Origin: Marivita sp.
GTDB lineage: Bacteria; Pseudomonadota; Alphaproteobacteria; Rhodobacterales; Rhodobacteraceae
Assembly (NCBI RefSeq): GCF_020055675.1
Contig: NZ_JAIPUS010000022.1
Coordinates: 1-58,640, forward strand
Direction: 5' to 3'
DNA: 58,640 nucleotides
The notes under the pieces are model-generated. The model was not told where the DNA came from and did not search any database. It saw only the letters and a list, made by a program, of their open reading frames with translations. The translations under genes were made by a program, and so were the position numbers. The first letter of the stretch is position 1, and each line of letters starts with the position of its first letter. Shown here piece by piece: positions 1 through 58,640 of the stretch.

Positions 1-404
1 GCCATCAGACGCGCCAGCGCGGCACGGCGCCGCTCGCCCCCGGATGCGGTCTCGACGGGGCGATCCGGGTCGAATTTCAGGCCCTCGCTGGCGCGCTCGA
101 CCTTGTAGAACTCCGCAGGATCCAGCCCGTCCATGGCATAGTCGCCAAGCGCCGCATACCGGCTCAGGTCCGGGTCCTGCTCCATGTACCCGACGCTCAC
201 CCCCGGCGACGCCGTGCGCGCGCCAGAATCTGGCTCGACCAGCCCGGCCATCACCTTCAGCAAGGTTGATTTGCCCGAACCGTTGCGCCCGACAAGAGCG
301 ACACGATCACCGGGTTGCACCACGAGACTGAGATCGCGGAAGACCGGATCCCCGCCAAAGGTGAGCGAAATATCATTCAGTTGAAGAAGGGGTACAGTTG
401 CCAT
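1..404 (-). CDS. ABC-F family ATPase, Uup-like (partial, N-terminal part)
   Basis: Only the first 134 codons lie in the window; the gene runs off the left edge. The protein opens [18 protein letters not shown] and carries a Walker A motif (GRNGSGKST) near residue 40 and an ABC signature ([13 protein letters not shown]) near residue 120. There are no membrane spans, as expected for ABC-F proteins, which act on ribosomes or DNA rather than in transport. The [11 protein letters not shown] form of the signature fits the Uup branch, known for a role in branched DNA intermediates and ribosome function. The second ATPase half is not visible, so the subfamily call is tentative. Confidence 0.82.
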
Positions 405-413
405 GCGCAGGCG

Positions 414-1205
414 CTACGGCGCAGCCGAGGCAACGTCAAGGGTGTCTCGGCCGGTGCCGCGCCCCGCTTGCGCCAGGGCGCGCAACCGCCGTTTGCGCGA
501 CTTTGGGATGTCTTCCACGCGCAGCGCCGTGAAGACATGCAGCCTGTCCAACTGCTCGTCCACCACGACATGATCGCCAACCCAGCCGCCAAGGTTGAGA
601 TAGCCCTGCAACAGATGCGGCAGCGGCTGGGGCGCGACAGACGCCATCGGAAGCGACACAGCCTGCGCAGAACGCTTTCCGGGCCGCAGCGCCTCCGGGC
701 CAAGATGGTGCGCGCGCAGGGTCGCGAGCACGGCATGGTGCCGGTCGAGGCTGGCCCCTGGCAGGGAGGTGCATCCGATCAACATGCGCGCGTGATGCGC
801 ATCCACGAAGGCGGCCAGCGCGGCCCAGGCAAGCCGCGCCGCCATCACATCGACGGGGCCTTCAGCCTGGCAAAATCGTCCGATTTCGACGAACGGAGCC
901 AGATCTTCCTTCAGACCGTCCAGTTCATAGTGCTGGCCCGTATAGGTCTCGTGCAGGTCAGCAGCGCTTCGGACAAGCCGCACGCGGAACGCGTGGATCG
1001 CCGGCTGCCCCTGAATCCGGACCACGCCATGCGCGCTGAACTGATCAAACATGTCCAAATCCGGGGCACCCTGCCGGAACGCCCGAGCGCGCAAATCCAG
1101 CGCCGCTTCGCGTACAGTGGACGATCCGCAGATCACCGCCCTGTAGGCGCCAACCGACAAAGCGATTTCGGGGCTACCGGCGAGATGGGTCTCCGCCGCG
1201 TCCAT
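414..1205 (-). CDS. olsB: OlsB-type GNAT acyltransferase (ornithine lipid synthesis)
   Basis: This 263-residue protein matches the OlsB / hemolysin-like acyltransferase family. These enzymes transfer a 3-hydroxyacyl chain from acyl carrier protein to the alpha-amino group of ornithine, the first step of ornithine lipid synthesis. Visible family features are YTGQHYELDGL near residue 90, a helix rich in Ala around residue 125, and the C-terminal stretch LLQGYLNLGGWVGDHVVVD, which corresponds to the PPLLKGYLRLGA region of the family. The acyltransferase OlsA that completes the lipid is not next door. The gene lies 9 bases upstream of the ABC-F gene on the same strand. No strong ribosome site precedes the first ATG. 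Confidence 0.75.
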   Translation of the reverse strand: MDAAETHLAGSPEIALSVGAYRAVICGSSTVREAALDLRARAFRQGAPDLDMFDQFSAHGVVRIQGQPAIHAFRVRLVRSAADLHETYTGQHYELDGLKEDLAPFVEIGRFCQAEGPVDVMAARLAWAALAAFVDAHHARMLIGCTSLPGASLDRHHAVLATLRAHHLGPEALRPGKRSAQAVSLPMASVAPQPLPHLLQGYLNLGGWVGDHVVVDEQLDRLHVFTALRVEDIPKSRKRRLRALAQAGRGTGRDTLDVASAAP

Positions 1206-1210
1206 TGTCG

Positions 1211-1669
1211 TTAACCGTCGAGGAAATCTGCGGCGTTGAACCCACCGATATTTCCGAAGAGCTTGCGGATAAAGCCGATGTCCCCGTCCCCGGAGCGCGT
1301 GATTCGCCGGGCGAGAGGTACAACCTGCCCATCTTTCAGGCCATAGCGTTCAATATTCTCTACCACACCTTCGCCGTCAAAGGTGATGGCCAGGATTTCC
1401 CGGTCGACCACTTCCGGGCGTTGCCAGGCGAAATGGCGCATCTCGCTTTCGATATAGAAAAAACCGTCATTGTTCAGTGTGCCGGACGTGGACGGCACCC
1501 CGACAAGATCTTCCACCGTGCCGCGCGTGTCGACGCCGGGGACAATCTGTTGCAATTGGTCTTCGGAGGGGACATAGCCATGCGACCGATACTGCGCGGC
1601 GCATCCCGCAAGCGACACGCATAGAAGCGTCACAAGCCCGATCCTGAGTGTCGATCTGATGCCCTGCAT
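1211..1669 (-). CDS. bamE: Outer membrane assembly lipoprotein BamE (SmpA/OmlA family)
   Basis: This 152-residue lipoprotein has an N-terminal signal (IGLVTLLCVSLAGC) with a clear lipobox, the Cys at about residue 23 being the lipidated residue. The SmpA/OmlA fold follows: YVPSEDQLQQIVPGVDT, a VEDLVGVPSTSG turn, and FYIESEMRHFAWQRPEVVDREILAI-type beta strands. BamE is a subunit of the BAM complex that inserts beta-barrel proteins into the outer membrane. GAGAGG lies just before the ATG. The gene is divergent from the YceD-type gene to its right, a common arrangement in alphaproteobacteria. Confidence 0.9.
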   Translation of the reverse strand: MQGIRSTLRIGLVTLLCVSLAGCAAQYRSHGYVPSEDQLQQIVPGVDTRGTVEDLVGVPSTSGTLNNDGFFYIESEMRHFAWQRPEVVDREILAITFDGEGVVENIERYGLKDGQVVPLARRITRSGDGDIGFIRKLFGNIGGFNAADFLDG

Positions 1670-1756
1670 GGCGCCTCTCTTGCGTTGGCGTTCTCAGCCT
1701 TTTATCCCGATTACACGGCCTTTGGCCTGCGTTCAAGCAAAGGGTGCACACAAGAT

Positions 1757-2314
1757 ATGCCACAACCGGTTCTGAAGCCCGGAGAATTTCGTGTCAGCGA
1801 CCTGCCGACCCGGAGAGCCACAGCCTTCGATCTTCGGCCGGACGCCGACGCCCGGGCGGCCATTGCTGCCCGGCTTGACCTGTTGGCGGTAAAAAAACTC
1901 TGTTTCGAAGGTGAGATTTCAGCCGAAGGCGCACAGGGATGGACCCTGACGGCCCGGCTGGGGGCAACCGTGGTGCAGGCGTGTGTCGTGACGTTGGCTC
2001 CCGTGACCACGCGGATCGACGAAACGGTCGAGCGCCTTTACCTCCCCGATGAGCATTTCGACGACATCGAGGCCGGGTCCGAAACCGAGATGCCAGAGGA
2101 TACAGACACCGAACGGCTGGGCCAGGTGATCTCGGCCTTCGAGGCGATGGTCGAATCGCTGTCGCTGTCCCTGCCCCAATACCCGCGCGCCGAAGACGCC
2201 GAGCTTGGAGAGGCGGTATTCGCCAAGGACGGCGTGACCCCGCTGCGCGACACTGACACCAAACCCTTTGCCGGACTGGCCGATTTGCGTGACAAACTGG
2301 ATAAAAAGTCCTGA
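1757..2314 (+). CDS. DUF177 (YceD) family protein
   Basis: This 185-residue protein belongs to the YceD/DUF177 family, which is usually encoded directly before rpmF and has been linked to 23S rRNA accumulation. The sequence shows the family core: GEISAEGAQGWTLTARLGATVVQ followed by a VVTLAPVTTRIDETVERLY segment, where family members carry a conserved Cys before VTL (seen here as QACVVTL), then an acidic region (DDIEAGSETEMPEDTDTE). An upstream in-frame start at 1685 would add 24 residues unlike the family, so ATG 1757 is preferred. It is followed by rpmF and plsX in the usual order. Confidence 0.82.
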   Translation: MPQPVLKPGEFRVSDLPTRRATAFDLRPDADARAAIAARLDLLAVKKLCFEGEISAEGAQGWTLTARLGATVVQACVVTLAPVTTRIDETVERLYLPDEHFDDIEAGSETEMPEDTDTERLGQVISAFEAMVESLSLSLPQYPRAEDAELGEAVFAKDGVTPLRDTDTKPFAGLADLRDKLDKKS

Positions 2315-2480
2315 CCGGGGCACCAGAAAACGCTTGCGGAATTCACGATTGCCCCTATGTTCGCGCCTTCATCCGAGGTGGGGGTTGCCCCCCGGCCCGG
2401 TTTCCCCGTAAAGGGGCCGGACACATCCGAAACGCGGCATGGCGTTCATGCCAACGCATATAGACAATTGAGGTTGAGAC

Positions 2481-2687
2481 ATGGCTGTCCAACAGAACAA
2501 AGTATCCAAGTCGCGTCGCAACAACCGTCGCGCGCATGACGCCCTCGTCGCAGCAAACCCGAATGAGTGCACGAACTGCGGTGAACTCAAGCGTCCGCAC
2601 CATGTGTGCCCGTCCTGCGGCCATTACGCGGATCGCGAAGTGATCGCACAGGCCGACGAAATCGACCTGGACGAAGACGCGGCATAA
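2481..2687 (+). CDS. rpmF: 50S ribosomal protein L32
   Basis: This 68-residue protein begins [20 protein letters not shown], the standard L32 N-terminus, and has a zinc-ribbon pair, CTNCG and CPSCG, at about residues 34-51. Length and sequence match the family. It belongs to the large ribosomal subunit. The rpmF-plsX-fabH order couples a ribosomal protein to fatty-acid and phospholipid synthesis and is widely conserved. Confidence 0.97.
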
Positions 2688-2712
2688 GCAACGATTGTGC
2701 GCACCCCTCCCG

Positions 2713-3822
2713 ATGACCTCGTCGCAGGATCATAAAAAGGTGGGTGGGGCGCCGATTGTGCTGTCCATCGACGCGATGGGTGGCGATTTGGGGCCAGAGG
2801 CCGTTGTCTCTGGCATGGCGCGGTCTGCCAAGGCGAACCGTGACATCCGCTTCCTCGTTCATGGCCCCGAGTCCCGGCTGCAAAAGCTGATCGAACGCAA
2901 GAAGCCATTGGCCGGGCGATGCGAAATTCGCAACGCCCCCGATGTTGTGTCGATGCAGGACAAGCCCAGCCAGGTCATGCGGCAGGGTCAAGGCACGTCC
3001 ATGTGGTCGGCCATAGAATCCGTGCGCGACAAACAGGCGACCGTGGCAGTGTCCTGTGGCAATACCGGCGCGCTCATGGCTTTGTCGATGATCCGCCTGC
3101 GCAAACTGCCCGGTGTGAACCGCCCTGCCATTGCGGTCCTGTGGCCGTCGCGCAATCCGCAGGGCTTCAACGTCATGCTGGATGTCGGTGCAGATGTGCG
3201 CGCTGATGCCGAGGACCTGCTGCAATACGCGCTGATGGGCGTGTCCTACGCGCGCAACGGCCTGGACCTGCAGCGCCCGCGCGTTGGACTGCTCAATGTC
3301 GGAACCGAAGAGCACAAGGGCCGGTCGGAGCTGAAGGCGGCGCATGAGTTGATCGGCAAGGCGGCGACCCGGGCACAGTTCGATTTCGTTGGCTTCGTCG
3401 AAGGCGGAGATCTTCCCGGTGAGGCGTGCGACGTCATTGTGACCGACGGATTTACCGGCAATGTCGCGTTGAAAACCGGCGAAGGCACGGCGTCGCTGAT
3501 CGGTGATCGGCTGAAAGAGGCTTTTGCCTATTCGCCACTGTCCCGCCTTGCATCACTTCTGGCCCTCACCTCGCTGCGCCGTTTGAAAAAGAAGATCGAC
3601 CCCCGCCGCGTCAACGGCGGTGTGTTCCTGGGGCTCAATGGCACCATTGTGAAATCGCATGGTTCGGCCGATGCGACCGGCGTTTCTGCCGCGATCAAGC
3701 TGGCCTTTCAACTGGCGCAGTCGGATTTTTCCGATCGGCTCGAGGCACGGCTTGCATCCATCACCGATATTCAGCAAGACATTGCTCCAGAACTGGACAT
3801 GTCCGAGGAGAGCCCGAAATGA
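2713..3822 (+). CDS. plsX: Phosphate acyltransferase PlsX
   Basis: This 369-residue protein makes acyl-phosphate from acyl-ACP, the donor used by PlsY for the first acylation of glycerol-3-phosphate. The family start IVLSIDAMGGDLGPEAVV is clear, as are GNTGALMAL near residue 120, LLNVGTEEHKG near residue 200, and VTDGFTGNVALKTGEG near residue 250. ATG 2713 is chosen over 2695 because the family begins close to the VLSIDAMGGD strand. The stop codon overlaps the fabH start by four bases (ATGA), indicating translational coupling. Confidence 0.95.
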   Translation: MTSSQDHKKVGGAPIVLSIDAMGGDLGPEAVVSGMARSAKANRDIRFLVHGPESRLQKLIERKKPLAGRCEIRNAPDVVSMQDKPSQVMRQGQGTSMWSAIESVRDKQATVAVSCGNTGALMALSMIRLRKLPGVNRPAIAVLWPSRNPQGFNVMLDVGADVRADAEDLLQYALMGVSYARNGLDLQRPRVGLLNVGTEEHKGRSELKAAHELIGKAATRAQFDFVGFVEGGDLPGEACDVIVTDGFTGNVALKTGEGTASLIGDRLKEAFAYSPLSRLASLLALTSLRRLKKKIDPRRVNGGVFLGLNGTIVKSHGSADATGVSAAIKLAFQLAQSDFSDRLEARLASITDIQQDIAPELDMSEESPK

Positions 3823-4790
3823 CCACACGCGCGGTTGTCACCGGCATCGGGCATTACCTGCCGGAGCGCGTTGTCGCGAACGCGGAGTTCGAGCAATCCC
3901 TCGATACGACCGATGAATGGATTCGCTCACGCTCTGGAATCGAACGGCGGCATTTCGCGGCCGAGGGTGAAAGCACCTCCGACCTGGCCACAGAGGCCGC
4001 CAAACGCGCATTGCAGGATGCCGGGATCGTGCCGGATGATCTGGATGCGATCATCCTGGCCACCTCGACACCCGATTTCACCTTCCCGTCTGCCGCGACG
4101 ATGGTGCAAGCTGCACTGGGCATGAACCACGGGTTCGCTTTCGACGTGCAGGCCGTCTGCGCGGGGTTCATCTATGCGTTGTCTACCGCCAATTCGATGC
4201 TCCTGTCCGGCCAGGCACGCCGCATCATGGTGATCGGGGCGGAAACCTTCAGCCGGATCATGGACTGGGACGACCGCGCGACATGCGTGCTTTTCGGGGA
4301 TGGTGCGGGCGCGTTGATCCTGGAGGCGCAGAATGGCGCGGGCGACGTGTCCGATCAGGGCATACTTTCGGTTGATCTGAATTCCGATGGCCGGCATCGC
4401 GACATCCTCTATGTCGATGGCGGGGTCAGCACGGGCGCCACGGGTTACTTGCGCATGCAGGGCAAGGAGGTGTTCCGCCACGCGGTTGAAAAGCTGGCCA
4501 AAACGGCCAATGCGGCAATGGACGCAGCCGGCATCAGCCCGGATCAAGTAGACTGGATCGTTCCGCATCAGGCGAATATCCGGATCATCCAGGGCACGGC
4601 CAAGAAGCTCGGTCTGTCGATGGACAATGTGGTGGTGACGGTTCAGGACCATGGCAACACGTCTGCCGCGTCAATCCCGCTGGCGCTTTCGGTTGGTGTT
4701 GAACGCGGCCAGATCAAGCGCGGCGATGTCATCGTCACAGAGGCAATCGGCGGCGGCCTCGCCTGGGGCGCGGTGGTGTTGCGCTGGTAG
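3819..4790 (+). CDS. fabH: Beta-ketoacyl-ACP synthase III (FabH)
   Basis: FabH condenses acetyl-CoA with malonyl-ACP to start fatty-acid synthesis. The 323-residue protein has the full family signature: GIGHYLPERVV at the N-terminus, the active-site Cys in DVQAVCAGFIYAL (about residue 113), the His in WIVPHQANIRII (about residue 250), and the Asn in DHGNTSAASIPLAL (about residue 280). Length is normal. It overlaps plsX by four bases and is the last gene of the rpmF-plsX-fabH run; a hairpin sits over its stop codon. Confidence 0.96.
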   Translation: MTTRAVVTGIGHYLPERVVANAEFEQSLDTTDEWIRSRSGIERRHFAAEGESTSDLATEAAKRALQDAGIVPDDLDAIILATSTPDFTFPSAATMVQAALGMNHGFAFDVQAVCAGFIYALSTANSMLLSGQARRIMVIGAETFSRIMDWDDRATCVLFGDGAGALILEAQNGAGDVSDQGILSVDLNSDGRHRDILYVDGGVSTGATGYLRMQGKEVFRHAVEKLAKTANAAMDAAGISPDQVDWIVPHQANIRIIQGTAKKLGLSMDNVVVTVQDHGNTSAASIPLALSVGVERGQIKRGDVIVTEAIGGGLAWGAVVLRW

Positions 4791-4802
4791 GCTTTGCCTA
4801 CC
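4786..4802 (+). terminator. Hairpin over the fabH stop codon
   Basis: GGTAGGC-TTT-GCCTACC forms a perfect seven-pair stem with a three-base loop, starting inside the last fabH codons. It lacks a following T-run, so it may stabilise or weaken read-through into ihfA rather than act as a strong intrinsic terminator. Confidence 0.4.
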
Positions 4803-4883
4803 TAAATGCCCCCGTCCAAGTCATTGATATTGACTCGGAAAATCCCCCGGCCCATTCTAACGGCAATTTGGGAGTTTTGAGCG

Positions 4884-5186
4884 ATGGGACAAAAGACACT
4901 GACACGTATGGACCTGAGCGAAGCCGTGTTTCGCGAAGTCGGCTTGTCTCGCAATGAAAGTGCGGACCTTGTTGAGGCAGTTCTGGATCACATGTCCGAC
5001 GCCTTGGTCGAAGGTGAACAGGTCAAGATATCGTCGTTCGGCACGTTCTCGATCCGCGACAAGGCCGCCCGCGTTGGGCGCAATCCAAAGACCGGCGAAG
5101 AGGTTCCGATCAATCCACGCCGCGTGCTGACGTTTCGCCCCTCGCATCTGATGAAAGACCGGGTGGCCGCGGGCAACAAGGGCTGA
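4884..5186 (+). CDS. ihfA: Integration host factor subunit alpha
   Basis: This 100-residue DNA-bending protein belongs to the HU/IHF family. It opens [16 protein letters not shown] and carries the beta-arm segment [21 protein letters not shown] (about residues 60-80), whose Pro in EEVPI is the residue that intercalates into DNA. The [10 protein letters not shown] strand precedes it. The alpha rather than beta subunit is suggested by [28 protein letters not shown] and by the neighbouring MerR-type gene, the usual ihfA partner. IHF acts in recombination, replication and promoter architecture. Confidence 0.93.
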
Positions 5187-5191
5187 CAGCC

Positions 5192-6280
5192 ATGAGCAAA
5201 TCCGCAGACGCCTTTCGCACGATCAGCGAAGTCGCCGAATGGCTGGAGACACCAGCCCATGTTCTGCGGTTCTGGGAAAGCAAGTTCACCCAGGTCAAAC
5301 CAGTCAAACGCGCGGGCGGACGTCGATATTATCGCCCCGCCGACATGCGGCTGTTGGGCGGGATCAAGAAATTGCTGCACGAAGACGGCATGACCATCAA
5401 GGGCGTGCAGAAAATCCTTCGCGAACAGGGAATAAAGCACGTTTCTTCACTCTGCACATTAGATCTCGCCGAGGAAGAAGATGCCGGTTTGATCAACGCT
5501 GAGGGCCCCGTGCCCGCGTCAGACCCCGTCGACACTGTGGTTCCCTTCGCGAAACCAAAGCTTGAACCGGACCCCGAAACGGAGGACACGCCGGAGGCTC
5601 CGGACGACATGCCTGCGGCCGCGGCGGACCACCTTCCCGACGCCCCGGCGCAGCCATTGGATGAGGCCCCAAAGGCAGCTTCCGAGGACATGCCCGATGT
5701 CACCGCAGAAGCAGAGCCGTCCGGCTCCGGGTCCGAAGATGAGGCAGACAAATCCACTGTCGAAGACGCAACGGAGCCTGCCGAACAAGGGCCTGCCGAC
5801 GCAAGCGCGCCAGAGGCTGACCCCGACCATGAGGATGCAGCAACGACCGAGGATACCGCCCCCCAATACGCGGAGCCAGTGGCGGAACAGATGTTGCACG
5901 CAGCCGAACCCGAGGTCCAAACCGCAATTCCCGAAACGGAGGTGGTAGCCGAAACACCGGACGCCCCGAACGATCCGTCACTGGGCGCCCATCCTCCCGA
6001 AAAGGCCGAATCCGAATCCTTGCCAGAGCAGGAACAAGCCGGTGCAGGGCCCGCACCGGCCGACACCCCCAAGCTTCCCGGTTTCGTGCAACACTCGATA
6101 CCGGATCGACACGCAAAGCAGGAAACTGGATCAGACGCGCCCGAATCCGTGGCGCCCGCCTCGCATGTGGACCCTGCTCCCGGCGTGCTTTCGCGCCTGT
6201 CCCGGATCAGCCATTTGTCTCCGGAGGCCGCGCGCCAGATCGCACCGGTATTGGACCAATTGCGCGCGCTGTCGCGCTGA
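5192..6280 (+). CDS. MerR-type regulator with long acidic C-terminal tail
   Basis: Residues 1-85 of this 362-residue protein form a MerR-like winged helix: [22 protein letters not shown] is the helix-turn-helix, followed by [32 protein letters not shown]. The remaining roughly 270 residues are rich in Asp, Glu, Pro and Ala with no predicted fold, ending in a short ordered-looking piece ([30 protein letters not shown]). No ligand-binding domain is seen. It starts five bases after ihfA, so the two are probably co-transcribed. A MerR gene next to ihfA is common in proteobacteria, but its target is unknown; the tail length is notable. Confidence 0.8.
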
Positions 6281-6349
6281 CCGGCCCGCGGCCCAAAGCG
6301 GAATTTCGCACTTGCGGCCTGAAGCAAAACCGTTATGACGGAGTTCAGT

Positions 6350-6426
6350 CGGGCTATGGCGCAGCCTGGTAGCGCGTCCGTCTGGGGGACGGAAGGTCGC
6401 AGGTTCGAGTCCTGCTAGCCCGACCA
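6350..6426 (+). tRNA. tRNA-Pro (anticodon GGG)
   Basis: A 77-base cloverleaf with encoded CCA. The acceptor stem is CGGGCTA paired with TAGCCCG, followed by A-CCA at 6423-6426. The anticodon stem is TCCGT/ACGGA (6377-6381 with 6389-6393), and the loop CTGGGGG puts the anticodon GGG at 6384-6386. The T-arm contains GGTTCGAGTCC. It reads the proline codon CCC. No duplicate of the tRNA 3' end was seen nearby, so there is no sign of an integrated element. Confidence 0.96.
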
Positions 6427-6533
6427 ATAAATTCATCGCTACCCGTCGATCATAAGCAAAGCGCATGGGGGAAACCCCTCGCGCCTGAGGCAACGCGTTG
6501 CTATGTACGGCGAAATGCGGATGGGGGCTTGAT

Positions 6534-7613
6534 ATGACAGGTGTGTTGGCCAATCAGCAAATCAGGGAATTGGCGGAACGCGGCATCATCGCGTCTGATA
6601 CGCCGTTCATTGACGGACAGATCCAACCCGCCAGCCTTGACCTGCGCCTGGGGCACGTCGCCTACCGCGTGCGGGCGTCCTTTCTTGCAGGCAAGCGGAA
6701 CCGCGTCGAAGACCGGCTTGCCGATTTCGAGATGCATCGCATCTCTCTTGAGGGCGGCGCGGTGCTGGAAAAGGGCTGCGTCTATCTTGTTCCGCTGATG
6801 GAGCGGCTGCACTTGCCAGTTGGGCTGAGCGCCGTCGCCAATGCCAAGAGTTCGACCGGGCGGCTGGATCTTCTCACACGTATCATCACCGATGAGGGCA
6901 CCGAGTTCGACCGCGTCGGCGCTGGTTATACCGGCCCGCTCTACGCCGAGATTTGTCCCCGATCCTTTTCGGTGCTCGTGCGTCCGGGGATGCGGCTTAA
7001 TCAGATCCGGTTCCGCAACGGCCAGTCCGTTTTGGACGACGAGACGCTGACCGCGCTGCATGAGACCGACAAACTGGTGACGGGTGGACCGGCGGTCATC
7101 GGCGATGGCCTGGGCTTTTCCGTCGATCTGAAACCTGGTGACGGTGACCTGGTGGGCTATCGCGCCAAACCCCATACCGGGGTGATCGACCTGGACAAGC
7201 TGAACCACTACGCGCCTTCAGAGTTCTGGGAAGAGCTGCGGACAACCAAGGGCCGCGTGATCCTGGACCCGGATGCGTTCTATATCCTTGTCAGCCGCGA
7301 GGCGGTGCATATTCCACCCGGATATGCGGCGGAAATGGCACCGTTCCTAGCAATGGTCGGAGAGTTTCGCGTGCATTATGCCGGGTTCTTCGATCCCGGC
7401 TTTGGCCATGATGCAGCGGGCGGCGTTGGATCACGCGGCGTGCTTGAAGTCCGCTGTCACGAAGCGCCCTTCGTGCTGGAACACGGGCAAATCGTGGGAC
7501 GGTTGGTGTACGAGAAAATGGATGAACCCCCAAGCCAGCTTTATGGCGCGGGGATCGCGTCGAACTACCAGGGACAGGGCCTGAAACTGTCCAAACATTT
7601 CAAGTCCGGCTGA
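6534..7613 (+). CDS. dcd: 2'-deoxycytidine 5'-triphosphate deaminase (long form)
   Basis: This enzyme converts dCTP to dUTP for thymidylate synthesis. The 359-residue length is about twice the E. coli Dcd length and fits the alphaproteobacterial long form, in which two dUTPase-like halves are joined. The first half shows QIQPASLDLRLG (about residue 27) and NAKSSTGRLDLLTRI (about residue 103), the second GRVILDPDAFYILVS and HYAGFFDPGFGHDAAGG. ATG 6534 is chosen over 6498 because it has GGGGG a few bases upstream and gives the family N-terminus. The gene stands alone after the tRNA. Confidence 0.88.
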   Translation: MTGVLANQQIRELAERGIIASDTPFIDGQIQPASLDLRLGHVAYRVRASFLAGKRNRVEDRLADFEMHRISLEGGAVLEKGCVYLVPLMERLHLPVGLSAVANAKSSTGRLDLLTRIITDEGTEFDRVGAGYTGPLYAEICPRSFSVLVRPGMRLNQIRFRNGQSVLDDETLTALHETDKLVTGGPAVIGDGLGFSVDLKPGDGDLVGYRAKPHTGVIDLDKLNHYAPSEFWEELRTTKGRVILDPDAFYILVSREAVHIPPGYAAEMAPFLAMVGEFRVHYAGFFDPGFGHDAAGGVGSRGVLEVRCHEAPFVLEHGQIVGRLVYEKMDEPPSQLYGAGIASNYQGQGLKLSKHFKSG

Positions 7614-7616
7614 CGG

Positions 7617-7775
7617 CTATTGCGGCGCGTCGTTGTGCTGATCCGCCTTGGGCGGAGCCTTCTTGCGACCGCTGAGCGCACTTTTTCCCGCGTTCATCCC
7701 GGCATTGATGCCAGAGCTGACAACACGGCGCATGACGGTGCGCATCACCATGGTGATGATCGTATTGAGGTTCAT
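7617..7775 (-). CDS. Small conserved-looking basic protein, 52 residues
   Basis: ATG 7775 follows a very good ribosome site (AGGAGGACGAT). The peptide, beginning MNLNTIITMVMRTVMRRVVSSG, has an amphipathic or membrane-associated N-terminal helix with repeated Met and Arg, a Gly/Ala turn (GINAGMNAGKSAL) and a charged tail. I do not recognise a named domain. The dCTP deaminase gene ends three bases away on the other strand. The strong ribosome site and simple composition argue it is real; function unknown. Confidence 0.6.
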   Translation of the reverse strand: MNLNTIITMVMRTVMRRVVSSGINAGMNAGKSALSGRKKAPPKADQHNDAPQ

Positions 7776-7967
7776 ATCGTCCTCCTGTGACTGCGTTCGA
7801 GACTGCTTCCGTGACGCATATAGAGAACAATTGCGACGTTTTTCAGGCATTGTGCGCGGAAATTTCAGAGCGGTCGCAAGCCCACGTCGCGCAAAAATGG
7901 GTTGCCCGGACCCGCGGGATCACAAGGCTGGATCGGGGCATCTGACTGCACATCAACGCGTCAGGCT

Positions 7968-8660
7968 TCAATCCTCGAACAGTTCCGACTGACCCTCCTG
8001 CGCCTCTTCGTCGGCGTCCAGATCGCCCTCTCCCACCTGTGGAGTCGTGCCGGGGGGAGGACGGTTTTCCAGCAACCCTGCCGCGCGCAGCTCCTTTAGG
8101 CCGGGAAGATCGCGTGCCGATTCCAGGCCGAAATGGTCCAGGAAATCCTGCGTCACGACAAATGTCACCGGGCGTCCGGGCGTCATGCGGCGGCGGCCAA
8201 AGCGGACCCATTCCATTTCCAGAAGCTGATCCACGGTTCCCCGGCTCACCGACACGCCGCGAATCTCTTCGATCTCGGCGCGCGTGACAGGCTGATGATA
8301 CGCGATAATTGCCAATGTCTCGATCGCGGCGCGGCTGAGTTTGCGGCTCTCGACGGTTTCCTTTTGCATCAGAAAGCCAAGGTCCGGCGCCGTGCGAACG
8401 GCCCAGGCATCGCCCACCTTGACCACATTGACCCCCCTGCCTTCGTAGCGTTTGCGCAGATGAACCAGCGCTTCGGCCGCATCCGCGCCGTGGGGCATCC
8501 GGTCGTTCAGATCTTTCACCGTCACCGGCTCTGCCGTGGCGAACAGGATCGCTTCGACCATGCGTTCCTGTTCAACCATCGGGGGGGCTTCGAACAGGCT
8601 CTGCCGATCCTCACCCTGTTCGACTGGCCGGTCGCTTTGAAACTCCGTGTCGTCGGTCAC
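7968..8660 (-). CDS. scpB: Segregation and condensation protein ScpB
   Basis: ScpB is the winged-helix partner that joins ScpA and SMC to form the bacterial condensin. The 230-residue protein shows the family core VEAILFATAEPVTVKDL near residue 35, LSRAAIETLAIIAYHQPVTRAEIEEIRGVS near residue 108, and a VRFGRRRMTPGRPVTFVVTQDFLDHFGL segment. The C-terminal 40 residues are acidic and probably unstructured. Its start overlaps the scpA stop by four bases. The tatA gene that often follows in relatives is not present here. Confidence 0.93.
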   Translation of the reverse strand: MTDDTEFQSDRPVEQGEDRQSLFEAPPMVEQERMVEAILFATAEPVTVKDLNDRMPHGADAAEALVHLRKRYEGRGVNVVKVGDAWAVRTAPDLGFLMQKETVESRKLSRAAIETLAIIAYHQPVTRAEIEEIRGVSVSRGTVDQLLEMEWVRFGRRRMTPGRPVTFVVTQDFLDHFGLESARDLPGLKELRAAGLLENRPPPGTTPQVGEGDLDADEEAQEGQSELFED

Positions 8661-9445
8661 TGGGCCTCCGTCCGGCGAAGCTCGATCGGGGCAAAGGCAT
8701 CTGACTGGCGAATTTCAACCTTGCCTTCCTTCACCAATTCGAGCGATGCGGCAAAGGTCGAGGCCGTGGCCGACCGCCAGCGCGCCGGGTCTGCATCCCA
8801 GCCGTCCGGCATGTAGGTCGCGATATCCGTCCATGCACCGGCAAAGCCGATCAGGCCGCGCAGCCGTTCCAGCGCCTGTTCCATCGTGAACACCGCATCG
8901 CGATCCATCACGTAGGGTCGGAATTCGTCCTTTGTCCGGATCCGCGCGTAGCCCTGCATCAGGTCGAGAAGCGTCGCGGTGTAATTGACCTTGCGCACGC
9001 GCTCGACCTCCTGGGTCACGCCACGGGCAAAGAAATCGCGACCAAGCTGGTCGCGGGCCATCAGCTTGGCCGCGACGTCCCGCATGGCTTGCAGGCGTTC
9101 CAATTGAAACGCGAGATGCGCAGCGAGGTCTTCGCCTGAGGGGTCATCCTCTGCGGGATCGGGCGGCAGCAAGAGGCGGGATTTCAAAAAGGCCAGCCAC
9201 GCGGCCATGACAAGGTAATCCGCCGCAAGTTCGATCCGCAGCGCCTTCGCCTTGTCGACAAAGGCAAGATATTGCCGCGCCAGTTGGAGGACAGAAACCT
9301 GACGCAGATCGACCTTTTGTGTCCGGCCAAGGCTCAACAACAGGTCGAGCGGGCCTTCAAACCCATCCACATCCACGATCAGTGCCTCAGCGGCGAGTCG
9401 ATCCGCCACCGAGGAGTCGAATCCATCTGTTGCCGCGTCGTTCAT
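8657..9445 (-). CDS. scpA: Segregation and condensation protein ScpA (kleisin)
   Basis: ScpA is the kleisin subunit that bridges SMC heads in chromosome condensation. The 262-residue protein has the N-terminal signature VDVDGFEGPLDLLLSLGRTQKVDLRQVSVLQLARQYL (described by its key residues FEGPLDLLL), the ADYLVMAAWLAFLKSRLLLP helix, and a C-terminal winged-helix end (ATASTFAASLELVKEGKVEIRQ). Four-base overlaps with nagZ upstream and scpB downstream show tight coupling. Confidence 0.93.
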   Translation of the reverse strand: MNDAATDGFDSSVADRLAAEALIVDVDGFEGPLDLLLSLGRTQKVDLRQVSVLQLARQYLAFVDKAKALRIELAADYLVMAAWLAFLKSRLLLPPDPAEDDPSGEDLAAHLAFQLERLQAMRDVAAKLMARDQLGRDFFARGVTQEVERVRKVNYTATLLDLMQGYARIRTKDEFRPYVMDRDAVFTMEQALERLRGLIGFAGAWTDIATYMPDGWDADPARWRSATASTFAASLELVKEGKVEIRQSDAFAPIELRRTEAQ

Positions 9446-10476
9446 GCACCGCGCCCTTGCTCAAGTTGCGCAAGCATGGCCCTGAGCGTGGCAATGTCAA
9501 CATCCTCGACCTCTGGACGACTTGCGATGGCGGCGTCGGCGCGGCTCTGGCTGGCGGTGGACATGGTGCTGATCCGGTCCATCACGGCGATGCGCTCGTG
9601 CAAATCACCGTTGCAATGCAGGACCACGTCACATCCTGCCAGTATCGATGCCTCGGCGCGGTCCGGCACGGTGCCCGTCAGGGCCTGCATGGAAATATCG
9701 TCGGTCATGAGCAAACCGTGAAAGCCGATATCCTCTCGGATGCGCCGGATCATGGCGGGTGATGTCGTGGCAGGGCCGGTTTCGCCAAAGGCGGCATACA
9801 CCAAATGCGCAGTCATCCCCATCGCGCAGTCGGCAAAGGGCCGAAAGGCCGCGAAATCCGTGGAGTCGAGCACATCGCCATCTGCATCTATGCGTGGAAG
9901 CTCAAGATGGCTATCCATCTGCGCAAGACCATGGCCGGGGATGTGTTTGATGACCGGGAAAACACCGCCGGACACATGGCCCTCGACCACGGCGCGGCCG
10001 ATCTTCACCACCGCATCGACGTCCGATCCGTAGCACCTGTTGCGCAGGAAGCTGTGGGTTTGGGGCCGCGCGATATCGAGCATCGGGGCACAATTGGCGT
10101 CGATGCCCAGAGATCGCAGTTCCCTTGCAATGATGTGATAGCGCAGGCGCATGCCTTGGATCGCGTCTTGGCCGAGCTTTTCGACATGATCGAAAGGCGG
10201 CAGCCAGTCGGTCGCCAGCGGCGCGCGCAGACGTTGCACGCGCCCCCCTTCCTGATCAATGAGGACCGGCGCGTTGCGGCCCACGGTCTGCCGCAGATCG
10301 GCTGTCAGGGCGCGGATCTGATCGGAGTCAACCAGATTGCGATCGAACAGGATGAAACCGAACGGGTTGGCCTCGGCGAAAAACGCCCGTTCGTCTGCTG
10401 ACAGGCACGGGCCGTCACAGCCAAAGATGGCCGCACCGAACGGCGGGTGTGTCACCGGCTGACCACAGGGATGCAA
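9442..10476 (-). CDS. nagZ: Beta-N-acetylhexosaminidase NagZ (GH3)
   Basis: NagZ removes N-acetylglucosamine from peptidoglycan fragments during cell-wall recycling in the cytoplasm. The 344-residue protein has FGFILFDRN near the start, IDQEGGRVQRLR (about residue 95), the KHIPGHGLAQMDSHLELP loop with the family KHFPGHG-like motif, and MTDDISMQALTG carrying the nucleophile Asp. ATG 10476 overlaps the upstream gene by 25 bases. A GTG at 10455 would give a four-base GTGA overlap and a family-like start (THPPFGAAIFGC), so the true start may be there. Confidence 0.9.
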   Translation of the reverse strand: MHPCGQPVTHPPFGAAIFGCDGPCLSADERAFFAEANPFGFILFDRNLVDSDQIRALTADLRQTVGRNAPVLIDQEGGRVQRLRAPLATDWLPPFDHVEKLGQDAIQGMRLRYHIIARELRSLGIDANCAPMLDIARPQTHSFLRNRCYGSDVDAVVKIGRAVVEGHVSGGVFPVIKHIPGHGLAQMDSHLELPRIDADGDVLDSTDFAAFRPFADCAMGMTAHLVYAAFGETGPATTSPAMIRRIREDIGFHGLLMTDDISMQALTGTVPDRAEASILAGCDVVLHCNGDLHERIAVMDRISTMSTASQSRADAAIASRPEVEDVDIATLRAMLAQLEQGRGA

Positions 10477-11462
10477 TCCGCGCCTTCGGCCACGATGGCG
10501 GCACAGAAACGGCGCGAGTCGCTGAGATCGCTGAAGCCATGCGCCCGCAGGCGGTAAAACACCCGCCCGCCCGAACTGGCCTGTTCAATGACACGGTCCT
10601 TGCCGGACAGGTAGTCGACAAACCGCGATTCAAGTTTGGCCCATTGCTCGCGCGCCACGTCGGGGCTGTCATAGGCGCCGAATTGCACGAGCCGTGTGCC
10701 GGTCGGGATTTCGTCGGGGTCCATATCAGAGACCTGCGCCGTGCCTGATGACGAGACGGTTTGAACCGGTGTGGAAAGCGATGCGAGTTGGAGGTTCGAA
10801 GGCCGCTTTGCCGGACGCAGGGAGCGCGCGACACCGGGAACCGAGGCAGGGATGATGTTTGCCGCACGATTGGACGGTTGATCCTCTTGGGCGCCATTGA
10901 ACACCCCGGTGTCGGGGGCCGCGTCAAGCGCCGCCAAGGGCGCTGCGTCCGCGGCGATCTGGTTGGCAAGCGCCGCGATCGGATCATCGTCGTCCCCGGA
11001 GCCGTCCGACGCGGTTGGCTGCGCGGCAGCAGCCGTGTCATGGGTCTCGTTCAGGGAAACGCGTGCGAAATCTTCAGCCCCGTTCGGATCACGGGTGTCT
11101 TGCGCCGGTTCGCGCTGAGCCACCACCTGGTCCTCTTCTGTCACGTCAAGCGGTTGTGGCGCGAGAACGATCTTATCCGGCGGCGGGGCGGAGGTGCCGG
11201 TGCCGGCGATGTTGTTGACCGCCAGCCCCTCGTGGCGCGCGATCTTGCCTCCGGGGTTGTCAGGGGCGACCCGCATCGGGCCTTCCAGCGCCTGCACGAC
11301 CGGGACGCCGGAAACATCCCGCACGATGAGCCGATATCCCCAAACCGCGACACCTATAATCAACGCCAGCGACATGGCCGCGCCCAGCCAGTTGGCTGCC
11401 GTGGCCAAATTGCCTGACGTACTTTCCCCGCGTACGGAGTCCGTCATATGCATGTCTGCCAT
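10452..11462 (-). CDS. SPOR-domain membrane protein
   Basis: The 336-residue protein has one membrane span at about residues 26-47 (NWLGAAMSLALIIGVAVWGY), a long low-complexity acidic and Ala-rich periplasmic linker, and a C-terminal SPOR domain from about residue 255 (TRLVQFGAYDSPDVAREQW through FYRLRAHGFSDLSDSRRFC). SPOR domains bind denuded peptidoglycan at the division site, so a role in cell division or wall remodelling is likely. AAAGAGG precedes the first ATG. It sits between argS and nagZ, its usual place in Rhodobacteraceae. Confidence 0.87.
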   Translation of the reverse strand: MADMHMTDSVRGESTSGNLATAANWLGAAMSLALIIGVAVWGYRLIVRDVSGVPVVQALEGPMRVAPDNPGGKIARHEGLAVNNIAGTGTSAPPPDKIVLAPQPLDVTEEDQVVAQREPAQDTRDPNGAEDFARVSLNETHDTAAAAQPTASDGSGDDDDPIAALANQIAADAAPLAALDAAPDTGVFNGAQEDQPSNRAANIIPASVPGVARSLRPAKRPSNLQLASLSTPVQTVSSSGTAQVSDMDPDEIPTGTRLVQFGAYDSPDVAREQWAKLESRFVDYLSGKDRVIEQASSGGRVFYRLRAHGFSDLSDSRRFCAAIVAEGADCIPVVSR

Positions 11463-11536
11463 GTCTGCCTCTTTGTCCGGCGGTCATTGCCACCGGTGGT
11501 TTCTTGCCGTTGCCTCAGCCAGTCACGACGCTTTTG

Positions 11537-13282
11537 TCAGCGCATTTCTTCGACCGGTGTGACGCCCAAGATACCAAGGCCTGCGGAAATAACAACAGAG
11601 ACGGCCCGCGCGAGGGCGATTTTCGCCTGTGAGACCGTGGTGTTGCCTTCCTGCAAAAAGCGAAGGTCAGGCACATCATTGCCCTTGTTGTAAAGTGCGT
11701 GCAGGTCGGAGGCCAATTCGTAGAGGTAGAACGCGACACGGTGCGGTTCGTTGGTGCGCGCCGCGATCTCTACCAGGCGCGGCCAGGCCGCCAGTTTCCG
11801 TGCCACGGCCAGTTCGCTGTCATGGGTCATGCCGGACAGGTCGATGTCGGCCAGCGTGGCATCGGACACGTCGATCCCGGCTTCTGCGGCCTTGCGCAAA
11901 ACGGAATGCACCCGAGCATTGGCATATTGCACGTAGAACACCGGGTTGTCCTTGGATTGTTCCAGCACCTTGTCAAAATCGAAATCCAGCGGCGCGTCGT
12001 TCTTGCGCGTGAGCATGACGAAACGCGTCACGTCCGGGCCCACCTGGTCCACAACGTCGCGCAGCGTGACAAAGGTTCCAGCCCGCTTGGACATCTTGAA
12101 CGGCTCGCCGTTCTTGTAGAGCCTCACAAGTTGCGTCAGCTTGATGTCGAGCGGGGTCCGGCCCTCGGACAGCGCGCTTACGGCGGCTTTCATGCGTTTG
12201 ACATATCCGCCATGATCGGCACCGAACACATCGATCAACAGGTCGTACCCGCGCTGCACCTTGTCGAAGTGATAGGCGATATCGGGCGCGAAATAGGTCC
12301 AGCTTTGATCCGATTTCATGATCGGCCGGTCCACGTCGTCGCCGTGTTCGGTGGACTTGAACAGGGTCTGTATGCGCGGCTCCCAATCCTCCGGCGTCTT
12401 GCCTTTGGGCGGCTCCAGGGTGCCGCGATAGATCAGGCCCTTGGCATCCAGATCCTGGATGGCCGTTTCGATCAGGCCTGTCCCGTAAAGAGACTTTTCG
12501 CTGAAGAACTTGTCCATCTCCACGCCAAGAGCACCAAGATCGGCCTTGATCAGCATCATCATGGCGTCGGTGGAAAAGTCCCGCACGTCTTCCAGCCAGA
12601 CCGCCTCGGGTTGGCCGATATAGGCATCGCCGACCTTGTCCTTGAGCGCCTCGCCCACTTCGATCAGGTATTCGCCGGGATAGGTTCCGTCCTCGAAGGC
12701 GACGTCCTGCCCGTGCGCTTCCAGGTACCGAAGATAGACCGACCGTGCCAACACATCGACCTGTGCGCCGCCGTCGTTGATGTAGTATTCGCGCGTGACA
12801 TCATACCCCGCGTAATCCAGCAGGGACGCCAGAGCATCTCCAAAGACCGCGCCGCGCGTGTGGCCAACGTGCAGCGGACCGGTGGGATTGGCCGAGACAT
12901 ATTCGACGTTGACCTTTTGCCCCTGCCCGACGCCGGATTTGCCGTAGGTACCGCCCGAGGACAGGATAACCTGTGGCAAACGCTGCCAGACAGAATTGGT
13001 CAGGCGCAAATTCAGGAATCCCGGTCCGGCCACTTCCGCCGAGGCGACACGCGGATCGCCCGTCAGCCGGGTGGCAAGCGCCTGAGCGATATCGCGCGGT
13101 TTTTGGCCTGCGGGTTTGGCCAGCACCATCGCGGCATTGGTCGCCATATCGCCATGCAGCGGGTCGCGCGGCGGTTCCACCGTGACGTTGGCGAAATCAA
13201 GACCACCCGGCAGCACGCCATCGGCCACCATCGCGGTCAGGCTGTCGATCACGAGCGCCCGGATATCGGAAAAGAGGTTCAT
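11537..13282 (-). CDS. argS: Arginyl-tRNA synthetase
   Basis: This class I synthetase of 581 residues charges tRNA-Arg. The HIGH motif appears as HVGH in [19 protein letters not shown] (about residue 130) and KMSK as [17 protein letters not shown] (about residue 395). The C-terminal DALR anticodon-binding domain contains [27 protein letters not shown] lies before ATG 13282. It is upstream of the SPOR gene by 74 bases on the same strand. Confidence 0.96.
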
Positions 13283-13347
13283 GTCACACGTCCTTTGTTC
13301 GGCATGTCCTCTACCACCTTGGCGGGTGGCGTCAAATGTTCGGACGC

Positions 13348-15177
13348 TCAGGCTTGCCCGTCGGCCGGGGCGCGATGCTCTTTCATCGGCAGCATGGCAA
13401 TCAGCCGCGTGTCCTTGGCCTCCTTGGGTGCGTCCTCGGGGCCAAGAATGCGCAGGGTGCCGCGCGGGCCGATATCGGCAACGGGAATGCCCTCGGGATT
13501 GGTGTCATACCAGTCTTGCAGCGTGAACTCCTCGGACAAGGAGGTCGATCGGAATTCCCACCCGTCCCACATGCGGCGCTGCACCTCCCAATATGTTTCG
13601 CCGGCCCCGACAGGTCGGCCGCCCAGCTTGGGGGGCAGCGCGTAGCGCGACGACTCGGACGTGTCGCGATTGAGCTGGTAGACGTTTTCGCGACCAAATT
13701 CCGGCGCCAGGTCCGTCGCGACAAGCGTGTTGTAAGAATCGTTGTCCGTCGCCGCGATCACGGTCTCATATGCCATGAGATCCAGGCGGTGCTCGGCACC
13801 CTCGGACAGGATATCGCCGGTGTAAATCCGCAATCCCGCATCGCGGGCGTCCCGCAGATGGCTGCGGTTGGGATCCGAGATCATCACCGGAAGCTCCAGT
13901 TCGTCCAGCACGCGGCCAAGCTCGACCGACCAGCGGCTGCCGCCAACGATCAAGACACCGGGCGTCGTTGCCGCCGTCAGGCCAAGCATCCGCGCGACCG
14001 GTTTGAGCGTGAACCCGTGCAGGACCACCGTGCCCGCGACCAGCGCGAACGCCAGCGATGAGATCTGCGCCGCATCCTCGATCCCCGCCTGCACGAGACG
14101 ATCCCCGAAAAGCCCCGCAACAGCGACAAGAACCACGCCGCGTGGACCGGTAAAGGCCACCAGGAGACGTTCGGCCCATGGCACGTTCGAAAAGGCCAGC
14201 GAGGTCAGAACCGTCAACGGGCGGGCGATCAGGATCACCGCGACCACCGTTGCCAGGGTCTGCCAGTTCATGCTCAGCAGCGTCTCTCGGGTCATGTTGG
14301 CGGCCAGCAGGATGAACACGCCGGACACCAGCAGGATCGTCGCGTGTTCCTTGAAGCGGTGCATTTCCGAATAGCTTGGCAGATGCGCGTTGGCGATCCA
14401 GACACCCATGATCGTCACCGCCAGCAGCCCGCTTTCGTGCAGCAACGCGTCCGACGCCGCGAAGACGATCAGAACACTCACGAAGAGCGCCGGCACTTTC
14501 ATGTATTCGGGCACCCAGCCCCGCGCAAAGGACGTTGCGATGCCCCACCCTGCGACAACACCGACGATCGTCGCTACGACGATGCCGACAGAGACGGTCC
14601 AGATCACTTCCTCCACGGTGGTGGCGGTCTGCCAGACCAGAACCACTTCGAAGGCAAGAACGGCAGCCAATGCCCCGGCCGGATCGTTCACAATGGCTTC
14701 CCACTGCAAAAGCGCGGCCGGGCGCCGTTTCAGCCGCGCCTGCCGCAGCAATGGCGCAATCACGGTCGGGCCGGTGACGATCATGATACCGCCAAACACC
14801 GAAGACGTGGCCCAACTCAGCCCGCCGACATAGTGCAACACCGACGCTGACAGCAGCCAGCCCACCGGCGCCCCGACAAGGACCAGCCGTTTCACACCCA
14901 CCGCGGCATCGGTCAGCGATTTGAAATTGAGCGTCAGCCCCCCTTCGAACAGGATGATCGCCACCGCGATGGCGACGATCGGCTGTAGCAAATCCCCCAT
15001 CGCCGCAGAGGGATCAAGAATCCCGAAAACCGGCCCCACCAGCAGGCCTGCCACCAGCATCAGCACGATGGCAGGCAGGTTCAGCCGCCATGCGATCCAT
15101 TGGGCCCCCACACCCAACACGCCCACCAGCGCGAAGGCCGTAACCGGATCAAGTCCCGTTCCTGTCGACGTCGCCAT
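13348..15177 (-). CDS. Monovalent cation:proton antiporter with TrkA-N-like domain
   Basis: Residues 1-400 of this 609-residue protein form about 12-13 membrane spans of the CPA (NhaP/KefB-like) antiporter type, with [30 protein letters not shown] and the ion-site segment [19 protein letters not shown] (Asn-Asp pair). Residues from about 415 form a Rossmann TrkA-N-like domain ([18 protein letters not shown], then [12 protein letters not shown] and [15 protein letters not shown]), which usually senses nucleotides. A good ribosome site (AAAGGAGG) precedes the ATG. The exact ion (Na+ or K+) cannot be told from sequence. Confidence 0.85.
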
Positions 15178-15201
15178 TGCCGCCTCCTTTACTCGTTACT
15201 G

Positions 15202-16365
15202 TCACGCCCGCGATGCGATCACGTCCGACCCTGTCAGCCGTGCATGTTCCTGCAAGGCAAACCGGTCAGTCATCCCGGCGATATAATCTGCAACGATGCG
15301 TGCAAGCTGCGTGTCGGACGACCGCACCTCGGCCACATCCTTGCGCCACTGCTTGGGCAGAAGCGACGGGTCCGACATGAAAAGCGGGAATAGATCGTTG
15401 ATGACCTGTGTCACCTTCGCCCGCATCTCGACCACATCCGGCGCACGGTACATGCGGTAAAACAGGAACGTGCGGATTTGCTTCAGCTCGGACCACAGGC
15501 CGGGCGAAAACTGCACCATCATGCGGCCGGCGTTGCGAATCTCCGCCGGGCTGTCCGGCGCGAGGTCGCTGATGTTCGCCCGCGTGACGGCCATGACGTC
15601 CTGCACGAGTATGCCGAAAAACCGGCGCAACGCCTCGTGACGGCGGCGGTAGTAATTCAGCCCTGGATGTTTGCGATCCACTTCGGAAAAACAATCGCTT
15701 ACAATGGGAAGCTCGGCCAGTTCATCGGTTGAAAACAACTCGGCCCGCAGCCCGTCATGCAGATCGTGGTGGTTATAGGCGATGTCGTCCGACAAGGCTG
15801 CAACCTGTGCCTCTGCACTGGCATGGGTGTGCAACTCCAGATCATGTGCCGCGTTGTAATCCGCCAGCGCATAGGGGATTGGCGCGCCGACCGGACCATT
15901 GTGTTTCGCAATACCTTCCAAGGTCTCCCAGGTCAGGTTCAACCCGTCGAAATCGGCATAATGCCGCTCAAGCGATGTCACGATGCGGATCGCCTGGGCA
16001 TTGTGGTCGAACCCGCCATAGGGCTGCATCAGCGCGTTCAGCGCTTCCTCGCCCGTATGACCGAACGGCGTGTGACCAAGATCATGGGCAAGCGCCACCG
16101 CCTCGGTCAACTCCAGGTCAAGACCCAGCACCTTGGCGATGGTCCGTGCCACCTGCCCGACCTCGATCGAATGGGTCAGGCGGGTGCGAAAATAATCGCC
16201 CTCATGTTCGATGAAGACCTGTGTTTTGTGTTTCAGTCTGCGGAATGCAGACGCATGGATGATGCGGTCGCGGTCGCGCTGAAAGCACGAGCGAAATTCG
16301 CTTTCCTCTTCGGAGTATCGTCTGCCGCGCGATTTGCCCGGCTCACACGCATACTGGGCCGTCAT
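15202..16365 (-). CDS. dgt: dGTP triphosphohydrolase-like HD-domain protein
   Basis: This 387-residue HD hydrolase belongs to the type-2 dGTPase-like family, which splits dNTPs into nucleoside and triphosphate. The N-terminal FRSCFQRDRDRIIHASAFRRLKHKTQV region is followed by metal-binding residues in RLTHSIEVGQVART and AHDLGHTPFGHTGEEALN (about residues 60-105). Length is normal. It is divergent from erpA with 84 bases between, a conserved arrangement in this family. Confidence 0.92.
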   Translation of the reverse strand: MTAQYACEPGKSRGRRYSEEESEFRSCFQRDRDRIIHASAFRRLKHKTQVFIEHEGDYFRTRLTHSIEVGQVARTIAKVLGLDLELTEAVALAHDLGHTPFGHTGEEALNALMQPYGGFDHNAQAIRIVTSLERHYADFDGLNLTWETLEGIAKHNGPVGAPIPYALADYNAAHDLELHTHASAEAQVAALSDDIAYNHHDLHDGLRAELFSTDELAELPIVSDCFSEVDRKHPGLNYYRRRHEALRRFFGILVQDVMAVTRANISDLAPDSPAEIRNAGRMMVQFSPGLWSELKQIRTFLFYRMYRAPDVVEMRAKVTQVINDLFPLFMSDPSLLPKQWRKDVAEVRSSDTQLARIVADYIAGMTDRFALQEHARLTGSDVIASRA

Positions 16366-16449
16366 TGCAGCACCGCCTGTTCTTGTTCCCTGTCCCGTCT
16401 CCCCCTATATTGGGAACAGGACACAAGTTAAAGCAAACCCGAGGGCAAG

Positions 16450-16773
16450 ATGCAGCTTCCACCAAAAGTGACTGACCGGGCGTTCGAGCGTTTGTCGGAA
16501 ATCGGCGCCAGCACCGAAGGCAAGGCCCTGCGGGTGGCTGTCGAAGGCGGCGGATGTTCCGGGTTCCAGTACGAGATCAAGCTCGATGAGCCGGATGACG
16601 ACGATCTGGTTCTTGAAAACAACGGCGAACGCGTTGTCGTGGATTCGGTGTCGTTGCCGTTTCTGGCCGATGCGGTGATCGACTTTTCAGAGGAATTGAT
16701 CGGCGCGCGGTTCGTGATCCAGAATCCCAATGCCACATCCTCTTGCGGCTGCGGCACCAGTTTCTCGATGTAG
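16450..16773 (+). CDS. erpA: A-type iron-sulfur carrier (ErpA/IscA family)
   Basis: This 107-residue protein carries and inserts iron-sulfur clusters. The three cluster cysteines are visible: GGGCSGFQY (about residue 37) and SSCGCGTSF (about residues 98-100). GAGGG precedes the ATG. The call of ErpA rather than IscA rests on the lone position next to dgt, outside any isc or suf operon. It ends 12 bases from a convergent gene. Confidence 0.9.
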   Translation: MQLPPKVTDRAFERLSEIGASTEGKALRVAVEGGGCSGFQYEIKLDEPDDDDLVLENNGERVVVDSVSLPFLADAVIDFSEELIGARFVIQNPNATSSCGCGTSFSM

Positions 16774-16785
16774 GGTCGCCGCCCG

Positions 16786-17862
16786 TCAGTGGACGTGGGC
16801 CGCAGGCGCGGCGCGGGCGAAACCGTGGAAAAACGCTTCGAAATGGCGCGAGGATGTCTCGGCTTGGTCCAGCACCGTCATCGCTTCAGGTGACAGCGCA
16901 TCCTCCATGTGAAGGCGCATCGTCATCCAGTCGCCGCTGCGTGCCGTATCGAGATCGAACATTGCCTGTGACATCTCGCGCATGGGCATGGCCCGCGCCG
17001 GGCTGCGATCAAACCGCATCCGGTCATTGACGAAACCCTTGGCAAACGCGGTGTCGCCGGTCACCGCCTGGTGCCAGTTGCAGACGAGGAATTCATGGTA
17101 ATCGTCCTGCACGCCGACATCGGCCCCATCGGTGACTGAAAACACCGCCGTTTCGCGTTTGAGCCATTCGGTCCAGAGCACCGGTGGCGTTTCGCCGGCA
17201 TATCTCATCGAGATACAGATCTCAGAGAGCAGATCGGCATTCTGTTCGATAAACGCCAGGAGCCCGGCAAAATGCAGACTGCGCTTGGCGTCCGCGTCCA
17301 GTTCCGGGTCGCGACGTCCATAGTCGCTCAGGTAAAAAACCAGGTGTGTCAGCTCATACGCGGCCTTCTTGTTGGGCAGCGTAAAGGTCTCTGACCGCGC
17401 CATGAAGCGCCGGGCGCGAACGTCGAGCGCCGCATCGGTCGCCTTGGACGCACTCCCGCGCCGCGCCATCATCCGGCGGGCTTCCATCCGTTGAAGATCG
17501 GACAATTCGGCGCCAGCAAGATCCTGGTCGCGCGCCCATTGAACGAGCTTCTCTCCTTCGCTCCCCGGCATGCCGAGGTCCTCAAGATCGAGCGCCATTG
17601 ACAGGAAGAAACGGTAATATTGGGGAAAGAAGCGCAGCCGCTTCTCGACGCTTTCGTAAAACGGCGCGTAGGTTTCCAGCGCCGCCTCGCCAGGAGCGAT
17701 GCCTGTGCATTCAAGGATGTTCAGGATTTCGGCGTTTTCCTTGAGCCAGAACACATCATCGCCGTAGCGGCGGTGTTCGGCAAAGCAGCTCAGAAGCGCG
17801 CCGAGGCGCGCCTCTTGGGGATTGATCCGGGACGGGCGGGTGAGTTGAATGACATTTGTCAC
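16786..17862 (-). CDS. Uncharacterised 358-residue protein downstream of the repeat-peptide gene
   Basis: I do not recognise a function. The start is set at GTG 17862, eight bases after a strong AAGGAGG; the longer frame from TTG 17886 would read through that site. The protein is soluble and largely helical, with no signal peptide. Recognisable stretches are NKKAAYELTHLVFYLSDYGRRDP (residues about 170-190) and FIEQNADLLSEICISMRYAGE, a pattern that recalls alpha-helical toroid-type uncharacterised families seen near natural-product genes, but this is only a loose resemblance. It follows the repeat-protein gene by 105 bases on the same strand, with two hairpins between, and probably shares its transcript. 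Confidence 0.7.
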   Translation of the reverse strand: MTNVIQLTRPSRINPQEARLGALLSCFAEHRRYGDDVFWLKENAEILNILECTGIAPGEAALETYAPFYESVEKRLRFFPQYYRFFLSMALDLEDLGMPGSEGEKLVQWARDQDLAGAELSDLQRMEARRMMARRGSASKATDAALDVRARRFMARSETFTLPNKKAAYELTHLVFYLSDYGRRDPELDADAKRSLHFAGLLAFIEQNADLLSEICISMRYAGETPPVLWTEWLKRETAVFSVTDGADVGVQDDYHEFLVCNWHQAVTGDTAFAKGFVNDRMRFDRSPARAMPMREMSQAMFDLDTARSGDWMTMRLHMEDALSPEAMTVLDQAETSSRHFEAFFHGFARAAPAAHVH

Positions 17863-17887
17863 GATCCAGGCCTCCTTGGCGATCAAA

Positions 17888-17949
17888 GGACAGGGTTTTT
17901 CTGTCCCGGTTCAACGTGATGCGGGCGCGCCCAAGTCGTCGGGCGCGCC
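17888..17949 (-). promoter_or_regulatory. Two hairpins between the repeat-protein gene and its downstream neighbour
   Basis: One stem pairs GGACAG (17888-17893) with CTGTCC (17901-17906). A second pairs GGGCGCGCC copies at 17923-17932 and 17941-17949 around the loop AAGTCGTC. Neither has a clean T-run on the leftward transcript. They could lower expression of the downstream gene or protect the 3' end of the repeat message. Confidence 0.4.
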
Positions 17950-17967
17950 GCCCTCTTCCGGTGCAGT

Positions 17968-18462
17968 TTATGCTCTGCGGGGTGTGGAGGCCGACATGAT
18001 CGCCTCCACGGCGTCACCGGTATTGGCGGCAGACGTTGTCGGCGTGCTGGCAGACATGATCGCCTCGACAGCGTCGCCGTTGCGGGCGTCCGAGGTTGTC
18101 GGCGTTGAGGCGGACATGATGGCTTCCACCGCGTCACCGTTGCGTGTGTCGGAGGTCATGCGGGTGGAGGCAGACATGATCGCCTCGACAGCGTCACCGT
18201 TGCGGGCGTCCGAGGTTGTCGGCGTTGAGGCGGACATGATGGCTTCCACCGCGTCGCCGTTGCGTGTGTCGGAGGTCATGCGGGTGGAAGCAGACATGAT
18301 CGCCTCGACAGCGTCACCTGTCATTGTGTCCGACCGGGTGGGCGTTGAGGCCGACATGATGGCCTCTACGTCGTCACCACAGAAAATATTGCCTGAACCT
18401 GCGGTATTGTTCTGATCTTCAACGAAGTTTTCGGTAATCTGGAATTTACGAACTGCGGTCAT
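17968..18462 (-). CDS. Tandem 20-residue repeat protein, precursor-like
   Basis: This 164-residue protein has a 28-residue non-repeated leader (MTAVRKFQITENFVEDQNNT..., one Cys at position 28) followed by six full 20-residue repeats and a seventh cut at 16 residues. Each unit begins GD(A/D)VEAIMSAST, then a variable linker such as PTTSDARN, RMTSDTRN or PTRSDTMT. Synonymous codon differences between units with identical peptides point to selection on the protein. AGGAGG stands before ATG 18462. No signal peptide, membrane span or catalytic motif is seen. The leader-plus-repeated-core layout resembles multi-core peptide precursors, but a structural repeat protein is equally possible. Confidence 0.75.
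   Translation of the reverse strand: MTAVRKFQITENFVEDQNNTAGSGNIFCGDDVEAIMSASTPTRSDTMTGDAVEAIMSASTRMTSDTRNGDAVEAIMSASTPTTSDARNGDAVEAIMSASTRMTSDTRNGDAVEAIMSASTPTTSDARNGDAVEAIMSASTPTTSAANTGDAVEAIMSASTPRRA
17971..18378 (-). repeat. 60-base tandem repeat array, seven units
   Basis: Units in coding order are 18378-18319, 18318-18259, 18258-18199, 18198-18139, 18138-18079, 18078-18019 and 18018-17971 (last one short). The period is exactly 60 bases, so the frame is kept. Units 2-3 and 4-5 form a 120-base higher-order copy differing at about three positions. Confidence 0.95.
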
Positions 18463-18796
18463 GGTGGCCTCCTGTTGGCGGGTTGAACACGTCGAACGCT
18501 GGCACGCAAAGGTTGTTTTGAAAATACAAATTATCGCTTAAGATGTGTAAAGCAGAGTTATCCACATGAAGAGTCGCCCATAGATTGTTTCTACTGGCGA
18601 CTTCCTGGAGTTATCAACAGATCCGAAATTTCTGGGGATAACTTTTCGCACAACCTATCCGAGACCGGTGCGCCGGGGATTCACGGGCAATGGGGTCCAT
18701 CCCTTGTCGCGAATCCCCACCCTGCGATTCGACGCGATCGCCACTTGTCAGTAGGCCCTCTTCTTGGGATAGAGGCCGCGACCCGGGAGGCCGCAC
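18463..18796. other. Divergent spacer between repeat gene and xthA, AT-rich with DnaA-box-like 9-mers
   Basis: The 334-base spacer is clearly richer in A and T than its surroundings at 18501-18650. It holds TTATCCACA (18558-18566, a perfect DnaA-box match), TTATCAACA (18611-18619, one mismatch) and, on the other strand, TTATCCCCA (18633-18641). It must also hold promoters for both flanking genes, but I could not place them with confidence. No open reading frame is convincing here. Confidence 0.6.
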
Positions 18797-19579
18797 ATGA
18801 AAATCGCCACATTCAACATCAACGGGATCAAGGCACGCCTGCCTGCCTTGCTCGATTGGCTGCGCGATAGCGCGCCGGACGTGGCGCTGTTGCAGGAAAT
18901 CAAGTCAATGGACGACGCCTTTCCGTGCGAGGCGATCGAGGATTTGGGCTATGCCGTGGAAACGCACGGGCAAAAGGGTTTCAACGGTGTTGCGATCCTG
19001 TCCAAAGTCCCTCTGGAGGACGTGACCCGCGGTCTTCCCGGCGATGAGGGTGACGAACAGGCCCGCTGGATCGAGGCGACAGTGATCGGCGACAGCCAGG
19101 CCGTTCGTCTCTGCGGGCTGTACCTTCCCAACGGCAACCCGGCCCCTGGCGCGAAATATGAGTACAAACTGGCCTGGATGGACCGCATGGAGGCGCGTGC
19201 GCGCGATCTTCTCGATGCCGAACTGCCCGCGCTGATGGCGGGGGATTACAACGTGATTCCGCAGGCCGAGGATGCGGCGAAGCCGGAGGCGTGGAAAGAC
19301 GATGCGCTTTTCCTGCCCCCAACCCGCGCCGCGTTCCGGCGCATCGTCAATCTCGGCTTTACCGAGGCCTTCCGCGCCCGGACACATGGCGGCGGACATT
19401 ATTCATTCTGGGACTATCAGGCCGGGGCCTGGCAGCGGAACAACGGGATCCGTATCGACCATTTCCTGCTCAGCCCCCAATGTGCCGATATGCTGACGGA
19501 TTGCTGGATCGAAAGCGCCGTGCGCGGCGGCGAAAAACCCTCCGATCACGTTCCGGTTTGGGTCACGCTCGATACCTGA
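18797..19579 (+). CDS. xthA: Exodeoxyribonuclease III / AP endonuclease
   Basis: This 260-residue enzyme cuts DNA at abasic sites and degrades 3' ends in base-excision repair. The family residues are present: the Asn of FNINGIKARL (residue 7), the Glu of LLQEIKSMD (about 34), GDYNVIPQAEDA with the catalytic Asp-Asn pair (about 150), RIDHFLLS (about 223) and the His of SDHVPVWVTL near the C-terminus. Length is normal. It is divergent from the repeat gene and heads a rightward run leading to bolA. Confidence 0.95.
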   Translation: MKIATFNINGIKARLPALLDWLRDSAPDVALLQEIKSMDDAFPCEAIEDLGYAVETHGQKGFNGVAILSKVPLEDVTRGLPGDEGDEQARWIEATVIGDSQAVRLCGLYLPNGNPAPGAKYEYKLAWMDRMEARARDLLDAELPALMAGDYNVIPQAEDAAKPEAWKDDALFLPPTRAAFRRIVNLGFTEAFRARTHGGGHYSFWDYQAGAWQRNNGIRIDHFLLSPQCADMLTDCWIESAVRGGEKPSDHVPVWVTLDT

Positions 19580-19652
19580 GCGTTCAACGGCTTGCGCACG
19601 GCTGACCTGAGTCATACATCTTGGATAGCGTCCACAACCGGAGAATAGCGCA

Positions 19653-19895
19653 ATGGCCATACAAGCGCAGGAAATCGAAGACCTGATCCGCAGCGAATTC
19701 CCCGATGCACAGATCACGATCACCGATCTGGCCGGAGACGGGAACCATTACGCCGCCGAAGTGATCGATCAGAGCTTCAAGGGCAAGAACCGCGTCCAAC
19801 AGCAGCGCGCGGTGTATGCCGCGCTCAAGGGCAAGATGGACGGATCGCAGGGTGAATTGCACGCATTGGCGCTGACCACGAAAGCGCCCGACTGA
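19653..19895 (+). CDS. bolA: BolA family protein
   Basis: This 80-residue protein has the BolA fold: IEDLIRSEFPDAQITITDLAGDGNHYAAEVID, with the conserved His of GNHY that helps bind a shared iron-sulfur cluster with monothiol glutaredoxins, then FKGKNRVQQQRAVYAAL. The partner glutaredoxin grxD lies 240 bases downstream, separated by two very small genes. Its stop overlaps the next start (TGATG). Confidence 0.94.
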   Translation: MAIQAQEIEDLIRSEFPDAQITITDLAGDGNHYAAEVIDQSFKGKNRVQQQRAVYAALKGKMDGSQGELHALALTTKAPD

Positions 19896-20005
19896 TGCCG
19901 ACACGCGCCTGGAACATCCTGATGATCCTGCTGATCGGGCCGTTTGCGATTTTCGCCTGGAAAGCGCCCCGTCCCCACCAAGCCGACGCAGCCGGACACG
20001 CATGA
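19895..20005 (+). CDS. Membrane microprotein 1 in the bolA-grxD operon (36 residues)
   Basis: ATG 19895 shares one base with the bolA stop. The peptide starts MPTRAWNILMILLIGPFAIF and has one hydrophobic span (about residues 6-22), then a short Pro/His/Ala-rich tail. There is no known domain. Its position, coupled between bolA and another tiny membrane protein, suggests it is translated. Function unknown; it could instead be a spacer peptide that only couples translation. Confidence 0.5.
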   Translation: MPTRAWNILMILLIGPFAIFAWKAPRPHQADAAGHA

Positions 20006-20139
20006 TGGACTTTATCGCGAACACATGGCCATTCTTTGCCGCGATCGGCCTTGTGGCAGTGATCACGGTCGGCGCAACCATGCCCTATATCCGCAAAGAC
20101 AGGAAACGCCGCGAACAGATGGAGCAAGACAATGACTGA
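20005..20139 (+). CDS. Membrane microprotein 2 in the bolA-grxD operon (44 residues)
   Basis: ATG 20005 overlaps the stop of the preceding microprotein by one base (ATG 20002 is a possible alternative). The peptide MDFIANTWPFFAAIGLVAVI continues as one membrane span to about residue 29, followed by a strongly basic and acidic tail (RKDRKRREQMEQDND). Its last codons overlap the grxD start by eight bases. The layout of a membrane anchor plus charged tail is consistent with a real small protein. Function unknown. Confidence 0.58.
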   Translation: MDFIANTWPFFAAIGLVAVITVGATMPYIRKDRKRREQMEQDND

Positions 20140-20494
20140 CGCGAAACAGAAGATCGAAGAAACCGTCAAAGCCAACGATGTTGTGCTGTATATGAAGGGC
20201 GACAAGGCAATGCCTCAATGCGGCTTTTCCAGCCGGGTTGCGGGGGTGCTGAATTACATGGCCATCGACTTCAAGGATGTGAACGTCCTAGAAGACGAGA
20301 ACATCCGCCAGGGCATCAAGGACTATTCCGACTGGCCGACAATCCCGCAACTTTACGTCAAAGGCGAATTCGTCGGCGGCTGCGACATCATTACGGAAAT
20401 GACCCTCTCGGGCGAGCTTGACCAACTTTTTGCGGAAAATGGCGTAGCCTACGACAAGGAAGCAGCCGAGAAAATCCGACAGGCCAACGCCTGA
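20132..20494 (+). CDS. grxD: Monothiol glutaredoxin (Grx4/GrxD type)
   Basis: This 120-residue protein has the monothiol active site CGFS in KAMPQCGFSSRVAGVLN (about residue 30), plus NVLEDENIRQGIKDYSDWPTIPQLYVKGEFVGGCDII with the glutathione-binding residues. Such proteins hold a glutathione-ligated 2Fe-2S cluster and work with BolA in cluster delivery and iron signalling. It is the last gene before a strong terminator. Confidence 0.95.
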   Translation: MTDAKQKIEETVKANDVVLYMKGDKAMPQCGFSSRVAGVLNYMAIDFKDVNVLEDENIRQGIKDYSDWPTIPQLYVKGEFVGGCDIITEMTLSGELDQLFAENGVAYDKEAAEKIRQANA

Positions 20495-20521
20495 GCCGGA
20501 ATGTTCCAACGGTCAACCAGA

Positions 20522-20553
20522 AACGGCGCCATATTTCAGGGCGCCGTTTTTTT
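20522..20553 (+). terminator. Rho-independent terminator after grxD
   Basis: AACGGCGCC (20522-20530) pairs with GGCGCCGTT (20540-20548) around a nine-base loop, and is followed by a run of seven T. It ends the xthA/bolA/grxD-side transcript before the convergent zapA gene. Confidence 0.92.
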
Positions 20554-20669
20554 GTCACCTCGCGAAAAAACGGCAACAGGTTTCGCGCCTCGGACGTGGA
20601 TGATAAGAAGGTGACAGTGGGTCGCGTGGATGCCGATGCACGCCGCGCAGCCCCAAGGCGGGGCCGCGA

Positions 20670-21071
20670 TCAGCTGTCGTCGCCGACCTTGTCCTCCACA
20701 TCGCGCGCCAGGGATTCCGCACGCGCAGCGATTTCCTGAAGCGACTCGGTCACGTCGGTCGGCACCACCGGGACCTCGACCCGTTCCGGTTGCGGCGGCG
20801 GCGCATCCTTCAGCATCCGCAACTCCGACAGGTACCCCGAGGCGCGATCCTCGGCTTCGCGCAACTTGTCTTCCAGGCCCGCAGTCTTGTCCGCCAGCAT
20901 CAGCCCGGCCATCAACAGCATCCGCGCTTCGGGTATGCGGCCCACCTGCTCTGCCAGGACCTGCGCTTCGGTATCCAGCATCTTGGCGGCGGAATGCAGG
21001 TATTTTTCCTCGCCTTCCTGGCAGGCAACCTCGAAGGTGCGACCGCCGATGGTGATTTCTACTTCCGGCAT
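20670..21071 (-). CDS. zapA: Cell division protein ZapA
   Basis: This 133-residue protein starts MPEVEITIGGRTFEVACQEGEE and continues YLHSAAKMLDTEAQVLAEQVGRIPEARMLLMAGLMLADK, the typical ZapA head and helix. ZapA promotes FtsZ filament bundling at the division ring. The C-terminal half is Pro-rich then helical and longer than in E. coli. The ATG overlaps the stop of the upstream coiled-coil gene (TGATG). Confidence 0.88.
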   Translation of the reverse strand: MPEVEITIGGRTFEVACQEGEEKYLHSAAKMLDTEAQVLAEQVGRIPEARMLLMAGLMLADKTAGLEDKLREAEDRASGYLSELRMLKDAPPPQPERVEVPVVPTDVTESLQEIAARAESLARDVEDKVGDDS

Positions 21072-21619
21072 CAGGTCGCCTCCTCGGTCTGCTCGGCCTG
21101 GTCCAGCAACGGGGCCAGGGCCGCAATGATGGTGTGGGTTTCGGCTTGCTCTGCGGCGCGGTCGGCGCGCAGGGCCTCCAGCTCGGCCAGCATCGCCTTG
21201 TTGATCAGATGCGGCTCACCGACGTTGTCAGCCAGGGCGCCGCGCATTTCCTCGTTGGTGTCGCGCAGCATCTGGTTTGCCTGGCGCAGACGTTGCACTT
21301 CCTCGTCGAGCGCGGAGACGTCGATATCCGGCGCTGTACCGGGATCGACCGCGGCTGCAGCGGCTTTCGCAGCTTCGAGTTCGGCTGCATGCGCCTCGTG
21401 AAGTTCACGCACACGCTCTTCCAGCTCCGCATTGGCCCGGCGTTCCTCGTCCAAGGCGGTTTTCAGGCGGGCCACCTCTTCGGGGTCTGCTGACGGCGCC
21501 ACATCCAAAGCAGGCACGGAAACAGGCGCAGTGGTCTTTTCCTCCATCCGGGCCATACCCTGCGCCACGCGGTCCAGCGCGGCGGTGATCCGATGTTGCA
21601 ACTCTTCAATCTGGGTCAT
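21071..21619 (-). CDS. Coiled-coil protein paired with ZapA
   Basis: The 182-residue protein is almost entirely helical with heptad patterns: MTQIEELQHRITAALDRVAQGM at the start, EEVARLKTALDEERRANAELEERVRELHEAHAAELEAAK in the middle and another helix at EEVQRLRQANQMLRDTNEEM. ATG 21619 is chosen; the longer frame to 21763 has unlikely composition. It overlaps zapA by one base, so a role as a ZapA partner (comparable in kind to ZapB) is a reasonable inference, not proven by sequence. Confidence 0.75.
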   Translation of the reverse strand: MTQIEELQHRITAALDRVAQGMARMEEKTTAPVSVPALDVAPSADPEEVARLKTALDEERRANAELEERVRELHEAHAAELEAAKAAAAAVDPGTAPDIDVSALDEEVQRLRQANQMLRDTNEEMRGALADNVGEPHLINKAMLAELEALRADRAAEQAETHTIIAALAPLLDQAEQTEEAT

Positions 21620-21753
21620 TTGCCTGATCCCCGTCTGTTGCCCGTGCGCCCTGAAAACATGAACGCCGGGTGGTTTTTTCCTTGCTCTCGAAACGAATCG
21701 CTCCGTCCTCTTAATGTGAAAGTTTAACAATCCACGGGAAAAAATGCGCCCCC

Positions 21754-21762
21754 TTATCCACA
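21754..21762 (+). promoter_or_regulatory. Perfect DnaA-box 9-mer upstream of tkt
   Basis: TTATCCACA occurs in the spacer between the divergent coiled-coil gene and tkt. A single box may be chance, but it is the second exact copy within 3.2 kb. It could be a DnaA-regulated promoter element or a titration site. Confidence 0.35.
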
Positions 21763-21854
21763 CCCGGCCCGTGTGTGCGGCTTGAACTCTGCTGCAACAC
21801 TGCTAAGAGCGCTCCCAAAGACCGCATGACGGCCATGACAAGGAATAGACGTCC

Positions 21855-23879
21855 GTGGATATCGACACACTCAAAGCCCAGAACCCTGACCATTGGAACA
21901 AGGCCACCGCAATCCGCGCGCTGGCGCTGGACGCCGTCGCGGCGGCGAATTCCGGCCACTCGGGCATGCCGATCGGTATGGCGGACGTGGCCACTGTGCT
22001 GTTCGAGACCCATCTGAAATTCGACGCAAGCCGCCCTGACTGGCATGATCGGGATCGATTCATCCTGTCGGCCGGGCACGGGTCGATGCTGCTCTACGCG
22101 CTGCTTTACCTTGTCGGCGACGCGGAGATCACGCTCGATCAGATCAAGAATTTCCGCCAGTGGGGGTCCAAGACCGCCGGGCACCCCGAGAACTTTCTTG
22201 CCCAGGCGATCGAGACGACAACCGGACCGTTGGGCCAGGGTCTTGCAAATTCGGTGGGCTTTGCCATCGCCGAGGAATCGCTCCGCGCGCGCTTTGGAAA
22301 GAAGCTGGTTGACCATCATACCTATGTCATCGCGGGCGACGGCTGCCTGATGGAAGGCGTCAGCCACGAAGCTATGGGCATCGCCGGTCGGCAAGAGCTG
22401 TCACGGCTGATCGTGTTCTGGGACAACAACAACATAACCATCGATGGAACCGTCGATTTGTCGGATCGTACCGACCAGATCGGACGCTTTACTGCAGCCG
22501 GCTGGCATGTGCAGGAAATCGACGGGCATGATCCCTCCGAGATAGACGCGGCCATCGTCAACGCCAAGAAAGACAAGCGCCCGTCGATGATCGCCTGCAA
22601 GACGCATATCGCGCTGGGCCATGCCGCCCAGGACACGTCCAAGGGACATGGCGCGCTGACCAATGCCGACCAGAACGCCGAGGCCCGCGAGGCCTGGGGC
22701 TGGACGCATGACCCGTTCGAAATCCCGTCTGACATCAAATCAACCTGGGAGGCGATTGGCCGCCGCGGTGCCGCCGAACGCGACGCCTGGGAGCAGCGGC
22801 TGTCCGCCGTGTCCGCGTCGCGACAGGCCGAGTTTGCCCGCACGATGGCGGGGGATGCGCCGAAAAAGCTGTCCGTGACCATCAAGGCGCTGAAAAAGCA
22901 GATCAGCGAAACCGCGCCCAAACTGGCCACGCGGAAAAGCTCGGAAATGGTGCTTGAAGTTGTCAACCCGATCCTGCCTGAAACCATCGGGGGTTCGGCC
23001 GATTTGACGGGGTCGAACAACACCAAAACCGGCGATCTCGAGGTGTTCGATATCGACCAGCGCGGCGGGCGGTACATCTATTGGGGCATCCGCGAACACG
23101 GCATGGCCTCGGCGATGAACGGCATGGCGTTGCATGGTGGCATCCGGCCCTATGGCGGCACGTTCATGTGTTTCACCGATTATGCCCGCCCCGCGATGCG
23201 GCTGTCGGCGTTGATGCGGGTGCCGACCGTCTACGTGATGACACATGATTCCATCGGTCTGGGTGAGGATGGTCCGACGCACCAGCCCATCGAACATCTG
23301 GCGATCAGCCGCGCAACGCCAAACACGCTCGTGTTCCGCCCCGCCGATACCGTGGAAACGGCCGAGGCCTGGGAAATTGCACTGACGCAGACGAACACGC
23401 CCTCGGTCCTGTCGCTGACCCGTCAAGGATTGTCGACAGTGCGGACCGAACACAAGACCAAGAACCTTGTCGCGCAAGGCGCCTATGTCCTGGCCGATGC
23501 CGAGGGCAAACGCCAGGCCATCCTGATGGCGACCGGCTCCGAGGTCGAAATCGCGATGGCCGCGCGGGATATCCTGCACGGCGAGGGTATTGGAACGCGC
23601 GTCGTATCCATGCCCTGCTGGGAGCTTTTCGAGGATCAGGAGGAACGTTACCGCAAGCGCGTTCTGCCCGGCGGGCCGGTGCGCGTTGCGGTCGAGGCAG
23701 GAATCCGGTTCGGCTGGGATCGCTGGCTCTACGGCGAACGTGGCAAACGCGAGAAAGCCGGGTTTGTCGGAATGCATGGCTTTGGCGCGTCGGCGCCGGC
23801 AGAGACGCTTTACAATAAATTCGGCATCACGGCTGACGCCGTGGCGCAAAAGGTGCGCGACCTGATTTCGGGCGGGTGA
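21855..23879 (+). CDS. tkt: Transketolase
   Basis: Transketolase moves two-carbon units between sugar phosphates in the pentose phosphate pathway using thiamine diphosphate. The 674-residue protein has a GTG start giving [20 protein letters not shown], the substrate His in [11 protein letters not shown], the cofactor motif [15 protein letters not shown] (about residue 155) with the metal Asn in [11 protein letters not shown], and [17 protein letters not shown] (about residue 415) with the catalytic Glu. It is followed by two gap genes a few kilobases on. Confidence 0.95.
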
Positions 23880-24088
23880 CTGCCTTGCGTCGTCCGCCCC
23901 CGTCGCCGGCCCCCAAGGCCTGCGGCACCGGGCGGGCGGTGCAGAGTGGATCGGATGACTGCGGAAACGGGTTTGTACCCGCGTCGGAACAACAGACGAC
24001 ACGACACAGATGATCGTGAACACCCCCGCGCGACCGCGATGCCGTGGTGAGCGCAAGAGCCAAACACCACCCTGACGGCCCTGCCCGG

Positions 24089-24415
24089 TCAACCCCGATC
24101 GCGGTGAACGGGACTATCCATTGCAGGCTGCGGACGTGTCACCGGCCATGCGCGGCGCGACAGCTTGGGCGGATCGCGATTGACAAGAAGACGCACGGGA
24201 TCGCGGTTGCAAAATACCACCAATTGTTCGCCGTTTTCCACCAGCGTAAACCCGCGACGCCGCACTTCATGCAAGAACGCCTCGCGGCCTGCGTAGCGGT
24301 CAACGTCGCGCGCCGGGCGGTGAACCACCCCGCCGCGCCCCACAGTTTTGGCGGAAAACAGGTCGCGGAGCCATTTTTCGGGGTCGAGATTTGTCGGTTT
24401 TTCCGGTTTTTTCAT
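24089..24415 (-). CDS. Small uncharacterised protein (108 residues)
   Basis: The protein begins MKKPEKPTNLDPEKWLRDLF and continues with a basic region and the pattern RDVDRYAGREAFLHEVRRRGFTLVENGEQLVVFCNRDPV, which looks like a compact alpha/beta domain. Similar proteins in related genomes have sometimes carried a phosphoribosylanthranilate isomerase label, but the length is far too short for that enzyme and no barrel motif is visible. Function unknown. The 209 bases between tkt and this gene hold only a weak 31-codon frame (23955-24050) without a good ribosome site. Confidence 0.65.
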   Translation of the reverse strand: MKKPEKPTNLDPEKWLRDLFSAKTVGRGGVVHRPARDVDRYAGREAFLHEVRRRGFTLVENGEQLVVFCNRDPVRLLVNRDPPKLSRRAWPVTRPQPAMDSPVHRDRG

Positions 24416-24458
24416 ACCGCACCCCTAGCGGATGCGGGGGTAAGGCAAGCTTAAAGCG

Positions 24459-25415
24459 TCAAAGCCCTTTGGGCATCACGGCTGTCCAGACCGGCGCCAC
24501 CACCTTGATCCCGAAGGGGATCAGGATCAGGCCCCAGATCAGGCCAAGCACGAAGTCGATGGCCGCCGTGATCGCCCAGTTCAGGAACGGGACCCCGCCG
24601 CTCGTGGCGGAGGCGATCCGGTAGATCGTATCCTCTGGCACATGCCATCCCATCTGTGCCACGGAATGCACGATGATCGATCCGCCGACCCAGAGCATCG
24701 CCGCCGTGCCCACCACGGTCAGCCCTTTGAGAAGCCACGGCATGAACATCACGATCCCGCGCCCCACCGACCGGGTTGCCGCGAAATTGCCCGCCTTGCT
24801 GAGCCACAGGCCCACATCGTCCATCTTCACGATCACCGCGACCGCGCCGTAGACCGCCAGCGTGACCATCACGCCGACCAGTGCCAGCGTAATGCCCTGC
24901 ATCCACACATTTCCAGCGTCTATCACTGAGAGCGCGATCGTCATGACCTCTGCCGACAATATGAAGTCTGTCTTGATCGCGCCCTTTATCTTCTCTTTTT
25001 CAAGGTGCAGCGGATCCTTGATGCTGTGGCTGCCATCGGGTCCACCGGACTGCGCATCATGCGGCAGCATCACATGCGCGATCTTTTCTGCCCCCTCAAA
25101 GCAAAGGTAACTGCCCCCGAGGATCAGGAGCGGCGGGATCATCCACGGGAAAAAGCTCGACATCAGCAAGGCGGCAGGCAACAGGATAACCAGCTTGTTG
25201 ATCAGCGATCCACGCGCGATGCGCCAGATGATCGGCAATTCCCGCGCCGGTTCGAAACCTTGCAGGTATTTTGGCGTGACCGCGGCATCGTCAATCAGCA
25301 CACCCGCGGTCTTGGAGCCGGCCTTGGCCGCGGCAGCCCCGATGTCGTCGACAGATGCGGCCGCCACTTTGGCAATGCCCGCAACGTCATCGAGAAGGGC
25401 CAACAATCCACTCAT
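24459..25415 (-). CDS. DUF808 (YedI-like) inner-membrane protein
   Basis: The 318-residue protein starts MSGLLALLDDVAGIAKVAAASVDDIGAAAAKAGSK, the hallmark of the DUF808 family, and has GVLIDDAAVTPKYLQGF next. Several membrane spans follow (NKLVILLPAALLMSSFFPWM; ITLALVGVMVTLAVYGAVAVI; FVLGLIWGLILIPFG). ATG 25415 follows AGGAGC and gives the family start; the frame extends upstream to 25643 with no supporting similarity. Function of the family is unknown. Confidence 0.88.
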   Translation of the reverse strand: MSGLLALLDDVAGIAKVAAASVDDIGAAAAKAGSKTAGVLIDDAAVTPKYLQGFEPARELPIIWRIARGSLINKLVILLPAALLMSSFFPWMIPPLLILGGSYLCFEGAEKIAHVMLPHDAQSGGPDGSHSIKDPLHLEKEKIKGAIKTDFILSAEVMTIALSVIDAGNVWMQGITLALVGVMVTLAVYGAVAVIVKMDDVGLWLSKAGNFAATRSVGRGIVMFMPWLLKGLTVVGTAAMLWVGGSIIVHSVAQMGWHVPEDTIYRIASATSGGVPFLNWAITAAIDFVLGLIWGLILIPFGIKVVAPVWTAVMPKGL

Positions 25416-25674
25416 CACGTCGCTCCTGTATCCGGTCACGCCAGACATAGCGTCCCGCTGCATGTAGCGCCAATACCAAACGCCCCCGGCAATGGCCCGG
25501 GTCCCGACCAAGATGCCCATCTGCCACGGATCGTCGGCATTGCAGTGGAAGACGCCGCACGCGCCAGCGCTGGCGGCACGGCTCAGCCCGGCTAAAGGCG
25601 CGGACCCGTGGCGGCAGTGAATGCCAGGGCCGCTCCCGCGCATTGAATTTTTCAGATTCGAAACAAGCCAAGCC

Positions 25675-25800
25675 TGTTACCGCAAACTGTCCCTCAGGTT
25701 AGCGCCAACATGCGAATCTCACTTACATTTTGCGCTAACATGCTGGAAAAACTCATATTTTTTCTTTTCGTAGGCGGCATACGCTCGTATACGGATAACA
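25675..25800 (+). promoter_or_regulatory. Cluster of TGTTA-N4-TAACA-like operator sites upstream of the first gap gene
   Basis: Four sites share the halves TGTTA/TAACA around a CG-containing centre: TGTTACCGCAAAC (25675-25687), GGTTAGCGCCAACA (25697-25710), TTTTGCGCTAACA (25728-25740) and GTATACGGATAACA (25787-25800). The last is 25 bases before the start codon. The pattern fits LacI-family operators; in alphaproteobacteria the global carbon regulator CceR is the leading candidate. The rest of the 410-base spacer (25416-25825) is AT-rich with no gene. Confidence 0.5.
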
Positions 25801-25825
25801 ATCGCATTGCGCAGGAGACATGCTC

Positions 25826-26830
25826 ATGACCGTCACGCTTGGAATCAACGGATTCGGTCGTATCGGCCGCTGCACGCTGGCGCATATCGCGGAAAGTTCG
25901 CGGAATGACGTTCAGGTGGTCAAGATCAACGCGACCGGCCCGATCGAGACAAACGCCCATCTGCTGCGCTATGACAGCGTGCATGGCCGGTTTGCCGGCG
26001 ACGTCCGGATCGAGGGCAACACGATGGACCTCGGGCGCGGGCCGATGGAGGTGTATTCGACCTATGATCCGCAAAACCTGGACTGGTCGGGCTGTGACGT
26101 CGTTCTGGAATGCACGGGCAATTTCAATGACGGCGACAAGGCGGCCGTCCACATGGAGCGCGGGGCGAAATCGGTGCTGATCTCGGCGCCTGCGAAGAAC
26201 GTGCAGAAAACCGTTGTCTATGGGGTGAACCATCGCGGGCTGGCGCATGGTGACACGATGATCTCGAACGGGTCCTGCACCACGAATTGTCTGGCGCCGC
26301 TGGCCCAGGTTCTGGACGCGGCGATCGGGATCGAGAGTGGCATCATGACGACGATACATTCCTATACCGGCGATCAGCCGACACTGGATCGCCGGCATGC
26401 CGACCTCTATCGCGCGCGGGCGGCGGCGATGGCGATGATCCCGACCTCGACCGGCGCGGCCAAGGCGCTTGGAGAGGTGCTTCCCAATCTCAAGGGCAAG
26501 CTGGACGGATCGGCGGTGCGGGTGCCGACCCCGAACGTGTCGGCGGTGGATCTGACCTTCTGTGCGGGCAAGGATGTGACCGTGGAGGACGTGAACGAGG
26601 TGGTCCGGGAGGCGGCGGCGACCCATATGGGGACGGTGCTGTCCTATGATCCCGAACCCAAGGTTTCGGTTGATTTCAACCACACCACGCAATCGTCGAT
26701 CTTTGCGCCGGACCAGACCAAGGTGGTGGGCCGCCGGATGGTGCGGGTGCTGGCCTGGTACGACAATGAATGGGGCTTTTCGGCCCGGATGGCTGACGTG
26801 GCCGGCGCGATGGGGCGACTGCTTCACTGA
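25826..26830 (+). CDS. gap: Glyceraldehyde-3-phosphate dehydrogenase paralogue 1 (probably NADP-using)
   Basis: This 334-residue enzyme interconverts glyceraldehyde-3-phosphate and 1,3-bisphosphoglycerate. The catalytic Cys is residue 151 in [12 protein letters not shown], and the His lies in [11 protein letters not shown]. After the Rossmann loop INGFGRIGR, the residue that binds the adenine ribose in NAD-type enzymes is Ala36 (VKINATGP) instead of Asp, as in the NADP-preferring Bacillus GapB type. ATG 25826 is eight bases after AGGAG; ATG 25820 is too close to it. A carbon-regulated promoter precedes it. Confidence 0.92.
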   Translation: MTVTLGINGFGRIGRCTLAHIAESSRNDVQVVKINATGPIETNAHLLRYDSVHGRFAGDVRIEGNTMDLGRGPMEVYSTYDPQNLDWSGCDVVLECTGNFNDGDKAAVHMERGAKSVLISAPAKNVQKTVVYGVNHRGLAHGDTMISNGSCTTNCLAPLAQVLDAAIGIESGIMTTIHSYTGDQPTLDRRHADLYRARAAAMAMIPTSTGAAKALGEVLPNLKGKLDGSAVRVPTPNVSAVDLTFCAGKDVTVEDVNEVVREAAATHMGTVLSYDPEPKVSVDFNHTTQSSIFAPDQTKVVGRRMVRVLAWYDNEWGFSARMADVAGAMGRLLH

Positions 26831-26957
26831 GGCGTCCCACGGCTGGGACGGGTCCGGTCCGACGTGAAATCAATGGCTTACAGAGGCGTGTTCATCCTTT
26901 CTTAAGGTTTTAACGCCACCTCGGACCCGGCGCGCGAGAGGCGCTCTGCATCACCGC

Positions 26958-26978
26958 CGGACCAAGCGGGTCCGTTTT
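26958..26978 (+). terminator. Possible terminator downstream of gap paralogue 1
   Basis: CGGACC pairs with GGTCCG around AAGCG and is followed by TTTT. The stem has six pairs and lies about 130 bases after the gap stop codon, between convergent genes. Confidence 0.4.
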
Positions 26979-27101
26979 GTCCGGTGCCGCAGGGTGGCCT
27001 TGCGACGGGTGCCTGGGGGTGTGCGACACGTCGGCGCTGCGATGAATCCCGGACGCGGGAGGGGAACCTTCGCCGTTGAGTCGCGCCGGGTTCTGACGCT
27101 G

Positions 27102-28274
27102 TCACCATGCCAACGGCCTGTCCACCAAGACCCTGGTTTGCAGGATTGCGGCAGCGCAGAGCGGTACGGCTGCGGTTCCGACAAACATCGCCACCGCGCC
27201 CAGGCCGTCGAAAACCAGCCCTGCCAGCACGGGACCGATCACGCTGCCCGCAGCCGTGGCCAAGAGAGTGACCGTGAAGCCCAGCGATGGCAATGACGGG
27301 AACAGACGCTCTGACCAGAAGGCCAATATTGCGCTTGTCATCATCACGGTGATCCCCTGCAACCCGGCGGAGGAGACCAGCCCCACCCAGCTGCCGGGCA
27401 GGATCGCCGCAAAAGCCAACGAGGCGGCCGAGGCCAGGAGGATCGCCCGAAGGATCCCGTTCAGGCCAAACGCATCCCGCAGCCTGTTCGACAAGAGGCC
27501 GAACAGGCCAAAGATGCCGTAAAAGATGAAAACGAGCGACGGGATCGCGCCGTCCACCTCTCCGGAAAGGCCCGCATGGGCAAAGCGGTCAGCGGCAAAG
27601 GAAATGTAGATTGCCGAGGTGATGCCATGCACGAGGGCGATCCCGAAAATCGGCAAGGCCGCAAAATGGAGCAAATCCTGCACATGTTCCCGCGTGCCAG
27701 CTTCGGGCGATTTTTCAACCCGGCGGAGTGCCGCCCAGTTGCCAACGAGCGCCAGAGCGCTGGCCCCGGAGAACACAGCCCAGCAGACCCGCCAGTCATA
27801 CCCCAAAAGGACCATGGCAAGGGCGACGGCACCCGCGAGGGCGATACCGGCGCTGGTGCCTGTACTGATTTGCGACAAGGCAGTGGGCCGGTTCACGTCC
27901 CTGATCTTGCGGTGCACCGCGTCGTTGAACGGTGTCCAGGCAAACCCAGCGCTTGAGCCCGCAAGGAAAATGCCCACCGCCAGGACCGTGACGTCAGGCG
28001 CGAGCGCAACAATACCGGTGCCCAGCGTGGCGGCGGTCAATCCGGTAAGCACCGGGACTTCAGGCCCCCTGCGGTTCAGCAAGTATTGCGCGATCAGCAG
28101 GCCGATAAAGAAGCCGGCAAAGCCGAGGCCGGACACAAACCCGACCGACGAGGAGGACATCGAGAACGTGGTCTTGAATTCGGGCACGAACAGGCCGAAC
28201 CCCATCCGTCCGGGTCCGAAACTGATGGCGGTGGCCGCGAAACCGGCCAGAGACAAACTGTGGAAGAATGTCAT
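27102..28274 (-). CDS. MFS transporter
   Basis: The 390-residue protein has about 12 hydrophobic spans and the MFS layout: a first span with FGPGRMGFGLFVPEF, the loop YLLNRRGPEVPVL between spans 2 and 3, and FGLLSNRLRDAFGLNG between spans 8 and 9. ATG 28274 follows GGAGG and is preferred to 28295. The substrate cannot be read from sequence. It is convergent with gap paralogue 1 and divergent from a second MFS gene. Confidence 0.8.
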   Translation of the reverse strand: MTFFHSLSLAGFAATAISFGPGRMGFGLFVPEFKTTFSMSSSSVGFVSGLGFAGFFIGLLIAQYLLNRRGPEVPVLTGLTAATLGTGIVALAPDVTVLAVGIFLAGSSAGFAWTPFNDAVHRKIRDVNRPTALSQISTGTSAGIALAGAVALAMVLLGYDWRVCWAVFSGASALALVGNWAALRRVEKSPEAGTREHVQDLLHFAALPIFGIALVHGITSAIYISFAADRFAHAGLSGEVDGAIPSLVFIFYGIFGLFGLLSNRLRDAFGLNGILRAILLASAASLAFAAILPGSWVGLVSSAGLQGITVMMTSAILAFWSERLFPSLPSLGFTVTLLATAAGSVIGPVLAGLVFDGLGAVAMFVGTAAVPLCAAAILQTRVLVDRPLAW

Positions 28275-28715
28275 TCGGTCATCCTCCATTTGCACGGTAA
28301 CACACCGGACAGGCCATGAGTTCCCCGGCTGCGCCTATCCCGGCGTCCCGCATGGAGTGCGCAAGCGGGCCTTTGACCGCGACGAGGCCGTTTTTTGCAC
28401 ATTGGTTTGCTCACTGGAAAGACCCCTTGCCTGCGCAGTGGCCGACATTGACGTCACGCGGATGGGGACATCACGCAGACAGCTTCATCACGCAGTTGGA
28501 GCGGCTTCCCGGACGGCTGGCGCATGGGCCGGTGGCGCATGGCCGCGATGATGGCCGCAATACATCGCCGCGCTTCGTGGGCGCGTTCCGTTTCTGCACC
28601 TGCAAAAGGTCGCCCCCGGCACGTGTTGCGGCGCTGCAGCAATTTCGGCCCCGCAGTATGGTTGTATCATGGGATTGCAGACCTATTGTCTGTCCAGCCA
28701 GTGGAGAGCGCCGGG
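28275..28715. other. 441-base spacer between two divergent MFS genes
   Basis: No convincing gene was found. Frames extending the rightward MFS gene upstream (to 28524) have unlikely composition. A leftward 60-codon frame (28488-28670) contains an FC-x-C ... YC-x-HH spacing faintly like a GcrA tail, but has no ribosome site. Promoters for both transporters should lie here. Confidence 0.5.
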
Positions 28716-29987
28716 ATGAGTGTATTTTCGGGGATATGGGCCCTGTTGATCGGGATCGTGTTCATCATGCTGGGAAACGGCATGCATTTCACGCTGATCG
28801 GTGTGCGCGGCGGGATCGAGGGGTTTTCGGCGGCGGCGCTGGCGATCGTCGCGTCGGGCTATTTCCTGGGCTTCCTGTCGGGCGCGAAGGCCACGCCGGA
28901 AATGATCCGGCGGGTTGGCCACGTGCGGGTCTTTGCAGCGCTCGGCAGCTTCATGTCGGCGGCGCTGATCGCGTTTCCACTGTTCACCGATCCGATTTCC
29001 TGGACGCTGCTGCGGGTGCTGATCGGCTTTTGCATCTCGGGCATTTACGTGACGGCCGAAAGCTGGCTGAACGCGGCAGCAACAAACGAGACACGCGGCA
29101 AGATATTGTCGGCCTATATGATCGCCCAGACGCTGGGGATCATCGGGGCGCAGGGCTTGCTGACCCTGGGGGACGCGGCGTCGGCGGTGCTGTTCATCGG
29201 GGCGTCGATCCTGGTGTCGATCTCGTTCGGGCCGATCCTGCTGACGGTGTCACCCACCCCGGCGGTCGAAGCGACCCGGCCAATGCCGCTGCGGGAGTTG
29301 TTCAAAGGTTCCCCGCTGGGCACCGTGGGGATTTTCCTGCTGGGCACGATCTATGCCACGCAGACCGGCATGGGCGCGGTTTACGGGTCCGAGCTTGGGC
29401 TGACGGCGGGGCAGATTTCGCTGTTCATCGCCATGCTGTTCGGTGGCGCGCTGGTGATGCAATATCCGATCGGCTGGATGTCGGACCGGGTGGACCGGCG
29501 TAAACTGATTTTTTTCTGCACCCTGCTGGGGGCCGTTTTCTGCGCTTCGGGCTGGGTCAGCGGCGGCGATATCGTGTTGCTCATGGGGACAGCGTTCCTG
29601 GCCGGAGGCGTGACGGCGCCGGTCTATTCGCTCTTGCTGGCCTACACGAACGATTCGCTGTCGCCCGAGGACATGCCGGCGGCGTCGGGCGGGCTTGTCA
29701 TGATCTTCGGGATCGGCGCGATCCTTGGACCCTTGGTCGCCGGGGCCGGCATGGAGCGGTTCGGCCCGGCGGCGTTCTGGGTCTTCATGTCGGGGATATT
29801 CGCTGTGACGGCCGCGTATTCGGCCTATCGGATGACGCGGCGGGCGGCATCGCCGGTCGAGGAGACCGACAGCTATCTGGGTGTTTTGCCGACCGCGTCG
29901 CCGCTGGCGCTTGAAGCCGCGGGCACATGGGCGGCCGAACAGGGCGAGCTGGAGCGCGAGGCGGAGGCCGAGGCGGCGGGCGGGTGA
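28716..29987 (+). CDS. MFS transporter (YcaD-like)
   Basis: This 423-residue protein has about 12 membrane spans with the typical loop GFLSGAKATPEMIRRVGHVR between spans 2 and 3 and QYPIGWMSDRVDRRKLIFFCTLLG between spans 8 and 9. The C-terminal 45 residues are cytoplasmic and acidic (EQGELEREAEAEAAGG). ATG 28716 follows a GGAG-containing stretch and gives a clean first span (IWALLIGIVFIMLGNG). Resemblance to the YcaD branch of MFS is an inference; substrate unknown. Confidence 0.82.
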   Translation: MSVFSGIWALLIGIVFIMLGNGMHFTLIGVRGGIEGFSAAALAIVASGYFLGFLSGAKATPEMIRRVGHVRVFAALGSFMSAALIAFPLFTDPISWTLLRVLIGFCISGIYVTAESWLNAAATNETRGKILSAYMIAQTLGIIGAQGLLTLGDAASAVLFIGASILVSISFGPILLTVSPTPAVEATRPMPLRELFKGSPLGTVGIFLLGTIYATQTGMGAVYGSELGLTAGQISLFIAMLFGGALVMQYPIGWMSDRVDRRKLIFFCTLLGAVFCASGWVSGGDIVLLMGTAFLAGGVTAPVYSLLLAYTNDSLSPEDMPAASGGLVMIFGIGAILGPLVAGAGMERFGPAAFWVFMSGIFAVTAAYSAYRMTRRAASPVEETDSYLGVLPTASPLALEAAGTWAAEQGELEREAEAEAAGG

Positions 29988-30041
29988 CATCCTCCCTGCC
30001 CTCTGACATGTTGGTCAAAGGTACCGGAGGAACAGGCCGCG

Positions 30042-30185
30042 ATGACCAATTCAATCGCCATCGGTTTGGCTGTGCTGATCCTTGGCGGGATCGCCATTGA
30101 CGCGGTCCTGACAGGCAGCGACGGTCTGAGGTTTCTGGCGCAAAAGCTGCTGGACCTGATCGAATGGATCGCTTTCTGGCGCTAA
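30042..30185 (+). CDS. Membrane microprotein upstream of the second gap gene (47 residues)
   Basis: ATG 30042 follows GGAGG at an 11-base spacing. The peptide MTNSIAIGLAVLILGGIAID contains one membrane span (about residues 5-23) followed by an amphipathic helix (LRFLAQKLLDLIEWIAFWR). Coding is suggested by the good ribosome site and typical composition of small inner-membrane proteins. It ends 30 bases before the operator that precedes the second gap gene. Function unknown. Confidence 0.6.
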   Translation: MTNSIAIGLAVLILGGIAIDAVLTGSDGLRFLAQKLLDLIEWIAFWR

Positions 30186-30192
30186 GCGCAGG

Positions 30193-30231
30193 TTGACTTG
30201 GCGTATGTCCTCTGGTTGTTAGCGGTAACAA
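30193..30231 (+). promoter_or_regulatory. Promoter and palindromic operator of the second gap gene
   Basis: TTGTTAGCGGTAACAA (30216-30231) is a near-perfect 16-base inverted repeat, the clearest copy of the motif also found before gap paralogue 1. TTGACT at 30193-30198 would be a -35 element with the operator lying over the -10 region, which suits repression. The start codon is 52 bases downstream. Confidence 0.55.
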
Positions 30232-30282
30232 GGCCGCATCCATTATGGCCGCGGACCAGACTGAACGAGCGAGGAGCCTCCT

Positions 30283-31284
30283 ATGAGCACCAAAGTAGCG
30301 ATCAACGGATTTGGCCGGATCGGCCGCAACATCCTGCGCGCGATCATCGAATCCGGCCGCACCGATATCGAGGTGGTGGCGATCAACGATCTGGGTCCGG
30401 TCGAAACCAACGCGCATTTGCTGCAATTCGACAGCGTGCACGGGCGCTTTCCCGTCGAGGTCAAGAGCACAGAAGACAGCATCGATGTGGGCCGCGGGCC
30501 GATCCGGGTCACGGCGATCAAATCGCCCGCCGATCTGCCGTGGTCCGACGTGGACGTGGTGCTGGAGTGCACCGGCATTTTCACCAGCAAGGAGGCCTGC
30601 CAGGCGCATCTGGACAACGGCAGCAGCCGGGTGCTGATTTCCGCCCCCGGCAAGGATGCCGACAAGACCATCGTCTATGGTGTGAACCACGACAGCCTGA
30701 CGGCCGAGGACATCGTGGTGTCCAACGCCTCCTGCACGACCAATTGCCTGGCGCCGGTGGCCTATGTCCTGAACAACGCCATCGGGATCGAGCGCGGCTT
30801 CATGACGACGATCCACAGCTATACCGGCGATCAGCCGACGCTGGATACGATGCACAAGGATCTGTATCGCGCCCGCGCGGCCGGGCTGAGCATGATCCCC
30901 ACCTCGACCGGCGCGGCCAAGGCCGTGGGGCTTGTCCTGCCGGAGTTGAACGGCAAGCTCGACGGCGTGGCGATCCGCGTGCCAACCCCGAACGTGTCGG
31001 TGGTGGACCTGACCTTCACCGCGTCGCGCGCCACGGATGCCGAAGAGATCAACGCCGCCGTGCGCAAGGCCGCGGATGGGCCACTCAAGGGCATCCTCGG
31101 ATATACCGACCGCCAGCTGGTGAGCAGCGATTTCAACCATGATCCGCATTCCTCGGTGTTCCATACCGACCAGACCAAAGTGATGGATGGCAACATGGTC
31201 CGGATCCTGAGCTGGTATGACAACGAGTGGGGCTTCTCCAGCCGCATGGCGGACACGGCCGTGGCGATGGGCCGGTTGATCTAG
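30283..31284 (+). CDS. gap: Glyceraldehyde-3-phosphate dehydrogenase paralogue 2 (NAD-type)
   Basis: The 333-residue enzyme has [10 protein letters not shown] at the start, the catalytic Cys151 in [12 protein letters not shown], the His in [13 protein letters not shown] and ASCTTN/TGAAKAV elements in normal order. Unlike paralogue 1 it keeps Asp36 (VAINDLGP), the residue that favours NAD. It is the usual glycolytic form. GAGGAG lies upstream of ATG 30283. Confidence 0.95.
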
Positions 31285-31506
31285 GGCCCCAAAAGCCCGA
31301 GGCACGTCAAGGGCGTGCCGGTGACAGGGTGGCGCGTGACCGCCAATGCGCGCGACACGCGCCACCCCTGCGGCTTCTGGCCACCAGATGGCGAAAAGCT
31401 GCCGATCCGGTCATGGACCGTCTGCGCGCGGGGAACCGCGGCGGGCGCGCCGGACGTTTCCATGCAGATGGGGGCACAGGCGGCCCCCGATGGCAAAGGA
31501 GGCGAC

Positions 31507-31977
31507 ATGACCAACACTTCCCTCAATCCCGCCGCACCGCATCTGGACCCCGAAGATTTCGAGGCCAGGCCGACCACGCCAAACGATCATCTGCGCGATC
31601 TCCATACACGGATCGTCGATGCAAAAGCCGGGTTCGACGTGATGGTGGACAAGGCCGAACCCGCGTTTCGGGACGTGGCCGTGTCATTCCGCGACATGCA
31701 CGCCGCCCATGCAGAAAAGATCGCCATCATGCTGCATGGCCATGTCGAGCCCGACGGGTCCCTGATGGCCACGGTGAACAAGGCCGTGGTGTCGCTGCGC
31801 GCGTTTTTCGACGAGATCGATGCAGATGTCATGGAACAGGTGCGGCGCGGCGAAGATCATGTCCTCGCGGCGTTCCGCGAGGCCGAGGCCAATTGCAGCG
31901 CCCCGCAGGAGGTGGAGCTGATCGCGATGCGCGCCGAGCTGGAAAACCTGCTGAAGCGCACAGCCCATCTGGATTGA
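31507..31977 (+). CDS. DUF2383 (PA2169-type) four-helix-bundle protein
   Basis: ATG 31507 follows AAAGGAGG. The 156-residue protein is helical and matches the DUF2383 layout: PNDHLRDLHTRIVDAKAGFDVMVDKAEPAFRDVAVSFRDMHAAHAEKIAIML, then VNKAVVSLRAFFDEIDADVMEQVRRGEDHVLAAFREAEAN. Such proteins are ferritin-like bundles of unknown function, often stress related. The 64 extra codons upstream in frame are not protein-like. It stands alone between gap and a DUF1127 gene. Confidence 0.8.
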   Translation: MTNTSLNPAAPHLDPEDFEARPTTPNDHLRDLHTRIVDAKAGFDVMVDKAEPAFRDVAVSFRDMHAAHAEKIAIMLHGHVEPDGSLMATVNKAVVSLRAFFDEIDADVMEQVRRGEDHVLAAFREAEANCSAPQEVELIAMRAELENLLKRTAHLD

Positions 31978-32154
31978 TTTTCCTGCCTAGTCCGGCACGG
32001 TCGGGCCGTGATCCCAGACGGACACGACCCTTGCACAAAACGCAAGGCGGGCCTTCCGTCCTGCCAGTTGTGCGGCAGTGCAGCATCCTTATGTGGTGGG
32101 CTGATAGCGCAAACAGCGCGCAGCACCACCATATGTCCAGGGAAAGGACTGACG

Positions 32155-32319
32155 ATGGCCCATCTTATGTCTTCCGTGCGGGATCGCCTTCGCAAGCGGG
32201 TCGCCTATCACCGCACGATCCGCGAAATCCGCGATATGCCACTGGATGTCGCGCTTGACCTCGATATTTACCGCGGCGACGCAGAGAAAATTGCCCAGCG
32301 GGCGATCTATGGCCGCTGA
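32155..32319 (+). CDS. DUF1127-type small protein (54 residues)
   Basis: The peptide begins MAHLMSSVRDRLRKRVAYHRT and continues IREIRDMPLDVALDLDIYRGDAEKIAQRAIYGR. The Arg-rich helix followed by a short Leu/Asp/Ile segment that ends in a Tyr-Gly is the pattern of DUF1127 proteins, several of which bind RNA or act in phosphate and small-RNA control in alphaproteobacteria. GGAAAGGA precedes the ATG and a strong terminator follows, so it has its own transcript. Confidence 0.72.
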   Translation: MAHLMSSVRDRLRKRVAYHRTIREIRDMPLDVALDLDIYRGDAEKIAQRAIYGR

Positions 32320-32350
32320 CGGACGTGCGCGACACCGAACCTGGACCAGG

Positions 32351-32377
32351 GCCGCGCAGAACATGCGCGGCTCTTTT
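32351..32377 (+). terminator. Rho-independent terminator after the DUF1127 gene
   Basis: GCCGCGC (32351-32357) pairs with GCGCGGC (32365-32371) around AGAACAT and is followed by TCTTTT. It separates this gene from the convergent coaD. Confidence 0.85.
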
Positions 32378-32406
32378 CGGGTGATGCGGCGCGTCCGAAA
32401 GATGCC

Positions 32407-32910
32407 TTACGGGTTTGCCCGGTCGAACTTTTCGATCAGGGCGCGGCGCACCGGGGCAGAGACGAATTTGCTCACATCGCCGTCCAGCCGCGCGATTTCC
32501 TTGACCAGTTTGGACGCAATCGCCTGATGTCGCGCCTCGGCCATGAGGAACACGGTCTCGACGCTGTCATCAAGTGACCGGTTCATGCCGACCATCTGGA
32601 ATTCGTATTCGAAATCCGACACCGCGCGCAGCCCACGAATGATAAGCTCGGCACCAACGTCGCTGGCGCAGTCGATCAGCAGATTTTCGAACGGATGCAC
32701 GATGATCTCGATGCCGGTCTGTTCCGACAGAGACACGCATTCCGCCTCGATCATGCCGACGCGTTCGTCGAGCGAAAACAGCGGGCCCTTTTCGCGGTTG
32801 ATCGCCACGCCGATCACCAGCCTGTCCACGAGGATTGCAGCCCGGCGGATAATGTCGATATGGCCCATCGTGATCGGGTCAAATGTGCCGGGGTAAAGAC
32901 CGATGCGCAT
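32407..32910 (-). CDS. coaD: Phosphopantetheine adenylyltransferase
   Basis: CoaD transfers AMP to 4'-phosphopantetheine, the fourth step of coenzyme A synthesis. The 167-residue protein has the nucleotide-binding GTFDPITMGHIDIIRRAA (T/HxGH motif) at the start and RGLRAVSDFEYEFQM at about residue 92, and a C-terminal IASKLVKEIARLDGD corresponding to the family ISSxxV motif. Length is normal. Confidence 0.95.
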   Translation of the reverse strand: MRIGLYPGTFDPITMGHIDIIRRAAILVDRLVIGVAINREKGPLFSLDERVGMIEAECVSLSEQTGIEIIVHPFENLLIDCASDVGAELIIRGLRAVSDFEYEFQMVGMNRSLDDSVETVFLMAEARHQAIASKLVKEIARLDGDVSKFVSAPVRRALIEKFDRANP

Positions 32911-32990
32911 GGGCTGTCTCCGGGTTTCGTCAATCCCGCCCCGTCTGGCACTGAATTGCGTGTAAGATCAAGTCAAAGCGAAGAGCCGCG

Positions 32991-33425
32991 TCAATGACCC
33001 ATGATCATGCCTTCAAGCGCCGATTTCTCCATCGCAAGCTCGTTGAGCCGCGCCTTGACCACGTCGCCAAGTGTGATGAGACCCACCAGTTTGCCGTCTT
33101 CGACCACGGGCATGTGGCGGAACCGGCCGTCGGTCATTTTTGTCAGGACGACATCGGCTTCGTCGTGGCGCGAGCAGGTGATGACGTCGCTGGTCATGTA
33201 GGTATCGACGGTATCGCCCAGGCAGTCGGCGCCCCGCGCGGCCAGTTCGCGCACGATATCGCGTTCAGACAGCACGCCGATCGTGGTTTCGCCATCCTTT
33301 GACACCACGACCGTCCCGATCCGCTTTTCGGCCAGGACCTTGGCCACATCGGAAATGGGGGTTCCGGGGGCGACGGTGACAACTGCGTCGGTCGCCTTGC
33401 TTTTCAGGATGTGGTGCACTTGCAT
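32991..33425 (-). CDS. CBS-domain pair protein
   Basis: This 144-residue soluble protein is two CBS domains in tandem: residues about 5-60 (VTVAPGTPISDVAKVLAEKRIGTVVVS) and about 75-135 (MTSDVITCSRHDEADVVLTKMTDGRFRHMPVVEDGKLVGLITLGDVV). Such pairs bind adenine nucleotides and often regulate partners. ATG 33425 lies eight bases after GGAGG, so it is preferred to 33440. It is upstream of coaD on the same strand with an 80-base gap. Confidence 0.85.
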   Translation of the reverse strand: MQVHHILKSKATDAVVTVAPGTPISDVAKVLAEKRIGTVVVSKDGETTIGVLSERDIVRELAARGADCLGDTVDTYMTSDVITCSRHDEADVVLTKMTDGRFRHMPVVEDGKLVGLITLGDVVKARLNELAMEKSALEGMIMGH

Positions 33426-33487
33426 GGTCCGTTCCTCCATCGGTCATCCTTGTAGCGTCCTCACAGACCCCTGTTCTGTCAAGTGTT

Positions 33488-34438
33488 TCAGATCGTTTGT
33501 TGGCTGTCGGGGTGTTTGATCGCAGCGCGTGGGGCCTGGCCGCGGGCCACCATCGCTTCGAGGCGCCCAACCTCGGCCCGCACCCCCTTGGCCAACGCGG
33601 AGGCAACCCGCGTGATCCTGTCGAGGCGTCGGTCTTCGGCGTGGCGCACCAGGTAAAAGCTGCGGGTGAAGGACAGCGCGTCGGTCAGAACACGGGTCAC
33701 ATCGGGGGCAAAGGGGAGCGCGAAATCATGCACAACGCCGACACCGCCGTGTTCCCGCAACAACTGCACTTGGACCGAGGCCGAGTTCGAGGCGAGCGCC
33801 ACGCGGTCAAGCGCCAGATCGCTGAGGTAATCCAGTTCCTTGTCGAAGATCATGTCGGGGATGTAGCCGACCATGCGGTGCTGGTGCAGATCGGTGACGC
33901 TGGTCAGCGGCGGGCGCGCGGCAAGATAGGTCTGGCTGGCGGCGAGGTGCAGCCGGTAATCGGTGATCCGCTGGTAGGATAGCCGCGCGGCGGTCGGCGG
34001 GCTGACGGTGATCGCCATATCCGCCTCGCGGCGGGACAGGTTGACGACGCGGGGCAGCGCCACGATTTGCAGATCAAGATCGGGATGCGCCTTGGACAGA
34101 TCGGCAAACACCCGCGGCAAGACAAAATTGGCACAGCCGTCCGGCGCACCGACGCGAATCTGCCCGCTGAGCGTATCGGCATCCTGCGACAGCACCGATC
34201 CCGCGCCCTGCATCGCTTGTTCGGCGCGTTCGGCGTGGTCGGTCAGGCGGGTGCCTGCTTCGGTCAGGGCATAGCCTTGCGGGCTTTTGACGAAAAGCGG
34301 CTGGCCCATCGCCTCTTCGAGGCGGGCGACACGGCGGCCCACGGTGGCCGGGTCCATGCGCAGCGCTTTTCCAGCACCGGACAGGGTTTCGTTGCGCGCG
34401 ACGGACAGGAAAATCCGCAGGTCATCCCAGCTTTGCAT
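33488..34438 (-). CDS. LysR-type regulator divergent from mmsA
   Basis: The 316-residue protein has the LysR winged-helix start MQSWDDLRIFLSVARNETLS with GAGKALRMDPATVGRRVARLEEAMGQPLFVKSPQGYALTEAG, followed by an effector-binding domain (residues about 92-300). ATG 34438 follows AAAGGAGG. It is divergent from mmsA with 101 bases between, and matching GCATTTTTGCAA boxes in that spacer are its likely binding sites. An activator of the valine cluster is the most likely role. Confidence 0.85.
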   Translation of the reverse strand: MQSWDDLRIFLSVARNETLSGAGKALRMDPATVGRRVARLEEAMGQPLFVKSPQGYALTEAGTRLTDHAERAEQAMQGAGSVLSQDADTLSGQIRVGAPDGCANFVLPRVFADLSKAHPDLDLQIVALPRVVNLSRREADMAITVSPPTAARLSYQRITDYRLHLAASQTYLAARPPLTSVTDLHQHRMVGYIPDMIFDKELDYLSDLALDRVALASNSASVQVQLLREHGGVGVVHDFALPFAPDVTRVLTDALSFTRSFYLVRHAEDRRLDRITRVASALAKGVRAEVGRLEAMVARGQAPRAAIKHPDSQQTI

Positions 34439-34447
34439 GGCGCCTCC

Positions 34448-34504
34448 TTTGCATTTTTGCAAAACGTCTTTGGGAGATTGCCTCTTTGATCCGCATTTTT
34501 GCAA
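34448..34504. promoter_or_regulatory. Paired LysR-type boxes in the mmsA-lysR spacer
   Basis: GCATTTTTGCAA occurs twice, at 34451-34462 and 34493-34504, 42 bases apart. The first copy is extended into the inverted repeat TTTGCA-TTTT-TGCAAA. The spacing of about four helical turns suits two LysR dimers binding the same face of the DNA. Confidence 0.55.
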
Positions 34505-34539
34505 GACTAAGCTGCATCCAATAACCTGAGGAGGATTCC

Positions 34540-36039
34540 ATGCAAGACTTGACCCATTATCTTGACGGCGCCCATTTCGACGGCACGTCGGGGCGGTTTT
34601 CGGATGTCTACAACCCGGCAACGGGCGAGGTGCAGGCGAAATGCCCGCTCGCGTCGACCGACGAAGTGTCCAAGGCCGTCGAAATAGCCGCACGCGCGCA
34701 ACCCGCCTGGGCCGCGACCAACCCGCAGCGGCGCGCGCGGGTGATGATGAAATTCGTCACGCTTCTGAACCGCGACATGGACAAGCTGGCCGAGACGCTG
34801 AGCCGCGAGCATGGCAAGACCATCCCGGACGCCAAGGGCGATGTCCAGCGCGGGCTCGAGGTGGTCGAATATTGCATCGGCGCGCCGGAGTTGCTCAAGG
34901 GGGACTATACCGACAGCGCCGGTCCGGGGATCGACATGTATTCGATGAAGCAGCCCTTGGGCGTGTCGGCGGGCATCACACCGTTCAACTTTCCGGCGAT
35001 GATCCCGATGTGGATGTTCGCGCCTGCCATCGCCTGCGGCAACGCGTTTATCCTCAAACCGTCCGAGCGTGACCCGTCGGTGCCGATAATGCTGGCCGAG
35101 CTGATGGAAGAAGCCGGGCTGCCCAAGGGTATCCTGCAGGTCGTGAACGGCGACAAGGAGGCCGTGGATGCGCTTCTCGAGCATCCGGTGGTCCAGTCCA
35201 TCGGCTTTGTCGGATCCACGCCGATCGCGGAATACATCTATGGCAAGGGCTGTTCGCACGGCAAACGCGTGCAGTGTTTCGGCGGCGCCAAGAACCACAT
35301 GATCGTGATGCCGGATGCGGATATGGACCAGGCTGCGGATGCGCTGATCGGCGCGGGCTATGGCGCGGCGGGCGAGCGCTGCATGGCTGTCTCCGTGGCT
35401 GTTCCGGTGGGCGACGAGACGGCGGACCGGCTGATCGAAAAGCTGGTGCCGCGGATCGAAAAGCTGAAGGTCGGCCCCTACACGGCCGGCGATGACGTGG
35501 ATTACGGCCCCGTTGTCACCGCCGCCGCCAAGGAAAACATACTTGGCCTGATCCAGTCCGGCGTCGATCAGGGCGCGGAACTGGTGGTCGACGGGCGCGA
35601 CTTCAGTCTGCAAGGCTATGAAGACGGGTTCTTTGTCGGCCCGCATCTGTTCGACAAGGTCACGCCGGACATGGACATCTACCAGAAGGAAATCTTTGGC
35701 CCGGTCCTGTCCACCGTGCGCGCCGGATCCTACGAAGAGGCGGTCCAGCTGGCGATGGATCACGAGATGGGCAACGGCACCGCGATCTTTACCCGCGACG
35801 GCGACGCGGCGCGCGATTTTGCCAACCGGATCAATGTCGGCATGGTCGGCGTCAACGTGCCGATCCCGGTGCCCTTGGCCTATCACACCTTCGGCGGCTG
35901 GAAGAAATCGGTCTTCGGCGACCTGAACCAGCACGGGCCGGATGCCTTCAAGTTCTATACCCGCACCAAGACGGTGACGTCGCGCTGGCCCTCGGGCATC
36001 AAGGACGGCGGCGAGTTCAACTTCAAGGCGATGGACTGA
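34540..36039 (+). CDS. mmsA: CoA-acylating methylmalonate-semialdehyde dehydrogenase
   Basis: This 499-residue aldehyde dehydrogenase converts methylmalonate semialdehyde to propionyl-CoA, the last step of valine breakdown, and also acts on malonate semialdehyde. It shows ITPFNFPAMIPMWMFAPAIACGN (about residue 145), FVGSTPIAEYIY and the catalytic Cys281 in AAGERCMAVSVAV. The absence of the usual general-base Glu context and the MmsA-type GGAKNHMIVMPDAD motif separate it from ordinary aldehyde dehydrogenases. GAGGAGG lies just upstream. Confidence 0.93.
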   Translation: MQDLTHYLDGAHFDGTSGRFSDVYNPATGEVQAKCPLASTDEVSKAVEIAARAQPAWAATNPQRRARVMMKFVTLLNRDMDKLAETLSREHGKTIPDAKGDVQRGLEVVEYCIGAPELLKGDYTDSAGPGIDMYSMKQPLGVSAGITPFNFPAMIPMWMFAPAIACGNAFILKPSERDPSVPIMLAELMEEAGLPKGILQVVNGDKEAVDALLEHPVVQSIGFVGSTPIAEYIYGKGCSHGKRVQCFGGAKNHMIVMPDADMDQAADALIGAGYGAAGERCMAVSVAVPVGDETADRLIEKLVPRIEKLKVGPYTAGDDVDYGPVVTAAAKENILGLIQSGVDQGAELVVDGRDFSLQGYEDGFFVGPHLFDKVTPDMDIYQKEIFGPVLSTVRAGSYEEAVQLAMDHEMGNGTAIFTRDGDAARDFANRINVGMVGVNVPIPVPLAYHTFGGWKKSVFGDLNQHGPDAFKFYTRTKTVTSRWPSGIKDGGEFNFKAMD

Positions 36040-36059
36040 CCCCGTCAGCCACCAAAAAG

Positions 36060-36085
36060 AAAGGGTCGCCACGCGCGGCCCTTTT
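36060..36085 (+). terminator. Rho-independent terminator after mmsA
   Basis: AAAGGG-T-CGC pairs with GCG-G-CCCTTT around a short loop with one internal mismatch, followed by a T-rich end. It suggests the acyl-CoA dehydrogenase gene has its own promoter or is read through only partly. Confidence 0.7.
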
Positions 36086-36117
36086 GCTTTCCATGTCAAA
36101 GCGCGCTGTGCTGGCCG

Positions 36118-36152
36118 GAACTTGGGCCAGAACTTGGGCCAGAACTTGGGCC
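36118..36152 (+). repeat. 12-base tandem repeat, three copies
   Basis: GAACTTGGGCCA is repeated three times (36118-36129, 36130-36141, 36142-36152, last copy one base short) in the 269-base spacer between mmsA and the acyl-CoA dehydrogenase gene. A short frame through it is not convincing as a gene. Confidence 0.85.
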
Positions 36153-36308
36153 GGGGACGCGGGTCAAGGTCCCGACGCGCAGATTCGAGCGGCTGTCCGG
36201 CACCTGGTCTAATCGTTCCGCGTTGGGCTTTGATCTTTTGCAAACGTCCTCAATCATTCGTAAACCAGACAAGCGTTCAATCCACGCATCAACGGGAGGC
36301 ATGGCGCG

Positions 36309-37448
36309 ATGGATTTTGCCCTGACAGACGAACAATCGGCGATTTTCGACATGGCCCATGCCTTTGGGCAGGACCGTATCGCGCCGCATGCGCGGGATTG
36401 GGAGGCCCAGGGCACCATCCCGAAAGCGCTTTGGCCCGACGTTGGTGCGCTTGGGCTGGCCGGGATCAATGTCTCCGAAGACAGCGGCGGCACCGGGCTG
36501 TCGCGGCTCGACGGGACGCTGGTCTTCGAGGCGTTGTCGATGGCCTGCCCTTCGGTTGCGGCGTTCCTGTCGATCCACAACATGTGCGCGCGGATGATCG
36601 ACGCCCATGGCTCGGACGAGATGAAGGCGCGCGTGCTTCCCGATGCGCTGGCGATGAAAACGGTGCTGAGCTATTGCCTGACCGAACCGGGCAGCGGATC
36701 GGATGCCGCCGCGTTGAAAACCCGTGCCGCGCGGACCAACGAAGGTTACACGCTGAACGGAACAAAGGCCTTCATCTCGGGGGGCGGCTATTCGGATGCC
36801 TATATCGCCATGGTGCGCACCGGCGAAGATGGACCCAAGGGCATCTCTGCCCTGCTGGTCGAGGATGGCACCCCGGGACTGAGCTTTGGCGGGCTTGAGG
36901 ACAAGATGGGCTGGCGCAGTCAACCGACCCGGCAGGTGCAATTCGATGACTGCAAGGTGCCTGCCGGCAACCTGCTGGGCGTCGAAGGCAAGGGTTTTTC
37001 CTACGCGATGGCCGGGCTCGATGGCGCGCGTCTGAACATCGCGGCCTGCTCACTTGGTGCCGCGCAGGCCGGGCTGGACGCGACGCTGGCCTACATGGCC
37101 GAGCGACAGGCTTTTGGCAAAACCATTGACCAGTACCAGGCGCTGCAATTCAGACTGGCCGACATGGAGATCGACTTGCAGGCCGCCCGCACGTTTCTGC
37201 GACAGGCCGCCTGGAAACTCGATACCGGCGCGCCCGACGCACCCCGGTTCTGCGCCATGGCCAAGAAATTCGTCACCGAAACCGGTTCGCAGGTTGTTGA
37301 TCACTGCCTGCAACTGCATGGTGGCTATGGCTATCTTGCTGATTACGGCATCGAAAAGCTTGTCCGTGACTTGCGCGTGCATCAGATTCTCGAAGGCACG
37401 AACGAGATCATGCGCCTGATCGTGGCGCGACAGATGCTTGCCAAATAA
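36309..37448 (+). CDS. Acyl-CoA dehydrogenase, likely isobutyryl-CoA dehydrogenase
   Basis: The 379-residue flavoenzyme has YCLTEPGSGSDAAALKTRA (about residue 120), IDQYQALQFRLADM (about residue 275) and the C-terminal QILEGTNEIMRLIVARQML with the catalytic Glu. It oxidises a short acyl-CoA to an enoyl-CoA. Its position in the valine cluster makes isobutyryl-CoA the most likely substrate. GGGAGG precedes ATG 36309 by nine bases. Confidence 0.88.
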   Translation: MDFALTDEQSAIFDMAHAFGQDRIAPHARDWEAQGTIPKALWPDVGALGLAGINVSEDSGGTGLSRLDGTLVFEALSMACPSVAAFLSIHNMCARMIDAHGSDEMKARVLPDALAMKTVLSYCLTEPGSGSDAAALKTRAARTNEGYTLNGTKAFISGGGYSDAYIAMVRTGEDGPKGISALLVEDGTPGLSFGGLEDKMGWRSQPTRQVQFDDCKVPAGNLLGVEGKGFSYAMAGLDGARLNIAACSLGAAQAGLDATLAYMAERQAFGKTIDQYQALQFRLADMEIDLQAARTFLRQAAWKLDTGAPDAPRFCAMAKKFVTETGSQVVDHCLQLHGGYGYLADYGIEKLVRDLRVHQILEGTNEIMRLIVARQMLAK

Positions 37449-37541
37449 ACGTCGTCCGGGCTTCTTCGGACCCGAAATACCCCCGGGTGAGGCCCGCAGG
37501 GCCCCTGCCCGACGCCCCAAAACGCACAGGCAGACACAGAC

Positions 37542-38591
37542 ATGACTGACATTCACATTCGCAAGGACGGCCATGCCGGACGAATCACGCTGAACCGGCC
37601 CGCTGCGCTCAATGCGCTGACCCATGACATGTGCCTCGCCCTGGAGGACGCGCTGTGGACCTGGCGGTCCGATCCGACAGTCAAGCTGATCCTGATCGAC
37701 GCGGCCGGTGACAAGGCGTTCTGCGCAGGGGGTGACATTGCCGAGATCTATGCCACGGGCACGCAGGGGGACTACGCCTATGGCCAACGGTTCTGGCGCG
37801 ACGAGTACCGGATGAACGCCTTGATCGCGGAATACCCGAAACCGGTGGTCAGCTTCCTGAAGGGCTACACGATGGGTGGCGGTGTTGGCATCGGCTGTCA
37901 CGGCGCCCACCGGATTGTCGGCGAGAGCAGCCGCATCGCCATGCCGGAATGCGGGATCGGCCTGATCCCGGACGTGGGCGGGTCGTTCCTGCTGGCCCAT
38001 GCGCCGGGATATATGGGGGCGTATCTCGGGCTGACAACTGACAGGATGGATCCGGCTGATGCGATTCTTGCCGGGTTTGCCGATGTGTTTGTCCCCGAAA
38101 CCGCGTGGGAGGGCATCAAGGCCGCGATCTGTGCGGATGGCGACGTGAGCGCGGTGCGTGCCGCATCTAAACCGGCGCCCGAGGCGCGGCTGGCCGCGCT
38201 GCAACCCGAGATCGACAGGCTGTTTGCCGCGCGTGCGCTGAACGACGTCGTGGCGACCCTGCGGGCCGATGGCGGCAGTTTCGCCACGGAGGCCCTGGAG
38301 CGGATGTCGCGCAATGCGCCGCTGTCGCTTGCCTGTACGCTGGAGGTGCTGCACCGGCTCAAGGACGGCCCGCGCGACATGCGCGCGGCTCTTGATCTGG
38401 AGTACCGCTTCGCGTCACGATCGATGGAGCATGGTGATCTCCTCGAAGGCATTCGCGCGGCCATCATCGACAAGGACAAATCACCCAGATGGACGCATGA
38501 TCTGGACGCGGTGCCGGAGGCGGATGTCGCACGCATGCTGGCCCCCGTGACCGGGGCGCCGTTGTCATTTGAACGGAGGAGCAGGACATGA
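37542..38591 (+). CDS. 3-hydroxyisobutyryl-CoA hydrolase (enoyl-CoA hydratase family)
   Basis: The 349-residue crotonase-fold protein shows FCAGGDIAEIY (about residue 63), FLKGYTMGGGVGIGCHGAHRI (about residue 105) and MPECGIGLIPDVGGSFLL (about residue 135). The longer length, the ECGIGL-PDVGG segment and the context identify it as HIBCH type, which frees 3-hydroxyisobutyrate from CoA so that MmsB can oxidise it. Its stop overlaps mmsB by four bases. Confidence 0.88.
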   Translation: MTDIHIRKDGHAGRITLNRPAALNALTHDMCLALEDALWTWRSDPTVKLILIDAAGDKAFCAGGDIAEIYATGTQGDYAYGQRFWRDEYRMNALIAEYPKPVVSFLKGYTMGGGVGIGCHGAHRIVGESSRIAMPECGIGLIPDVGGSFLLAHAPGYMGAYLGLTTDRMDPADAILAGFADVFVPETAWEGIKAAICADGDVSAVRAASKPAPEARLAALQPEIDRLFAARALNDVVATLRADGGSFATEALERMSRNAPLSLACTLEVLHRLKDGPRDMRAALDLEYRFASRSMEHGDLLEGIRAAIIDKDKSPRWTHDLDAVPEADVARMLAPVTGAPLSFERRSRT

Positions 38592-39460
38592 AGATCGGAT
38601 TTATCGGGCTGGGCAACATGGGCGCGCCCATGGCAGAGACACTCGCCAAGGCAGGACACCACGTGACCGGCTATGACATGGCGACGGTGACGGTGAACGG
38701 CGTGTCCACTGCGCGCACGGCGGCCGAGGCTTGCGACGGCGCGGAGGTGGTCATCATGATGCTGCCCAATGGCGATATCCTGCGCGCCGTGGCCGCGCAG
38801 GTGATCCCGGCGATGCAAAGCGGGGCGGTCTTGCTGGACTGCTCGACCGTGGATGTCGACAGCGCCCGCGCCGTGGCCGATGACGCGGTGGCGGCGGGTT
38901 TGCTGGCGCTGGATGCACCGGTGTCGGGGGGAATCGGCGGCGCTGCCGATGGAACGCTGACCTTCATGGTTGGGGGAACCGAGAAGGCCTACAAGATCGC
39001 CCTGCCCCTTTTTGAAATCATGGGTCGGAAGTCTGTTCTTTGCGGTCCGTCCGGAAACGGTCAGGCGGCGAAAATCTGCAACAACATGATCCTCGGCGCG
39101 ACCATGATTGCCACATGCGAAGCCTTTGCCCTGGCCGACAAGCTGGGACTGGACCGGCAGTCCATGTTCGACGTGGTCAGCACGTCATCGGGAAACAGCT
39201 GGTCTATGAGCACCTATTGCCCCGCACCGGGGATCGGTCCGAACAGCCCGTCGGACAATGACTATACCCCCGGGTTTGCGGCGGACTTGATGCTCAAGGA
39301 TTTGCGCCTGAGCCAGCAGGCGGCCGCAGCCTGCGACGCCGACACCCCCATGGGACTGGCCGCGATGGAGCTTTACCGCGATTTCGTCGAGACAGAGGGC
39401 GGAACAGGGCGGGATTTCTCGGCCATGCTGCCCCGGTTCGAGGCCCGGGGACGGTCCTGA
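38588..39460 (+). CDS. mmsB: 3-hydroxyisobutyrate dehydrogenase
   Basis: This 290-residue NAD-dependent enzyme oxidises 3-hydroxyisobutyrate to methylmalonate semialdehyde, the MmsA substrate. The N-terminal Rossmann motif IGFIGLGNMGAPMAETLAKAG, the SGGIGGAADGTLTFMVGG loop and the catalytic Lys in GNGQAAKICNNMILG (about residue 160) are clear. It overlaps the preceding hydrolase gene, giving an ordered pathway block. Confidence 0.94.
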   Translation: MKIGFIGLGNMGAPMAETLAKAGHHVTGYDMATVTVNGVSTARTAAEACDGAEVVIMMLPNGDILRAVAAQVIPAMQSGAVLLDCSTVDVDSARAVADDAVAAGLLALDAPVSGGIGGAADGTLTFMVGGTEKAYKIALPLFEIMGRKSVLCGPSGNGQAAKICNNMILGATMIATCEAFALADKLGLDRQSMFDVVSTSSGNSWSMSTYCPAPGIGPNSPSDNDYTPGFAADLMLKDLRLSQQAAAACDADTPMGLAAMELYRDFVETEGGTGRDFSAMLPRFEARGRS

Positions 39461-39607
39461 CGCCTGCGGGACCATGCCACAATTGCCCCGAGATCCGAAG
39501 CCATCCTGAGGACAATACCTAAAAGTTAACTAAATTCGTGCAAACAAGCGCCGCCTTGCCCGGTCAAATCCAGTGCTGAAACTGGTTAACGACAAGGCAC
39601 GCATCCC

Positions 39608-41182
39608 ATGCCCATTGCTCAGGCACTTCCGATCAACACCGCCGCAAGCGCAGTTCAAATGGCCAACACCATTTTCGGCGCGGGCGTTACCGTCAACTCT
39701 GCCAGTTATACCGGCGCGGGCGGCGCATCTGGGATCTATTCCAGCGGCGATACGATCTCACCTGAATTTACGCCCGGTGATACCGGCGTGATCCTGTCCA
39801 CCGGTCAGGCCACCGGGGTCACGAACAACAGCGGGACCACGGACACCAACGTTGAAGGTGGGCGCACAACCGATAACGGCCAGCCGGGGGACGCCGATTT
39901 CAGCGCGATTTCCGGGGGGAGCACGACCTACGATGCATCCTTCCTCGAGGTGTCCTTCACACCGGACGGCGACCAGCTTACCCTGGCTTTCATCATCGGG
40001 TCCGAGGAATACCCCGAATACATAAATTCCGAGTTCCTTGACACGGTTGGTATCTGGGTCAACGGCACCCAGGCGACGGTCGGGGTCGGCAATGGCAACG
40101 TGTCTGTCGGCAATCTCAACGGCGATACGGCCAGCAACCTGTATAACGACAATACCAACGACCAGTTCAACACCGAGATGGACGGGTTTACCGTCACCCT
40201 CAGCGTGTCGGCACCGGTCGATCCGGGCGTCGAGAATACGATCAAGATCGGCGTGGCGGATGTTTGGGACGGGGCCTATGACACCAACATGATGATCGCC
40301 GGCGGATCGGCCCAGGCCGCGCTGGTGGCGACCGACGATCAGGCCAATATCGGATTGAACAGCAGTAAAACCCTGGACGTGCTCGACAATGACAGCACGA
40401 CCGGCGGGACGATGACGATCACCCATATCAACGGCAACGCGGTTTCGGTGGGCAGCAATGTCACGCTCACATCGGGCCAGACGGTGACGTTGAACGCCGA
40501 TGGGACGCTGACCGTGCAGTCGGACGGCGACGAGGAAACCGCCTATTTCACCTACACGACCGAGAACGGGCTCGGCCAATCCGATACGGCGATCGTGCAG
40601 GTTAACCAGATGCCCTGTTTCGTCGCCGGCACCCGGATCGAGACACCGGACGGCCCGAAAGACGTCGAGACCTTGCGCGCGGGCGATCTGGTGCTGACAC
40701 TGGATGACGGGCCGCAGCCGATCCGATGGGCAGGCCAGCGCACCGTCGAGGCGCAGGGCCGCTTTGCGCCGATCCTCATTTCGGCGGGACATTACGGAGC
40801 GCGAACCGATGTGCTGCTGTCGCCGCAACACCGCGTGTTGATACGGGATGTCTGGGCGGAACTGCTGTTTGGCGAGGCAGAGGTGCTTGTGAAGGCCAAG
40901 GATTTGGTGGACGGAACCCGCGTGCGACAGGTGACGCAGCGCAAGACGGTGACCTATGTTCACCTGCTTCTTGACCGGCACCAGATTCTCGAAAGCTCCG
41001 GCCTTGCCTCCGAAAGCTATCTGCCCGGACCGATGATGTCGGCCAGTTTCGAACCGGATACGCGGGAAGAGATTATCGCGCTTTTCCCGGAGCTTGAGGA
41101 TATTTCCTCATGTGGATGGACAGCCGCGCGGCCGATCCTGAGAACGTTCGAAGCGCGCGCCTTGCAAGCGCGCGCCGCCTGA
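39608..41182 (+). CDS. Secreted-type protein with choice-of-anchor-L and Hint domains
   Basis: Residues 1-240 of this 524-residue protein match the choice-of-anchor-L type (SGIYSSGDTISPEFTPGDTGVILSTG; FIIGSEEYPEYINSEFLDTVGIWVNG). Residues about 245-330 form a beta domain of VCBS/cadherin-like type (DVLDNDSTTGGTMTIT). From Cys337 (MPCFVAGTRIETPDG) to about residue 500 there is a Hint domain with LSPQHRVLI and HLLLDRHQILES, carrying the His residues used in self-cleavage. There is no N-terminal signal peptide and no RTX repeat. Export by a type I system and self-processing are inferences. It converges on uvrA with three bases between. Confidence 0.85.
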   Translation: MPIAQALPINTAASAVQMANTIFGAGVTVNSASYTGAGGASGIYSSGDTISPEFTPGDTGVILSTGQATGVTNNSGTTDTNVEGGRTTDNGQPGDADFSAISGGSTTYDASFLEVSFTPDGDQLTLAFIIGSEEYPEYINSEFLDTVGIWVNGTQATVGVGNGNVSVGNLNGDTASNLYNDNTNDQFNTEMDGFTVTLSVSAPVDPGVENTIKIGVADVWDGAYDTNMMIAGGSAQAALVATDDQANIGLNSSKTLDVLDNDSTTGGTMTITHINGNAVSVGSNVTLTSGQTVTLNADGTLTVQSDGDEETAYFTYTTENGLGQSDTAIVQVNQMPCFVAGTRIETPDGPKDVETLRAGDLVLTLDDGPQPIRWAGQRTVEAQGRFAPILISAGHYGARTDVLLSPQHRVLIRDVWAELLFGEAEVLVKAKDLVDGTRVRQVTQRKTVTYVHLLLDRHQILESSGLASESYLPGPMMSASFEPDTREEIIALFPELEDISSCGWTAARPILRTFEARALQARAA

Positions 41183-41185
41183 GAT

Positions 41186-44062
41186 TTATTCCGCCGCGAC
41201 CTGTTTGTGCGCGCTGAGCATGGATTTCAGGTACCGCCCGGTATGCGAGGCTTCGACATCGGCCACCTGTTCCGGCGTGCCTGTCGCGACGATTTCTCCG
41301 CCGCCGTCCCCGCCCTCTGGTCCGATATCTATGATCCAGTCGGCGGTTTTGATCACATCGAGATTATGCTCGATGACAATGACCGAATTCCCGTGTTCTA
41401 CAAGTTCATGCAAAACTTCAAGAAGCTTGCGGACATCGTCGAAATGCAAGCCGGTTGTCGGTTCGTCCAGGATATAGAGCGTGCGCCCCGTGGACCGTTT
41501 CGCAAGCTCTTTCGACAGTTTGACGCGCTGCGCCTCGCCGCCTGAAAGGGTGGTCGCCTGCTGTCCGACCTTGACGTAGCCAAGACCCACACGAAAAAGC
41601 GCATCCATCTTTTCGCGGATCGATGGCACGGCCTTGAAGAACTCCTGCGCATCTTCAACCGTCATATCAAGAACGTCTGCTATGCTTTTGCCTTTGAACT
41701 TTATTTCCAGGGTTTCGCGATTGTAGCGCGCGCCTTTGCAGGTCTCGCATTCCACGTAGACATCCGGCAGGAAATGCATCTCGATCTTGATGACACCGTC
41801 ACCCTGACACGCTTCGCAGCGCCCGCCCTTGACGTTGAAGCTGAAGCGTCCCGGCTTGTAGCCGCGCGCCTTGGCCTCGGGCAGCCCGGCGAACCAGTCT
41901 CGGATCGGGGTAAAGGCGCCGGTATAGGTGGCCGGGTTGGACCGCGGCGTGCGGCCGATCGGGCGCTGGTCGATATCGATCACCTTGTCGAGATGCTCCA
42001 GCCCCTTGATCGTCTCGCAGGGCGCGGGTGTCTGGCGGGCCCCGTTGAGGCGCATCGAGGCGGTCTTGAACAGCGTCTCGATGGTGAGCGTGGACTTGCC
42101 GCCACCCGACACACCTGTGACGCAGACAAATTTTCCCAGTGGAAACTCTGCGTCGATGCTTTGCAGGTTGTTGCCCGTGGCCTTGACCACCTTGAGCGAT
42201 TTGCCCTTCTTGCCCTTGCGCCGTTCGCCGGGCACGGGAATTTCGCGGGCCCCGCTGAGGTACTGCCCCGTCAGCGAGCCAGCATCGTCGGCCACCTCTT
42301 GCGGAGTGCCCTTGGATACGACCTGGCCGCCATGCACACCGGCCCCGGGTCCGATGTCGAAGACATAATCCGCCTCGCGGATCGCTTCCTCGTCATGTTC
42401 GACAACGATCACCGTGTTGCCCTGATCGCGCAGGTTCTTGAGCGTGCCAAGCAGCCGGTCATTGTCGCGCTGGTGCAGGCCAATGGAGGGTTCATCAAGC
42501 ACGTACAGCACGCCCGTCAGCCCGGATCCGATCTGGGACGCAAGGCGGATGCGCTGGCTTTCCCCCCCTGAAAGCGTACCGGCGTTGCGCGAAAGCGTGA
42601 GGTATTCGAGGCCCACATTGTTGAGGAAGCCGAGCCGTTCGCGGATCTCCTTGAGAATTGCCTTGGCAATCTCGTTTTTCTGGTTTGTCAGGTGATCGGG
42701 CACCGTGTTGCACCAGTCGAATGCATCCTTGATCGACATTTGCACGACCTGCCCGACATGGCGCAGATTGTCGCGCGCGCCGATCTTGACCGCCAGCGCC
42801 TCTTCGCGCAGGCGGTAGCCGCCGCAGGTGCCGCAGGACCGATTGTTCTGAAAGCGCTCGAATTCCTCGCGAATCCAGTTGCTGTCGGTTTCGCGGTAAC
42901 GCCGCTCCATGTTCGGGATGACGCCTTCAAAGGTGCGTGTCACGGAATAGACACGCCCGCCCTCGTCATAGCGGAACGGGATTTCCTCGTCGCCGGAGCC
43001 GTAGAGGAAAACTTGCTGGACATAGGGATCGAGGTCTTTCCAGCGGGCCGACTTGTTGAAGCCGTAATGTTTCGCGATGGCCTCGATGGTTTGCAGGAAA
43101 TACGGCGATTTTCCCTTGCGCCACGGGGCCAGTGCGCCGTCCGAGATTTTCAGCGTGGTGTCCGGGACGACAAGGTTGGGATCAAAGAACAGCTCGACCC
43201 CGAGACCGTCGCACTCCGGGCAGGCCCCGAAGGGCGCGTTGAACGAAAACAGCCGCGGTTCGATTTCCGGGATGGTGAAGCCACTGACCGGACAGGCGAA
43301 TTTTTCCGAGAAGGTATGCCGCTCGGGTTCGCCCTCGCTTGGCGCTGTTTCGAGGATCGCAATGCCGTCGGCCAGGTCGAGCGCGGTGCGAAAGCTGTCC
43401 GCGAGCCGGGTTTCAAGACCGTCCTTGACGACCAGGCGGTCCACCACAACGTCGATGTCATGGCGAAACTTCTTGTCCAGCGTCGGCGGTTCGTCCAATT
43501 CGTAAAACTCTCCGTCCACCTTGACGCGCTGGAAGCCCTGTTTGCGCAGTTCGAGAAATTCCTTGCGGTATTCGCCCTTGCGGTCGCGCACGATCGGGGC
43601 GAGCAGATAGGCGCGCGTCCCCTCCTCCATCGTCATGACCCGGTCAACCATGTCCTGCACCTGCTGCGCCTCGATGGGCTGGCCGGTGGCGGGGCTGTAG
43701 GGCGTGCCGACCCGCGCGAAGAGAAGGCGCATGTAGTCATAGATTTCGGTCACGGTCCCGACGGTGGAGCGCGGGTTTTTCGACGTGGTTTTCTGTTCGA
43801 TGGAGATGGCGGGCGACAGGCCGGAGATGTGGTCCACATCCGGCTTTTCCATCATGTCGAGGAATTGCCGCGCGTAGGCCGACAGCGATTCCACGTAGCG
43901 GCGCTGGCCTTCGGCATAGATCGTGTCGAACGCAAGGGAAGACTTGCCTGACCCGGACAATCCGGTGATCACCACAAGCTGATCCCGCGGGATGTCCACG
44001 TCGATGCTTTTGAGATTGTGCTCGCGCGCGCCGCGGACTTCGATATGTTTGAGTTCGGCCAT
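41186..44062 (-). CDS. uvrA: Excinuclease ABC subunit A
   Basis: This 958-residue protein is the damage-recognition ATPase of nucleotide-excision repair. It has two ABC modules: Walker [15 protein letters not shown] near residue 35 and [14 protein letters not shown] near residue 650, and signatures [12 protein letters not shown] and [12 protein letters not shown]. Zinc-finger cysteines appear in CPECDG and in the [14 protein letters not shown] pair. ATG 44062 follows GGGGGG and gives the family start [17 protein letters not shown]. Confidence 0.97.
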
Positions 44063-44220
44063 GATGCCCCCCGGGGTATTCAGGGTTAAGAACATAGATC
44101 ATGACGCCCGCTTCGCCAACGAGAAAACGGGAACAAAGGCGGAACTTTGAAAATCGCCCACAGAAAATACAGGCAGCGCCGGATCGTGTCTGGGGCCGCG
44201 CAATGAAATGACGCGCGTGC

Positions 44221-45309
44221 CTACCGATAGAGCAGCGATATTCCCTCGTGGAAGATGTGCACCTTGTCGGGCGTCGCGCCAAGTTTGACCGAATTGCCCC
44301 GCAGGTCGGCATGGATGCCGGGGAGCTTGCCGATGACCTGTTCCGCGGACCCCTGGCGTTCGAAGTAAAGCAGCGTCACCTCGCCCAATGCTTCGGTGAT
44401 CTCGACTTTGCCTTCGAAGATGTAATCGCCATCGGTTTCGAGGAAATCCTCGGGACGTATGCCGACATTGACCTTGATCCCCATATCCGCGTCGTTGGTC
44501 GGGTAATCCGACACCGCCGTGCCGCCGCTTGCCATCTTCACGGTGGTTTGCCGCCCGGTGCCGATCACCTCGCCGGGGAGCAGGTTCATCGACGGCGAGC
44601 CGATGAACTGCGCGACGAATTCGCTGTTGGGCCGTTCGTACAATTCGAGCGGCGTGCCCACCTGGGCGATGCCCTTGTTGGCCAGAACCACGATGCGCGA
44701 CGCCAGTGTCATCGCCTCGACCTGGTCATGTGTGACGTAGACCATCGTCGAGTCCGGCATCTGTTCCTTGAGTTGCGCGATCTCGATCCGGGTGGCGACC
44801 CGCAGGGCGGCATCGAGGTTCGAGAGCGGTTCATCGAACAGGTAGACCTTGGGATCGCGGACAATGGAGCGTCCGATGGCGACCCGCTGCCGCTGCCCGC
44901 CCGACAGCGCCTTGGGCAGACGGTCGAGGTACGGGTCGAGTTGCAACATCTTTGCCGCCCGGTCGACGGCGGCGTCGATCTCGGATTGCGGTTTCTTGGC
45001 GATCTTGAGCGCGAACTGCATGTTTTCGCGCACTGTCATGTGCGGATAAAGCGCGTAGGACTGGAACACCATTGCGATGCCGCGCAGTGCGGGCGGCATG
45101 TCGTTGACGACCTGCCCGTCAATCTCGAGCGTGCCGCCGGTGATCTGTTCCAGCCCCGCGATCATGCGCAGCAAGGTCGATTTCCCGCAGCCCGACGGGC
45201 CGACGAAGACAACCAGCTCGCCCTGCCGGATATCGAGGTTGATGTTGTTGAGCACGTTGATCGCGCCGCCATAGGTCTTTTCGACATCCGTCAGCTTCAA
45301 ATTGGCCAT
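44221..45309 (-). CDS. aglK: Alpha-glucoside ABC transporter ATP-binding protein
   Basis: The 362-residue ATPase has Walker A GPSGCGKST (about residue 38), signature LSGGQRQRVAIGRS (about residue 135), Walker B VYLFDEPLSNLDA and a C-terminal OB-type regulatory region typical of MalK/UgpC-like subunits. ATG 45309 starts MANLKLTDVEKTYGG. It is the last gene of the aglEFGAK run and energises sugar import. Confidence 0.92.
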   Translation of the reverse strand: MANLKLTDVEKTYGGAINVLNNINLDIRQGELVVFVGPSGCGKSTLLRMIAGLEQITGGTLEIDGQVVNDMPPALRGIAMVFQSYALYPHMTVRENMQFALKIAKKPQSEIDAAVDRAAKMLQLDPYLDRLPKALSGGQRQRVAIGRSIVRDPKVYLFDEPLSNLDAALRVATRIEIAQLKEQMPDSTMVYVTHDQVEAMTLASRIVVLANKGIAQVGTPLELYERPNSEFVAQFIGSPSMNLLPGEVIGTGRQTTVKMASGGTAVSDYPTNDADMGIKVNVGIRPEDFLETDGDYIFEGKVEITEALGEVTLLYFERQGSAEQVIGKLPGIHADLRGNSVKLGATPDKVHIFHEGISLLYR

Positions 45310-45334
45310 GTCTGTCCCTCCCTTTTCCTGCGTG

Positions 45335-46993
45335 TCAGGACTTCGTTTCAAGCGCGAGGCAGGGCTGCCACGGGCCAAGATGCAATCTGCCATCCGCCTG
45401 CGGCCCGGCGCTTCCCAGCTCCAGCCCGATCTGGCTCCAGTGGCCGTCAGGCAGAGCCATGGTCGCGGGCTGATCGCTGAGGTTGAAGGCACAAAAGATC
45501 GTGGTGTCATTGTAACTGCGGAAGAAATGCAAAATGGGGCCGGTGCTTGCGACGCGCCCGTGATCGCCCTTGGCCAATGCGGGATGCGCATGGCGAAAGG
45601 CGATGGCGCGTCGGTAGTGGTGCAGAATCGCGGCCGGATCGGACTCTTGGTGGCCTACTGTCCGGGACAGGTGATCGTGGCTGACAGGCAACCAGGGCTG
45701 GCCGGTGGTGAAGTCACCGGTCTGGTTCGACGGCTCCCAGACCATCGGCGTGCGGCAGCCGTCGCGCCCCTTGAATTCGGGCCAGAATTCGATGCCATAG
45801 GGGTCTCGAAGATCGTCAAAGCCGACCTCTGCCTCGGGCAGGCCCAGTTCTTCGCCCTGGTACAGGCAGACCGACCCGCGCAGGCACATCATCAGGGTCG
45901 CGAACACGCGCTGTGCCGCCGGTGACAGGTTCCAGCGCGTCGCGTGGCGCGTTACGTCATGGTTGGAAAACGCCCAGCAGGCCCAGCCGTCCGAGGCTAC
46001 ATCGTCCACCTTCGCAAGCACGTCGACGAGACGCTCTGCGCTGGGCTCGACCCCGGACAGGAATTCGAAGGCATAGCACATGTGAACCCGGTTTTCGCCA
46101 CGCGTGTAGTCGCCCATGATTTCCAGGCCGCGCTGCGCGTCGCCCACTTCGCCCACCGAAGTGGTGCCCCCGTATTCATCCAGCAGGGCGCGGAACCGTT
46201 CGAGAAACGCGAGGTTTTCCGGCTGGTTTTTCGAATAGAGGTGTTCCTGGTGGTTATAGGGGTTCACCGAGGGGGCGATATTGGCGTTGCGCCGGTCCTT
46301 GGGCAACGCGGGATTGTTGCGCAGATCCTTGTCGTGGAAATAGAAATTGATCGTGTCGAGCCGGAAGCCGTCGACACCGCGATCGAGCCAGAACCGCGTT
46401 GCATCCAAAAGCGCGTCCTGCACATCCGGGTTGTGAAAGTTCAGATCCGGCTGCGAGGTCAGGAAGTTGTGCAGGTAATACTGTTCGCGCCGCGCGTCCC
46501 AGTGCCAGGCCGGGCCGCCAAAGATCGACAGCCAGTTGTTCGGCGGCGTGCCGTCCGGCCGTGGATCGGACCAGACATACCAATCCGCCTTCGGATTGCT
46601 CCGGTCGGCACGGCTTTCCATGAACCACGGGTGCTGGTCCGAGGTGTGCGACAGCACAAGGTCGATCATCACGCGGATGCCCAGGCGGTGCGCCGTCTGG
46701 ACCAGAACATCGAAATCCGCCAGTGACCCGAACATCGGATCGACATCGCAGTAATCGCTGACGTCATAGCCGAAATCCTTCATCGGCGAGGTGAAGAAGG
46801 GGCTGATCCAGATCGCATCGACACCCAGGGACGCCACGTAAGGCAGCCGGTCCGCGATCCCAAGAAGGTCGCCAATGCCGTCGCCGTTACTGTCCTGAAA
46901 GCTGCGCGGGTAGATCTGGTAGATCACCGCCCCGCGCCACCAGTCAGTGTCTATGGCGGGGCTTTCAGCGGCCAAAGTGTTTGCCACGGTCAT
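45335..46993 (-). CDS. aglA: Alpha-glucosidase (GH13)
   Basis: This 552-residue cytoplasmic GH13 enzyme starts with WWRGAVIYQIYPRSFQDSNGDGIGDLLGI. The catalytic residues are visible: the nucleophile Asp in GVDGFRLDTINF (about residue 200), the acid/base Glu in TSVGEVGDAQ and the transition-state Asp in FSNHDVTRH. It splits imported maltose, trehalose or sucrose-type alpha-glucosides to glucose. Its position between permease and ATPase genes matches the agl operon of rhizobia. Confidence 0.94.
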   Translation of the reverse strand: MTVANTLAAESPAIDTDWWRGAVIYQIYPRSFQDSNGDGIGDLLGIADRLPYVASLGVDAIWISPFFTSPMKDFGYDVSDYCDVDPMFGSLADFDVLVQTAHRLGIRVMIDLVLSHTSDQHPWFMESRADRSNPKADWYVWSDPRPDGTPPNNWLSIFGGPAWHWDARREQYYLHNFLTSQPDLNFHNPDVQDALLDATRFWLDRGVDGFRLDTINFYFHDKDLRNNPALPKDRRNANIAPSVNPYNHQEHLYSKNQPENLAFLERFRALLDEYGGTTSVGEVGDAQRGLEIMGDYTRGENRVHMCYAFEFLSGVEPSAERLVDVLAKVDDVASDGWACWAFSNHDVTRHATRWNLSPAAQRVFATLMMCLRGSVCLYQGEELGLPEAEVGFDDLRDPYGIEFWPEFKGRDGCRTPMVWEPSNQTGDFTTGQPWLPVSHDHLSRTVGHQESDPAAILHHYRRAIAFRHAHPALAKGDHGRVASTGPILHFFRSYNDTTIFCAFNLSDQPATMALPDGHWSQIGLELGSAGPQADGRLHLGPWQPCLALETKS

Positions 46994-47068
46994 TTTGGTT
47001 CGTTCCTTGCGTCGGCATTGTGCAATGCGGTTGTTGGTTTGGCCCCGCCACGATGGACGGGCGCACTC

Positions 47069-48226
47069 TCATTTCACAGATCCTGCCAGAAGACCGCGCA
47101 CCAGGTATTTCTGCATCGCAAAGAACACCAGGAGCGGCACCGAGATCGACACGAAAGCGGCGGTGGCGAGAATTTCCCAATTGCCGCCCCGCGTGCCCAG
47201 AAGCTCGACGATCTGGTTCGTCATCACGGTCGTCTGCCCTGTCGCGTCGATCAGGAAGACCTTGGCGACCAGCAGATCGTTCCATGTCCACAGGAACTGG
47301 AAGATGGCAAAGCTGGCCAGCGCCGGGAACGACAGAGGCAGGATGATCTTTGTGAAGATCTGGAACTCGGTCGCCCCGTCCACACGGGCGTTTTCGATGA
47401 TGTCGCGCGGCAGGCCGACCATGTAATTGCGCAAGAGATAGATCGCCAGCGGCAAGCCGAACCCGGTGTGGGCCAGCCATGTGCCCAGGTAGCCCTTCCC
47501 GATACCGATGCCGAGATGCAGCTTGAGCAGCGGGATCAGCGCCAGTTGAAGAGGCACCACCAGAAGGCCGACAACGATGGCGATCAACAGCGCCCTGCCC
47601 GCGAAATTCATCCAGGCCAGCGCATAGGCCGCGAATGCCGCCACGACGATGGGAATGATGGTGGCCGGGATCGTCACGGTCAGCGTGTTGAAGAACGCCT
47701 TGGCCATGCTGTCGGTCGCGTCGCCCGAAAACAGGACCTGTTGATAATTCTCCAGCGTGAAATCGGGCGGCAATTCGGCGGTCACGAAGACACGCTGCCC
47801 GCGCCGGCCCTCCATTTCGGTGGGGCTTTCCAGACGGTAGTCGCCGCCTTGCTCAACGGTGATCCGTTCGCCATCGCGCAGCTCGGCCGTATCGCCGGGG
47901 ACATAGGCCGCGACATCGCGCGATGAGGTGCCCCAGGCCGACATCTCGATCCCCGGAGGCAGGTCTTCTCCGGTGTAGAGATTGCCCTCGATCACGTAGA
48001 CACCCTCGATCAATGCCTGATCCTCCGGCGCCTTGGTGCGCATCACGAGGCTTTGTTCGGTCGGGAACAGCGCGTTCCACCAGCCCGAACTGGAAATCTG
48101 GTCGGCCGTGCGGAACGACGACACGAACAACCCGACGGTCGGGAACAGCCACAGCGCCACCAGCAAAAAGACCGAGATATGCACCGCCCATGTGAGGGAG
48201 GATTTGCTGCCTGCGATATTATCCAT
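47069..48226 (-). CDS. aglG: Alpha-glucoside ABC transporter permease (AglG type)
   Basis: The 385-residue permease has its first span at about residues 13-33 (VHISVFLLVALWLFPTVGLF), a large periplasmic insertion of about 130 residues, and five further spans ending in the cytoplasmic EAA-like loop GLPRDIIENARVDGATEFQIFTKI. The insertion and length match AglG rather than the shorter MalG. It lies 13 bases from the AglF gene. Confidence 0.9.
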   Translation of the reverse strand: MDNIAGSKSSLTWAVHISVFLLVALWLFPTVGLFVSSFRTADQISSSGWWNALFPTEQSLVMRTKAPEDQALIEGVYVIEGNLYTGEDLPPGIEMSAWGTSSRDVAAYVPGDTAELRDGERITVEQGGDYRLESPTEMEGRRGQRVFVTAELPPDFTLENYQQVLFSGDATDSMAKAFFNTLTVTIPATIIPIVVAAFAAYALAWMNFAGRALLIAIVVGLLVVPLQLALIPLLKLHLGIGIGKGYLGTWLAHTGFGLPLAIYLLRNYMVGLPRDIIENARVDGATEFQIFTKIILPLSFPALASFAIFQFLWTWNDLLVAKVFLIDATGQTTVMTNQIVELLGTRGGNWEILATAAFVSISVPLLVFFAMQKYLVRGLLAGSVK

Positions 48227-48238
48227 GATCCCTCTCCC

Positions 48239-49258
48239 TCAGCGCATTTCCCTGCGCGCGTTGCGCACGTTCCAGAAAAGGATCGGCGTCACCAGCAACA
48301 TGATGACGATCGCGCTGGCCGAGCCGACCCCCCAGTCACGGGCCACGAAAAGCTGGCCAAACATGTAATTGGCCAGAACCTGGGTGCCCCATTGTCCGTT
48401 TGTCATCGCGAAGACAATGTCGAAAATCTTGAGAACCACCAGCGTGATCGTCGTCCAGACCACCACGATGGTGCCGGCGATCTGCGGCATCTTGATCTTG
48501 AAGAAAATCTGGAACGGGTTGGCCCCGTCGACGATGGCCGCCTCGATGGTTTCTTCGGGAATGCCGCGCAGCGCGGCGGACAGGATCACCATGGCAAAGC
48601 CCGTCTGGATCCAGATCAGCACGATCATCAGCAGGAAGCTGTTCCAGAACGGCGTTGTCAGCCATTGTTGCGGGTCATTGCCGGTCAGCCAGACATAGAC
48701 CGCGTTCAGCACACCGATCTGTTCGGCACCGGGCGGGCGCGCGTCATAGACCAGTTTCCAGATCACCGCAGCGCCGACAAAGGAAATCGCCATCGGCATG
48801 AAGATCAGCGATTTGGCGATATTGCCCCAACGGATCCGGTCGGTCAGCTGTGCCGCCAGCAGGCCGAAGGCGGTGGACATCGCGGGTACGACGATGAGCC
48901 AGAGCATGTTGTTGATCAGCGCTTCCCAGAATTTCGGGTCCGACGACATCTGCGCATAATTGGCAAGGCCGACAAAATTATAGACGGTGGTGCCGTCTGA
49001 CAGGGTCTGCCGTTCAGTCAGCGACAAGCGGATCGTCTCGAAAACCGGGTAAGCCAGGTAAAGCCCCAGCGCGAGAACTGCTGGAAGCAGGAACAGCCAC
49101 GGGCGCACAAGGTTGGCGCGGTTGATGTTGCGGCCCGCGTTCGGACCCTTGGCGGGACATAGGACCTTGTCCAGAAACTGGTTCGAGAAATAGAAATAAC
49201 CGAGACATCCGCCGACGCCTATGGCGATGGTCAAAAGACCTTGAAATGCGGGATTCAT
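48239..49258 (-). CDS. aglF: Alpha-glucoside ABC transporter permease (AglF type)
   Basis: The 339-residue permease starts MNPAFQGLLTIAIGVGGCLGY, an extra N-terminal span seen in AglF, followed by spans from VRPWLFLLPAVLALGLYLAYPVF onwards. The EAA loop is GIPEETIEAAIVDGANPFQIFFKI. It pairs with AglG to form the membrane channel. ATG 49258 is chosen because the upstream frame to 49363 is not protein-like. Confidence 0.9.
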   Translation of the reverse strand: MNPAFQGLLTIAIGVGGCLGYFYFSNQFLDKVLCPAKGPNAGRNINRANLVRPWLFLLPAVLALGLYLAYPVFETIRLSLTERQTLSDGTTVYNFVGLANYAQMSSDPKFWEALINNMLWLIVVPAMSTAFGLLAAQLTDRIRWGNIAKSLIFMPMAISFVGAAVIWKLVYDARPPGAEQIGVLNAVYVWLTGNDPQQWLTTPFWNSFLLMIVLIWIQTGFAMVILSAALRGIPEETIEAAIVDGANPFQIFFKIKMPQIAGTIVVVWTTITLVVLKIFDIVFAMTNGQWGTQVLANYMFGQLFVARDWGVGSASAIVIMLLVTPILFWNVRNARREMR

Positions 49259-49388
49259 CTGTCTCTCCCAAAATGTTTGCGGATCCAGCCTGTGCCACTG
49301 GCGCGCCGCTCGACCGGGCTGGCCATGCAGCTTGACCCGTGTGGACCGCACGGTCGCCCGCACGGTCCAGCCCTGTCACGACACGCGT

Positions 49389-50657
49389 TTACTTGATCGC
49401 GTCCCAGCTATCCTGGATGTCGCTGGCCACTTCAGTGGCGTCCTTGCCGCCGGAATAATCGACCATGCCGGTCCAGAAGCTTCCAGCGCCCACGCCGCCC
49501 GGCATCAGGTCGGAGGCGTCGAAGCGGAAGGTGGTGGCGTCCAGAAGAATCCGGTTCATGTTGGCCGCCGCCTCGGTTGCGAAGTTGGACAGGTCGACAC
49601 CGGTATGCGGCGTCAGAAACCCGCCATTCGCCATCCAGATTTCATGCGCGACGGGCGTCTGGAGGTATTCGATCAAGTCATGTGCCGCGTCATTTTCGTT
49701 GGTGATGGCCCAGAGTGTCCCGGCCCCCAGCACCGGCTGGCCAAGGTCTTTTTCCGCGTAAGCCGGGAAGTAAAAGAAATCGGCGTCCAGACCGACCTCG
49801 GTGCCATCCGGGAAAAACGCCGGGATGAACGACGCCTGGCGGTGCAAGTAGCACTGCGGCGGGGCATCGAAGAGCCCCTTCGGGCTGTCGCGGAAATCCG
49901 TCGAGGCCACGGCCCCGGCCCCGCCGGCAACATGTTCGTCGGTGCGCGCGAAATACCCGAACTCCTCGATCGCGCCAACGACGCGGGGATCGTCGAACGG
50001 GATCTCGTTGGACACCCATTGGTCATACACTTCTGGCGGCTGCGTGCGCAGCATCATGTCCTCGACCCAGTCGGTGGCGGGCCAGCCGGTTGCGCCACCC
50101 GAACCCAGGCCAATGCACCACGGCGTTTCGCCATCGGCCACCATCTGGTCCGTGAGCGCCTTGAGATCTTCCATCGTTTCGGGCACGTCATAGCCCGCGT
50201 CCTCGAAATTCTCGGGCGAATACCAGACCAGCGATTTCACATCGACCTTGTAAAAGAAGCCGTAGAGGTCCGCTTGCCCGTCGGGGCCGGCATAGGTGCC
50301 CAGATCGACCCAGGACTGGCCGGCGGCATAGTTTTCCTTGATCCAGTCGCCCGTCCCGTCCTTGAGCGGCGTCAGAAACCCGCGCGATGCAAGATCGGCT
50401 GCCAGACCCGGCTGCGGAAAGACCGCGATATTGGGGGCAGAGCCTGCCTCGGCATCGACCACGATCTGCTGCTCGAAACTGTCGGACCCGACATAGCTGA
50501 CAGCGTGCCCCGATTTATCAGCGAAATCGGACAGGACCGCCTCGACCAGTTCCTGGTCCGGACCGAGCCAAGGACCGAACACTGTCAGGTCTTCGGCGCT
50601 GGCGGCACCGGCAAACACGGCTGCAATGGCGACGCCCGACGTGAGTGTCTGTTTCAT
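49389..50657 (-). CDS. aglE: Alpha-glucoside-binding periplasmic protein
   Basis: This 422-residue protein has a signal peptide (MKQTLTSGVAIAAVFAGAAS, cut after Ala in ASAED) and the extracellular solute-binding family 1 fold (TVFGPWLGPDQELVEAVLSDFADKSGH). It delivers alpha-glucosides to AglF/AglG. GGGAGG precedes ATG 50657. The AglR-like palindrome lies 58-73 bases upstream. Confidence 0.92.
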   Translation of the reverse strand: MKQTLTSGVAIAAVFAGAASAEDLTVFGPWLGPDQELVEAVLSDFADKSGHAVSYVGSDSFEQQIVVDAEAGSAPNIAVFPQPGLAADLASRGFLTPLKDGTGDWIKENYAAGQSWVDLGTYAGPDGQADLYGFFYKVDVKSLVWYSPENFEDAGYDVPETMEDLKALTDQMVADGETPWCIGLGSGGATGWPATDWVEDMMLRTQPPEVYDQWVSNEIPFDDPRVVGAIEEFGYFARTDEHVAGGAGAVASTDFRDSPKGLFDAPPQCYLHRQASFIPAFFPDGTEVGLDADFFYFPAYAEKDLGQPVLGAGTLWAITNENDAAHDLIEYLQTPVAHEIWMANGGFLTPHTGVDLSNFATEAAANMNRILLDATTFRFDASDLMPGGVGAGSFWTGMVDYSGGKDATEVASDIQDSWDAIK

Positions 50658-50714
50658 GAATAACCTCCCGAGTTGCGCGTGTTGGCGCGAAATTCTCCAG
50701 TGCTTCAGAATCAC

Positions 50715-50730
50715 TCCAAAGCGCTTTGGA
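50715..50730. promoter_or_regulatory. AglR-type operator 1
   Basis: TCCAAAGCGCTTTGGA is a perfect 16-base palindrome of the LacI-family type, located upstream of aglE in the divergent aglE-aglR spacer. Confidence 0.75.
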
Positions 50731-50873
50731 TACGTCACGCTCCCCGATTTGCCCTGACCTGTCAATCTGAACATACGCGGATAATTCCGTTTTTATTGCT
50801 GCTTTGCAGCAAGTTCACCCGCGCAAAAGGGCTTTTACAGGCCACCGATTTATGTCTAACTGAGGGCGAAAAT

Positions 50874-50887
50874 TCAAAGCGCTTTGG
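50874..50887. promoter_or_regulatory. AglR-type operator 2
   Basis: TCAAAGCGCTTTGG repeats the core of operator 1 with one edge mismatch. It lies 11-24 bases before the aglR start, where bound repressor would block its own gene. Confidence 0.72.
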
Positions 50888-50897
50888 GCAAATAACC

Positions 50898-51923
50898 GTG
50901 AATCTCAAACAACTCTCGAAGCATCTGAAACTATCCCAGACCACGGTGAGCCGTGCGTTGAACGGGTATCCAGAGGTCAGCGAACACACCCGAAACAGGA
51001 TCTTGAAGGCTGCGCAGGACCTGAATTATCGCCCGAACACCCGGGCCAAGGGGCTGGCCACGGGACGTGCGCTTGCCATCGGCCATGTCATACCGGTGTC
51101 CAACCAGCACGAGATGGTCAATCCGGTCTTCGGCGATTTCATCGCCGGTGCCGGCGACAGCTATGCGCGCGCCGGCTATGACATGATCCTGACCCGCGTG
51201 CCCGACAACGAGGTTTCTCGGGTTTATCACGACATCAAGGCGCGCGGGAACGTGGACGGTATCATCGTTCACGGACCGGTGATCAACGACCCGCGCATTT
51301 CGCTGCTGTCGCGGATTGGCCTGCCCTTCGTGGTGCATGGGCGCTCGACGGATGTGAACCAGCCCTATTCCTGGATCGACGTGAACAATCGCGGCGCGTT
51401 CGAACGCGGGACGCAATTGCTGATCGAACTGGGCCACCGCCGGATCGCGCTTCTGAACGGCCTGGAGCATATGGATTTCGCATTCCGGCGCCGCACCGGT
51501 TACGAAAACGCCCTGCGCAACAATGCCCTGTCGGTAGAGCCGGACCTGATGCGCAGCGAAGAAATGACCGAGATTTTCGGCTACCGCAGCGCCCGGGACA
51601 TGCTGGACCGCGAAGACAGACCCACGGCGTTCGTGTGTTCCTCGATCATCACCGCGATGGGGGTACGGCGCGCGGTACATGAAGCCGGGCTGGTGCTGGC
51701 CCGGGACGTGTCGATCGTCACCCATGACGACGCATTGAGCTATCTGGAAAACGGCGATGACGTGCCGATCTTCACCGCGCTGCGGTCATCGGTGCGTTCG
51801 GCCGGGTCGCTCGCGGCGGACATGCTGCTGTCGCTGATCGCCGCCCCGCAATCAGGACCAAGGACGCGGCTGCTGGAGGCGGAGCTGATCATCGGGCGCT
51901 CGACCGGCCCTGCTGCAACCTAA
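50898..51923 (+). CDS. aglR: LacI-family regulator of alpha-glucoside use
   Basis: GTG 50898 gives a 341-residue protein beginning with the LacI helix-turn-helix (VNLKQLSKHLKLSQTTVSRALNGYPEVSEHTRNRILKAA). The periplasmic-binding-protein-like effector domain follows, with GIIVHGPVI and HRRIALLNGLE segments. The upstream frame to 50673 crosses the operators and is not protein-like. It is divergent from aglE and is followed by a beta-glucosidase and glk gene in one run. Confidence 0.9.
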   Translation: MNLKQLSKHLKLSQTTVSRALNGYPEVSEHTRNRILKAAQDLNYRPNTRAKGLATGRALAIGHVIPVSNQHEMVNPVFGDFIAGAGDSYARAGYDMILTRVPDNEVSRVYHDIKARGNVDGIIVHGPVINDPRISLLSRIGLPFVVHGRSTDVNQPYSWIDVNNRGAFERGTQLLIELGHRRIALLNGLEHMDFAFRRRTGYENALRNNALSVEPDLMRSEEMTEIFGYRSARDMLDREDRPTAFVCSSIITAMGVRRAVHEAGLVLARDVSIVTHDDALSYLENGDDVPIFTALRSSVRSAGSLAADMLLSLIAAPQSGPRTRLLEAELIIGRSTGPAAT

Positions 51924-51934
51924 AGGACATTGCA

Positions 51935-53263
51935 ATGTTGACCTTCTCACGGCAGGACTTTCCTGACGACTTCATCTTTGGCACCGCCACGTCCAGCTAC
52001 CAGATCGAAGGCCACGCGTTCGGTGGCGCTGGCCGGACCCACTGGGACAGTTTCGCCGCCACACCGGGCAACGTGGTGCGTGCAGAGACCGGCGATCGGG
52101 CCTGCGATCACTACCAAAGGTTCGAGGCGGATCTCGATCTGGTCCAGGCAGCCGGGCTGGACGCCTACCGCTTTTCCACAAGCTGGGCGCGGGTGCTGCC
52201 CGAAGGGCGCGGCACCCCCAATCCCGAGGGACTGGATTTCTACGACCGGCTGACCGACGCGATGCTGCAGCGCGGCCTGAAGCCTTGCGCGACGCTTTAT
52301 CACTGGGAACTGCCCGTGGCGCTGGCCGATCTGGGCGGCTGGCGCAACCCGGACATGCCCGAATGGTTTGCCGAATTCACCGAGGTGATCATGGGCCGCA
52401 TCGGCGACCGGATGTTTTCCGTGGCCCCAATCAACGAGCCGTGGTGCGTCGGCTGGCTGTCGCATTTTCTGGGCCACCACGCGCCGGGCCTGCGTGACAT
52501 CCGCGCAACGGCGCATGCGATGCATCATGTTCTCAAGGCGCATGGCACCGCCATCCAGGTGATGCGCGGGTTGGGCATGACCAACCTGGGCGGCGTGTTC
52601 AACATGGAGTGGGCCACCCCGGTGGATGACAGTGACGCGGCGCAGAAGGCGGCGGCGCTCTATGATGGATACTACAACCATTTCTTCCTGTCCGGCGTGT
52701 TCAAGGGCCGATACCCCGAAAACGTGATGGAGGGGTTGGAGCCACATATGCCCAAGGGCTGGCAGGATGATTTCGGCGTGATCCAGAGCCCGCTCGACTG
52801 GTGCGGGATCAACTATTACACCCGCAAGATCATCGCGCCGAATGACGGCCCCTGGCCCAGCCATGAAGAGGTCGAAGGCCCATTGCCCAAAACCTACATG
52901 GGCTGGGAGATTTACCCGGACGGCCTGTGCGATTTCCTGACCCGCACGGCGCGGGACTACACCGGCGACCTGCCGCTTTACGTGACCGAAAACGGCATGG
53001 CGGCCCCGGACGTGATCGAACGGGGCAGCGTGCAGGATCCGCACCGGATCGACTATCTCGACAGCCACGTTGCCGCGGTACAGCGCGCGATGGCCAAGGG
53101 GGCACCGGTCAAGGGCTATTTCATCTGGTCGCTGATGGACAATTACGAATGGGCGCTTGGGTATGACAAACGCTTCGGGCTGGTGCATGTGGATTTCGAC
53201 ACGCTGGACCGCACTCCCAAATCCTCGTATCACGCGCTGAAATCCGCGCTGACCGGGACCTGA
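51935..53263 (+). CDS. GH1 beta-glucosidase
   Basis: This 442-residue cytoplasmic enzyme starts with DFIFGTATSSYQIEGHAFGGAGRTHWDSF, the GH1 N-terminal signature. The acid/base Glu is in APINEPWCVG (about residue 168) and the nucleophile Glu in YVTENGMAAPD (about residue 350). WSLMDNYEWALGYDKRFGLVHVD closes the domain. It begins 11 bases after aglR and ends one base before glk, so it sits in the regulator's operon. Confidence 0.94.
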   Translation: MLTFSRQDFPDDFIFGTATSSYQIEGHAFGGAGRTHWDSFAATPGNVVRAETGDRACDHYQRFEADLDLVQAAGLDAYRFSTSWARVLPEGRGTPNPEGLDFYDRLTDAMLQRGLKPCATLYHWELPVALADLGGWRNPDMPEWFAEFTEVIMGRIGDRMFSVAPINEPWCVGWLSHFLGHHAPGLRDIRATAHAMHHVLKAHGTAIQVMRGLGMTNLGGVFNMEWATPVDDSDAAQKAAALYDGYYNHFFLSGVFKGRYPENVMEGLEPHMPKGWQDDFGVIQSPLDWCGINYYTRKIIAPNDGPWPSHEEVEGPLPKTYMGWEIYPDGLCDFLTRTARDYTGDLPLYVTENGMAAPDVIERGSVQDPHRIDYLDSHVAAVQRAMAKGAPVKGYFIWSLMDNYEWALGYDKRFGLVHVDFDTLDRTPKSSYHALKSALTGT

Positions 53264-53264
53264 C

Positions 53265-54233
53265 ATGACCACATCCTCGACCCTGACTGCCCTGGTCGCC
53301 GATCTTGGCGGCACCAATACCCGTGTCGCCCTGACCGACGGCGCCGCCGTGCGCAGCGACACGATCCGGCGCTTTCGGAATGCGGAACATCCCGATCTCC
53401 TGTCCGTGCTGCGCAGCTACCTTGAGCAGTTCGACGTGGTGCCGGATGCCGCCTGTGTCGCAATGGCAGGGCCGGTGCGCGACGGGGTGGGCGAATTGAC
53501 CAATCTCAGCTGGACCATCGACCGCGCCTCGGTTTCGGCGGCGACCGGGGCCGGGACAGTTGCGGTTCTCAACGATCTGCAAGCGCAGGGACATGCGCTC
53601 GACGTGCTGCGACCCGAAGTGATCCGGACGGTTCTCCCCGGCCAACCCGCCGGCGACCGGGCCGCGCGACTGGTGATCGGCATCGGCACCGGGATGAACG
53701 CGGCGGCCGTTTACCGGCTGGGTGAACGCACGCTGGTGCCCCCCTCGGAAGCCGGGCACGTGTCACTGCCTGCGCAAACCGAGGATGAACTGCGCCTGTT
53801 GGAATGGATCGCGCGCAAACATGGCACCCCCGGGTTCGAGGATGTGTTGTCTGGGCGCGGCTTCGAACGCGTCTACGAATGGCTGTGCGACGCGGCGGGT
53901 ATGGATGCCTCACTGGATGCCGGCGGGATCATGCAGGCGGTCAATGATGGCTCCAGCGAAATCGCGGAAGAGGCCGCGCGCGTGTTCATCCGCATGCTCG
54001 GCCGTGCCGCGGGGAACCTGACGCTGGTGCATTTGCCTTTCGGTGGCATCTACCTGTGTGGCGGCGTCGCCCGACATTTCGCACCGCATCTGCACCGGCT
54101 GGGCTTCCGCGCGGCGTTTCAGGACAAGGGTCGGTTCTCGGAGTTCATGGACCAGTTCCCGGTCCACCTGGTCGAAGATGATTACGCCGCCCTGTCGGGG
54201 TCTGCCGCGCATTTGCAAGAGCTGATCGGCTAG
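53265..54233 (+). CDS. glk: Glucokinase (Glk family)
   Basis: This 322-residue kinase starts TALVADLGGTNTRVALTDG, the phosphate-binding loop, and has VAMAGPVRDGVGELTNLSWTID (about residue 65), VIGIGTGMNAAAVY (about residue 142) and PSEAGHVSLPAQTEDE. It phosphorylates glucose released by the two glucosidases and feeds glycolysis or the Entner-Doudoroff route. It follows the beta-glucosidase gene by one base. Confidence 0.93.
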   Translation: MTTSSTLTALVADLGGTNTRVALTDGAAVRSDTIRRFRNAEHPDLLSVLRSYLEQFDVVPDAACVAMAGPVRDGVGELTNLSWTIDRASVSAATGAGTVAVLNDLQAQGHALDVLRPEVIRTVLPGQPAGDRAARLVIGIGTGMNAAAVYRLGERTLVPPSEAGHVSLPAQTEDELRLLEWIARKHGTPGFEDVLSGRGFERVYEWLCDAAGMDASLDAGGIMQAVNDGSSEIAEEAARVFIRMLGRAAGNLTLVHLPFGGIYLCGGVARHFAPHLHRLGFRAAFQDKGRFSEFMDQFPVHLVEDDYAALSGSAAHLQELIG

Positions 54234-54370
54234 GGTCTGACCGGCGAACCGCAGGCGATGTCGCCGATGCGGATCCATGTCAGCCCAAGCGCGGCCATGC
54301 GATCCGCGTCTTCATCCCGGGTCTCGCGGCGCCAGTGTTTCGGGACACTGGCATGTGCCGCGCCTGCGTT
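54230..54370 (-). pseudogene. Degraded start of a GH42 beta-galactosidase gene
   Basis: Read leftward in frame right after the SMP-30 stop codon, the translation contains PKHWRRETRDEDADRMAALG followed by LTWIRIGDIA, which aligns with the GH42 N-terminal pattern YPEHW-x2-E-x3-DA-x-RMA-x-LGL-x-W-x-RIGEFAW. After this the frame runs into GSPVRP and a stop beside the convergent glk end. No start codon suits it and the first Tyr-Tyr of the motif is lost. About 46 codons remain of a roughly 650-codon gene. A 22-base hairpin (54331-54352) lies inside it. Confidence 0.6.
54331..54352. terminator. Hairpin between convergent glk and the SMP-30 gene
   Basis: GCCAGTG pairs with CACTGGC around TTTCGGGA. 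There is no T-run on either side. It could stop transcription weakly from both directions. Confidence 0.35.
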
Positions 54371-55216
54371 TCACAGAATGACCCGATGCTCTTTCTGTCC
54401 CTTGGTGCCAGAGGGTGCCGCAAAGGTCATTCCATCGCTTTTTCCAGCGGGATCAAGCCCTTCTGCCGCGGTTGTGATGTAAAGCATTGACAGGTCAGCC
54501 CCGCCGAAGGCCGGACAACTGGCCTGCTCTCCCGGCACATCTATGGCGCGCAGGAACCCTCCGTCAGGGCCGTAGCAAGCCACCCGCGCGGCGCCCCATT
54601 GCGCCACCCAGAGGTTGCCATCCGCATCCACGACCGCGCCATCGGGGTTCAACCCTTCGGCGCTCAGATCGGTGAAAAGATCCGGCTTGCCGGCCGGGAA
54701 CCCGTCGTCGTCCAGCGCCACGCGCAGGATCTTGCGCTTGACCGTGTCCGTATAGAACGCGTGTCGGTGGTCCGGGGCAAAACAAATCGCGTTGGAAATC
54801 GTGATCTTGTCGAAAAGCCTGGTCAGCGCACCGTCGTAATAGCGATAGATCGCCCCCGCCCCCGGCTCGGCGTTCTTGCCCATCGTCCCGATCCAGAACC
54901 CGCCCCACGGGTCGGCGCGGCCATCATTCGACCGGGTCACGGGATTGTCGAATTCGAGCGGATGCACAAAGCTGCTTTCGCCCGAGGCGGTGTCAAACAC
55001 CGAAAGCGCGGTTTCGCTGGCGATCAGAAGCTGGCCGCTGTCGATCCAGCCTGCGGCGGACACGTATTCGTCGAAATCCCAGCTTTGTTCGTTGGTCCCG
55101 TCGCTGCGGTAAAGCCGTTTGCCGATGATATCGAACCAGTAGAGCACCTGTTCCACGGGGTGCCAGAGCGGCCCCTCGCCCAATGTGCATTTTGTCGAAC
55201 TGAAAATCCTGGACAT
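54371..55216 (-). CDS. SMP-30/gluconolactonase-like lactonase
   Basis: The 281-residue beta-propeller protein shows TLGEGPLWHPVEQVLYWFDI with the metal-binding Glu, RSNDGRADPWGGFWIGTMG (about residue 100), ISNAICFAPDHRHAFYTDT (about residue 145) and LNPDGAVVDADGNLWVAQWG with the catalytic Asp (about residue 195). It hydrolyses sugar lactones such as galactono- or gluconolactone. It is the third gene of the dgoK-dgoA operon, joined by a one-base overlap. Confidence 0.9.
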   Translation of the reverse strand: MSRIFSSTKCTLGEGPLWHPVEQVLYWFDIIGKRLYRSDGTNEQSWDFDEYVSAAGWIDSGQLLIASETALSVFDTASGESSFVHPLEFDNPVTRSNDGRADPWGGFWIGTMGKNAEPGAGAIYRYYDGALTRLFDKITISNAICFAPDHRHAFYTDTVKRKILRVALDDDGFPAGKPDLFTDLSAEGLNPDGAVVDADGNLWVAQWGAARVACYGPDGGFLRAIDVPGEQASCPAFGGADLSMLYITTAAEGLDPAGKSDGMTFAAPSGTKGQKEHRVIL

Positions 55217-55824
55217 CAGGTGGATCCTTCGTCGTAGGCCGCGACGATGTCTTGCGCGCGGGCCGTGATATCGTCAACAGTAGCGCCCGGTTTGTAAAGC
55301 GCCGACCCGATGCCGAACCCGTCCACACCCGCCGCGAACCAGTCGGCAAAATTTACGGGGCCTGCGCCGCCCACCGCATAGGTCTCTGTGCCCTCGGGCA
55401 AAACCGCCTTGATCGCCTTGAGACCGTCCGGGCCGATCAGCGAACCGGGAAACAGCTTCAGACCATCGGCGCCGTTGCGCAAGGCGGTAAAGCACTCCGT
55501 TGGCGTCATAACGCCGGGATAGCTCTGCAGGCCCAGTTGCTTGGTCGCCACGATCACACGCGGGTTGCAATCGGGCGACACCACCATCCCCGCGCCGATC
55601 CTGTGCAGGCGCTGCACGTCGTCAGGGCTCAGGACCGTGCCGGCGCCGATCACGGCTGTCTGGCCAAAGGCATCGACCATCCGCTTGATCGACGTGAAGG
55701 GATCGGGCGAATTGAGCGGAACCTCTATCCGGTCGATACCGGCCTCCAGCAAGGCTTCGGTGATCGGCTCGGCCTCATCCGGTGTGATCCCGCGCAGGAT
55801 TGCTATGATCTTGCGATTTTTCAT
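55216..55824 (-). CDS. dgoA: 2-dehydro-3-deoxy-6-phosphogalactonate aldolase
   Basis: This 202-residue class I aldolase splits KDPGal to pyruvate and glyceraldehyde-3-phosphate. It starts MKNRKIIAILRGITPDEAEPI, with the Glu of RIEVPLNSPDPF (about residue 37) and the Schiff-base Lys in NGADGLKLFPGSLIGPDGLKAIK (about residue 124). The SPDPF form points to the galactonate rather than the gluconate (Eda) branch. Its start overlaps the dgoK stop by four bases. Confidence 0.92.
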   Translation of the reverse strand: MKNRKIIAILRGITPDEAEPITEALLEAGIDRIEVPLNSPDPFTSIKRMVDAFGQTAVIGAGTVLSPDDVQRLHRIGAGMVVSPDCNPRVIVATKQLGLQSYPGVMTPTECFTALRNGADGLKLFPGSLIGPDGLKAIKAVLPEGTETYAVGGAGPVNFADWFAAGVDGFGIGSALYKPGATVDDITARAQDIVAAYDEGST

Positions 55825-56723
55825 GGTGTTTCCTGCCTGTTTGTCTTGAAGGCCGCCTTCAGCCCTTCCAGCGTCATGCGTTCTGTATTGGTGCGCTCCA
55901 CCGGCAGTCCCTGCGCGGACAGCGCATCTGCGTAAGGTTTGCAAACCGCGTCCTCTCCGATCAGGGCGACATGCTGACCCAGCCAATAGGGCCTCGCAGC
56001 CGCAAGCTCCGCCCCGATCACAAGACCGGACAGGCGCGCGCGGGCAACATGCTGATCAAGGTCATTCAACAACCCTTCGGCCCGCAGGGAAAACAGCTTG
56101 GCCGCCATTTCCGCAGGGCGCGACAGCGTGTCGGCAACCGCCTGGGCAAAAGCATCCGCATCCCAGCCTTGGGCGGCCACGGAGTGGCGCAGAATCGATT
56201 GTGACGACAGCCAGCCGAACATCTCCCCGGTCATGAACGTGCGGAAGCTGACGATCTCGCCTGCGCTGATGTGCACCCACTTGCTGTGCGTTCCGGGCAG
56301 GCAGATCACGCCATCGAATTTCGGATTGAGCGCGAGAAAGCCCGCGATCTGGGTTTCCTCGCCGCGCATCACGTCCGCGGGATTGGTCTGCTTGACACCC
56401 GGCAGAATGTGCACGGACAAGCGCGGGTCGTTGGTCGAGACACGGGTCGCACGGTCTATGCCCGGCGGCGCGCAGGGTATGGCGACATATTTCGCCTCGG
56501 CCCACCCCTGCCGCGATCCAGCCATGCCGCAGACGATTATCGGGGTGTTTCCAGCACCCAGCATGTCGCCGGCAAGATCGAGCAATGCCGGTTCGAATCC
56601 GTCACGCGCGAGGCGGCCCATCCCGGCATCGCTGGTTTTGCGTGCCTCGACCGTGCCGCCCTTCGACATCCCCCAGACGCGCAGGTGGGACGTGCCCCAA
56701 TCAACCGCCAGCCAATCGGTCAT
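55821..56723 (-). CDS. dgoK: 2-dehydro-3-deoxygalactonokinase
   Basis: The 300-residue kinase has AVDWGTSHLRVWGMSKGG at the N-terminus, VCGMAGSRQGWAEAKYV (about residue 65) and ICLPGTHSKWVHISAGEI (about residue 140), all typical of DgoK. It phosphorylates 2-dehydro-3-deoxygalactonate for DgoA. No galactose dehydrogenase or galactonate dehydratase is in the window, so the pathway here is incomplete. A 29-codon frame overlaps its start. Confidence 0.92.
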   Translation of the reverse strand: MTDWLAVDWGTSHLRVWGMSKGGTVEARKTSDAGMGRLARDGFEPALLDLAGDMLGAGNTPIIVCGMAGSRQGWAEAKYVAIPCAPPGIDRATRVSTNDPRLSVHILPGVKQTNPADVMRGEETQIAGFLALNPKFDGVICLPGTHSKWVHISAGEIVSFRTFMTGEMFGWLSSQSILRHSVAAQGWDADAFAQAVADTLSRPAEMAAKLFSLRAEGLLNDLDQHVARARLSGLVIGAELAAARPYWLGQHVALIGEDAVCKPYADALSAQGLPVERTNTERMTLEGLKAAFKTNRQETP

Positions 56724-56809
56724 GCCGCCACTGCCTGGCCGGTGATCATGCGTTCGGCATTCAACAAACCCGGTTCCTCGAAATAATGAAATGTCGCGTG
56801 AGATGTCAT
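56720..56809 (-). CDS. Possible 29-residue leader or gene remnant before dgoK
   Basis: ATG 56809 to stop 56722-56720 encodes MTSHATFHYFEEPGLLNAER, then MITGQAVAA, and overlaps the dgoK ATG by four bases. AGAAGG lies a few bases upstream. The last nine residues look like the end of a short-chain dehydrogenase (RMITGQ before a DGG motif), but the first twenty do not. The open frame continues upstream without a start codon to about 56930, so it could be the tail of a decayed gene. Confidence 0.35.
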   Translation of the reverse strand: MTSHATFHYFEEPGLLNAERMITGQAVAA

Positions 56810-57136
56810 TCGGGACGCCTTCTTCAGTCTCGCAAAATCATTGAACTTATCGCACTGCGCAGCCCAGGATTGGCCACGAGGCTTGGAATCTGCCGCGATT
56901 TCAGGTCAGTGTTTGGGTGCGGATCCCTCATGGCAGCGTGGTAGACGTGTTTCATGTCTTCATCAACCACCGCCCGGACAACCGACTTACGCGTCGAGCG
57001 GATCAAACATCCGGGCGATCACTTGCCTCACTTGCAGACCAAAGATGAGGCGCCTTCGCGCTGATAAGCGCTGAAGGCCGGGTTCTCTGTCGAAGGCCGT
57101 TTGCGGTCCACTTGCACACAGACGCCGGGCGGTCCT
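56810..57136. other. 327-base spacer upstream of the dgo operon
   Basis: A leftward 60-codon frame from TTG 57006 to 56824 and the upstream extension of the 29-residue frame both have plausible composition but no ribosome site and no recognisable domain. Otherwise I see nothing firm. The promoter of the dgoK operon should lie here. Confidence 0.4.
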
Positions 57137-57658
57137 TCACTTCAAGGGCACAGACACCTTGAACTGCACCGTCTCAATGCCGGGATTTTCCGCGTAAAGG
57201 CTCGCGTTGGAGCGATGATCATAGCTCACCGCCAAGCGCCAGCCATTTCGGGTCTCGTAGCCCAGCTCCAGGCCGGAGCGGAATGCCACCGTCCCGCCCA
57301 GATCGAAACCGCCATTGTCGAAATAAAGCCCGGGCATGGCATGCAATTCGGCATAGGCCCCGGTCTGCCCAAGCGGCAATGAATATGTCGCACCGGCTCC
57401 GACCCATGTTTCGCCCTCTTCCGCGACAGACAGACCCGCAGCGGTGCCGAAGGGACCATAGGTGCGGCCAAGATCATAGCGCAGATACAGTTCCGCCGCC
57501 GGATCGGCCCGCCGTTCGAGGAACTCGCCGCCCGAAATTGAAAGCCGCGGCTTGCTGTCGGATGAGCCCAGACAGCCCGAGGCAGTGCCGCAATGGTTCA
57601 TGCCCATGTCGGTCATGCCAAGAACGAACAGCAGTGCTGCGAAGGTTCCGTCTGCCAT
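57137..57658 (-). CDS. PagL-like acyloxyacyl hydrolase (lipid A deacylase family)
   Basis: This 173-residue protein shows beta strands of a small outer-membrane barrel and ends in YDHRSNASLYAENPGIETVQF, where His, Ser and Glu match the spacing of the PagL catalytic triad, followed by a terminal strand ending in Lys. PagL enzymes remove the 3-O acyl chain of lipid A. ATG 57658 lies nine bases after AAGGG; ATG 57667 would be adjacent to it. The N-terminal 20 residues are hydrophobic (FAALLFVLGMTDMG), a weak export signal. Confidence 0.75.
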   Translation of the reverse strand: MADGTFAALLFVLGMTDMGMNHCGTASGCLGSSDSKPRLSISGGEFLERRADPAAELYLRYDLGRTYGPFGTAAGLSVAEEGETWVGAGATYSLPLGQTGAYAELHAMPGLYFDNGGFDLGGTVAFRSGLELGYETRNGWRLAVSYDHRSNASLYAENPGIETVQFKVSVPLK

Positions 57659-57898
57659 CAACTCCATCCCTTTGCTCTGACGCAGTAATTACCAACACTT
57701 GGGTCAAATCCAGTGCGAAGTCCAGCCAGACCTGATCCTCCTGTTGCGGCAGGTTCCTGCTGACCACCCTGTCTGCCCCGAAACGTGCAACACATTCTTC
57801 GTTTTTCACCCAAGGAGCACGCCTGGTAGGTGAGCAAACACAAACAGCCCGACCTGTCAGGGACGTGGTCCTCAACATGAGCAAGAAAGGACATCCAC

Positions 57899-58372
57899 AT
57901 GTTCAGGACATTACTGATCTCGACCATCGCCACACCGCTCTTCATGCACATGGCCATCGCCCAGGACCCGGAAAACGTGATTGTCGAAAACCAGGACACG
58001 GCGGAGGTCCGCGGTGACTGGGTGCTTGGCGCGAGGGTCTATACGCCCAGTGGTGAAATGATCGGCTCCATCGAGGATCTGATCCTGAATTCGGAAGAAG
58101 GCTTGGTCAACGCGGCTGTCGTCTCTGTCGGCGGTTTCCTCGGCTTCGGCGCAAAGGAAATCGCGGTCGAATGGTCGGAGCTGGAACTCAACTACGATGC
58201 CAACGAAGTCACGCTCGGAATCACCCGGGAAGAGGCCGAGGATGCGCCGGAATACAGCTTCCGCGAACGGGAGTCCGCACCAGCTCCCCAGGCTGACCCT
58301 GGAACCGGCGTCGGCACGGGCACCACCGGCACAACAGGAACCGGCGTCGGTACCACTGGCACCGGTAACTGA
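57899..58372 (+). CDS. Exported PRC-barrel domain protein
   Basis: The 157-residue protein has a signal peptide (MFRTLLISTIATPLFMHMAIAQ), a PRC-barrel domain at about residues 38-105 (VLGARVYTPSGEMIGSIEDLILNSEEGLVNAAVVSVGGFLGFGAKEIAV), and a low-complexity Gly/Thr tail (TGVGTGTTGTTGTGVGTTG). PRC-barrel proteins bind RNA or act in membrane-linked regulation; the exported form here has no known role. AAAGGA precedes the ATG. Confidence 0.82.
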   Translation: MFRTLLISTIATPLFMHMAIAQDPENVIVENQDTAEVRGDWVLGARVYTPSGEMIGSIEDLILNSEEGLVNAAVVSVGGFLGFGAKEIAVEWSELELNYDANEVTLGITREEAEDAPEYSFRERESAPAPQADPGTGVGTGTTGTTGTGVGTTGTGN

Positions 58373-58522
58373 CCGCTGGTTGCGTTGAATGCCCCGGTCC
58401 CAAAGCGGAGGCGGTGGACCAATGGTCCTGCCGTCTCGACGGTCCGTGCGAGTTTATTACCGGAAATGGATAGTCACCAAACCCAAGACAATGCATCAGA
58501 GAGATACTGTGGTTTTTACTAG

Positions 58523-58638
58523 GTTTGGCGGTGACCTACTCTCCCACGACTTGAGTCGCAGTACCATTGGCGCGGTGGCACTTAACGGCCGGGTTCGGAA
58601 TGGGACCGGGTGTTTTGCTCACGCTATGACCACCAAAC
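58523..58638 (-). rRNA. rrf: 5S ribosomal RNA
   Basis: On the minus strand the segment runs GGTTTGGTGGTCATAGCGTG at the 5' end to CGCCAAACC at the 3' end, the standard alphaproteobacterial 5S closing stem, with CCCATTCCGAACCCGG and GGGAGAGTAGGTCACCGCC inside. Ends are placed to within a few bases. It is the 3'-terminal gene of an rRNA operon whose 16S and 23S genes lie beyond the right edge. No tRNA-fMet follows it in the 150 bases to the left. Confidence 0.95.
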
Positions 58639-58640
58639 CG

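Follow-up and report, generated by a model that had tools for sequence, protein, structure and literature searches.

A tandem-repeat gene paired with a DUF6902 gene suggests a multi-core, RiPP-like peptide and a new family of partner proteins

Results

A repeat gene precedes a DUF6902 gene on the minus strand of the window

The window analyzed here, a stretch of 58,640 nucleotides from Marivita sp., carries on its minus strand a repeat gene that begins with ATG at 18462 and stops at 17970-17968, followed in the same direction by the gene of a DUF6902 protein (Table 1). After its leader, the repeat protein consists of six full units of 20 residues and a seventh of 16 residues, all of the GD(A/D)VEAIMSAST type. 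The initial annotation had proposed a leader with seven repeat units, and both translation and Tandem Repeats Finder bear this out. The latter reports a 60-base repeat together with a 120-base higher-order period at 90% match, and because of this longer period part of the sameness of the units is attributed to recent block duplication. The IMSAST codons vary among the units, with TCG, TCT or TCC for the first serine and TCA, TCC or AGC for the second.

Table 1. Features of the repeat gene and the DUF6902 gene in the window
Feature	Coordinates	Strand	Basis
Repeat gene, precursor-like, 164 aa	17968..18462	-	translation; co-occurrence with DUF6902
Leader, residues 1-28, MTAVRKFQITENFVEDQNNTAGSGNIFC	18379..18462	-	M-x-A-x-x-K start common to most relatives
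Unit 1, GDDVEAIMSAST + PTRSDTMT	18319..18378	-	translation
Unit 2, GDAVEAIMSAST + RMTSDTRN	18259..18318	-	translation
Unit 3, GDAVEAIMSAST + PTTSDARN	18199..18258	-	translation
Unit 4, GDAVEAIMSAST + RMTSDTRN	18139..18198	-	translation
Unit 5, GDAVEAIMSAST + PTTSDARN	18079..18138	-	translation
Unit 6, GDAVEAIMSAST + PTTSAANT	18019..18078	-	translation
Unit 7, GDAVEAIMSAST + PRRA, C-terminus	17971..18018	-	translation
Shine-Dalgarno AGGAGG of the repeat gene	18468..18473	-	sequence
GC-rich hairpin / inverted repeat between the two genes	17924..17949	-	
DUF6902 protein, 358 aa, GTG start, proposed modifying enzyme	16786..17862	-	Pfam PF21843, E 2.3e-172
Motif Y-x3-H-x2-F-x3-D-x-G, residues 177-190	17317..17358	-	common to DUF6895
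Motif D-x3-E, residues 218-222	17221..17235	-	common to DUF6895
Motif Y-H, residues 263-264	17095..17100	-	common to DUF6895

The plus-strand open reading frame at 17849-18415, antisense to the repeat gene, also contains a repeat. It was taken as a mirror of the array, as relatives carry the minus-strand frame. The sole match of the repeat protein in the contig search (L002), in a reading frame that presumably encodes an ArgJ-like protein, was regarded as a chance motif match. Weak matches of the precursors to Pfam, NCBIfam and PHROG models (UBA_HYPK, PCSK9_C1, T6SS_Vgr, CH domain, perm_prefix_2 and others), a few of which exceed a curated cut-off, were rejected as repeat artefacts because they are located on the repeats and differ between precursors.

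The GTG start of the second gene is preceded by AAGGAGG at 17871-17877. A TTG at 17886 is a less likely alternative start, as the consensus of 46 relatives begins with M-S-N-V-I. The encoded protein had been described as an unknown helical protein; it matches Pfam DUF6902 (PF21843) with 573.2 bits over positions 2-351 of 351, at a cut-off of 27 bits. The hairpin between the two genes is possibly an attenuator, which would hold the partner below the precursor. The window's intergenic stretch as a whole has a folding z of -3.7. Such a hairpin does not appear to be general in relatives: against base-composition shuffles, z is below -2 in 18 of 88 intergenic stretches, with a mean of -0.88.

The repeat gene occurs only with DUF6902 in the sampled family

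To examine the distribution of the two genes, 295 genomes of the window's family were drawn at one per genus. DUF6902 is present in 82 of them and in none of 14 control genomes. A precursor profile built from 11 sequences was searched at E 0.001, in what we take to be the same draw, and matched 75 family genomes. All of these belong to the 82 with DUF6902, and the remaining 213 gave no match (Fisher p 1.7e-62, without correction for kinship). The 358-residue protein, which had been named as the candidate partner, thus co-occurs with the repeat gene almost without exception, and the proposed check for a repeat gene lacking this partner turned up no case among the 295 genomes at E 0.001. The two genes lie on the same strand and in the same order, mostly 30-150 bases apart.

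Seven DUF6902 genomes have no profile match. In four of them (G081, G139, G304 and G323) a short repeat open reading frame was found just upstream by pattern or by eye, and in G179 the locus is at a contig end. G328 has no recognizable repeat frame upstream of DUF6902 (locus L133) in an otherwise usual setting, and the DUF6902 protein of G079, which has no recognizable precursor, is divergent, at 29% identity.

The repeat protein itself, used as a query, found matches in at least 20 of 61 genomes, namely the window's own, all 16 others of the genus and 3 of 20 others of the family, and in none of the 24 genomes of other families; these counts are low, since the query missed G021, which the precursor profile found. 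All 17 genus genomes hold DUF6902 as well (partial in G013, at a contig end), with 73-81% identity to the window's protein. Scans of viral contigs for DUF6902 gave 35 pattern matches, of which none was confirmed, and a plasmid scan gave no match.

The pair has a seemingly fixed genomic setting among putative housekeeping and transport genes

The pair sits between xth, an exonuclease-like gene on the plus strand, and a hesB/erpA-like Fe-S assembly gene with dgt. This setting was compared across 78 of the 82 DUF6902 loci. Upstream, xth is present in 72 of the 78; of the six without it, five are truncated by a contig end and the sixth, that of G274, has none of the neighbor genes sought. Downstream, 67 of the 78 have hesB or dgt within the 3 kb of flank covered. 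This seemingly fixed xth/hesB/dgt setting suggests a single ancestral locus, inherited vertically and missing from many genomes.

Nine of ten neighboring proteins scanned in the window match Pfam at 1e-8 and were read as housekeeping or transport proteins (ArgS, Na/H exchanger, HD phosphohydrolase, Fe-S assembly, exonuclease, BolA, glutaredoxin, ZapA and transketolase). The initial annotation had noted that no known modifying enzyme, protease or exporter is nearby, and the scan agrees: these ten neighbors include no protease, exporter or known maturation gene, no regulator or receptor and no lasso enzymes B and C. Neither C39 peptidase nor YcaO has a match in the whole genome, and the PADLOC anti-phage models matched none of P0001, P0002 and P0007. 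Elsewhere in the window, a 108-residue open reading frame at 24089-24415 has no Pfam match at 1e-8 and resembles, by eye, a protein cluster of five relatives' neighborhoods.

Each precursor repeats its own four-residue word

Precursors were collected with a pattern of set letters that requires at least two units, so that single-unit forms were missed by construction. From 98 loci, 93 precursors were obtained: G096, G079 and G179 gave no pattern match, and the matches of G230 (at an assembly gap) and G328 were false, while G096 and G230 do match the precursor profile. The 93 precursors hold 666 units, from 2 to 20 each with a median of 7. In relatives, the leader is about 24 residues long, with lysine at place 6 in 72 of 90 and alanine at place 3 in 73 of 90, the latter count leaning upward because starts were picked with a bonus for alanine at place 2 or 3. 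No signal peptide was seen on the precursors by eye. Each unit opens with a stretch of approximately G-(D/E)-x-(V/T)-x-(M/A/L)-F and continues with a four-residue word, usually a small residue with proline ((A/G)P), and a drifting linker. Exactly at the end of a word, 59 of the 93 precursors end.

Of the units in a precursor, 97% have an identical word, and 39 words occur across the 93 precursors, among them TSGS, SSGS, TSWS, TSGL, TTSC, TSAS, TCGL, TNWC and MSCS; that of the window is MSAS. The 3% of units that deviate are for the most part probably linkers that were parsed wrongly, and some are real second words, two words being mixed in the precursors of G071, G095 and G132. Identity at the four word places is 0.96-0.99 within a precursor, a value somewhat inflated because units were kept only if at least two of five letters matched the modal word, and 0.35-0.68 between precursors; for the linkers it is 0.28-0.38 within and 0.10-0.19 between. 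Within precursors, the synonymous share of codon differences is 90% for the word with its preceding residue, 42% for the stretch before it and 22% for the linker; an alternative count of 96% is higher because its units were chosen by exact word. Selection on each copy, which had been proposed from the window's varying codons and constant peptide, is thus supported across the precursors.

The second place of the word is serine, threonine or cysteine in 650 of 666 units. Beyond this place the words have no residue in common, which leaves no basis for guessing the modified atom. The 17 genus genomes use six different words. On a DUF6902 tree of 91 tips, which are those of the 94 aligned proteins that have a word, at least 55 changes of word are required; this is a quick tree with 10 of its 88 inner branches well supported. 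Covariation between word and DUF6902 was not demonstrable with the power available, tryptophan giving three supported and six possible independent pairs among those listed. The units of one precursor change their word together, whereas the leader, the preceding stretch and the enzyme candidate stay. The pattern is that of a putative recognition stretch held constant, with a variable core behind it. Two further members of the window's family (L168 and L169, in G653 and G686) have DUF6902-like proteins whose upstream open reading frames repeat a longer word, (F/L)STSSF.

DUF6902 is remotely homologous to DUF6895

Among 94 aligned DUF6902 proteins (98 minus the partial or divergent G013, G079, G179 and G221), conservation reaches at least 98% at Y177, H181, G190, D218, E222, Y263 and H264. 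Residue numbers here and below are those of Table 1. At position 188, the window protein has D and the DUF6902 consensus D or E. For the profile alignment, 46 of 49 representatives under 62% identity were used, leaving out G214, G238 and G115. Comparison of this profile with one of nine DUF6895 proteins in hhalign gave a probability of 97.2 and an E of 4.5e-11, with the motifs aligned. The window protein itself matches Pfam DUF6895 (PF21836) with 89.8 bits, above the cut-off of 23.8, over only positions 21-231 of 289. Owing to this partial coverage and the far higher DUF6902 score, it appears to be a remote homolog of DUF6895 rather than a member.

The nine DUF6895 proteins comprise two from the window's class, one from another class of its phylum, one each from Cupriavidus, Kitasatospora, Streptomyces sp. 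NBC_00857 and Pseudalkalibacillus, and two from Streptomyces fungicidicus. The residues Y, H, F, D, G, D, E and YH are invariant in the nine, and all are present in the window protein, as would be expected of a DUF6895-type epimerase; the seven conserved DUF6902 residues are identical in three DUF6895 proteins. Neither profile found a convincing chain among PDB sequences (best E 0.47, 0.94 and none), and the single-sequence AlphaFold model, with a mean pLDDT of 37, was not usable. In Pfam, DUF6902 has no match to a DNA-binding domain.

DUF6895 genes often follow small peptide open reading frames

A small peptide open reading frame lies directly upstream of the DUF6895 gene in 8 of 12 loci (G437, G513, G674, G282, L171, L172, L173 and L188). 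In L174, L189 and L190 the small peptide is further up and does not adjoin the matched DUF6895 gene, and L175 has no clear small peptide by it. Several of the eight peptides share a leader of about SG(I/L)(I/L/V)(N/D)xxxTxxQL across phyla. The Streptomyces peptide of L188 matches that of G513 with 41 bits in phmmer. A profile of four Gram-positive peptides scores 35.5 bits on G674, the best of 996 shuffled controls reaching 8.3, and 12.4 bits on G513, just above the 996 controls; it misses G437 (6.9 bits) and G282 (4.4 bits). The peptides of G513 and G674 contain two leader-core repeats each. By eye, the leaders of the DUF6902 precursors are unlike those of the DUF6895 peptides.

Discussion

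The repeat gene is best explained as a multi-core precursor with DUF6902 as its dedicated modifying enzyme, most likely an epimerase, a reading to which we assign a probability of roughly 0.5. That DUF6902 acts chemically on the precursor at all, by epimerization or by another reaction, is rather probable. In the proposed mechanism, DUF6902 would bind the leader (often M-x-A-x-x-K), the repeated stretch of about G-D-x-x-E-x-F before every core, or both. It would then change residues of the following word, M-S-A-S in the window and T-S-G-S, S-S-G-S, T-S-W-S or T-C-G-L in relatives. By homology to DUF6895, the likeliest chemistry would be L-to-D epimerization, with acid and base residues among H181, D188, D218, E222, Y263 and H264. 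Later cleavage behind the word and before A/G-P, perhaps by an unlinked protease, would free many copies of one short peptide.

A RiPP system is expected to have a precursor gene with leader and core regions, a modifying enzyme encoded beside it, a product modified after translation and, less strictly, genes for leader removal and export in the cluster. Judged by sequence pattern, the repeat gene has the leader and the cores, and DUF6902 adjoins it as a putative modifying enzyme; leader-removal or export genes were absent among the ten neighbors, as was C39 from the whole genome. Many RiPPs use unlinked proteases. The multi-core precursor raised in the initial annotation accordingly stands as to leader, repeated cores and partner, and stays conditional as to modification, cleavage and export. 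Cyanobactins and thiovarsolins are RiPPs with multi-core precursors that have a leader, a repeated recognition stretch and short repeated cores, and the window precursor appears to have the same three parts. It differs in that its genome lacks a YcaO match, only two genes are involved and the cores in one precursor nearly all agree.

One DUF6895 protein is named as a lasso-peptide epimerase in the title of a report (Shi et al., ACS Catal. 2026, 16:1757; cited in PMC13352647). The DUF6895 family resembles the window protein in remote homology, in the Y-H, D-E and YH residues and in that its genes often stand behind a small peptide frame; the window system differs in that its partner is DUF6902, the window peptide is a tandem array and not a lasso precursor, and the B and C enzymes expected beside a lasso precursor are absent among the ten scanned neighbors. 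A second comparison is offered by MslH, which is reported to epimerize the C-terminal tryptophan of the lasso peptide MS-271 (PMC10406935). Acting on a residue of a ribosomal peptide is also the role proposed here for DUF6902. The profiles of DUF6902 and DUF6895 differ from this enzyme in that neither found a convincing PDB chain. MslH has a metallophosphatase-like fold.

The epimerase function is taken from the title of one report on a remote homolog, and DUF6902 might modify the cores by another reaction, e.g. oxidation, hydrolysis or a cross-link at the serine, threonine or cysteine that occupies the second place of nearly every word. We consider this quite unlikely, because the residues common to DUF6902 and DUF6895 are those expected to be catalytic, which argues for similar chemistry. 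The same homology to a family with a reported enzyme speaks against the repeat protein being an unmodified multivalent one, in which the word would be a short linear avidity motif and DUF6902 a binding partner, chaperone or scaffold client. Unmodified repeat arrays do consist of tandem 20-residue units, and up to 20 tandem units per protein that agree in their word, the lack of a protease or exporter among the ten neighbors and a seemingly fixed genomic place resembling that of a vertically inherited cellular gene rather than a secondary-metabolite cluster all fit such an array. Here, however, the word is constant while the linkers drift, and there is a dedicated partner gene. Moreover, the tree requires at least 55 changes of word while DUF6902 keeps its polar residues, whereas a pure binding partner should co-vary, although the covariation analysis was without power. 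An avidity array is thus unlikely, if the most plausible of the alternatives.

That 93 precursors use 39 words, with the units of each largely keeping to one, is reminiscent of pheromone groups. The exact C-terminal words of 59 precursors would likewise suit a signal whose copies leave the precursor unmodified and are then sensed, DUF6902 acting as a cytosolic receptor or processing factor. Such a signal would call for partners that the ten neighbors do not include (regulator, receptor or exporter); no signal peptide was seen by eye, DUF6902 has no DNA-binding match in Pfam and its polar motif is common to DUF6895. We therefore regard an unmodified peptide signal as the least probable of these readings.

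Taken as a modified multi-core peptide, the pair suggests a RiPP-like product and a partner family new to such peptides, and the repeat gene and DUF6902 appear undescribed as a pair: a search of the open literature found no paper on them. Two families of unknown function, DUF6902 and DUF6895, are thereby tied to peptide precursors, and both are given a testable function. To our knowledge, epimerases of ribosomal peptides are few, and if DUF6902 is one, a family tolerating 39 core words would be useful. The private words also raise the question of what drives the joint change of all copies of a word, and of what recognizes that word. A bolder version, which we consider doubtful, is a new class of ribosomal peptides in which one precursor would yield a private tetrapeptide in as many as twenty copies, with D-amino acids set by DUF6902, to serve as a species-specific chemical tag or in self-recognition, with DUF6902 and DUF6895 as promiscuous epimerases that cross phyla.

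Several DUF6895 neighborhoods showed further features. Plasmids of S. fungicidicus and S. chartreusis (L174 2833-6688, L189 3830-7910 and L190 2950-5945) have a common gene set that encodes a small peptide ending in LLLSPPxPRPKKG, a protein of 230 residues, a tandem pair of DUF6895-like proteins and a serine hydrolase-like protein; in S. fungicidicus, a P450 lies upstream of the set. This appears to be a peptide cluster of its own. In Kitasatospora fiedleri, a comparable small peptide (LLLSPKPPKEKPTR) occurs with two hypothetical proteins and a serine hydrolase. In Streptomyces sp. NBC_01243 (L188 5519-6597), a 68-residue peptide with GPWYAYHTLE lies two bases before a DUF6895-like gene, and this pair is near a TnsA-like gene. 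L171 and L172 encode large DUF6895 proteins (577-584 aa) with the gene of an IPT/TIG domain protein nearby, and by eye these proteins have QxxxGxFG-like stretches in their C-terminal half.
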